The notes: a model not told the origin generated them from the sequence alone. Positions 1 to 64,000 are shown, numbered from the stretch's first letter. The stretch: DNA of 64,000 bases from Mesomycoplasma dispar (GCF_000941075.1 NZ_CP007229.1:806001-870000), one strand, 5' to 3'. A program made the numbers and translations.

Positions 1-403
1 AAGTTTCTCGATTTACATAATTAGGAAATACAAATTTTAACAAATAGAACAAAAATTTAGTATTATTTTTAGTTTTATTTTTCAAAACACCGCAAACATT
101 TGTAGCGTTAAACTTTTCGTTTCGATAAAAAACAGTTCCGGCTCAAGCACCATCGGTTGTTCAGGTAATAAATTCACCATCAAAGTCAAAAGTGGAAATT
201 TTTCCAATTTCGCCATTGTTTTGAGTTGCGGATGAATAAACTGGGAATTTTCCAGGATTTTCAGCGATATATGTTTTCGATATTACTCTTCCCCGTTTTA
301 TTTCAAATAAGTCACCAAGTTTGAACTGCTGAATTTTTCAGTTTTTAAAATTATCAAAAATACCGTGTTTTTCAAATGATTTTTGGTTAGTTTTGCTATC
401 CAT
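1..403 (-). CDS. hsdS: Type I restriction-modification specificity subunit HsdS (partial, runs off the left edge)
   Basis: Supplies the DNA target recognition for a type I restriction-modification complex. The visible 134 residues (codes TGA as Trp three times) contain the typical start of a target-recognition domain: a KLGDLFEIKRG-type strand followed by a PVYSSATQNNGEIG segment, an ITWTTDGAWAGTVFYR stretch and NVCGVL. These match the N-terminal half-domain of HsdS proteins. The start ATG at 403 lies 3 nt after the hsdM stop, so the two genes are co-transcribed. The C-terminal part is outside the window, so completeness and any inverted-repeat shufflon arrangement cannot be judged. HsdR is not in view. 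Confidence 0.9.
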
Positions 404-406
404 TTT

Positions 407-2023
407 TTATTCAATTTCCTCAAATTCACGAATAAATTCGTTAATTTTTTGACGATACTCATCATTTTTAGCAACAATTTCTTCAATTTTTCGGTTTAGT
501 TCAGCAATATCTTTGACTTCATCTTCTTGAGTTTTTATAACGTATTTACTTACAGAAAGATTGTATTCGTTTTCAACTATTTCATCGATTGTGGCAATTT
601 TGCTAATATTTTGAATTTCTTTCCGGTTTTTATAAATATCAACAATAAAATCAATATTTTCTTTCGTTAATTTGTTTTTATTCCGATCTTTATAAAATTG
701 TTCACTCGCATCGATAAAAATTATATTATCACTTTTTTTCGCCTTATTTAAAACTAAAATTGAAGTCGCAATTGTGGTACCGTAAAATAAATTATTTGGC
801 AAATTAATAACAGCATCAATGCTTGAACTAACTAAATATTCGCGAATTTGTTTCTCAACCCCATCACGGTATAAAACACCAGGGAAACAAACAATTACTG
901 CGACACCGTTGTTTGCTAAAACATAATTCATATGCATAATAAAAGCCAAATCAGCTTTTGAAGCAGGCGCTAATGGCGCGTATTGAAATCTTTCATCATC
1001 TTTTAACAATGATGGTTTTCAATCTGCTGAATAAGGCGGATTTGAAACAATAATATGATATTTTTGTTCTAGAGAATGTTTTGGATCGGCTAAAGTATCA
1101 CCATGCTCAATTTTGTATTGGTCATAATCAAGATAATGTAACACCATATTCATTCTTGATAAATTATAAGTTGTATGATTTTTTTCTTGACCATAAAGAA
1201 TAATTTCATCTTGTCTAATTTTTTTACCAGTCTCGTGATCGATAACAATTCCCTCTTTGCTTTTTGCTAACTTGATAAATTTAAGTAAAAGTGAACCTGA
1301 ACCACAAGTTGGATCATAAACTTTTAATTTTCCGCGGTTTGGAATTTTAATCGAAGCCAGTGAAATTTGTACTAGTAAATCGGAAACTTCTTGCGGTGTA
1401 AAATATTCACCACCGCCTTTTCCGGCTTTTGCTGCATAAAAATGCATTAAAAATTCGTAGGCATCGCCAAAAGCATCAATATTTGACTTACTGAAATCAC
1501 CAAGTTTAAGTTGGGCAATTTCCTCGATAACATCGACAAGCAAACTATTTCTTTCCTTAACAGAATTACCTAGTTTTTCGTTGTTAAAATTAAGATCACT
1601 AAATAAACCGGCAAAAATTTTGGTATCATTTTCAGGATGTTTGGATTCTTGAATTTCTTTGAAAACCTTTTCTAAATCAACATTGAGATTGTCGTTTTTC
1701 GCAGCGTTTTTTGCGATATTTATAAAAAGTTGACTTGGTTTTAAAAAGAAACCTTTTTCTGTAATAATCAAATTTTCATCAAAATCAAAAATTTTAGCTT
1801 CTTCATCGGAAATATCTTCGTAATTAAAGTTAGAATTACCATTTTCACGTTCGTTTTTGTTAATGTAATTTGTCAAACTTGAAGAAATAAAACGATAAAA
1901 AAGCAAACCAAAAATGTATTGTTTAATATCCCAGGCATCAGCGCCGCCTCTAGTAATATTAGCCAAATTTAAAAGAGTTCTATATAATTGTGTTTTTTCG
2001 TTTTCGTTATTTACTTGGTGCAT
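407..2023 (-). CDS. hsdM: Type I restriction-modification methyltransferase subunit HsdM
   Basis: N6-adenine DNA methyltransferase subunit, 538 aa, working with HsdS and, for cleavage, HsdR. An N-terminal helical HsdM_N region is followed by the methylase domain. The AdoMet-binding motif is visible as DPTCGSGSLLLKF and the catalytic motif IV as NPPYS, followed by a TGA-coded Trp. The start at 2023 is chosen because AAGGA lies 5 nt upstream. An in-frame ATG at 2038 would place that ribosome site inside the gene. The stop is 3 nt before hsdS. The length is normal for the family and no damage is seen. Confidence 0.93.
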
Positions 2024-2157
2024 ATTTTTCCTTAACATTTTGAACTAGAAAAAAATCCAGAAATTACTATAAATTATAAAGAAAAATAGTTAAAAACTAA
2101 TAGTAAAATTCTAAATTTTCACACAAAATGTAGTTTAAGGTAAATTAGTAGAAAAAA

Positions 2158-2186
2158 TTGAGACACCCCATAAAAGGTGTATTTTT
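2158..2186 (-). terminator. Possible terminator after the 2299-3714 lipoprotein gene
   Basis: On the minus strand a short stem (ACACC / GGTGT with an 8-nt loop) is followed a few bases later by a T run. It lies about 110 nt past the lipoprotein stop. The stem is weak, so this is a tentative call. The stretch between hsdM and this gene otherwise shows nothing convincing. Confidence 0.35.
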
Positions 2187-2298
2187 TATGAAACAAAATA
2201 AATTTTCAATTAATAAAAAAATCAAACCTTTGTTGAGAAACGATGCTCTAATTCAAACTAGGAAATGAAAAATTCTAGGAAAAAAAAGGAGTTTTCCT

Positions 2299-3714
2299 CT
2301 AATTTCCAGTATTTTCCTCTTTATATTTTGGCAAATAATTTTCTTCTAAATTTTTCATTAGTTCAAAACGGTTAATGTTTTTTTCAAAAACAATGTTTTT
2401 GTCTTTAGGAAATACTAAAACTTGAAAAGCAACTTTTTCAAAATCTGGATCAGGGATTCCGCCAAAAAAATTTAAAATAAAGTCAGTTTTAGAAATTGTT
2501 GTTAAGAAAATATTGTTATTTTCCATTTTTCTTAATAGTAATTTTTCATCTTCAAACTTATCCCAACCGATCTCTTTGAAATTACCTCAACCGAGTTGTT
2601 TTCAAGTTTCATAAATGAAAATATTGTTATTTTTTAGAACTTCATCAAGTTTTTTACCATCTAAAAATTTAGTTTCAAAATCTAAAATTAGATTTTGACT
2701 ATCAATTTTTGCAAATGGATCTAGTTTGAAAGTTCGCCTTAAAATTTTTTCTCTAAATTCTTGAGCAGTCCTAATAATAACTTGTTTTTCTGGGAAAAAA
2801 GTATTATTTCAAGGATCGATTTTTTCAGCAATCAAATCAAGAACTTTTGGTCTAAAAGTTTTAATATTGTTTAATTTTTGACTAAAATCAATAACTTTAA
2901 GCATAAAAAAATTAGAAGAAGTACTAATTTCGGTTTTTGGAATATTATACTTTTGTTCAAGTTTTTTATAAATTAGTTTTGCGTTCTCAATTGAGGGTTC
3001 GACATTTGGATTTGTGATGGGTTTATAACTATACGCATATTTAAAATTTATTTTTGTGTTTTTTGGATATACTATCGATATAAAATATGGTTTGTTTTTA
3101 AAAAATTTATCAGGCACCATTGTCTCATCTTCAACATAAGAAGGTTTCAAAAATATTACGTTTAACGTGTTTGAATTTCCATTTTTTTCAAGATAATAAC
3201 TATATGAACTGTTTAGTTTTCATTGATTTGTTACTTCGACTAAGTTAATATTGTTATTTTCAAGAACATCATTAACAGATTTTCCATTTAAAAACTTGTC
3301 TTCAAATTCTTTTTTTATTTCAAATTCAGGTTTTTTTAAATAATCTGGAATGTTTTTCGTAAGTTCAATTGTTTTATTAATGATTGTTTTTTGGAATTGT
3401 GCTAATGTTTTAATTGTTTCAACACCTTTATTTTCAAGAAAAAAATTTTTTTTATGTATTTTTTCATCTTGATTATAAAATAAATTTAATCCGTAAAATG
3501 TAGCAGTTTTCGAATTTAATTCATCATTATTTTTACGAAGTAAATTTAGAAAATAACTTGAATCGTATTCCTTATTAAAAACAAATTTGTGCACTTTTTT
3601 AGGTTTTGGTTTATCAATAATAGAGACAGGTTGAATGCAGGATGCCAAAGAAAGTGCCGGAATTAATAGACTTATTACTGAAAATTTTGTTCAAACTAAT
3701 TTAGTTTTCATCAT
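2299..3714 (-). CDS. Surface lipoprotein, unknown function
   Basis: A 471-aa predicted lipoprotein. The N-terminus has Lys residues, a hydrophobic segment and the lipobox SLASC with the lipidated cysteine near residue 26. Hydrophilic, Lys/Asn/Phe-rich sequence follows, including two similar KxEF...LNGKS or LDGKK...VLxNNNI segments about 240 residues apart, suggesting an internally repeated domain of about 230 residues. Several Trp are TGA-coded. Two adjacent ATGs (3714 and 3711) are possible starts, with GGTGG just upstream. No enzyme motif is recognised. It is transcribed divergently from nagB. Confidence 0.8.
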
Positions 3715-3820
3715 CCACCAAATAAGAAAGGGCTAGCTTGTCATCGACTGAATTTTTGAAAATTGCTGATTTATAACTTTTAACAATACGTAAATTATAC
3801 CAATTATATGCTAAAATTAA

Positions 3821-3842
3821 TATAATTACTTTTAAAAGGTGT
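3821..3842 (+). promoter_or_regulatory. Promoter -10 and ribosome site of the nagB unit
   Basis: A perfect TATAAT at 3821-3826 is followed by AAAAGGTG at about 3834-3841, ending 5 nt before the nagB ATG at 3847. This gives a very short leader. No clear -35 element is visible, as is usual in mycoplasmas. Confidence 0.55.
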
Positions 3843-3846
3843 TAAA

Positions 3847-4611
3847 ATGAAAATTTTGATTTTTGAAAAATTAGACGATTTACACAAACACTGTGCTGAT
3901 CTTTTTATTGACCAAATTAGAACAAAACCAGATTCAATTTTAGGTTTTGCAACCGGAGTTTCACCAATTGAAACTTATAAACTTTTAATTGAAGATCATC
4001 AGCAAAACGGGACTTCTTGGGATAAAATTACAACTTTTAACCTTGATGAATTTGTCGGAATTGACCAAAATCACCCTGAATCATTCATAAAACAAATGAA
4101 AACTAACTTATTCGACCATATTAACATTTCAAGTTCACGAATTAACATTCCCAATTCCAAAGCAGAAAATCCTGAAAACGAAGCAAATGCTTATGAACAA
4201 AAAATCGCTGAAAATCCGATTGATTTGCAATATATTAGCATCGGAATTAACGGTCATATGGCCTACAATGAGCCTGGAACGCCTTTTAATTCAAAAACTC
4301 ATGTCACTAATTTAACAGATGAAACAATTGTTGATATGGTCAAAAAAGGGAAATTTTCCACTTTTGACGAATGTCCAAAACAGGCAATCACAATGGGAAT
4401 TCAAACAATTTTAAAATACACAAAAAAAGCGATTATGATCTCTTTCGGTTCGCATAAAGCGAATGTGACAAAAGCAATGTTAGAAGAAAAACCTAATTCA
4501 GAAATTAGTGCATCTTTTTTGCAATTACATCCAAATTGCACTTTTATTTTAGACAAAGAAGCGGCCTCTAAATTGTCAAAAGAAACACTTGATAAAGCAA
4601 TTTGGTATTAA
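3847..4611 (+). CDS. nagB: Glucosamine-6-phosphate deaminase
   Basis: Converts glucosamine 6-phosphate to fructose 6-phosphate and ammonia in the cytosol, feeding amino sugars into glycolysis. The protein is 254 aa, normal for the family. Motifs include LGFATGVSPIETY near the N-terminus (phosphate loop), TTFNLDEFVGI (catalytic Asp region), and GINGHMAYNEPGTPF, which carries the catalytic His and Glu of the family's GxxGHIAFNEP signature. It is followed 22 nt later by a PTS permease with its own AAAGGAG, and then by an aldolase. nagA lies at 13976-15124 on the other strand. Confidence 0.95.
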   Translation: MKILIFEKLDDLHKHCADLFIDQIRTKPDSILGFATGVSPIETYKLLIEDHQQNGTSWDKITTFNLDEFVGIDQNHPESFIKQMKTNLFDHINISSSRINIPNSKAENPENEANAYEQKIAENPIDLQYISIGINGHMAYNEPGTPFNSKTHVTNLTDETIVDMVKKGKFSTFDECPKQAITMGIQTILKYTKKAIMISFGSHKANVTKAMLEEKPNSEISASFLQLHPNCTFILDKEAASKLSKETLDKAIWY

Positions 4612-4633
4612 AATAACTAAAAAGGAGTTTCAA

Positions 4634-6415
4634 ATGTCATCTAAATTTTCTAAGAAAATTAAAACATTTACTCCGAAGGGAAAAACATCAACATCAGAAA
4701 ATTCGGTTTTCAACCGAATTTTAAATCAATTACAACGGCTTGGAAAATCACTAATGTTTCCAATCGCCGTTTTGCCAATTGCTGCACTTTTATTAAGAAT
4801 CGGCGCGCTAATTCAAGATCCAGCAGCAAACAATTCCATCGGTATTTCCGAAGTGCAAAAATTTATCGGACGGTTAATTTCAACTCCAGGTGGTATCGTT
4901 TTTGATAATTTAGCAATTATTTTTGCAATCGGTATTTCCTTTGGTTTTGCCAAAGATAATCGCGGCGAAGCCGCGCTTGTTGGTGCGGTTGTTTGATACG
5001 GAATGACGGCACTTTTAAAACAAAATCAACTTGCCGAAGCAATTTATTCAAAAGTTTTAGTGGCACAATCTGGCGAACTCAAAGGTTTAACGCAACTTTT
5101 GTATTTTCTAAAAAGTGGAAAGCCTGTCTACCAATTAGACTCAGGTGTGATTGGCGGAATTACTGTCGGAATTATTGTTGCATTTTTGTATAATAAATAC
5201 AAAAATGTGAAACTACCACAAACACTTTCGTTTTTTGGCGGGCGTAGATTTGTACCGATGTTAGGAATTTTGTCAATAATTCCGCTTGGTTTATTTTTTG
5301 CAATCATTTGACCTTGAGCTCAATATGCGCTAATTAAAATCGGTTCAGCCCTTTCGGATCAAAGCGCAAATCGTTATGCTCGCGGATTTTATGTCTCAAT
5401 TTATGCATTTCTTAACAGGTTGCTCCAGCCTTTTGGACTTCATCACATTTTGAATACTTTTGTTTGATTTCAATTGCCAATTGAAGGTAAATTAATTAGC
5501 CCTGTTGTTGACCAAGTGGGGAAAACTATTGCAAAAGTTGGCGATATTTACACTGTAAATGGGGATATAACCGCATTTAATACTGGTATTATTGGTTCGG
5601 GTGGGTTTACAACTGGGTTTTTCCCTTTATATTTAGGGGGACTGCCAGGCGCGGCAGTAGCAATGATTTTTGCCGCAAAACGGGAAAATAGGAAAACAAT
5701 TACTACTTTTTTAGCAGGGGCAACACTTGTAAGCTTTCTTACTGGAATTGATGAACCTTTAATTTTCACTTTTATCTTTATTTCCCCACTTTTATGACTT
5801 TTAAACGCTTTTCTCACTTCACTAATTTATATGTTTGTAACATGAACGGGGATGAGCATCGGAATTGGTTTTAGTGCGGGATTTATTGACTATATTGTTT
5901 CTTTTCCACGTTCTTGAGCGTTTGCAAAAAACAGTGGAATTATGGCAAATCCACTATGAATTTGGGCATTTTCAGCAATAATGTTTTTAATCCAAGGTTC
6001 AAGTTTTTACTTTTGCATTAAAAAGTTTGATATTAAAACTTTAGGTCGTGAAGACAAAATTGAAACTGAGATAAATAATAAAAAAGAGAATTTAGACATT
6101 GAAAATACCGACAAATTACAATTAAAGAACAAAATTGTAACACAAAATAAAGAAAAATTTAACGATGACTACGAAAAAATGGCAATAACCTTCATTGAAA
6201 TTTTAGGCAAAGAAAACATTGAAGAGGTCTCAAATTGCGCAACAAGATTAAGGCTTATTGTTAAAGATAATAAAAAAAACGATGAATTAGATGCAAAAAT
6301 TCTCGCAGCAGGCGGTCGCGGAATCGTTCGTGTTGGTAATAAAGGTCTGCAAATTATAATTGGCACTGATGTCGAATTTGTTGCCGATCATCTTCGTAAA
6401 ATGATAGGAAAATAA
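4634..6415 (+). CDS. PTS sugar permease EIICB, probably N-acetylglucosamine-specific
   Basis: Membrane permease that imports and phosphorylates a hexose, 593 aa. After a Lys/Ser-rich cytosolic leader of about 40 residues comes a multi-pass EIIC domain (FPIAVLPIAALLLRIG start, a later conserved FLTGIDEPLIF loop). A charged linker leads to a C-terminal EIIB domain with phosphocysteine 535 in NCATRLR. No EIIA domain is present, so phosphate must come from a separate EIIA. Glucose/GlcNAc family membership is clear. GlcNAc specificity is inferred from nagB immediately upstream. The SD AAAGGAG is 6 nt before ATG 4634. Its stop overlaps the aldolase start by one base (TAATG). Confidence 0.88.
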
Positions 6416-7245
6416 TGGCGCTTATCGATCCAAAATCCGTATTTTTGAAACTAAATGCGGAAAATAAAGCAATTTTTGCTTTTAATGTTTTAAATTTAGA
6501 AACACTTTTAGCTGTAATTAAAGCAGGTGAAATTTCCCAAAAACCCTTAATTATTCAACTAAGTCAAGGCGCAATCAAATATTCACGCATTGAATTTTTA
6601 GCGTCAATGATTTTATCCGCGATTAAAAATTCTTCAGGTCAGTTTATTTTTCACCTTGATCATTGCGATGATCTAGAACTTTTTCAAAAATATCTTGAAT
6701 TTGGTTTTAACTCGGCAATGTTTGATGGTTCAAAATTAGAAATTAGCGAAAATATTGAAAAATCACTAAAAGCAAAAACGCTCGCAAGTAAAAAAAATGT
6801 TTTTCTCGAACTAGAAATTGGTCAAATTGGCGGCAAAGAAATTGGTTATCAAGAAAATAGTGAAAAAATTATTGAACTTGATGTTGTTAAAGAATTCTAT
6901 GAAAAAACCAAACCAGATCTTCTAGCGATCGCCTTTGGAACCGCGCATGGAATTTACCAAAAAAAAGCTGTTTTGGACTGAAATCTAGTTAAAAACTTCA
7001 AAAAATACTATAAAATCCCGCTTGTTATGCACGGAAGTAGCGGTCTTTCCCGGGAAGAAATTGAAAAAGCAATCAATCTTGGAATTAACAAAATTAATGT
7101 TGGTACTGACCTTTTAGTTAGTTTTTCTAATGAAGTTAAAAAGTATTTTCAGGAAAATCCTAATGCTTATGACATTAGGAAAATTAATCAAAAGGGGATT
7201 GAAAAAATGATTGAAAAAGTGCTTTTTTATCTTGAATTATCATAA
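6415..7245 (+). CDS. fba: Class II (zinc) fructose/ketose-bisphosphate aldolase
   Basis: Cleaves fructose 1,6-bisphosphate, or a related ketose bisphosphate, to triose phosphates. The protein is 276 aa. The zinc and active-site elements of the class II family are visible: HLDHCDD, a metal-site Glu in FLELEIG, GTAHGIY with a metal His, and MHGSSG followed by INKINVGTDL. The usual DHG is DHC here. The start overlaps the EIICB stop (TAATG), indicating translational coupling and a sugar-catabolic operon. Whether it is the main glycolytic aldolase or a tagatose-type paralogue cannot be decided from sequence alone. Confidence 0.88.
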
Positions 7246-7251
7246 AATTTT

Positions 7252-7452
7252 ATGATTTTATACTTAATTTTTTCAACTTTAATTGCCATTTTTCTATTTT
7301 TAGTTACACTTTTTCTTTGATTTTATAAAAAAAAATACAATAAAAACTGATCTAATTTCAAAAAGGAAACGATCAGACTTGTAATTTTTATACTATTTAT
7401 ATTCGCCTGCCTTTTTCTAATTTCAGGTTTTTATCTAGTTTTTAAAAATTAG
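7252..7452 (+). CDS. Small two-helix membrane protein
   Basis: A 66-residue protein beginning 7 nt after the aldolase stop. It is easily missed because it contains two TGA-coded tryptophans. It has two hydrophobic helices (about residues 2-23 and 42-62) joined by a Lys/Asn-rich basic loop (YKKKYNKNW). The ATG is at 7252 and the stop at 7450. It probably belongs to the nagB-PTS-aldolase transcript. Function is unknown. Its position suggests a membrane accessory, but nothing proves it. Confidence 0.6.
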
Positions 7453-7759
7453 TTATAAAAGCTAAACCAAGGCAGAAAAGTTAAACGAATTTAGGATTTT
7501 TTTTTTTTTTTTAATGCTAAGCATTGAAAAAGCGCGCTTTTTTATATTGCTATAAGTTTAACCTTTTTTTTCACCTAAATTTCAATTATTTTACTAGAAA
7601 ATTGAAATTTTGACTAGATTTTAAATGGTGTTTATAATTTTGTGTTTTTAAGGTAAATAATAAAAAATACTATAAAAAATCAAATCAAACTGGGCTTAAA
7701 AACTAGCATAAAAAATATTTTTTTATTTTTTATGCTATAATTACTACAAATCGTAAATT
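7453..7759. other. Non-coding stretch with a T16 tract and a GC-containing palindrome
   Basis: No supported gene. It contains a run of 16 T at 7497-7512, then the near-palindrome AATGCTAAGCATT, then the perfect palindrome AAAAAGCGCGCTTTTT around 7527-7542 followed by T. The last may act as a weak terminator for the nag unit. The downstream AT-rich part may hold the promoter for the next cluster, and an AGGAG lies at 7767-7771. Confidence 0.5.
7497..7512. repeat. Homopolymer of 16 T
   Basis: Sixteen consecutive T on the plus strand, in an intergenic region. Tracts of this length slip readily during replication. No promoter hexamer sits immediately next to it, so a switching role is unproven here. 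Confidence 0.7.
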
Positions 7760-7771
7760 AAAAATAGGAGT

Positions 7772-8133
7772 AGACAAAAATAAAGAAAAATTTTCAATTT
7801 TTTCTTTACCTTTTGTAGGTTTATTGTTTTTTGTTATAACGCCAACAATTGCGATTTTAGCAGACTGAAAGATATATAGTTAATTATTATTTCGGATATC
7901 ATTGAATGTTTCGATTGATTCAAATGGATATTTGGTTGACACAATTACTAATTATAATCTATAATCATAAATATGCCGGAATTGATTATGACTTTCATGG
8001 TTGAAAATACAAAGTAACAACTTTTGGACATTGAGCAGCGGCGAGAGCTAAATATAAAGGTAAAGTAGCAAATATTTTGTCTAATTCTTATTATGATAAA
8101 GTTTGAAAATTATCTGAAAATTTATATAAATAA
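7772..8133 (+). pseudogene. Decayed small secreted peptide, possibly lactococcin 972-like bacteriocin
   Basis: AGGAG at 7767-7771 precedes a reading frame that has lost its ATG (ATA in its place). One frame encodes a signal-peptide-like segment (FSIFSLPFVGLLFFVITP, then IAILAD), then stops. Further pieces appear after frame changes, and the C-terminal part (frame ending at 8133) reads YNHKYAGIDYDFHGWKYK, TTFGHWAAARAKYKG and NSYYDKVW. Pattern order (Y-N-x-H, then GHWA-A-AK, then a terminal YYD/YYN motif) resembles mature lactococcin 972-family peptides. Those are typically followed by a large membrane-anchored protein and a MacB-like ABC transporter, as seen here. The family assignment is inference. 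The decay is seen directly. Confidence 0.42.
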
Positions 8134-8143
8134 TAAATAAGAG

Positions 8144-10033
8144 ATGATACCTAAAATTTTTGCAAAAAAATGAGTTATTTTTTCAATTATTGGAGCTAGT
8201 TTGGGATCAATTGCTATAAGTGCCCCTTTAATTTATTATGCTCTTACTAGGTCCGTTGAAGTTGAAATAAATAGATTCGAACCTAAAACATTAACTAACA
8301 ATTCAAAATCCGTATCTATTTTTTCTAATTCTGATTTAGAAAAAATAAACAGTTTTATTTTAGAAAACGAATTAAAAAAAGGTACAGAAAATAGTGACTA
8401 TGCTCTAAAAAATAATTTTCAGGAAGAGTATAATTACGCGTTTGCAAATGAATTTTTAGCAATTTTAAAAATTACAAATAATATTAACCAATTTGAGAAA
8501 CTTAAATCAATATTAAAAACTACGCCTAATTTATCGCGAAGAATACAATTTAGTTTGAGTGATATATACCAAATAAGCAACATTTATTTTAATATTGACC
8601 CAATTAATAACGTTCCTAAACTCGTTAATTTTATTTCAAAATATTATGACAAAAACAAAAAGGAATTTATTAATATTAATGATGATGATTTTCAAGATTT
8701 AGCATGAAATATTTTATATTTTAAATTAAATGGGCATGATTTTCAAAAATATTTCGATATTAAAGATTGAATTAAAAATGAATTTAAGAAAGCGAATTTT
8801 GAAAGTGATGAGGTGTTAATAAGTGATAATGAACCTCATAAAACTTTACAAAAAAAATCTTTTCTGCTTTTTAGAAAATATATCGCTATTTTAACAATAA
8901 TTAATAATTTAGATAAGGATTATTTTACCGACATTATAAAAGAAAAACAAAAATCAATAAATGTTTTAATTAAAAAATGAGATAACCATTTTAGACAAAT
9001 TATTGAAAATAAAGATAGAGAAGAAAACCAAAGTAGTTTTGTTATTTTACCAATGGTTAGTTTTTACTATTTTAGCAAGAATTTTTATAACTACTCGCCA
9101 GAGTATTTGTCAAAAATAAATGACTTTACTAAAAATTGGTTAATAAATTTTAGCTCATCAAGAGATCCAAGTTTTTATGGCTCAGGTCTTCTTTACTATT
9201 ATTTTGGAAATAATAAAAAAATAGAGCCCGAATTACTTAAAAAAAGTGAAGAAATTGTAGATTATGGCATTGAAAATGGTTTATTTGCTCACGAACCTGA
9301 CATCGCAAAAACTATTTTTGTAAAACAGATTTTAGACTTGAGTGAGAAAAAAGATAATCAAGTGCAAAAAATAAACCAAACAATAGAAACCTTATTTAAG
9401 CAAACAACGGAAAAACCGGAAAATAATCCTGATTTTTTTGAAGACTTATATAATTATGTATTTTTTTCAATTAAGGCTCATCCCGATTTTTTTAAGAGTC
9501 AAAAAGATTTTTTAAATACAATAATTGGTTATAGTAAATTTGTAAAAAAACCAATTGATTTTTTTTATTTGTTTAAAACAATTGCGCTATTAAATAGTTT
9601 TTATAATACAGACAAGCCGGCAAAAATTAATGTTTCCAAGCAAATTTTTGACAATATTATAAATGTAAAACTAGAAAAAAATGCTCCATTTTTTTTAAAA
9701 TTTATTAACTTATTTATTAAGTTTATTTTTAAAAATGAATTAGATGACAACAAGGAAATTGTTGAATTTATAAACCAAAATCTTGATGAAAAAAATATAA
9801 ATAACACTGAATTTTTAGAGCATCTTTTTTGGTATATTGAGTTTCAAAGTACAATTAAATCAAAATTAGAACACCAAATAGATTCTACTAAATTGGAAAA
9901 ATTTATTTCATTGTTAAAAAAAGATATTTTAGATAAAATAGATAAAAAAATAGGTAAAACACACTTTTTAAATATTAAAACTATTTATATGACTTATCAA
10001 ATAGATTGGCTACTTAAAAATGATAAAAATTAA
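8144..10033 (+). CDS. Membrane-anchored 629-aa protein of the bacteriocin-like ABC cluster
   Basis: Begins at ATG 8144, just after the small-peptide remnant. Residues about 9-32 form a single N-terminal membrane segment (WVIFSIIGASLGSIAISAPL). The remaining 600 residues are Lys/Asn/Phe-rich, predicted mostly helical and probably extracytoplasmic, with no second clear membrane segment and no lipobox. No enzyme motif is recognised. Its C-terminal end overlaps the start of the ABC transporter gene by 14 nt, so they are almost certainly one operon. By analogy with bacteriocin-type clusters it could be an accessory, immunity or export partner; this is inference only. Confidence 0.7.
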
Positions 10034-12374
10034 AAATTTGAGTAAAAATTTTAACCAAAAAGCTATTTTTAAAAATTTTAGCCTAGACATCTCGTCTAAT
10101 GAGTTGGTCTTTATCGTTGGACCTTCTGGGATTGGGAAAACTACTCTTATTAACCTAATCGCTAATTTTAGTCAAAAAGATGGAGGTGAAATTCTTTTTT
10201 ATAAAGATAACAAAATTGTTAAAAACCCTTTAATTGACGTTGTTTTTCAAGATTTTAACCTAATTGAATCCGCTACTGGTATGGAAAATATTAGAATTGG
10301 AGTTAATGCAATAAATTTTAATATTGATGAAAAGAATATTGAAGAAAACGCAAGTTTTGTTAATATTTCAAAAGAAAATTTAGCAAATAATGTAAGTAAT
10401 TTATCAGGCGGTGAAAAACAACGGATTGCGATTTTACGATCATTAACTCGTGAATCAGACTTTATTTTGTTAGACGAACCAACTGGAAATCTTGACTTCG
10501 AAAATGCTAAAATTCTTTTCGAAAAAATACAATTATTAAAGAAAAACAAGACTATTTTGATAGTTAGCCACAATTTAGATCTTGCTAAAAAATACGCTGA
10601 TAAAATAATTTACCTAAAAAATGAATCTGTATTAGAAATTGATAAAATTGAAGAAATAAATAAAGAAATAAATACAAATAAAAGTAATTATGAATTTAAG
10701 TTTGAAAAAAAACCATTAAAATTAGTTGATAAATTAAAATCTGTTTTTTTGTTTTTGAAACTCGACTTTAAAAACAAGGTTATTATTACCATTTTATTAA
10801 TTACCACATTTCTAATTAGCATTTTAAGTCTTAATTTGTTTGTTGCACTTGATACACAAGCAAAAGGTGTTGATTTGCAACGAATTCATCAATATAATTT
10901 AGATTCCTTTGAGGTTAGTAAAAAAGAAATTTCGCCGTTTTTCACTGAAGAAATTGAGAAATTTAACACTAAAAAAGACATTATTAATAAAATTGTTCCA
11001 CTTTTTAGGACTCAAAACTTTACTTTTGCTTATAACAACCATGAGAAAGAATTAATTTCTGAAAAAAATGAAATAGAACTAATTGACCAATCTGATTTTT
11101 TTAAAAATAGGTTCAAATTTGACAACAAAAACCTTCAAGGTAACTTTATACGAAATGAAAATGAAATTATTATTTCAAATTCAGTTGTGCAAAAATTAAA
11201 GATCATCAATCCTATTGGCAAAAAAATCAAAATCAAGGCCTTACGCAATTCAAATGTCGATGAAATTCCAACAATTTTTGAAGTTAGTATTGTCGGAGTA
11301 AACTATTCGACTAATTTATTGGGCAGAACACCTTCTTTTTTACATCATAATTTAGCAAAAAAAATTAATGAATCCTTTATCAAAAATTCTAGCGATCAAG
11401 GATTATTTAGTGATATAATAATTTCTCCTTTGAATGCAAAGAATTTTGAAATAGTTGTAATTGAAAAAAAATATTTATTAAAAGATTTAAAAGTTAAAAA
11501 TTTTAAAATTAATGACGGTCGACTTCCTGAAAAAAAAGATGAAATTGTTGTTTCAGTTAATACCCTTAAAAAAATAAATGAAATTATAGATAATTTAAAT
11601 AATAGGATTAATGAGTTAAACAAAAAAAATGATAATAAACTTGCAAAATACCCCAAACTTAAAATAGGAGAAAAAGTTAAATTATCGGCAAAAACTGGAG
11701 AAGATGTTCCTTTTAAAATTGTAGGAATTTTTGATCCAAAAGAAAATCCTGAATTAGAAGAAAAAAAACTAGAATCTAAATACCAAATTATAATGCACAA
11801 TGACGGTGATGATTATAGAAATACTATAAGACCATATGCTGCAAAAATATTTTTAAAATCTGATAATATTGATGAAAATTTAATATCTTTTAAAAAGGAT
11901 TTTTCAAATTTCCGTTTTACAAACGATCTTGAATCAGTTAAATTATTAATTTGAAATTCTACTTTTTTAGTAAAAGCAGTTCTACTTTTTATTCAAATAA
12001 TTCTTATAGTTTTACTATTGGTATTTTCAGTTCTTTATGCAAAAAATTTAACACAATCAAAGATAAAATCAATTGGAATTCTTAAATCACTCGGCGAAAA
12101 AACTCGAAAAATATTTTTCTTACATATATTAAATATTTTTGTAATTTCTTCCTTAATTTTCATTTCAGGTTTAATAATAAGTTTACCTAGCATTCCATAT
12201 TTGTATAAATTGATCACAACTGCAGATTTTGTAAGTCCAACTTATACGCAAAGTTTTATTAATTTTATTTTAATTTGATTCTCAATTAGCTTGCTTATTT
12301 TTCTTATCTATTTTTTTATATCATTGAGATATTACAAAAAACCTGTCACTGAACTTCTTAAAAATAATTTATAA
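10020..12374 (+). CDS. MacB/LolD-type ABC transporter with fused ATPase and permease
   Basis: A 784-aa fusion. Residues about 1-210 are an ATPase with Walker A GPSGIGKTT (34-42), a VFQDFNLIE Q-loop, signature LSGGEKQR, Walker B LLDEPTGNLD and the H-loop His in IVSHN. A membrane helix at about 250-275 is followed by a large, probably extracytoplasmic domain. The C-terminus has three helices with an FtsX/MacB-like arrangement and ends at 12374. Such transporters act on peptides or lipoproteins at the membrane rather than as classic importers. It overlaps the preceding gene by 14 nt. Lactococcin 972-type loci use the same transporter class, usually as separate proteins. Confidence 0.82.
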
Positions 12375-12527
12375 ATTGATAATTAGAGAAAAATATTTAA
12401 TATTTGCAAATTTTATGATAAAATAAGTAAAAGTTTTGAAGGTAGTTAAATTTTTAAATTTATAATTTTAAGATTTTTTCTTATTTTTAACAAAATTTTA
12501 AATCAAAACAATCAAAAAAAATTAACA

Positions 12528-13013
12528 ATGATAGTTAAACCCAAAATTTCAAACAGTAAATTTTTAAAATTCATCAGGAAAAATCGCCTAATTATTATAC
12601 TTTCCTTCATTTTAGTTAGTCTTTTAATAGTTCTTTTACTTTTTATTTATGTCTTTCGTTTAGTGAGTGTGCAAGGAATTTCGATGTTACCGACACTAAA
12701 AGATGGGCAGAAAATTTTTATAAATAAAGTTAAAAAACCACAACGCAATGATGTTGTTGTTTTCAACTATAATAAAACAGTTTTAATTAAAAGGTTAGTC
12801 GGGATTCCTGGTGATAAATTAGAAGTTAACGAAAATTCAGTTCTAATAAACGGAAAATTAGTTGCTAGTTTTTCTGATTTAGGGTTTTGGAAATTTAACG
12901 GTATTATTCCTGAAAACAAATTTTTTGCTCTTGGTGATAATATTAATTTTAGCAATGACAGTCGTACTTTTGGACTGTTTGATTTAAATGCAATTCAAGG
13001 AATTTGGGCATAA
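12528..13013 (+). CDS. lepB: Signal peptidase I
   Basis: Membrane-bound serine protease that removes signal peptides from secreted proteins. It is 161 aa, short as in other mollicutes. One N-terminal membrane helix (about 20-45) is followed by the catalytic serine in QGISMLPT (Ser52), the general-base lysine in LIKRLVGIPGD (Lys88), and the C-terminal box GDNINFSNDSRTFG. The Ser/Lys dyad and all family boxes are present. The start ATG at 12528 is preceded by only a weak ribosome site. It lies downstream of the bacteriocin-like cluster, with a 150-nt gap. Confidence 0.93.
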   Translation: MIVKPKISNSKFLKFIRKNRLIIILSFILVSLLIVLLLFIYVFRLVSVQGISMLPTLKDGQKIFINKVKKPQRNDVVVFNYNKTVLIKRLVGIPGDKLEVNENSVLINGKLVASFSDLGFWKFNGIIPENKFFALGDNINFSNDSRTFGLFDLNAIQGIWA

Positions 13014-13639
13014 AATTTAGTGATTTATCTGTAAAAGTTAATATTTTCTTTTAAATTGAATGAATAGTTTCAATTTTGACATTAGCAAATTCCTTTAGTA
13101 ATTAATTTTATTTTTCACCACATTTTGTACGGTTAAGACGATTTGAATTGCCTTGAAATCATATCAAATAAAAGATTTTTATTATCTTTTATCCTTGAAA
13201 AAAGCTCAAATTTTTTATTAAAATTTCGACCATATAACACGATTATTAAATTAATATGAAATAATCACCGATCATTCTGTTGAGTCAAGATTTCTTAGTA
13301 ATTGGTTAATTTTTTTGAAAATTGCTTGATATTTTCAATATGTTTTTGTTCATCAAGATATATAAAATACTTGAAAATTCGTCAATTTTTACAAAACTCC
13401 TTATTTTCTTAAAGTATTTATACAAACATTACCAATAACAAAGGCGGAATTCAAGGTGTGAATTACCTTTCAAAAATAACTTATTTGACACTGCAAAACG
13501 CAACCAAAAAATGACAAAGGCAGGTAAGAAATTGACAAATAATTAAAAAACAATTAGAAATTATTTTCCCTAATCGGCTAAATAATGTAAAATTAAATTA
13601 GATTTCTATTTGAAAAATCCATAAAATTTAAAACGCAAA
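13014..13639. other. Gene-poor stretch, probably decayed DNA
   Basis: No open frame of useful length on either strand. The plus-strand frames are broken by many stops but keep a codon-like texture. The remnant that follows suggests this is the eroded 5' part of the same former gene. I could not align this part securely with the tandem family. Confidence 0.4.
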
Positions 13640-13924
13640 ATTATAAACACTCCCAAAAGAAAATTATTATTTTGGAAAAAATACTCAAATTCATCCAATT
13701 CAAAATTTATTTACCTTTGAAAACTACAATAATTTACTTGAAAAATTTGAAAAATATGGAATTAAAAAACTTGATTTAAACATTGAAATCGGGACAAATT
13801 TATTCTTAGTTGATTTGATAAATTTGGTTCTAGATATCATGTTGATACTGAAAATCTATGTCTTACTGATCCTGATTACTTTATTTTACCAAGTTCGGCA
13901 AAACTGAAACTTGAAAATTTCTAA
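13640..13924 (+). pseudogene. Degenerate relative of the seven-copy tandem gene family
   Basis: In the plus strand the pieces ENYYFGKN, FENYNNLLEKFEKYGIKKLD and, after a frame change near 13815, KFGSRYHVDTENL line up in order with IYLGQK, LETYENILEKFKKYGIKKFD and NKFGSNYRKHSINL of the array proteins at 29687-43038. The frame is broken by stops and at least one shift, and upstream and downstream parts are missing. It shows that the family once had a member outside the array, in the opposite orientation. Confidence 0.7.
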
Positions 13925-13975
13925 ATTTTCTACTTTGGTGGCGAATAACTTTATTAATTAAAAAACAAAAGTTTT

Positions 13976-14022
13976 TTAAAAATGGTAGTAAATTTTTCCA
14001 AAAATTACTACCATTTTTAGAC
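13976..14022 (-). terminator. Terminator hairpin formed by the 3' end of nagA
   Basis: On the minus strand an arm TGGTAGTAA is followed by a loop and by TTACTACCA and TTTTT. The stem is flanked by A on the 5' side and T on the 3' side, the classic intrinsic terminator form. The nagA stop codon lies in the T run, so the hairpin is coding sequence. Its symmetry lets it serve both strands. Confidence 0.7.
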
Positions 14023-15124
14023 TAAATTCATCATCAACAATCACAAAATTTGCTTTTTGCCCTACCTTGACTGTGCCGAAAAAATCTAAAAGATTGAGAG
14101 ATTTTGCAACGTTATACGAAGAGCAAAAAACAATCTCTTGTCATGAAAGTTTAAGATTTTTTTTTAAATTTTGGAGAATTTTAAGGTAAGTCATTCCACT
14201 TCCAGCGATTTGCTTTGAATTTTTCAAATAAAATAAATCGCCTTTTTTTTCAGTTTCTAAATTTCCTAAATTATAAAGTCCGTCTTTAAGACCTTTTTGT
14301 GCAAGAGAATCTGAAACTGCAATTCAATTTTCCTTTTTAAGATTTTTAATCGTAAATTTTAATGTTGAATTTCTGATATGAAGTCCGTCGGTAATTAGTT
14401 CAACTAGAAAATTTTTAGGTAATTTTGATTCAAAAATTAGGTTAGTAAGTGACTGATTTCGGTGGTCAAAATTAGAACTACCATTAAAAAAGTGTGTAAA
14501 TCTACGATAGTTTTTTAATTGATGATCTTTTTCAAAGTCAAAACAATTTGAATGACCAATTGCAAAATTAATTGATTTATGAAAAAAATCAATTAATTTT
14601 GCCGAGTTTTTTTCAGGGGCAATTACAACTGTAATTTTCTTATCCAATTTTTCTGCTAGAAATTTAAAATGTAAATTTTCTGCTGGAATTATTAGACTTT
14701 GATCGTGAGCACCTTTTTTTTCGACAGAAATAAAAGGGCCTTCTAAATACCAGTTTAGGAGAAAATTTGGATATTTTTCGAGTAAAAAAGTAAAAAATTC
14801 AGTATTTTGTTGAATTTTTTTTCAAGATTGCGTGACAGTTGTTCCAAAAATTGCCGCTACACCTTCAAATTTATGTAATTTTTCTTTATAGTCTAGAAAA
14901 TTTTTTTCCCAATTCGAACTAGAAAAATCCTCAAAAGAAAAACCATAACCGCCGTGAGTGTGCGAGTCGATAAAAGCTGGTAACAAAACGTTATTTTTAC
15001 AATCAATTCCTTCCAAATCGGTCTTTCCTTGCGCTAAATTGACTATAGTTCCGTTGTCATCTAACTCGATTCAACCAAAAAATTCGTCTAAATGGCTTAT
15101 AATTCTTAAGTTTTTGTATAGCAT
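13976..15124 (-). CDS. nagA: N-acetylglucosamine-6-phosphate deacetylase
   Basis: Metal-dependent amidohydrolase that converts GlcNAc-6-phosphate to glucosamine-6-phosphate, the substrate of NagB (3847-4611). It is 382 aa. The metal-binding DSHTHGGYG lies near residue 60, YLEGPF near the middle, GHSNC and FFNGSSNFDH carry the metal/substrate histidines, and ITDGLHIR plus the catalytic Asp in AVSDS follow. The ATG is at 15124. The last codons lie inside a terminator-like hairpin. It is separated from nagB by more than 9 kb and is in the opposite orientation. Confidence 0.93.
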
Positions 15125-15260
15125 TTTTTTAAATTAGTCTTTAATTTTAAAGTTCTTATTAAAAATAATTTGAATTTTGAATAAATTGTATCATTATTCA
15201 AACTTTTTTAAAAAGTTAGTTAGGTGAAATATGAAAAACACGTGAAAAAATGTAGAAAGA

Positions 15261-15297
15261 AACAAAAAAATCTATCAAAACAGAAGTTTTTTGATTC
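15261..15297 (-). terminator. Terminator of the carbohydrate ABC operon
   Basis: On the minus strand ATCAAAA and TTTTGAT form a stem with a loop of about 8 nt, followed after AGA by seven T. It lies about 55 nt past the last gene of the ABC operon (stop at 15351). Confidence 0.6.
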
Positions 15298-15350
15298 CTT
15301 TACTTTTATGGTTAACTTTAAAATTTTTATTTATAAGAAAATTAGCGAAA

Positions 15351-16040
15351 TTATTTAGTATTTTTTTGAATAATTTCGTTAATTTGGTTTTCAACTTTCG
15401 TTGTATCAAAAGGTTTTTTAGCTAAAATTTTATCACGACCGAGTGAACCAAATTTTGATTTTGCCATAATTTGTAAAATTAAAATTATAAAACTAAAGGC
15501 TAAACTCACTCACATTTTTGAATAATTTGGATAATCGGAAAAAATTGAATCAGTTACTGTATTTTGTCCAATTTTAACACTGATATTTTGCTCAACTTGA
15601 TTAGGTTGAAGTGCAATTATGAAAAAAATTAGCACAAAAACAAGTAATGATAATGTAAAAATAAACTTAAAAAGTACTTTTAAATCGCCAAATTGACGTC
15701 ATAAATGAATATGTTGGGCTAAAATTAGGGCAAAAAGTATTACTCCAAAAACAATTACTAACGAAATTAGACTAATAAAAATTGGTCAAAGTGGTAATGA
15801 AGTTGACTTATTTCTCGCAATTTCTAAAATTTCTGCTTTTGTTAGGTTGGTAAAACTGCCTTTTGAAACAAAGTCAATCTCCCAATTAATTCGTTGAGAA
15901 AAATCGCTAATTTGGACAATTGCCAAAATTATCACGATAAATATCAGCACTTTTGAAATTAATTGCAAAATTTTCCTTGTAAAATAAGGTGCAACGAAAA
16001 AGTAAATTTTCGCAGTTCGTGATTCTAAATTAGTTATCAA
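15351..16040 (-). CDS. Membrane protein at the end of the carbohydrate ABC operon
   Basis: A protein of about 229 aa with several hydrophobic helices and a basic cytosolic C-terminus. The start is uncertain. TTG at 16040 has AGGAG about 10 nt upstream and is preferred. In-frame ATGs at 16070 and 16067 would overlap the ATPase gene by about 40 nt and have no ribosome site. Trp residues are partly TGA-coded. No family is recognised. Its position directly after the ATPase suggests it belongs to the importer operon. Confidence 0.65.
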
Positions 16041-17229
16041 AATCGATTCGCTCCTTTGTTTTTGCATCAAAAATGTGAATTCGTGCTAAATTAAAACTAA
16101 TTTTCACTTTTTCATCAAGAAAATATTCAAAAATGTTATTCTGATTTGAAATAAGTTCAAGCGAATCGCTAACTTTTATTGCCACAAGTTGATCTTTACC
16201 AATAAGTTCGACATTTGTAATAACCCCGTCAAATTGGGCATCTTTTTTGTTAATGTAGATATCTTCAGAGCGAAATCCGACTTTTAAATTTTGATCTTCA
16301 GAAAGCAAACCTGCAAGTTTTGCATCAATTTCGAAAGAAATTGGCGCTTTTGTTGCCACAATTTGGTTGTTATGAAAAATACAATCAAATAAATTCATTG
16401 TTGGCGAACCAATGAATGTGGCAACAAAAGTATTTTGTGGTTTAAAATATAATTGCCTCCCTGTTCCATTTTGTTGAATTTTTCCATCGTTGAAAACAAC
16501 AATTTGATTTCCCATTGTCATCGCTTCAAGTTGATCATGAGTAACGTAAATACTAGTTGTTTTTAACATTCTGTGAATGTTAACGATTTCACGACGCATT
16601 GACTCACGTAGTTTTGCATCTAAATTTGAAAGTGGTTCGTCCATTAAAAAAACCTGTGGTGAGCGAGCGATTGCTCGCCCAATTGCAACTCTTTGTCGTT
16701 GACCGCCAGAAAGATCACGCGGTTTTGAGTATAAATAGTCGCTAATTTTAAGGATTTTAGCCACATTTTTTACTTTTGCATCAATTACATCTTTTCTTTC
16801 TTTGGCGATTTTTAGTCCAAAAGAAATATTATCATAAACATTCAAATGCGGATAAAGGGCATAAGATTGAAAAACCATCGCGATATTTCTTTGGTGCGGG
16901 GATAAATTATTATACCTTTTCCCGTTAAAAATCAGATCACCTTGAGTGATTGAATTAAGTCCAGCGATCATTCTTAAAAGTGTTGTTTTTCCTGAACCTG
17001 AAGGTCCTAAAAAAATGCAAAAATTGCCACTTTCAATTACTAAATTGATTGATTCTAAAGTGTATTTATCGTTTCCTTCGTATTTTTTTGAAACATTATT
17101 TAGTTCAATTTTTGCCCCGTTAGTTTCCGATTGACTCTCGCCAATTGAGGCAACAAGTTTATTTAGATCAAGTTGTTTTAAATCTAAATTTAGATCTTTT
17201 AGTTGAAAAAGTTTCTGATTTTTCTCCAT
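16030..17229 (-). CDS. Carbohydrate ABC importer ATPase (MalK/UgpC/MsmK type)
   Basis: A 399-aa ATPase driving the sugar importer encoded upstream. An unusual N-terminal extension of about 40 residues precedes the ABC domain. Walker A is GPSGSGKTT, the Q-loop is MVFQSYALYPHLNVYDN, the signature is LSGGQRQRVAIGRA, Walker B is FLMDEPLSNLDAKLR and the H-loop is YVTHDQLEAMTMG. The C-terminal 120 residues form the TOBE/regulatory domain typical of MalK-like ATPases. The gene starts 2 nt after the permease stop. The substrate is unknown; MsmK/UgpC-type ATPases serve several sugars or glycerol phosphate. Confidence 0.92.
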   Translation of the reverse strand: MEKNQKLFQLKDLNLDLKQLDLNKLVASIGESQSETNGAKIELNNVSKKYEGNDKYTLESINLVIESGNFCIFLGPSGSGKTTLLRMIAGLNSITQGDLIFNGKRYNNLSPHQRNIAMVFQSYALYPHLNVYDNISFGLKIAKERKDVIDAKVKNVAKILKISDYLYSKPRDLSGGQRQRVAIGRAIARSPQVFLMDEPLSNLDAKLRESMRREIVNIHRMLKTTSIYVTHDQLEAMTMGNQIVVFNDGKIQQNGTGRQLYFKPQNTFVATFIGSPTMNLFDCIFHNNQIVATKAPISFEIDAKLAGLLSEDQNLKVGFRSEDIYINKKDAQFDGVITNVELIGKDQLVAIKVSDSLELISNQNNIFEYFLDEKVKISFNLARIHIFDAKTKERIDFDN

Positions 17230-17231
17230 AA

Positions 17232-18167
17232 TTAACCTTTAACCGCTCCTTCAGAAAGTCCGCCAACAATGTATTTTTGCAAATACATAAATAAAGCAAG
17301 TGCAGGCACTGCAGCAAGTAAAGCGCCAGCGGCATAAGCGCCAGCGTTAACGTGTTTTGGTTCGACGTTAATAAAAGTTTCAAGACCGACTGCAAGCGTT
17401 AGATCTTGGATATTAAAAAGCACAAACCTGGGTAGAATAACATCGGTAAAAGGTGTTAAAAATGACCAAAGGGCAACCATAATTATTGCGGGACGTAAAA
17501 CGGGAAGTAAAATTTTGAAAAAAACTCCAAAATTTGAACAGCCATCAATTTTGGCTGAATCATCAAGTTCGCGCGAAATACTATCAAGATAAGCTTTTAA
17601 CATAAAAGTATTTCCCGAAACTGCCCCTCCAGAATAAATTATTACTAACATAAAAATCGGCGAAATTCCACTAATTTGCCCAATTTGGACTAAAATATAA
17701 AGGAAAATTAGCGATGATGTTGCCGGAATCATTTGCAAAAGCATAATGATTGTCAAAGAATGTCTTGATCCTTTAAAACGGAAACGGGAATAGGCATAAC
17801 CATTTAAAGCAACTGCGGTTGTTGAAATTAACATTGTCAAAACGGCAATTGTTAGCGTATTTCGATATCAAGCAAAAAAATAGGAACGCTCTGATGTAAA
17901 AAGGTAGTGAAAATTATCGAATCCGAAAACAAAAGGGGTAATTGTAATTAGTCGACTGTTTGCAACGTTAAAAGTTGCAAAAACAAGAGAAATTATTGGG
18001 AATAAAACGATAACAGATCAAGAAATTAAAATTAGATAATTAAAAAAAAGTCAAACTAATTCAATTGGTTTTGTATCGCGTTCGTCTGTTAAATTCAGCC
18101 GTTTTTTTGTATTTCTACTTTTAGGAACAAATTCAAAACTGGCAATTTTTGAAGAAAATAAATCCAT
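17232..18167 (-). CDS. Carbohydrate ABC importer permease (MalG/UgpE type)
   Basis: Inner-membrane permease half, 311 aa. A cytosolic N-terminus of about 35 residues is followed by six predicted helices. The EAA-type coupling motif is LDDSAKIDGCSNFGVFFKILLPVLRP, where the usual Glu-Ala-Ala is Asp-Ser-Ala. The ATG at 18167 is preceded by AGGAAAA and overlaps nothing; the preceding permease stops at 18173. It works with the MalF-like protein and the ATPase that follows. Confidence 0.9.
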
Positions 18168-18172
18168 TTTTC

Positions 18173-21100
18173 CTACCTTCTTGTCATTGATTTTATGAAG
18201 CTACGAATTGCAAAACTAATGCTAATTAAGGCTGCAAGTGTCGAAAGCGCCGCCGCAAAAGCTTGGTGTCCATCGATTTTTATTCCTTGAGTTGTTAATT
18301 TGAAAACTCAAGAAATGATAATATCTGTTGAGGCTTCCCCAAACGGTGAAGCATTTGCATAAGCAGGACCGCCGCCAGTAAAAATCGAAATTGTGGTAAA
18401 GTTGTTAAAAGCACCAACAAATTGACCGATTAACATCGGCGCAATTCCTAAAAGTAATTGCGGCAGTGTTAATTTTCAGAAAATTTGCGACTTGGAGGCG
18501 CCATCAACAGCACCAGCTTCGTAAATTTCGCCCGAAATTGCTTGTAAATTTCCAGTTACTAACATAAAAATGAAAGCATAACTAATTCAGGTTTGGACAA
18601 CAATCAAAAGCACCCTTGCCGTTCCGATTTGATTTAGTCAGGAAATTCCGTCTTTGATTATCCCTAAATTAATTAAAATTAAATTGATATAACCTTTTGA
18701 GTCAGCAGCAAACATTGAACGAATAAAAGAAAGGGAAACAAAAGCTGGAATTGCTCAGGGAAGAATGAAAATTAAACGGAAAATTTTTTTCCTTTAATTT
18801 TGCTTGAATTTGTCAGAATTGCGATTAAAATTCCGAGTCCAATCGGAAAAAGTGTCGATAAAACTGTTCAAACTGCAGTTCAACCTAGAACTGAAGCAAG
18901 CGATTGGAAAAGTCCAAGTTGACGATAATCCCACCATTTTCCTCATTGTTTTAGCCCAACTCAATTCACCGTTTGACCAGGAGCAGCGTGATTATAACCA
19001 TAATCGGTAAAAGAAATTAAAACTGATGTAATTATCGGCGCGGCAACAATGAAAATCATTAAAGCATGACCGACAAGCGAAATCATCCACGGAAATCCTG
19101 TGGTTTGGAGTCACTGTTTTGAATAAAGTCATTTTCCAGGAGTCACGCCCGCTTCCATTGCCTTTGCGATTCTTCAAGCCGATAAGGCGCCAATTAGGAA
19201 ATAAATTAGGACAAATGTCATTAAAATTACTGAAAGAACACCACCAAAAAGGTAAAATCTCGCATCAGTAAAAATTCCTTGCCGCGGATTATGCAGATTT
19301 GCACCTAGATCATAAAAACCAGGAATTCCGCCCATTTTTGATCAATAAGCGCCAAAAGAAAACGGAATAATGAAACTATAGCAAATAAATGAAACTAAAA
19401 ATAGTAAAAGACCTTTAACAAACTGACGAAAAATTAATAATTCAGCTGCTCCAGGAAAAAGCAAATTGAGAAAAAACGCGAAAAATCTTACATTTTTTAT
19501 TGTCTCAACTGGGTAAGTTTTTTGTGCTTCATTTGCTTTTGATTCGTAGATTTTTTTATTAACTTTTAATTCGTTAAAATAACGGTAATTATTTGTAGTA
19601 AGAATTTGCTGGAGTTTTGTAATCTTTGAATTTAAAAAAAGTGTTCTTTTTGCGTCACTTTTTTGAATTTTTGCGCGATTTTCTAAATTTTTAAAGGCTG
19701 TTTTGGCAATTTCCTTTTGCTGAAAACGCCTTTTATTTTCCAACTTTTGCTGTTTAAATTCCTGCAAAATTTCTTCTGTTTTTGCTTTAATTTCCGCTTT
19801 TTGTTCTTGAAAATCAGCGCTAGATTTTAAAAGATTCAGTTCATATTTTGCCTCTATTTTTTCATTGACAAATTTAATTCGCGTTTTAAAGTCTTCGATT
19901 GTTTTTTCGCGAATTGCTCAGGCAAGATCGCGAAAATAAAAACCTTTGTATGAATATTGCTTTAAATATTTTGACTTTTCTAGCAAAAGTTGTCATTTTA
20001 GACTTGATTTTGCAAGTTTTTTAATTAAAAAATTACCATAAAAACTAAAATAATATTTTTTAATTAACAAAAATAAAGGACGATTTATTTGTTCTAGACT
20101 GTTAAATAATTTGGTTTTTTCCTTTAAAATTTGAGAATGATTTTCTAAATTTAGATTAATTTCAGGAATTTCTCATTGTTCATTTTTATTAACAGAGTGA
20201 AAGAATTTTATAGCTTGATCAAAAAAATTTATTTTTGTCTGTGATAAACTAAAAGTAGAATAATGCTTTTTTTCTCGAGTTATTTTGGCGATTTCGGCAT
20301 TAATTTCTTGCTTAAATTCGGCTAATTTGCCAAGATTTTTTGCCTCAAAAGCAAGAATTTCCTGCTTGTTTTGGCTAATTAGTTGTTTTTGCTGTGCGTT
20401 TTGTTGGGTCGCTTGCTGTTTTAAAAAATTAATCGCGTTTTTGTAACTATATTCAAGTGAAATACTTTTTTGTTTGGCAATAAGTTTTAAATTATTTACT
20501 CTTTTTTGATAAAGTTCGGCTTGCAATTGCTTGGTTTCAAGATAATTTTTACGCGAAATTTTCACTTTTTTTAGTAATTCTTCTTGTTTTTCTTTGATTT
20601 TTTGGTAAAAATCAAAGAAAATTTTTCCATTTTCTAAGTTTGAACTAAATAAAAATTGTCTTGATTCTTGATCAAGAAGTTCAATGATTTTCTCTAAATT
20701 AAAATCGGTTTTTTGATATTTTCGAGGATAATCAAGACAAATTTTAAAAATAAATTGCTTTTTAATTAGTTCAACTTCGTTTTCTAAAGTTGTTTTTTTT
20801 GTTTTTTCAAATAAGGCAAGTTTGACTTCTTCGCTATCTTCGGTTTGATTTAATGATTTATGAAAATCACTAAATCAATTACGAAGATTTTTGAGTTCTT
20901 TTGCAAGCTTTTTAATTTCAAAACTAATTAGTTTTTCAATTGAAGAGGCATAATTTAACTTTATAAAAGCATCTTTTAGAACTTTTAACTGATTTTTATA
21001 AGCGACTTTTTGACTTAACAGTTCACGTTTTAAATTGTCGCGAATTTTTTGTCGAGCACGTAAAAAAAGTTCTTTTTCAACATTTTCCTGAATTTTAATT

Positions 21101-31666: not shown

Positions 31667-33439
31667 TTAAGATTTTTTATAATATTCTTTTAGTCTAAAA
31701 TCAACATATTCTCCATTTTCAATATCTAAAAAGTTGACTGATTTTTCGTGATTAGAATAAATTGATGTTAGTTCACAAACTGTCAATTTTTTCCTATCCT
31801 CTTCAGTTAAAAGATCAGATTCTTCGATAAAATCCTCAAAATGCTTTCTAGCATTCTTATTTTTATAATTTTTTTCATATAAACGAATATAATCAAATAA
31901 TTCGCTTAATTCCTTGTTTGTTCTTCTAATTACGTCAATTTTTAGTTCGTTATCGTAAGAATAAAAAACCGGATCAGTATTTCCGCGAAGAAAAATGTCT
32001 CTCTCAAGATCAGAAATTTTCTTATTATAATATAAATTTAACGGAAAATATTTTCCATTATAAACATGGTGATAAAACGGACATTTACCAATTCAATATA
32101 AAACATTTTCGCCATCACGATAAAGCAAAATTAAATTTGCCGTGACAATTTCCGGGATTCAACCCTCTGATCCAGAGTTACCACTAGGTTCGTAGGCAGT
32201 ATTTAGCCAAAAAACAGGGTTTTTTGAGTCAAACTGATTAAGGATATCATCATAAATTCCGTATTCGGAGCCACCAAAATAATATAATTCAAATTTAGAA
32301 ATATCAAGTGAAGCCCAACTTTTTAACACTAAACTATCAGGAATAAGACCATCCCATGTTGGATCTCAAAGAAAATGTACCCTGGGACCAAACATAATTT
32401 GAAAAATATGAACTAAATTTTGTTTGTTAGTTCATTTTTCTAGATCATCATAATATTTTTGACCATCCTTACCAAATAAATTAATACTGTGTTGACGATA
32501 ATTTGGTCCAAATTTATTTATTCAACTAATTAAAATTTGACTTCTGTCATCTTTTTTAAGGTCAAATTTCTTAATTCCATATTTTTTAAATTTTTCTAAA
32601 ATATTTTCATAAGTTTCTAATGTTTTTACATTTAGTGCTAAACGAAAATATTTTTCAAAATCCTGAAATTCATCTCTAATTTTTTCCAAATCTTCTTCGA
32701 TTTTTTGACCTAAATAAATTTTATTAGGATCAAAATGTTTTGAATTATACTCGTGTTGAATTGTTAGAAAATCAAAAATTTTTTCTCGATGATTTTCAAG
32801 ATTTTTCGGCTTTGCAAACGGAATTAATTCCTCAATTTCGTTAATTATTAACTGTTCAACTTCTTTTAGTCTTTCTTTGTTTGCATAAGACATTCTTAAA
32901 ATTGAAGGAAAAGAGATTGAATACTGGCAGTTTTTTTCATCATCAATGTTTTCAATCGCTACGACAACCATTTTTATATCAGTTCAAGTACCTTCATCTC
33001 AAAAAATTCCGTCTATGTTTTCAGTTGTTCTAGTTCAACGCCAGTAACGTTCGCTGATTATTTGATAAATTTCTTTAGAAATTTGCTTTTTAAAAAAACT
33101 AAAAAATCGTAATTCTTTTGAAAAAAAGACAGTTTTTTGAATTTCTTCAAGTTGAAGTCGATAAACATAATCGCCTTGTTTATAAAGGATTGCGATCATA
33201 TCTTCGATGGGATTATGTTCGTAAAAGAAAATGTTATGTTTTAAAAAATTTGTAAACTTTTCCTGACAATAAGTAAATGCGCAAGTAAATACTTTAACTC
33301 CGTCAGGTCGAATATATGGTTCATTTCAGTGTTTAAATATATTTCTTGTTGAAATAAAATCTCTTTGATCGACTTGTCTATATCTTAGTTCTTTAAATTT
33401 TTGCTTAATATTAATGAGGGAATTTGATTGGATCTCCAT
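31667..33439 (-). CDS. Tandem-array protein, copy 2
   Basis: 590 aa, ending in EYYKKS. It shares the short N-terminal variant (NIFFYEHNPIEDM, three codons shorter) with copy 7, but carries the middle variant EKIRDEFQDFEKYFRLAL as in copies 3-6. The central block is WDPTWDGLIPDS, and the late variable loop is YEPSGNSGSEGW, again like copy 7. The 138-nt spacer before copy 1 carries the same conserved upstream sequence as the other copies. Function is unknown; a soluble cytosolic protein is predicted. Confidence 0.75.
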
Positions 33440-33578
33440 ATAAATAATGAATTCTTTCTATTTTTTGGGTAGTTTTTTACAATAACTTGATATTTAGTAG
33501 AAAAAAATTCAAATTTTGAATGTTTTTTAGTTTTTAATAATTTGTTTATACTTTTTCTTCTTTTTTTGTTATTAATTT

Positions 33579-35360
33579 TTAAGATTTTTTATAAAGTTCC
33601 TTTAGTCTAAAATCAACATATTCTCCATTTTCAATATCTAAAAAGTTGACTGATTTTTCGTGATTAGAATAAATTGATGTTAGTTCACAAACTGTCAATT
33701 TTTTTCTATCTTCTTCAGTTAAAAGATTAGATTCTTCGATAAAATCCTCAAAATACTTTCTAGCATTGTTATTTTTATAATTTTTTTCATATAAACGAAT
33801 ATAATCAAATAATTCGCTTAATTCCTTGTTTGTTCTTCTAATTACGTCAATTTTTAGTTTGTTATCGTAAGAATAAAAAACCGGATCAGTATTTCCACGA
33901 AGAAAAATGTCTCTTTCAAGATCAGAAATTTTCTTATTATAATATAAATTTAACGGAAAATATTTTCCATTATAAACATGGTGATAAACCGGGCATTTAC
34001 CAATTCAGTATAGAACATTTTCGCCATCGCGATAAAGCAAAATTAAATTTGCCGTGACAATTTCCGGGATTCAACCATCAATTGCAGTGTGACGACTAGG
34101 TTCGTAGGCAGTATTTAGTCAAAAAACAGGGTTTTTTGAGTCGAACTGATTAAGAATATCATCATAAATTCCGTATTCGGGGCCACCAAAATAATATAAT
34201 TCAAATTTAGAAATATCAAGTGAAGCCCAACTTTTTAACACTAAACTATCAGGAAGCGGATCTTCTCATGTTGGATCTCAAAGAAAAAAAATAGTTGGAC
34301 CAAAAATAATTTGAAAAAAATGAACTAAATTTAGTTTATTAGTTCATTTTACCAGATCATCATAATATTTTTGACCATCTTTGCCGAATAAATTAATGGA
34401 GTGCTTGCGATAATTTGACCCAAACTTATTTATTCAACTAATTAAAATTTGACTTCTATCATCTTTTTCAAGGTCAAATTTCTTAATTCCATATTTTTTA
34501 AATTTTTCTAAAATATTTTCATAAGTTTCTAATGTTTTTACATTTAGCGCTAAACGAAAATATTCTTCAAAATCTTGAAATTTATCCTTAATTTTTTCCA
34601 AATCTTCTTCGATTTTTTGACCTAAATAAATTTTATTAGGATCAAAATGTTTTGAATTATATTCGTGCTGAATTGTTAGAAAGTCAAAAATTTTTTCTCG
34701 ATGATTTTCAAGATTTTTCGGCTTTGCAAACGGAATTAATTCCTCAATTTCGTTAATTATTAACTGTTCAACTTCTTTTAGTCTTTCTTTGTTTGCATAA
34801 GACATTCTTAAAATTGAAGGAAAAGAGATTGAATACTGGCAGTTTTTTTCATCATCAATATTTTCAATCACTACGACAACCATTTTTATATCAGTTCAAG
34901 TACCTTCATCTCAAAAAATTCCGTCTATGTTTTCAGTTGTTCTAGTTCAACGCCAGTAACGTTCGCTGATTATTTGATAAATTTCTTTAGAAATTTGCTT
35001 TTTAAAAAAACTAAAAAATCGCAATTCTTTTGAAAAAAAGACGGCTTTTTGAATTTCTTCAAGTTGAAGTCGATAAACATAATCGCCTTGTTTATAAAGG
35101 ATTGCGATCATATCTTCGATGGCATTATGTTTAGTCACAAGAGAAGGAGAAGAGTTGATTTCTAAAAAATGTAAAAAATCCTGTTGACAATAAGTAGTTA
35201 CGCAAGTAAATACTTTAACTCCGTCAGGTCGAATATATGGTTCATTTCAGTGTTTATAAAGATTTCTTGTTGAAATAAAATCTCTTTGATCGACTTGTCT
35301 ATATCTTAGTTCTTTAAATTTTTGCTTAATATTAATGAGGGAATTTGATTGGATCTCCAT
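33579..35360 (-). CDS. Tandem-array protein, copy 3
   Basis: 593 aa, almost identical over its whole length to copy 4; one clear difference is Val for Ala in the MVVVxIEN core. The N-terminal variable block is INSSPSLVTKHNAIEDM, the middle block is EKIKDKFQDFEEYFRLAL, the central block is WDPTWEDPLPDS and the late loop is YEPSRHTAIDGW. It ends in ELYKKS. The near-identity including the spacer indicates a very recent unequal-crossover duplication of a unit of about 1921 bp. Confidence 0.75.
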
Positions 35361-35499
35361 ATAAATAATGAATTCTTTCTATTTTTTGGGTAGTTTTTTA
35401 CAATAACTTGATATTTAGTAGAAAAAAATTCAAATTTTGAATGTTTTTTAGTTTTTAATAATTTGTTTATACTTTTTCTTCTTTTTTTGTTATTAATTT

Positions 35500-37281
35500 T
35501 TAAGATTTTTTATAAAGTTCCTTTAGTCTAAAATCAACATATTCTCCATTTTCAATATCTAAAAAGTTGACTGATTTTTCGTGATTAGAATAAATTGATG
35601 TTAGTTCACAAACTGTCAATTTTTTTCTATCTTCTTCAGTTAAAAGATTAGATTCTTCGATAAAATCCTCAAAATACTTTCTAGCATTGTTATTTTTATA
35701 ATTTTTTTCATATAAACGAATATAATCAAATAATTCGCTTAATTCCTTGTTTGTTCTTCTAATTACGTCAATTTTTAGTTTGTTATCGTAAGAATAAAAA
35801 ACCGGATCAGTATTTCCACGAAGAAAAATGTCTCTTTCAAGATCAGAAATTTTCTTATTATAATATAAATTTAACGGAAAATATTTTCCATTATAAACAT
35901 GGTGATAAACCGGGCATTTACCAATTCAGTATAGAACATTTTCGCCATCGCGATAAAGCAAAATTAAATTTGCCGTGACAATTTCCGGGATTCAACCATC
36001 AATTGCAGTGTGACGACTAGGTTCGTAGGCAGTATTTAGTCAAAAAACAGGGTTTTTTGAGTCGAACTGATTAAGAATATCATCATAAATTCCGTATTCG
36101 GGGCCACCAAAATAATATAATTCAAATTTAGAAATATCAAGTGAAGCCCAACTTTTTAACACTAAACTATCAGGAAGCGGATCTTCTCATGTTGGATCTC
36201 AAAGAAAAAAAATAGTTGGACCAAAAATAATTTGAAAAAAATGAACTAAATTTAGTTTATTAGTTCATTTTACCAGATCATCATAATATTTTTGACCATC
36301 TTTGCCGAATAAATTAATGGAGTGCTTGCGATAATTTGACCCAAACTTATTTATTCAACTAATTAAAATTTGACTTCTATCATCTTTTTCAAGGTCAAAT
36401 TTCTTAATTCCATATTTTTTAAATTTTTCTAAAATATTTTCATAAGTTTCTAATGTTTTTACATTTAGCGCTAAACGAAAATATTCTTCAAAATCTTGAA
36501 ATTTATCCTTAATTTTTTCCAAATCTTCTTCGATTTTTTGACCTAAATAAATTTTATTAGGATCAAAATGTTTTGAATTATATTCGTGCTGAATTGTTAG
36601 AAAGTCAAAAATTTTTTCTCGATGATTTTCAAGATTTTTCGGCTTTGCAAACGGAATTAATTCCTCAATTTCGTTAATTATTAACTGTTCAACTTCTTTT
36701 AGTCTTTCTTTGTTTGCATAAGACATTCTTAAAATTGAAGGAAAAGAGATTGAATACTGGCAGTTTTTTTCATCATCAATATTTTCAATCGCTACGACAA
36801 CCATTTTTATATCAGTTCAAGTACCTTCATCTCAAAAAATTCCGTCTATGTTTTCAGTTGTTCTAGTTCAACGCCAGTAACGTTCGCTGATTATTTGATA
36901 AATTTCTTTAGAAATTTGCTTTTTAAAAAAACTAAAAAATCGCAATTCTTTTGAAAAAAAGACGGCTTTTTGAATTTCTTCAAGTTGAAGTCGATAAACA
37001 TAATCGCCTTGTTTATAAAGGATTGCGATCATATCTTCGATGGCATTATGTTTAGTCACAAGAGAAGGAGAAGAGTTGATTTCTAAAAAATGTAAAAAAT
37101 CCTGTTGACAATAAGTAGTTACGCAAGTAAATACTTTAACTCCGTCAGGTCGAATATATGGTTCATTTCAGTGTTTATAAAGATTTCTTGTTGAAATAAA
37201 ATCTCTTTGATCGACTTGCCTATATCTTAATTCTTTAAATTTTTGCTTAATATTAATGAGGGAATTTGATTGGATCTCCAT
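35500..37281 (-). CDS. Tandem-array protein, copy 4
   Basis: 593 aa, nearly the same as copy 3 in coding sequence and downstream spacer. Its upstream spacer instead matches that of copy 5 (AATTAG in place of GGGTAG before the start, and an extra A in the run), so the copy 3/4 similarity ends inside the 5' region. Variable blocks are as in copy 3. No membrane or secretion signal. Confidence 0.75.
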
Positions 37282-37421
37282 ATAAATAATGAATTCTTTC
37301 TATTTTTTAATTAGTTTTTTACAATAATTTGATATTTAGTAGAAAAAAAATTCAAATTTTGAATGTTTTTTAGTTATTGATAATTTGTTTATACTTTTTC
37401 TTCTTTTTTTGTTATTAATTT

Positions 37422-39203
37422 TTAAGATTTTTTATAAAGTTCCTTTAGTCTAAAATCAACATATTCTCCATTTTCAATATCTAAAAAGTTGACTGATTTT
37501 TCGTGATTAGAATAAATTGATGTTAGTTCACAAACTGTCAATTTTTTTCTATCCTCATCAGTTAAAAGATCAGATTCTTCGATAAAATCCTCAAAATGCT
37601 TTCTAGCATTTTTATTTTTATAATTTTTTTCATATAAACGAATATAATCAAATAATTCGCTTAATTCCTTGTTTGTTCTTCTAATTACGTCAATTTTTAG
37701 TTCGTTATCGTAAGAATAAAAAACCGGATCAGTATTTCCACGAAGAAAAATGTCTCTTTCAAGATCAGAAATTTTCTTATTATAATATAAATTTAACGGA
37801 AAATATTTTCCATTATAAACATGGTGATAAAACGGGCATTTACCAATTCAGTATAGAACATTTTCGCCATCGCGATAAAGCAAAATTAAATTTGCCGCGA
37901 CAATTTCCGGAATTCAACCATCAATTGCAGTGTGACGACTAGGTTCGTAGGCAGTATTTAGTCAAAAAACAGGGTTTTTTGAGTCGAACTGATTAAGAAT
38001 ATCATCATAAATTCCGTATTCGGAACCACCAAAATAATATAATTCAAATTTAGAAATATCAAGTGAAGCCCAACTTTTTAACACTAAACTATCAGGAAGC
38101 GGATCTTCTCATGTTGGATCTCAAAGAAAAAAAATAGTTGGACCAAAAATAATTTGAAAAAAATGAACTAAATTTAGTTTATTAGTTCATTTTACCAGAT
38201 CATCATAATATTTTTGGCCATCTTTGCCGAATAAATTAATGGAGTGCTTGCGATAATTTGACCCAAACTTATTTATTCAACTAATTAAAATTTGACTTCT
38301 ATCATCTTTTTCAAGGTCAAATTTCTTAATTCCATATTTTTTAAATTTTTCTAAAATATTTTCATAAGTTTCTAATGTTTTTACATTTAGCGCTAAACGA
38401 AAATATTCTTCAAAATCTTGAAATTTATCCTTAATTTTTTCCAAATCTTCTTCGATTTTTTGACCTAAATAAATTTTATTAGGATCAAAATGTTTTGAAT
38501 TATATTCATGCTGAATTGTTAGAAAGTCAAAAATTTTTTCCCGATGATTTTCAAGATTTTTTGGTCTTGCAAACGGAATTAATTCCTCAATTTCGTTAAT
38601 TATTAACTGTTCAACTTCTTTTAGTCTTTCTTTGTTTGCATAAGACATTCTTAAAATTGAAGGAAAAGAGATTGAATACTGGCAGTTTTTTTCATCATCA
38701 ATGTTTTCAATCGCTACGACAACCATTTTTATATCAGTTCAAGTACCTTCATCTCAAAAAATTCCGTCTACTCGCCTATATGTTCTAGTTCAGCGGCAGT
38801 AACGTTCGCTGATTATTTGATAAATTTCTTTAGAAATTTGCTTTTTAAAAAAACTAAAAAATCGCAATTCTTTTGAAAAAAAGACGGCTTTTTGAATTTC
38901 TTCAAGTTGAAGTCGATAAACATAATCGCCTTGTTTATAAAGGATTGCGATCATATCTTCGATGGCATTATGTTTAGTAACAAGAGAAGGAAAAGAGTTG
39001 ATTTCTAAAAAATGTAAAAAATCCTGTTGACAATAAGTAGTTACGCAAGTAAATACTTTAACTCCGTCAGGTCGAATATATGGTTCATTTCAGTGTTTAT
39101 AAAGATTTCTTGTTGAAATAAAATCTCTTTGATCGACTTGCCTATATCTTAATTCTTTAAATTTTTGCTTAATATTAATGAGGGAATTTGATTGGATCTC
39201 CAT
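37422..39203 (-). CDS. Tandem-array protein, copy 5
   Basis: 593 aa. Very similar to copy 6. It differs from copies 3 and 4 in the block following the SERYW motif (TYRRVDGIFW in place of TENIDGIFW), in FARPKNLEN instead of FAKPKNLEN, and in a few substitutions in the C-terminal part. Middle, central and late blocks are of the copy 3-6 type. Soluble, unknown function. Confidence 0.75.
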
Positions 39204-39343
39204 ATAAATAATGAATTCTTTCTATTTTTTAATTAGTTTTTTACAATAATTTGATATTTAGTAGAAAAAAAATTCAAATTTTGAATGTTTTTTAGTTATT
39301 GATAATTTGTTTATACTTTTTCTTCTTTTTTTGTTATTAATTT

Positions 39344-41125
39344 TTAAGATTTTTTATAAAGTTCCTTTAGTCTAAAATCAACATATTCTCCATTTTCAAT
39401 ATCTAAAAAGTTGATCGATTTTTCGTGGTTAGAATAAATTGATGTTAGTTCACAAACTGTCAATTTTTTTCTATCTTCTTCAGTTAAAAGATCAGATTCT
39501 TCGATAAAATCCTCAAAATACTTTCTAGCATTTTTATTTTTATAATTTTTTTCATATAAACGAATATAATCAAATAATTCGCTTAATTCCTTGTTTGTTC
39601 TTCTAATTACGTCAATTTTTAGTTTGTTATCGTAAGAATAAAAAACCGGATCAGTATTTCCACGAAGAAAAATGTCTCTTTCAAGATCAGAAATTTTCTT
39701 ATTATAATATAAATTTAACGGAAAATATTTTCCATTATAAACATGGTGATAAAACGGGCATTTACCAATTCAGTATAGAACATTTTCGCCATCGCGATAA
39801 AGCAAAATTAAATTTGCCGTGACAATTTCCGGGATTCAACCATCAATTGCAGTGTGACGACTAGGTTCGTAGGCAGTATTTAGTCAAAAAACAGGGTTTT
39901 TTGAGTCGAACTGATTAAGAATATCATCATAAATTCCGTATTCGGAGCCACCAAAATAATATAATTCAAATTTAGAAATATCAAGTGAAGCCCAACTTTT
40001 TAACACTAAACTATCAGGAAGCGGATCTTCTCATGTTGGATCTCAAAGAAAAAAAATAGTTGGACCAAAAATAATTTGAAAAAAATGAACTAAATTTAGT
40101 TTATTAGTTCATTTTACCAGATCATCATAATATTTTTGGCCATCTTTGCCGAATAAATTAATGGAGTGCTTGCGATAATTTGACCCAAACTTATTTATTC
40201 AACTAATTAAAATTTGACTTCTATCATCTTTTTCAAGGTCAAATTTCTTAATTCCATATTTTTTAAATTTTTCTAAAATATTTTCATAAGTTTCTAATGT
40301 TTTTACATTTAGCGCTAAACGAAAATATTCTTCAAAATCTTGAAATTTATCCTTAATTTTTTCCAAATCTTCTTCGATTTTTTGACCTAAATAAATTTTA
40401 TTAGGATCAAAATGTTTTGAATTATATTCATGCTGAATTGTTAGAAAGTCAAAAATTTTTTCCCGATGATTTTCAAGATTTTTTGGTCTTGCAAACGGAA
40501 TTAATTCCTCAATTTCGTTAATTATTAACTGTTCAACTTCTTTTAGTCTTTCTTTGTTTGCATAAGACATTCTTAAAATTGAAGGAAAAGAGATTGAATA
40601 CTGGCAGTTTTTTTCATCATCAATGTTTTCAATCGCTACGACAACCATTTTTATATCAGTTCAAGTACCTTCATCTCAAAAAATTCCGTCTACTCGCCTA
40701 TATGTTCTAGTTCAACGCCAGTAACGTTCGCTGATTATTTGATAAATTTCTTTAGAAATTTGCTTTTTAAAAAAACTAAAAAATCGCAATTCTTTTGAAA
40801 AAAAGACGGCTTTTTGAATTTCTTCAAGTTGAAGTCGATAAACATAATCGCCTTGTTTATAAAGGATTGCGATCATATCTTCGATGGCATTATGTTTAGT
40901 AACAAGAGAAGGAAAAGAGTTGATTTCTAAAAAATGTAAAAAATTCTCTTGACAATAAGTAGTTACGCAAGTAAATACTTTAACTCCGTCAGGTCGAATA
41001 TATGGTTCATTTCAGTGTTTATAAAGATTTCTTGTTGAAATAAAATCTCTTTGATCCACTTGCCTATATCTTAATTCTTTAAATTTCTGCTTAATATTAA
41101 TGAGGGAATTTGATTGGATCTCCAT
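39344..41125 (-). CDS. Tandem-array protein, copy 6
   Basis: 593 aa, close to copy 5. In the N-terminal block the sequence before the variable loop reads CQENFLHFL, as in copy 1, rather than CQQDFLHFL. This is consistent with patchwork exchange between array members. The last 100 residues carry NEKSINFLD in place of NHEKSVNFLD. No signal sequence. Confidence 0.75.
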
Positions 41126-41265
41126 ATAAATAATGAATTCTTTCTATTTTTTGGGTAGTTTTTTACAATAATTTGATATTTAGTAGAAAAAAATTCAAAT
41201 TTTTAATGTTTTTTGGTTTTTAATAATTTGTTTATACTTTTTCTTCTTTTTTTTGTTATTAATTT

Positions 41266-43038
41266 TTAAGATTTTTTATAATATTCTTTTAATCTAAAAT
41301 CAACATATTCTCCATTTTCAATATCTAAAAAGTTGATCGATTTTTCGTGGTCAGAATAAATTGATGTTAGTTCACAAACTGTCATTTTTTTTCTATCCTC
41401 ATCAGTTAAAAGATCAGATTCTTCGATAAAATCCTCAAAATGCTTTCTAGCATTCTTATTTTTATAATTTTTTTCATATAAACGAATATAATCAAATAAT
41501 TCGCTTAATTCCTTGTTTGTTCTTCTAATTACGTCAATTTTTAGTTCGTTATCGTAAGAATAAAAAACCGGATCAGTATTTCCGCGAAGAAAAATGTCTC
41601 TCTCAAGATCAGAAATTTTCTTATTATAATATAAATTTAACGGAAAATATTTCCCATTATAAACATGGTGATAAAACGGGCATTTACCAATTCAGTATAG
41701 AACATTTTCGCCATCGCGATAAAGCAAAATTAAATTTGCCGTGACAATTTCTGGGATTCAACCCTCTGATCCGTAGTTACCACTAGGTTCGTAGGCAGTA
41801 TTTAGTCAAAAAACAGGGTTTTTTGAGTCGAACTGATTAAGAATATCATCATAAATTCCGTATTCGGAACCACCAAAATAATATAATTCAAATTTAGAAA
41901 TATCAAGTGAAGCCCAACTTTTTAACACTAAACTATCAGGAATAGGACCATCCAATGTAGGATCTCAAAGAAAATATACGCTGGGACCAAACATAATTTG
42001 GAAAAGATGAACTAAATTTACTTTATTAGTTCATTTTTCTAGATCATCATAATATTTTTGACCATCTTTGCCGAATAAATTAATACTGTGTTGACGATAA
42101 TTTGGTCCAAATTTATTTATTCAACTAATTAAAATTTGACTTCTGTCATCTTTTTCAAGGTCGAATTTCTTAATTCCATATTTTTTAAATTTTTCTAAAA
42201 TATTTTCATAAGTTTCTAATGTTTTTACATTTAGTGCTAGCGAATAATCGTCTTTTAAATCCTGAAATCCATTTTCAATTTTTTTTAAATCATCTTCGAT
42301 TTTTTGACCTAAATAAATTTTATTAGGATCAAAATGTTTTGAATTATATTCATGCTGAATTGTTAGAAAGTCAAAAATTTTTTCTCGATGATTTTCAAGA
42401 TTTTTTGGTTTTGCAAACGGAATTAATTCCTCAATTTCGTTAATTATTAACTGTTCAACTTCTTTTAGTCTTTCTTTGTTTGCATAAGACATTCTTAAAA
42501 TTGAAGGAAAAGAGATTGAATACTGGCAGTTTTTTTCATCATCAATGTTTTCAATCGCTACGACAACCATTTTTATATCAGTTCAAGTACCTTCATCTCA
42601 AAAAATTCCGTCTACTTGCCTATATGTTCTAGTTCAACGCCAGTAACTTTCGCTGATTATTTGATAAATTTCTTTAGAAATTTGCTTTTTAAAAAAACTA
42701 AAAAATCGTAATTCTTTTGAAAAAAAGACAGCTTTTTGAATTTCTTCAAGTTGAAGTCGATAAACATAATCGCCTTGTTTATAAAGGATTGCGATCATAT
42801 CTTCGATAGGATTATGTTCGTAAAAGGAAATGTTATGTTTTAAAAAATTTGTAAACTTTTCTTGACAATAAGTAAATGCGCAAGTAAATACTCTAACTCC
42901 GTCAGGTCGAATATATGGTTCATTTCAGTGTTTAAATATATTTCTTGTTGAAATAAAATCTCTTTGATCAACTTGCCTATATCTTAGTTCTTTAAATTTT
43001 TGCTTAATATTAATGAGGGAATTTGATTGGATCTCCAT
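41266..43038 (-). CDS. Tandem-array protein, copy 7 (promoter-proximal)
   Basis: 590 aa. First gene of the array in the direction of transcription. Its start (43038) lies inside the 3' end of the 412-aa membrane protein gene (29-nt overlap), so translation is probably coupled. It combines the short N-terminal variant of copy 2 (FYEHNPIEDM) with the middle variant of copy 1 (KKIENGFQDLKDDYSLAL), a mosaic. The central block is WDPTLDGPIPDS and the late loop is YEPSGNYGSEGW. This is the likely ancestral junction, because the other copies retain about 20 nt of this overlap upstream of their ATG. Confidence 0.75.
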
Positions 43039-44248
43039 ATAAATAATGAATTCTTTCTACAGATTTAAGTTCGATTCGATCTTTTTTTTCTTTTTCTTCT
43101 CCATCAACATTAGGGCGAAGTTTAACTCTTCTAACATGATAGTTTCTAAAAAGAATTGTTTTATCATCTACCTTTTCCTTAATCCTTTTTTCACGGTTTT
43201 TATCCTTCACCTTCCCATCTGCATACAATGTTTCAATTGAGGGCATATTCATATATCAATTTATGCTTTTATCAAAAGGTTGATCGATAAATTTGTCGAC
43301 AGTATAGTAACTTTTTGGATAATTTTCATCACTATCATTATTTAAATAAGGAACATTATATCCCAATTTAGCGCCAATTAATAAATTAACTGTTGAGGCA
43401 ACTTTATAGGCTAATTTTTTCATTTTTTTCTTTTTATATGAGTAAAAATTAGGTTTAAAACCTAATTTTTGTGCAAATTTAGGGTTTTGTTCTAAATTAA
43501 CATTAGGGAAAAAATTGTTGTATAACAAACCTTTAAGGTCAAAAGCATCTTGGAGACTTAAAACCGAAAATTCTCAGGCAAGCGCTTCGCTAATTTTAAC
43601 AGGGCTAATTAAAAATTTTGGTGCATAACCTGGAACATTATCAAAAAAATAAGCTAAATGGACACCATCAAATTTTTTAAGTTGACTTGTGCTAGTAACT
43701 TCAACAAATTCAACTTTAGATAATGCTGCAGCTCTTGAACTTAATTTTGTATTAGTTTTTGAAGCTAAAATATTTAGATCAACAGTGATTGAATTATTAG
43801 TTCTAGCAACTATTGCATCTTGATAATCATTTTCTTTTTGCGGTTTTTGTGGTGAATATCTGCCTGGATTGAAAGTAATATTTGGTAGTTTTGGTAAAAT
43901 TGGTCGGTTTTGATTTGATTGATTTGCAATCCAACTAGCAAAAAGAATACCGCCGGCGCCAAGAATTAAAAACGGAACTGCCGGAGCAAGACCGTTTTTT
44001 TGTGGGGGGATTTTTTCCTTAACTGCCGGCGAAATTAGATCATTTTTGTTATCAGACACTGCTGACATCTGGGTGATTTTATATAAATTTTTAGAATTTT
44101 CACTTTGATTTTCAATTGTTTTTTGACTAATAACGGCTTGATTTTCCAAACCTTTATTAGTAGCAGAAATTATAGATAATGTCGAAAAAGTTAGGAAAAT
44201 AAAAAGTTTACTAACTTTTTTAATCAAATTTTTTTTGATTTTCTTCAT
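43010..44248 (-). CDS. Membrane-anchored 412-aa protein upstream of the tandem array
   Basis: A basic N-terminus and hydrophobic segment (about 12-30) could be a signal or anchor. A second hydrophobic segment, FLILGAGGILFASWIAN (about 90-110), is followed by Pro/Asn-rich sequence and a domain with DLNILASKT, VEFVEVTSTSQLKKF and YFFDNVPGYAPKF. The last 120 residues are highly charged (KNREKRIKEKVDDK, GEEKEKKDR). The C-terminal 9 codons overlap copy 7. No family is recognised. A fragment of a relative lies at 29549-29686. Context suggests function together with the array proteins. Confidence 0.7.
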
Positions 44249-44388
44249 TTTTTATTTATCAAATTTTTAGATTTTTATTTAGAAGAACAAAAACAAGAAA
44301 AAAATACATTTAGTTAATTTGGTTCAAGAAAAATCGCTAAATTTAAAAAAAATACTGTAAAAATCGACGCTTTTTAGAAATAAAAAAA

Positions 44389-45906
44389 TTATTCACTTTT
44401 AACTATTAAGGAGTTATGATCCATATCTTGGTGTTTTTCGATTCCAAAATAATCTAAAATAGTAGGTGCAATATTAGCAAGTTTTCCGTCTTTTAATTTA
44501 ATATTTTTATCACTTGAAATTAACATTACTGGAAAAATTGTATGTTTTGTTGAAGGATTTCCATTTTCATCTTCGGTTAGTTCAGCATTTCCGTGGTCAG
44601 CGGTAATAAAAAAGTGGAAATTTTTCACTTTAGCTCATTGATGAATTCGACCGATTTGTGAATCAAGAATTTCAACAGCTTTAATTGTTGACTCTAAATT
44701 TCCAGTATGCCCAACCATATCTGGATTTGCAAAATTCATAATAATAAAGTCGTAATTTTCGCCGACTTCAATAAGTTTATCAGTAATTTCAACCGCTGAC
44801 ATTTGTGGAAAATCAGCATAAGATTGAACTTTTAAAGAATCAATTAAAATTCGGTCAGAATTTTTTAGCTCAAGTTCAATCCCACCATCAACAAAAAAGG
44901 TAACGTGGGCATATTTTTGTGTTTCAGCGAGCCGAAGTTGTTTTAAACCAGCGTTGTCGATAATTTTTCCAAGCGGATTTTCGACTTTCATTTCCTCAAA
45001 AGCGACAAGCGAATTTATCCCTTCATATTTCATCATTGAGACAAAGATGTCGATTTTTACAGGGTTTTTTGGTTTGTTTTTGTATAAATTAGTTCCTAAA
45101 ATTAAATGACTTAATTGTCTTGCACGATCAGGACGAAAATTGAAAAAAATTACCGGATGATTATCTCCAAGAAAATCGTTTTTATTAACCTTTAAGTTAA
45201 TTGCTGGCTCGAAAAATTCATCAGTAATTCCTTTTCCGTATTGCAAATTCACATAATCGATTGGATTTGTGAAGGTATTTTCCGCTTTTCCTAAAAGCGC
45301 ATTATAACCTAATTCAACACGGTCGAACATTTTATCACGATCCATTGAATAAAAACGCCCGGAAATTGAAGCTATTTTATAGTTTTCGTAATTTTTTAGT
45401 TTTAAAATCAACTTTTCAATTCACGGTTTGATCGACTTAGGACCAACATCTCTTCCATCACCAAAAAGGTGAATATTTAACTTTTTTACACCAAAATCCG
45501 CAGCAAAATCAATTAGCGCAAAAAGATGATCTTGGTGCGAATGAACTCCACCAGGAGAAAAAAGTCCCATTATTTGTAGTGGAAGTCCAGTTTTGATACT
45601 ATGTTCAAAAGCTTTAATAAACTTCTCGTTTTTGAAAAAAGCGCCTGTTTTTAAAGCATTATTTATAATTGAAATCCCTGTATAGACAATAAAACCAGCA
45701 CCAATATTTAAATGACCAACTTCGCTATTTCCCATTTGACCAGCAGGAAGTCCCACTTCTTCACCAGAAGCGGTGATTAAACTATGAGGATAATTTTGAA
45801 AAAGACTATCAAAAACAGGGGTTTTTGCAAGCGCAAAACCATTTCCTTGTTTTTCAGAGCGCAACCCTAGACCATCAATGATAATTAAAACTAATTTTTT
45901 CTTCAT
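44389..45906 (-). CDS. gpmI: Phosphoglycerate mutase, 2,3-bisphosphoglycerate-independent
   Basis: Interconverts 3- and 2-phosphoglycerate in glycolysis using two Mn2+ ions. It is 505 aa, full length. The alkaline-phosphatase-superfamily metal site begins with DGLG (Asp11), the phosphorylated serine is Ser61 in MGNSEVGH, and GVHSHQDH, FGDGRDVGP, GRFYSMDRDKMFDR, FNFRPDRARQ, NFANPDMVGHTG and TADHGNAE follow in family order. Two TGA codons are read as Trp. It starts 6 nt after the UPF0154 gene stop on the same strand. Confidence 0.96.
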
Positions 45907-45912
45907 TTTTTC

Positions 45913-46215
45913 CTACTTTTTTGCATTTTTGACAGAACGCATTACCGCTCTGATTTGAGCCTCAGAAGGCTTTCGCCCCATTTGCATATACATTGCACGA
46001 ATCATGCTTTCAGTTATCGGTGGATTTTCACGAATTTGTTTTTCAAACATTTTTTTTGAAACTACCAAAGCAATAATCGCCCCAGCAATAAACAAAACAA
46101 TTCCGACACCAATTGTAATTCCAATTCAACCACCAAGACCAACACCGCCAGCAACGTTAATATTGGACTGAATTTTTTCGGTGTTTTCGGCGAATAAACT
46201 AACTATTTTTATCAT
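45913..46215 (-). CDS. UPF0154 family small membrane protein
   Basis: 100 aa. Residues about 25-50 form a glycine-rich hydrophobic helix (IGVGIVLFIAGAIIALVV), followed by KKMFEKQIRENPPITE and IRAMYMQMGRKPSEAQIRAV, the hallmark of the YneF/UPF0154 family. The ribosome site AGAGG precedes ATG 46215. It overlaps the 3' end of rnhC by 17 nt and is followed by gpmI. The molecular role of the family is not established. Confidence 0.85.
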
Positions 46216-46939
46216 TTTTTTCCTCTAATTTCATATAGACTTTATCGGTAATACTGAAATGCAATTTTACATTTTCTTCAAGGAAAATTTTGCCATATTT
46301 TCCAATTTGTTGAACGCAAAAATTAACAATTTTTTCAATTTGGTTAGAACCAGCAGGAAAAATTGCATTTCATTTCTGTTGCCTTTGAATAAATTTTTGA
46401 TTTAAAGCGTGTTTTGCAATTATTGATGCAGCGCCAACTTGCTTAATTTTTGTATCAGCTTTTTTTTCTAAAATTAAAGGAAATTTTTCAAAATCCCAAG
46501 TTTCTAGTTTGAAGATTCGGGAAATTTTTGAGAAATACTCAGCAAATTTTCTTTCACTGACAAAACCATCGATAAAAATTTTGTCAATTTTTTCATCTTT
46601 AAAAGTAAAAGTTAATTTCTGAAGAACTTTAAAATACGAAAAAGCTTTAATTTCGTGTGAATTTAAACCTTTTGTTATCAATTTGTTATACTCATTCATC
46701 TCAAGGCTAATAAATTCATAACTAATTTTTTTGTCTAATATTACAAAAATGTCGTTAATTTTCTTTTCGTTTAAAAGTTTTGAATCAGAAATTTTGTCCA
46801 AAATTTCGACATCAATTTCACTTTCACGAAAAACGGCACAACAAACAGTTAAATTTGTAAAATACTCACCAACTCCGACTTCATCACAACCAATTACTAA
46901 TTCATCAGGTTTGTATAATTCTGATCTAAACAAGATCAT
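46199..46939 (-). CDS. rnhC: Ribonuclease HIII
   Basis: Degrades RNA in RNA-DNA hybrids and misincorporated ribonucleotides. It is 246 aa. GCDEVGVGEYFTNLTVCC contains the catalytic Asp-Glu and matches the HIII form (DEVGxGxYFGPL), followed by SDSKLLNEKKI, an acidic DGFVSE region and KQVGAASIIAKHAL. The N-terminal TBP-like domain of full HIII proteins appears to be short or missing. The gene begins within the end of the helicase gene (14-nt overlap), with AAAGGAAG immediately upstream; TTG at 46933 is a possible alternative start. Confidence 0.85.
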
Positions 46940-49900
46940 CTTCCTTTAAGTTAAGAATTTGTTCTTTAATTTTAGCAATTACTTTTGGTTTATTTAGTTT
47001 TCAGTCAACAAAATTGATAATAAGAACTGGATATTGTTTTTTTTCAATAAATTTAATTGCATCAAAATATTGAATGTATTCTTCGGGGGTTTTATATTCT
47101 AATGAATCAAGGTAAATTGCAAACAAAAGGTCGCCTTGGTCGAAAATAGCGACATCGATTTCTTCGCTACCAACAACAAAGTTTGCTTTTACTTCGAAAT
47201 CGGGAAAATTTGAAGAAAATTCTTCGATAAATTCCTGTTGAAAGTTAGCGAAAAAACTTGTTTTTGAGACTTTTTTTAATTCAGTTAGTGAAAGTTCAGT
47301 TTTCTTTTTACGTGAATAATGAATTTGTGATTGAACATCTAAGTCAAGGAAATTGATTCATTCTTTGAAAATTTCAAGATCCTCGGAATTTGAAGAGTTT
47401 TGAATTTCATCGGCATTGATTGATTTGCAAATTACCATTTTTTGGCGAGCACGCGAGGTGGCAACATTTAAGGCGTTTTTTCCACCTTTTCTTGCGATAT
47501 AAGTAGAACCAAATTTTGCACTTTGGTCATAGGCGACTGAAACAATTACTAGATCAGCTTCGTCTCCTTGAATATTTTCAAGACTATTTACAATAATTTT
47601 ATCAGTATAAATTAGCCTTTCAATTTCAGGGTAGGATTCAAAAATAATTTTTTCAATAGCATTTTGCTGATTTTTGTTAAAAGCAAGAATTATCATTGTT
47701 GGAAATTTATTGATATTTCTTTGCGCAATTTCCACAACCGCCTTTGCTTCAACGATATTTTGCTGTCCGTCTCATTGTCCGTTAACATTATGAACTTCAA
47801 TTACATCATTTCCTTCAAATTTGTAATTATTCGCAATTTTAAGATCTGAATCGTAAAAATGACGTGAATTAAAAGTCATTAGTGAAGCATGATGAGAACG
47901 ATAATTTTTGTCAAGCATAATATTAAACACACCTTTTGAATGGGCATATTCAAGAATTGATTCAATATTTGCAAAGGCATCATCCTCTGATTCTTCGTTT
48001 AATTTAGATGCAAATCAACGAATCGGTTGCATTTGCTGGTGATCACCAACTAAAACTTTTATTTTTCCATAAAATAAAAGTGGAAGTGCTTCTTCTAAAA
48101 ACATTTGTGAAGCTTCATCAATAATTACGTAGTCAAAATGTTTTTTTTCAAACATTACAAGTTCAATGTCAGGTGTTGTAATGATAACTGGGAATAAAAC
48201 CTTGATAATTTCAGCGTGTTTTAATAAGAATTTATAAGGTGACATTTTCTTTTTTTGTTTAACACTAAGGCGGAAACGAGTATAAAGTTGCTGGAATTCG
48301 CTGTCATTGTTCAATTTAGCCAGTATTTCAAAGACTTTTTTAGCATGATGAACAAATAATGCTTTATCATCAAGGTATTCGACTTTTGGTTTTCTAGCAA
48401 AATTTAGAAACTTTTCAAGATTTTCAAAATTAGAAATTTCTAATTTTGAAATCTTATTGTAAATATTTTCCAAATTATCATCATAATTTGCTAAATTTTC
48501 AATAATTAAATTAACATCTTCACGCAATTCGGTTGAAACAAAATGCTTTGCTTTTTCAACAAAATTTAATTTACGTTTTAACTGTGATTCGATAATGTGA
48601 ATTTTAAGTTTTTGTTCAGAACCACGCGGCGAACGTTTTGGATTAATGTTTATTGACTTATTTATTTTAAAAAGTGCTTCTGCAACGTTGAGTGCAAAGA
48701 AATTATTGGCATTTTCAATTGTTTTATAGGCATCGAGCGTATTTGTTAAGGTTTCGACTTTTGGGAAAATTTTAAGTAAAAGTTCCAAATATTGGCGATC
48801 ATCGTCTGAAAAAACTTTAATTTCACCCAATTTGGATTCCATATTGAAATTTTCAATGTTTTTAATATATTCTTCAATAGGCTTGTAAAAATCTTTATAA
48901 TTTTCAAGTTTTTCATTGATTACAAAAAGGCAAAAAAAGGACATCATTTTCAGCCTTTTTCTAAGAACAACAAGTGCAATTTTTTTCTGCGAACTAACAA
49001 GTGCGGTTCTGTTGAGCGAAATAATGTTTGAAATTATATTAGCAATTGTTTGTGATTTTCCCGTTCCTGGTGGACCTCAAATAATTGTATTGTGCAAAAT
49101 CGCTGAAATGTGTGCATAATCTTGAGTATAGTTGGTAGGTTGAATTTTAAAAAAACCTGTAAATTTAGGTGAAAAAATTGATTTTTCAATATTATTACGA
49201 TAAACATTTTTATTAATATCAACATCAATAAGATTATGAATTTCACCAGTTTTAATCATTTTTTCCATAATTCGGCGTTGATGTGATCCGCCGATATTGA
49301 AAAATCCTAAAACAACTCCAGGATGAAAAATTATGCTATCTTCATTTGAAGCAAAATCCTTTGGAACCCGACCTTCAATATTTGGAATTTCAAATTTATC
49401 GTTGTAAAATTTTTTTATATTTTCCACTAAATCTTCGATTGAAAATTCCGAAAAATCAAAATTGAAATTAAAATCTATATCAAGCTTTTTTAAAAAAGCA
49501 AGAAGTTTATTATTTAATTTAATGTGACCGTCAGCATTAAGCCGTGGGACTGAATTTACAATTGTAACTTCACATTCTTTCACAAACAAGGGACCAAAAA
49601 AACTTCGATCCTCAATTGTTAACGAAATATAAAAAAATCCAATGTGTAAAGGCCAAACATTTCTGTCTCTTAAAATATCATAAGCCTTTTTAATTAAGCG
49701 CTTTCACTTTGCTAAACTAGTTTGTTTTTTATAAGAAATTTTGTTTAAAATTTCCTTTTTCCCTAACTGAAAATCGGAATTAAGCGATCTTAAAACAAGT
49801 GGATTTAATTTGTAATCTGAACTTTTTAAAAATTCAACTAGTTCATCTTTGTTATCAATTTCTTCGATTTTTTCAGTAAAATCATCAATTTCACTAGTTG

Positions 49901-50126
49901 AAAGCGAGACAGATGAAATAGGTGATGTGATTAATTTTTTAAAATCACTTAACTTTAATACTGAATATAAATCGATATAATTTTCGTTATCAAGTCTTGT
50001 AAAAAGCGCCGAATCTGAACGCTCGACTGTAATTAAATTTGCGAGTAGACGTTCATAACTTAAATTTTGATTTGGATTATTGTTCAAGTTTGGGTTTTCA
50101 CGGTTATGGTTTCCAAATTTTTGCAT
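46926..50126 (-). CDS. Superfamily 1 DNA/RNA helicase-like ATPase
   Basis: A 1066-aa protein of the DNA2/NAM7-type superfamily 1 group. The N-terminal 350 residues are family-specific. Walker A is IIWGPPGTGKSQTIANII near residue 345-360, Walker B is YVIIDEASQMFLEEALP followed by VGDHQQMQPI, and the C-terminal RecA domain has LENIQGDEADLVIVS and ALNVATSRARQKMVI. A helical insertion separates the motifs. The last 100 residues resemble a Vsr/restriction-type domain (IDVAIFDQGDLLFAIY), suggesting a nuclease module, but catalytic residues are not certain. Likely in DNA repair or RNA metabolism. It heads a chain of overlapping genes rnhC-UPF0154-gpmI. Confidence 0.85.
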
Positions 50127-50167
50127 TTTAACGTAATTTCCTTGGTATTTTCTAAACTTTTCTAAAC

Positions 50168-50548
50168 TTATTCAAAATTATTTATGGCTTCTGAAATTGC
50201 CTTTGATTTATTACCAACAATTAAACTAATCGTTTCCGAGTTAACAACAATTCCTGAAACTCCTTTTAATTTTTTGATTTTTTCAAAATCGAGATTTTCT
50301 GTTGATTTTAATTGAATTTTTAACCTGGAAATACTAAAATCGCTTGATTTAATATTTTTTTTTCCTCCTAACAGATTGATTAACTCCTCAATTTTAAAAT
50401 CAAATTTTTTTTCAAAAGTAAGATCAGATTTTGTTTTATTGTGTTTTTTGTTAATGTGTTTGGCAAAAAAACCAAAGCTAAAAATTTGCAAAAGAAAATA
50501 AATGATTTTGGAAATTAGCTTCATAATTATGTTCTTAATTATACTCAT
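50168..50548 (-). CDS. Membrane-anchored PTS EIIB-like protein lacking the phosphocysteine
   Basis: 126 aa. The hydrophobic N-terminus (about 5-28) is followed by a basic linker and, from about residue 49, an EIIB domain of the glucose family: EELINLLGGKKNI, then SDFSISRLKIQL, then LKGVSGIVV and VGNKSKAISEAI. The position of the phosphorylated Cys in C-x-T-R-L is Ser72 and the Thr is Ser74, so phosphotransfer is not expected. It lies between trpS (divergent) and the helicase gene. A regulatory or structural role is possible; nothing in the sequence proves it. Confidence 0.7.
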   Translation of the reverse strand: MSIIKNIIMKLISKIIYFLLQIFSFGFFAKHINKKHNKTKSDLTFEKKFDFKIEELINLLGGKKNIKSSDFSISRLKIQLKSTENLDFEKIKKLKGVSGIVVNSETISLIVGNKSKAISEAINNFE

Positions 50549-50589
50549 TTTTAAAACTTTTCTGCTAATTATGTTAAAATTTTTTCATT

Positions 50590-51573
50590 ATGAAAAAAAG
50601 ATTGGTAAGTGGAATAACAGCAACAGGACAACTAACAATTGGGAACTTTTTAGGTTCAATAAAACCAAGCCTTAATTTGCAGAATGAATTTGAAAATTTC
50701 ATTTTTGTTGCTGATTTGCACGCATTAACATTACCAATTAGTCCAGAAAAATTGGCTGAAAACCGTAAAAATATTTTTGCCTTCTATCTTGCTTGCGGTT
50801 TTGATCCTGAAAAAACGGTCTTATTTTTCCAATCGGAAATTAGTGCTCATTCTGAACTTTTTTGACTTTTACAATCACAAACAACAATTGGCGAATTGTC
50901 AAGGATGACGCAATTTAAAGACAAATCGCGACAAAAACAGGAAAATAATACTGAAAAAATCCCAACAGGATTGCTAACTTATCCAATTCTAATGGCTGCC
51001 GATATTCTTTTATACAATCCTGATTTTGTCACGGTTGGCGCTGATCAATTGCAGCATTTGGAATTAACACGGAAAATTGCGCAAAGATTTAACAAAACTT
51101 TTAAAACAAGTTTTACGATTCCAGAAGCTATAATTTCAAATTCTGCACAAAAAATAATGTCACTGACTGATCCACAGAAAAAAATGTCTAAATCAACCAC
51201 GGTAAAAAATTCTGCTATTTTTCTAACTGATTCGCCAGAAATCGCCTATAAAAAAATTCAAAAAGCACAAACAGATTCTGAAAATAAAATTTATTTTAGT
51301 GATGAAAAACCAGGAATTGTTAATCTTTTGAACATTTTTATGGCTTTTACTGGAAAAAACCAAGAAGAATGTCTCGCTTTTTTTGAAAATCAGTCTTACC
51401 AATTTCTAAAACAAACAGTTGGAAAAATAGTTGCTGATTTTTTAGAAGATTTACAACAAAAATACCAAAAAAATCTAGAATTAGTCGATGATTTAGCAAA
51501 AAAAGGGGCTGAAAAAGCCAATCAAATCGCTAATTACAACCTTTTAAAAATAAAAGAAAAAATGGGTCTATAA
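50590..51573 (+). CDS. trpS: Tryptophanyl-tRNA synthetase
   Basis: Charges tRNA-Trp; in this lineage it must serve both UGG- and UGA-decoding tRNAs. It is 327 aa, typical length. The class I signature near the N-terminus is TGQLTIGNFLGSI, followed by ILMAADILLY and VGADQLQHLELTR (tryptophan and ATP pocket), and KMSKS stands before the C-terminal helical domain. A TGA-coded Trp lies at 50863. It precedes thrS by 3 nt, forming a synthetase operon. Confidence 0.96.
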
Positions 51574-51576
51574 CTT

Positions 51577-53316
51577 ATGGAATTAAAAATTGACTATGAA
51601 TTAAATCACTCAACTTCACACCTTTTAGCGCTTGCTATTAAAACACTTTTTCCAAATGTTAAATTAGGATTTGGTCCTGTTTCTGAAGATGGATTTTATT
51701 ATGATTTTGACTTTGATTTTTCACTTTCAGATTCAGATTTTCCTAAAATTGAAAAGTTGATGAAAAAATTAGTAACAAAAAATCTGAAAATTATTGAAAC
51801 TGATGGTAAAAATCTAGATTTTAATGAACAAATTTATAAACAAGAACTAAAAAATGAACTAGAAAATAATGGACAAAAAATTAGCTATTATTCGATAGTA
51901 GATGCCGAAAATAACGTGCTTTTTGAAGATTTATGTGCTGGTAAACATCTTGAATCTTTAAATAAAATTAAGAATTTTAAACTCTTAAAAATAGCAGGAG
52001 CGTATTGGCGCGGCGATTCTAATAACAAGCAACTAACACGTATTTACGGCACAAGTTGAGACTCAAAAGAAAATCTTGCAAAATTTCTTGAAATTTTGCA
52101 AGAAAGACAAGAAAGAGATCACCGTAGAATTGGTTCGAGATTGAAACTTTTTAGTTTTAGTTCCTATTTTGGACTTGGTTTCCCAGTTTGACTAGAAAAC
52201 GGGATGAAAGTTCATAACAAAATTCGTCAGAAAATTCTTGAATTTGACCGTAATTACGGATTTAAAGAAGTTCTAACCCCCCATTTTGGTCACCAAAAAC
52301 TCTATGAAATTTCAGGGCATTTATCGCATTATAAAGACGATATGTTTTCTGCTCTTAAGGTTGAAACTGAACCGTTGATTCCGCGTCCAATGACTTGTCC
52401 ACACCATATTATTTTATTTTCGCAACAACATTTTAGTTACCGAAATTTGCCATACAGAATTTCAGAACAGTCAAGATTGTATCGGTATGAAAAATCAGGA
52501 GCACTTTCTGGTCTTGAGCGAGTTCGGGCAATGGATTTAACTGAAGGTCATATTTTTGTTAGTAAAAATCAAATTTTTAGCGAAATTAAACATCTTTTTA
52601 AAATGATTACGGAAGTTTTAGAGTTTTTTAAAATTAAAATTTTCTATATCTCTTTTTCAAAAAGAGACCCTGAAAATAAAGATAAATTTTTCCAAGACGA
52701 ACTGATGTGAAACCAGGCTGAATCTGATTTAAAGCAGTTTTTAGATGAAAACAATGTTAAATATATTGAAAAAATTGGCGAGGCAGCCTTTTATGGTCCA
52801 AAAATTGACTTTCAAATCAAAACCGCTTTAAATAAAGAAATTACAATTTCGACCTTACAGTTAGATTTTCTTTTACCACAAAAATTTGGAATTAGTTTTA
52901 CAAATGATTTAAACCAAAAGGAAACACCAATTTTGATTCACCGCGGATTAATTGGAACTTATGAAAGATTTATTGCAATTTTATTAGAACAAACCAAAGG
53001 AAATTTACCTTTTTGATTATCACCAAGACAAATTATTGTAATTCCTGTAACAGAAAAACATTATGATTTTGCGCAAAAAGTTCATGAAATCCTTTTTGAT
53101 CTTGGATTTCATTCGGAAATTGATATTCGCTCTGAGCGAATTTCTCGGAAAATTCGCGAAGCAAACTTACAAAAAATAAGTTTTCAATTGATAATTGGCG
53201 ATGAAGAAATTGAAAAAAACGAAATCTCTTATCGTGAATACGGATCGCCAGAAACATATAAAATTTCATTAGTTGCTTTTATTGATTTATTAAAAAATCG
53301 CGAAAAAAATGCATAA
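51577..53316 (+). CDS. thrS: Threonyl-tRNA synthetase without TGS domain
   Basis: Charges tRNA-Thr, 579 aa. The N-terminus starts directly in the editing (SAD) domain with HSTSH and GFGPVSEDGFYYDF, and later DLCAGKHL supplies the Cys/His pair. The small TGS domain of most bacterial enzymes is absent. The class II core shows RPMTCPHHI (zinc Cys), YRISEQSRLYRYEKSGAL (motif 2), and ILIHRGLIGTYERF (motif 3), with the anticodon-binding domain at the C-terminus. The ATG is 3 nt after trpS. It overlaps the next gene by 8 nt. Confidence 0.95.
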
Positions 53317-53719
53317 AAAAATAACAAAAATTCCTGATTTTTTCTTTGCACTAATAACTATTATTGCACCAATTGGTGTAGTTTATGCATTTTTTTCACC
53401 TGATTTTTATGGAAAGGAACTAATTTCTTACTGAATTTTATTTGTTATTAGTATTTTAATTTTCCTTTTTTCGATTGTTGTTTCGACTATTCTAACTAAA
53501 TTAAAAGTTGTTAATTTTTCCTTTGCTTTTTACTATTCCGTTATTTCATTTTCACTAACCATTTTGCTTTTGACTTATCCGTTTAGTCTTTTTTGAAAAT
53601 TGCTAATTTTACGAGTATTTTTAGTTTTATTATCGATTTTTTTAATTATTCCTTCGTTAATAATCAAAAAGAAAATTGAGCAATTTAGTCGAAAGAGAAA
53701 AGTGAAAAAAATACAATAA
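53309..53719 (+). CDS. Small four-helix membrane protein after thrS
   Basis: A 136-aa protein overlapping the end of thrS by 8 nt and interrupted by TGA-coded Trp in standard frames. Four hydrophobic segments (about 9-28, 40-62, 68-88, 95-118) are followed by a very basic C-terminus (KKKIEQFSRKRKVKKIQ). No family recognised. Coupled translation with thrS is likely. Confidence 0.65.
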
Positions 53720-53789
53720 AAGGTTAAAAAAGGCAAAAAATGGTCTTTTTGTTATAATTTAGTATATATAATTTTAAGGAAAATTAGAT

Positions 53790-54950
53790 ATGGAAATAAA
53801 TAAAGTTAAAAATTATGATATCGTCATCATTGGCGCCGGAATTATCGGAACTAATATTGCATATGAATTAAGTAAATTCGATCTAAAAATAGCAATTTTA
53901 GAGAAAAACGAATACCCTGCGGTTGAAACAACAACCGGAAATTCTGGTATAATTCATTGCGGTTTTGACCCAAGTCCTGGAAAATTAAAGGCAAAATTGA
54001 ATGTTTTAGGTCATAAATTATGGGTCGAAAATATTTTTCCAAAAATTAAATTCCCACGAAAAAAAGCTAAAAGTATCGTTTTGGCTTTTGATTCCGAAGA
54101 AGAGCAAGTAATTCACAACCTTTACAAACGTGGTTTTACTAACGGTGTTAATCCAAATGATTTAAAAATTTTAGACAAAAAACAACTTAAAACTGAACAC
54201 CCATTAGTTTCTGATTTAGCAACTTTGGCACTTGAGTGCTCTAGTTCTTGAGTTGTTGATCCAGCAAAAGCTGCACTTGCATTTTTGGAAATTTCACGTA
54301 AAAATGGTTTAGATTTTTATAATAAATCTAAAGTTATTTCAATTTCAAAAAAAGATGAACTTTTCAAAATTGAAACTGAAAATACACAAAATCCGCTTTT
54401 CCGGTCAAAAATTATCATTAATGCTGCTGGACATTTTGCCGATGAAATCGGCAAAATTGCAGGTTTTAATGAATTTAGTCAAAAACAAAGACGTGGGCAA
54501 TATTTAATTCTTAAAAACCATCCTAATGTAAAAGATGTTTATTTTTTAGTTCCTTCAAAATATGGAAAAGGTGTGATTGTCGCTCCTCGACCTGATGGAA
54601 ATATTTTAGTAGGACCTACCGCTGAAGAAAATATCCCTAAAAATAAAGTAAATTGCCTTGATTTTGATCTTATTAGTCAAATCCAACAAATCGGACACAA
54701 AATAATTCCCAGTTTGGACTATCAAGAAACCTTTTTAACACTTGCTGGTTCTCGCCCAATTGAAATTCAAAAAAGCGACTTTGTTATTAGAACTTCAAAT
54801 AGTGATTCAAATTTTATTTTTGCAGCCGGAATGCAATCTCCTGGATTATCAGCGGCGCCTGCGATCGCATTAGAAATAGTTAATTTAGTTAAAAAACAGG
54901 TAAAACTTGTTCAAAAAGAAAGACTAATCCAAGAAATTGAATATATTTAG
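53790..54950 (+). CDS. glpO: Glycerol-3-phosphate oxidase
   Basis: FAD enzyme oxidising glycerol 3-phosphate to dihydroxyacetone phosphate with release of H2O2, a known cytotoxicity factor in several mycoplasmas. It is 386 aa. The FAD-binding fold starts with IVIIGAGIIGTNIAYEL. TTTGNSGIIHCGFD, INAAGHFADEIG and GMQSPGLSAAPAIAL follow. The size fits the mycoplasmal GlpO type rather than the longer GlpD. L-2-hydroxyglutarate dehydrogenase-like proteins are close relatives, but glpK and glpF at 57220-59523 favour GlpO. An AAGGAAAA ribosome site precedes ATG 53790. Confidence 0.88.
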
Positions 54951-55089
54951 TTTTTCCATAAGTAAAAAAAGAAAAATTTTTTCCTTGAATTTTTCAGATT
55001 TTAAAAGTTCATATAACAACATCATAAAACTTAAAATACGCCGTTTTTATTTTATCAAATTATATTTTAAGGGATAAAAACTAATTAAA

Positions 55090-55198
55090 AATCTTCAACT
55101 TCAATTTTAATAGTAAAATTAGGAAGTTGAAGACAAATAAAAAACCAACAAAAAACCTAGAATTTTTGAAATTAGCATTCTAGGTTTTTTGTTGGTTT
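55090..55198. terminator. Two strong hairpins between convergent glpO and the lipoprotein gene
   Basis: First, TCTTCAACTTC (55092-) and GAAGTTGAAGA (to 55133) form an 11-bp stem. Second, 55141-55162 and 55177-55198 form a long, nearly perfect stem of about 22 bp with ends AAACCAACAAAAAACCTAG and CTAGGTTTTTTGTTGGTTT. Both strands carry A and T runs, so it can terminate transcription from both sides. Confidence 0.8.
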
Positions 55199-55227
55199 AA
55201 AATAAACAAATTAGTTTAAAGATAAAA

Positions 55228-64000: not shown

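What the first reader, a model, noticed from the sequence alone, without database searches (positions are those of the whole stretch)
7760..12374. Bacteriocin-like cluster: decayed secreted peptide, anchored protein and fused ABC transporter
The order small secreted peptide, large membrane-associated protein, and MacB-like ABC transporter matches lactococcin 972-type loci. The peptide remnant shows signal-peptide texture, a GHWA-A-AK motif and an ending YYD like the YYN of that family. Bacteriocin systems are hardly known in mycoplasmas. Here the peptide gene is broken while both partner genes are intact, as if immunity or transport was kept after the toxin was lost.
Basis: partly seen in the sequence, partly recalled or inferred. 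Interest (0 to 1): 0.75.

Follow-up and report, generated by a model that had tools for sequence, protein, structure and literature searches.

The report
Mycoplasma secreted-protein and partner gene module
A respiratory mycoplasma keeps two working genes, for a surface-anchored protein and an ABC transporter, beside a broken gene for a secreted protein; intact relatives suggest matched secreted-protein/partner pairs, perhaps a toxin and its immunity, and not a lactococcin 972 bacteriocin.

Summary
The locus is real. The reading "lactococcin 972" is not supported; "secreted effector lost, protection kept" fits the evidence but is unproven. The remnant (7767-8133) is the wreck of a ~220-230-aa Sec-type secreted protein, with two intact tandem copies in the same genome and more in relatives. 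The family has no Pfam, NCBIfam or PDB match, no relation to lactococcin 972 (PF09683 silent; hhalign probability 1%), and was found only in this genus. The 629-aa protein has one N-terminal TM and a helical ectodomain modelled as an alpha/alpha toroid. The 784-aa protein is a MacB-type NBD-FtsX transporter. (1) Across 7-10 intact loci the mature secreted protein co-diverges with the 629 ectodomain (r=0.98-0.99) but not with the ABC nor, within the main clade, with the 629 C-terminal part. (2) In three relatives the secreted gene was lost by a shared lesion, yet single-copy 629 and its ABC stay open at dN/dS 0.31-0.45. In a distant congener the secreted and 629 families are still linked, in another order. 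Best reading: an effector-immunity-like module of which the window copy is an orphan partner set (0.45). Main rival: an antigenically variable surface complex (0.3).

The parts
7767..7883 (+). signal-peptide-like remnant (VDKNKEKFSIFSLPFVGLLFFVITPTIAILADWKIYS then stop), no start codon
   Evidence: translation; resembles the (T/L)TP(A/T)IVA signal peptides of intact homologues
7884..7964 (+). middle remnant ...NVSIDSNGYLVDTITNYN in the first frame; about 110-120 codons before it are missing
   Evidence: IDSNGYL is nearly invariant in intact A-type proteins
7963..8133 (+). C-terminal remnant HKYAGIDYDFHGWKYKVTTFGHWAAARAKYKGKVANILSNSYYDKVWKLSENLYK in another frame
   Evidence: E 1e-17 to 3e-21 to intact homologues; 77-79% DNA identity to the closest intact copies
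8144..10033 (+). 629-aa protein: one N-terminal TM (10-31), extracellular helical domain (model residues about 89-383, alpha/alpha-toroid-like, fast-evolving), conserved helical C-terminal part (from about 420)
10020..12374 (+). 784-aa MacB-type ABC transporter: NBD 1-220, TM1 about 250-279, large extracytoplasmic domain, TM2-4 about 642-772 (FtsX)
   Evidence: PF00005 1.9e-26, PF02687 8.5e-07; TIGR03608 147.7 bits, cut-off 254.85; hydropathy
12528..13013 (+). signal peptidase I, directly downstream; similar adjacency recurs at related loci in three other genomes (possible accessory gene)
   Evidence: TIGR02227 1.1e-34

Best explanation
The locus is a degenerate copy of a genus-specific effector-immunity-like module. 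In intact copies a ~223-aa protein is exported by Sec (shown: signal peptide; inferred: cleavage at the conserved N-A-x-A site by signal peptidase I). Its mature part is recognised outside the membrane by the matching alpha/alpha-toroid-like ectodomain of the anchored 629-aa protein (inferred from co-divergence). The 629-aa protein is coupled through its conserved C-terminal part to the MacB-type NBD-FtsX transporter, which uses ATP to expel or sequester the effector from the membrane, so that the cell and kin with the same allele are protected (inferred, by analogy with MacB-type detoxification). In the window copy the effector gene is dead and the two partner genes are kept, as orphan immunity. 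The target would be other mycoplasmas, probably at the membrane, not lipid II.
For: Linked intact triads in relatives and in the same genome. Mature secreted protein vs 629 ectodomain distances r=0.98 (7 loci) and 0.99 (10 loci), Mantel p 0.0007 and 0.0003; vs 629 C-part r=0.05 in the main clade; vs ABC r=-0.27 to 0.19. The variable segment is bounded by a homogeneous signal peptide (main clade) and a homogeneous 629C+ABC. Secreted gene lost by a shared truncation in G004/G009/G013, yet the only copy of 629 there and its ABC are open with dN/dS 0.31-0.45, where about 6 nonsense changes per gene per lineage are expected if neutral. Window 629 vs its closest relative: dN/dS 0.27. In G003 two diverged secreted + 629-family pairs are linked in another order and orientation. 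Retention of orphan immunity genes after effector loss has precedent (PMC5361080).
Against: No toxicity or protection has been shown, and no fold is known for the secreted protein (AlphaFold failed, pLDDT 30). The secreted protein and 629 ectodomain are adjacent, so linkage plus gene conversion on both sides could give the same correlation without contact. B-type modules have the secreted protein and transporters but no 629 protein, so 629 is not always needed. The 629N of the window is 95.6% identical to G011's, but the remnant only 78%, so the pair at this locus may not share one history. Host-immune selection on surface proteins could also drive the divergence.
Confidence: 0.45

Rival explanations
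1. Antigenically variable surface complex: the secreted protein stays bound at the surface by the anchored toroid protein (for example in host interaction), both diversify together under host immunity, and the MacB-type transporter serves export or release. Loss of the secreted protein is phase or antigen loss.
For: All carriers are in one animal-associated genus; multi-copy with gene conversion; variable extracellular parts against constant membrane parts; G003 lacks this ABC next to the pair, so the pair can work without it.
Against: Long-term purifying selection on 629 and ABC after loss of the secreted gene is harder to explain if they only display it; no repeat-based switching was noticed at the loci (not searched systematically).
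Confidence: 0.3
2. Redundant decaying duplicate: the window copy is simply one of several copies on its way out, and 629 and ABC are intact only because decay started at the 5' gene or because gene conversion from intact copies renews them.
For: Two other copies in the same genome, one with a truncated ABC; window 629C is 98% identical to its own paralogues, suggesting recent conversion; transposase remnant near the tandem copies.
Against: In G004, G009 and G013 there is a single 629 copy and still constraint; the window ABC (83-86% identity to all others) and 629N (at most 82% to its own paralogues) have not been renewed.
Confidence: 0.18
3. MacB/LolCDE-like housekeeping export or lipoprotein release, the secreted protein being an ordinary substrate or a periplasmic-like partner.
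For: FtsX architecture; solitary paralogues exist; in G005 related ABC genes sit beside lipoprotein genes.
Against: Tight allele matching of the secreted protein with 629N but not with the transporter; patchy distribution within the genus.
Confidence: 0.05
4. A true lactococcin 972-type bacteriocin locus.
For: Gene order; TIGR03608 is the best model for the ATPase.
Against: PF09683 absent with a working control; hhalign 1%; length; 629 not 7-TM; mycoplasmas have no lipid II.
Confidence: 0.02

Closest known systems
Lactococcin 972 locus (LclA / LclB 7-TM / LclC ATPase; PF09683, TIGR03608)
   Same: order of a Sec-secreted small protein, a membrane protein and a MacB-like ABC; ATPase scores best with TIGR03608
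   Different: secreted protein unrelated by profile and 2-3 times longer; ATPase and permease fused; extra 1-TM helical protein instead of a 7-TM protein; host lacks lipid II
MacAB / YknWXYZ type VII ABC systems that protect against secreted toxins (from general knowledge)
   Same: NBD plus 4-TM FtsX permease with a large extracytoplasmic domain, and an upstream gene for a 1-TM protein with a large ectodomain; possible removal of a toxin from the membrane
   Different: the 629-aa protein has no membrane-fusion-protein (HlyD/MacA) match and its model is all-helical, toroid-like
Polymorphic effector-immunity arrays with orphan immunity genes (e.g. Vibrio cholerae T6SS, PMC5361080)
   Same: variable matched pair beside constant machinery; immunity kept after effector loss; homologous recombination at the borders
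   Different: no contact-dependent secretion machine; Sec-type signal peptide; partner is a large membrane-anchored ectodomain with an ABC transporter; toxicity not shown
alpha/alpha-toroid proteins (complement C3d/C4d, prenyltransferase beta, transcobalamin, terpene cyclases)
   Same: fold of residues about 89-383 of the 629-aa model (VIA Z up to 10.9, rmsd about 4 A over 230 residues)
   Different: about 5-8% identity; membrane-anchored; no catalytic or ligand motif identified

Membership tests
Lactococcin 972 bacteriocins (PF09683/TIGR01653) | sequence match to the family profile | tested here: not met
   no hit at E<=10 for intact proteins; 0 of 58 related genomes; control: three true members found in Bacilli; hhalign probability 1%
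Lactococcin 972 bacteriocins (PF09683/TIGR01653) | short precursor (about 90-150 aa) with GG-x-W-x-x-G and S-x-Y-x-H, and a C-terminal AYYN-like end | tested here: not met
   intact homologues 220-297 aa; none of these motifs among invariant columns (compare A5)
Lactococcin 972 export ABC (TIGR03608) | score above the curated cut-off (254.85 bits) | tested here: not met
   147.7-151.1 bits, best of all NCBIfam models but also best for related transporters without such neighbours
Bacteriocin-associated 7-TM immunity protein (LclB/DUF1430) | profile match and about 7 TM helices in the middle protein | tested here: not met
   no Pfam or NCBIfam hit; one TM at residues 10-31
MacB-type (type VII) ABC transporter | NBD followed by TM1, large extracytoplasmic domain, TM2-4 with FtsX | tested here: met
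   PF00005, PF02687, TM pattern 250-279 / 642-679 / 696-729 / 743-772
MacA/HlyD membrane fusion proteins (629-aa protein) | HlyD/biotin-lipoyl domains | tested here: not met
   no Pfam hit in the 629 family; all-helical model
alpha/alpha toroid fold (629 ectodomain) | structural match well above background | tested here: inconclusive
   most of the top VIA rows are alpha/alpha toroids, Z up to 10.9, but Foldseek best E 5.6e-03 and Z under 13 for a helical model
Effector-immunity (polymorphic toxin-like) modules | allele-matched variable pair next to constant machinery | tested here: met
   also linked in G003 in another arrangement; linkage alone not excluded as the cause
Effector-immunity (polymorphic toxin-like) modules | toxicity of the secreted protein and neutralisation by the partner | not testable with these tools
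   needs protein and growth assays

The most novel reading that the evidence does not exclude
Mesomycoplasma carries a previously undescribed kin-directed secreted-toxin system: a Sec-exported protein of a new family, a membrane-anchored alpha/alpha-toroid immunity receptor whose ectodomain co-evolves with it, and a fused MacB-type transporter. The window locus, and single-copy loci in three relatives, are orphan immunity sets kept against neighbours. Signal peptidase I beside several loci may be partly devoted to this protein family.
Probability: 0.35. Interest if true: 0.85.

Novelty: new variant of a known kind. Interest (0 to 1): 0.6.

Why it matters
My searches of an open-access paper library found no bacteriocin-like or effector-immunity system described for mycoplasmas. 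If true, wall-less minimal bacteria fight kin with a protein that cannot act on the cell wall, protected by a receptor plus transporter pair. The co-divergence of the secreted protein with one half of its neighbour's gene points to a directly testable binding interface. If the antigen rival is right, the module is a variable surface complex in respiratory pathogens of livestock, of interest for diagnostics.

Tried and rejected
Lactococcin 972 by Pfam, NCBIfam and hhalign: rejected. AlphaFold of the intact secreted protein with 3 sequences: pLDDT 30, unusable; only the two related-loci loci and the window were eligible for that tool, so a deeper alignment was not sent. Foldseek of the 629 model: nothing at E<=0.001. 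PDB profile searches with the secreted and 629 families: nothing significant. PADLOC: only ATPase-type hits to mad3/mad8. Viral contigs and plasmids: none. Strict dedication of signal peptidase I to the secreted family: G006 and G010 keep B-type secreted genes without an intact signal peptidase I hit, so not strict. Paper searches found no description of the cluster; the library is open-access only.

Full report
What is there. The window is mycoplasma DNA (code 4), lying at G000:C1:806001-870000 of a 1.08-Mb genome in the genus of Mesomycoplasma ovipneumoniae (the two genome loci with titles are M. ovipneumoniae SC01). From 7767 to 8133 lies a broken gene; 8144-10033 encodes 629 aa; 10020-12374 encodes 784 aa; 12528-13013 encodes signal peptidase I. 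The broken gene has a signal-peptide-like start without start codon, in-frame stops, a frameshift and a large internal deletion.

What the broken gene was. Its C-terminal fragment matches intact genes at E 1e-17 to 3e-21, each directly upstream of a 629-aa homologue, in G007, G008, G011, G014 and twice in the same genome at 385-389 kb. The intact products are 220-234 aa with a signal peptide. A diverged B-type of 269-297 aa stands directly before one or more ABC-FtsX genes with no 629 gene. Invariant features across both types are Y-x-G-G-x-F-x-x-D-K-x-x-W, a W-x-x-G-x-x-x-P-S segment and G-W-x-Y. No Pfam, NCBIfam or PDB relative was found. Among 298 genomes of the order and 392 of the phylum all clear matches are in this genus.

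Not lactococcin 972. PF09683 gives nothing, although the same model finds three true members in other Bacilli. A profile-profile comparison with those members gives 1%. The ATPase does score best with TIGR03608, but at 148-151 bits against a cut-off of 255, and so do related transporters without such neighbours. The 629-aa protein has one TM helix, not seven.

The partners. The ABC protein has an N-terminal ATPase, one TM helix, a large extracytoplasmic part and three TM helices with FtsX: MacB architecture. The AlphaFold model of the 629-aa protein is confident for about residues 100-380, with dips. A second look at Foldseek's candidates lists mostly alpha/alpha toroids at the top (complement C3d/C4d, prenyltransferases, transcobalamin, terpene cyclases), Z up to 10.9 over about 230 residues. 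Foldseek alone gave no significant hit, so this is a lead.

Matched pairs. Across intact loci the mature secreted protein and the 629 ectodomain have nearly the same distance matrix (r 0.98 for 7 main-clade loci, 0.99 for 10 loci; Mantel p 0.0007 and 0.0003). The C-terminal part of the same 629 gene (r 0.05 in the main clade) and the adjoining ABC (r -0.27 to 0.19) do not follow. Example: in G007 two loci differ by 32% in the mature secreted gene and 37% in the 629 ectodomain but by 7% in the 629 C-part and 5% in the ABC. In the main clade the signal-peptide DNA is also homogeneous. So a cassette that starts at the mature secreted protein and ends near codon 420 of 629 is exchanged or maintained as a unit between homogenised borders. 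This looks like an effector and its cognate partner; linkage with conversion on both sides is an alternative. In G003 two diverged secreted proteins and two diverged 629-family proteins (hhalign 98% for each family; 37% identity within each pair) are again linked, in another order and orientation and without this ABC beside them. The association therefore survives rearrangement.

Loss and retention. G004, G009 and G013 share a 5'-truncated, stop-ridden secreted gene. Each has one 629 copy and still an open 629 and adjoining ABC gene, with pairwise dN/dS 0.38-0.45 and 0.31-0.36, similar to intact lineages; about six nonsense changes per gene per lineage would be expected under neutrality. In the window the 629 gene against its closest relative (G011) gives 0.27. 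So 'secreted gene lost, partners kept' is a repeated and apparently selected state. The window 629 ectodomain is 95.6% identical to G011's while the remnant is only 78% identical, so decay and recombination have both acted here.

Signal peptidase I. It lies beside module genes in the window, G003, G005 and G011. The G011 genome length equals what I remember for M. hyopneumoniae J, whose signal peptidase I gene is MHJ_0022; a proteome paper notes that this species appears to lack SPase I activity (PMC4772806). A peptidase mainly serving this family is an attractive guess, but B-type secreted genes persist where the peptidase is absent or broken (G006, G010), so it is not strict.

Verdict. Shown: family, linkage, co-divergence, recurrent loss with retained constraint, MacB architecture. 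Inferred: contact between secreted protein and 629 ectodomain, antibacterial activity, protection, coupling to the transporter. I hold effector-immunity at 0.45, a variable surface complex at 0.3, a redundant decaying duplicate at 0.18.

Noticed in passing
window 12528-13013; L167 5994-6470; L166 4949-5431; L071 12033-12515: Signal peptidase I lies directly beside genes of this module (or, in G005, a related ABC gene) in four genomes, while the M. ovipneumoniae-group orthologues lie elsewhere; in G000 that other copy is truncated (L172 5135-5461) and in G009 it carries two stops.
   Followed up: partly
window 29687-43038: Tandem array of seven long, very similar TGA-rich ORFs (590-613 aa, all starting MEIQSNSLINIKQKFKELRYRQV), next to a 412-aa secreted-looking protein (43010-44248).
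   Followed up: no
window 26568-29424: A gene pair (551-aa nucleotidyltransferase-like and 409-aa membrane transporter-like) resembling by eye the pair that directly flanks the A-type module in G004, G007, G008, G013 and G014.
   Followed up: no
L068 12835-13059; L079 2685-3680; L112 11309-12304; L172 5608-6455: Transposase genes or remnants (Mutator-type PF00872 at L068; integrase-core type at L079; similar-looking ORFs at the others) near several copies of the module.
   Followed up: partly
L074 14170-15935, L075 15978-17746, L110 11548-14571, L112 1886-4896: Tandem paralogues of a ~249-aa membrane protein (MKSILL...) follow the A-type ABC gene in several relatives and one copy follows the tandem module in the same genome, but none follows the window copy.
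   Followed up: no
L125 1799-8218 (G005): Two related ABC-FtsX genes alternate with two ~261-266-aa lipoprotein genes, one of which was tested and shows no family match.
   Followed up: partly
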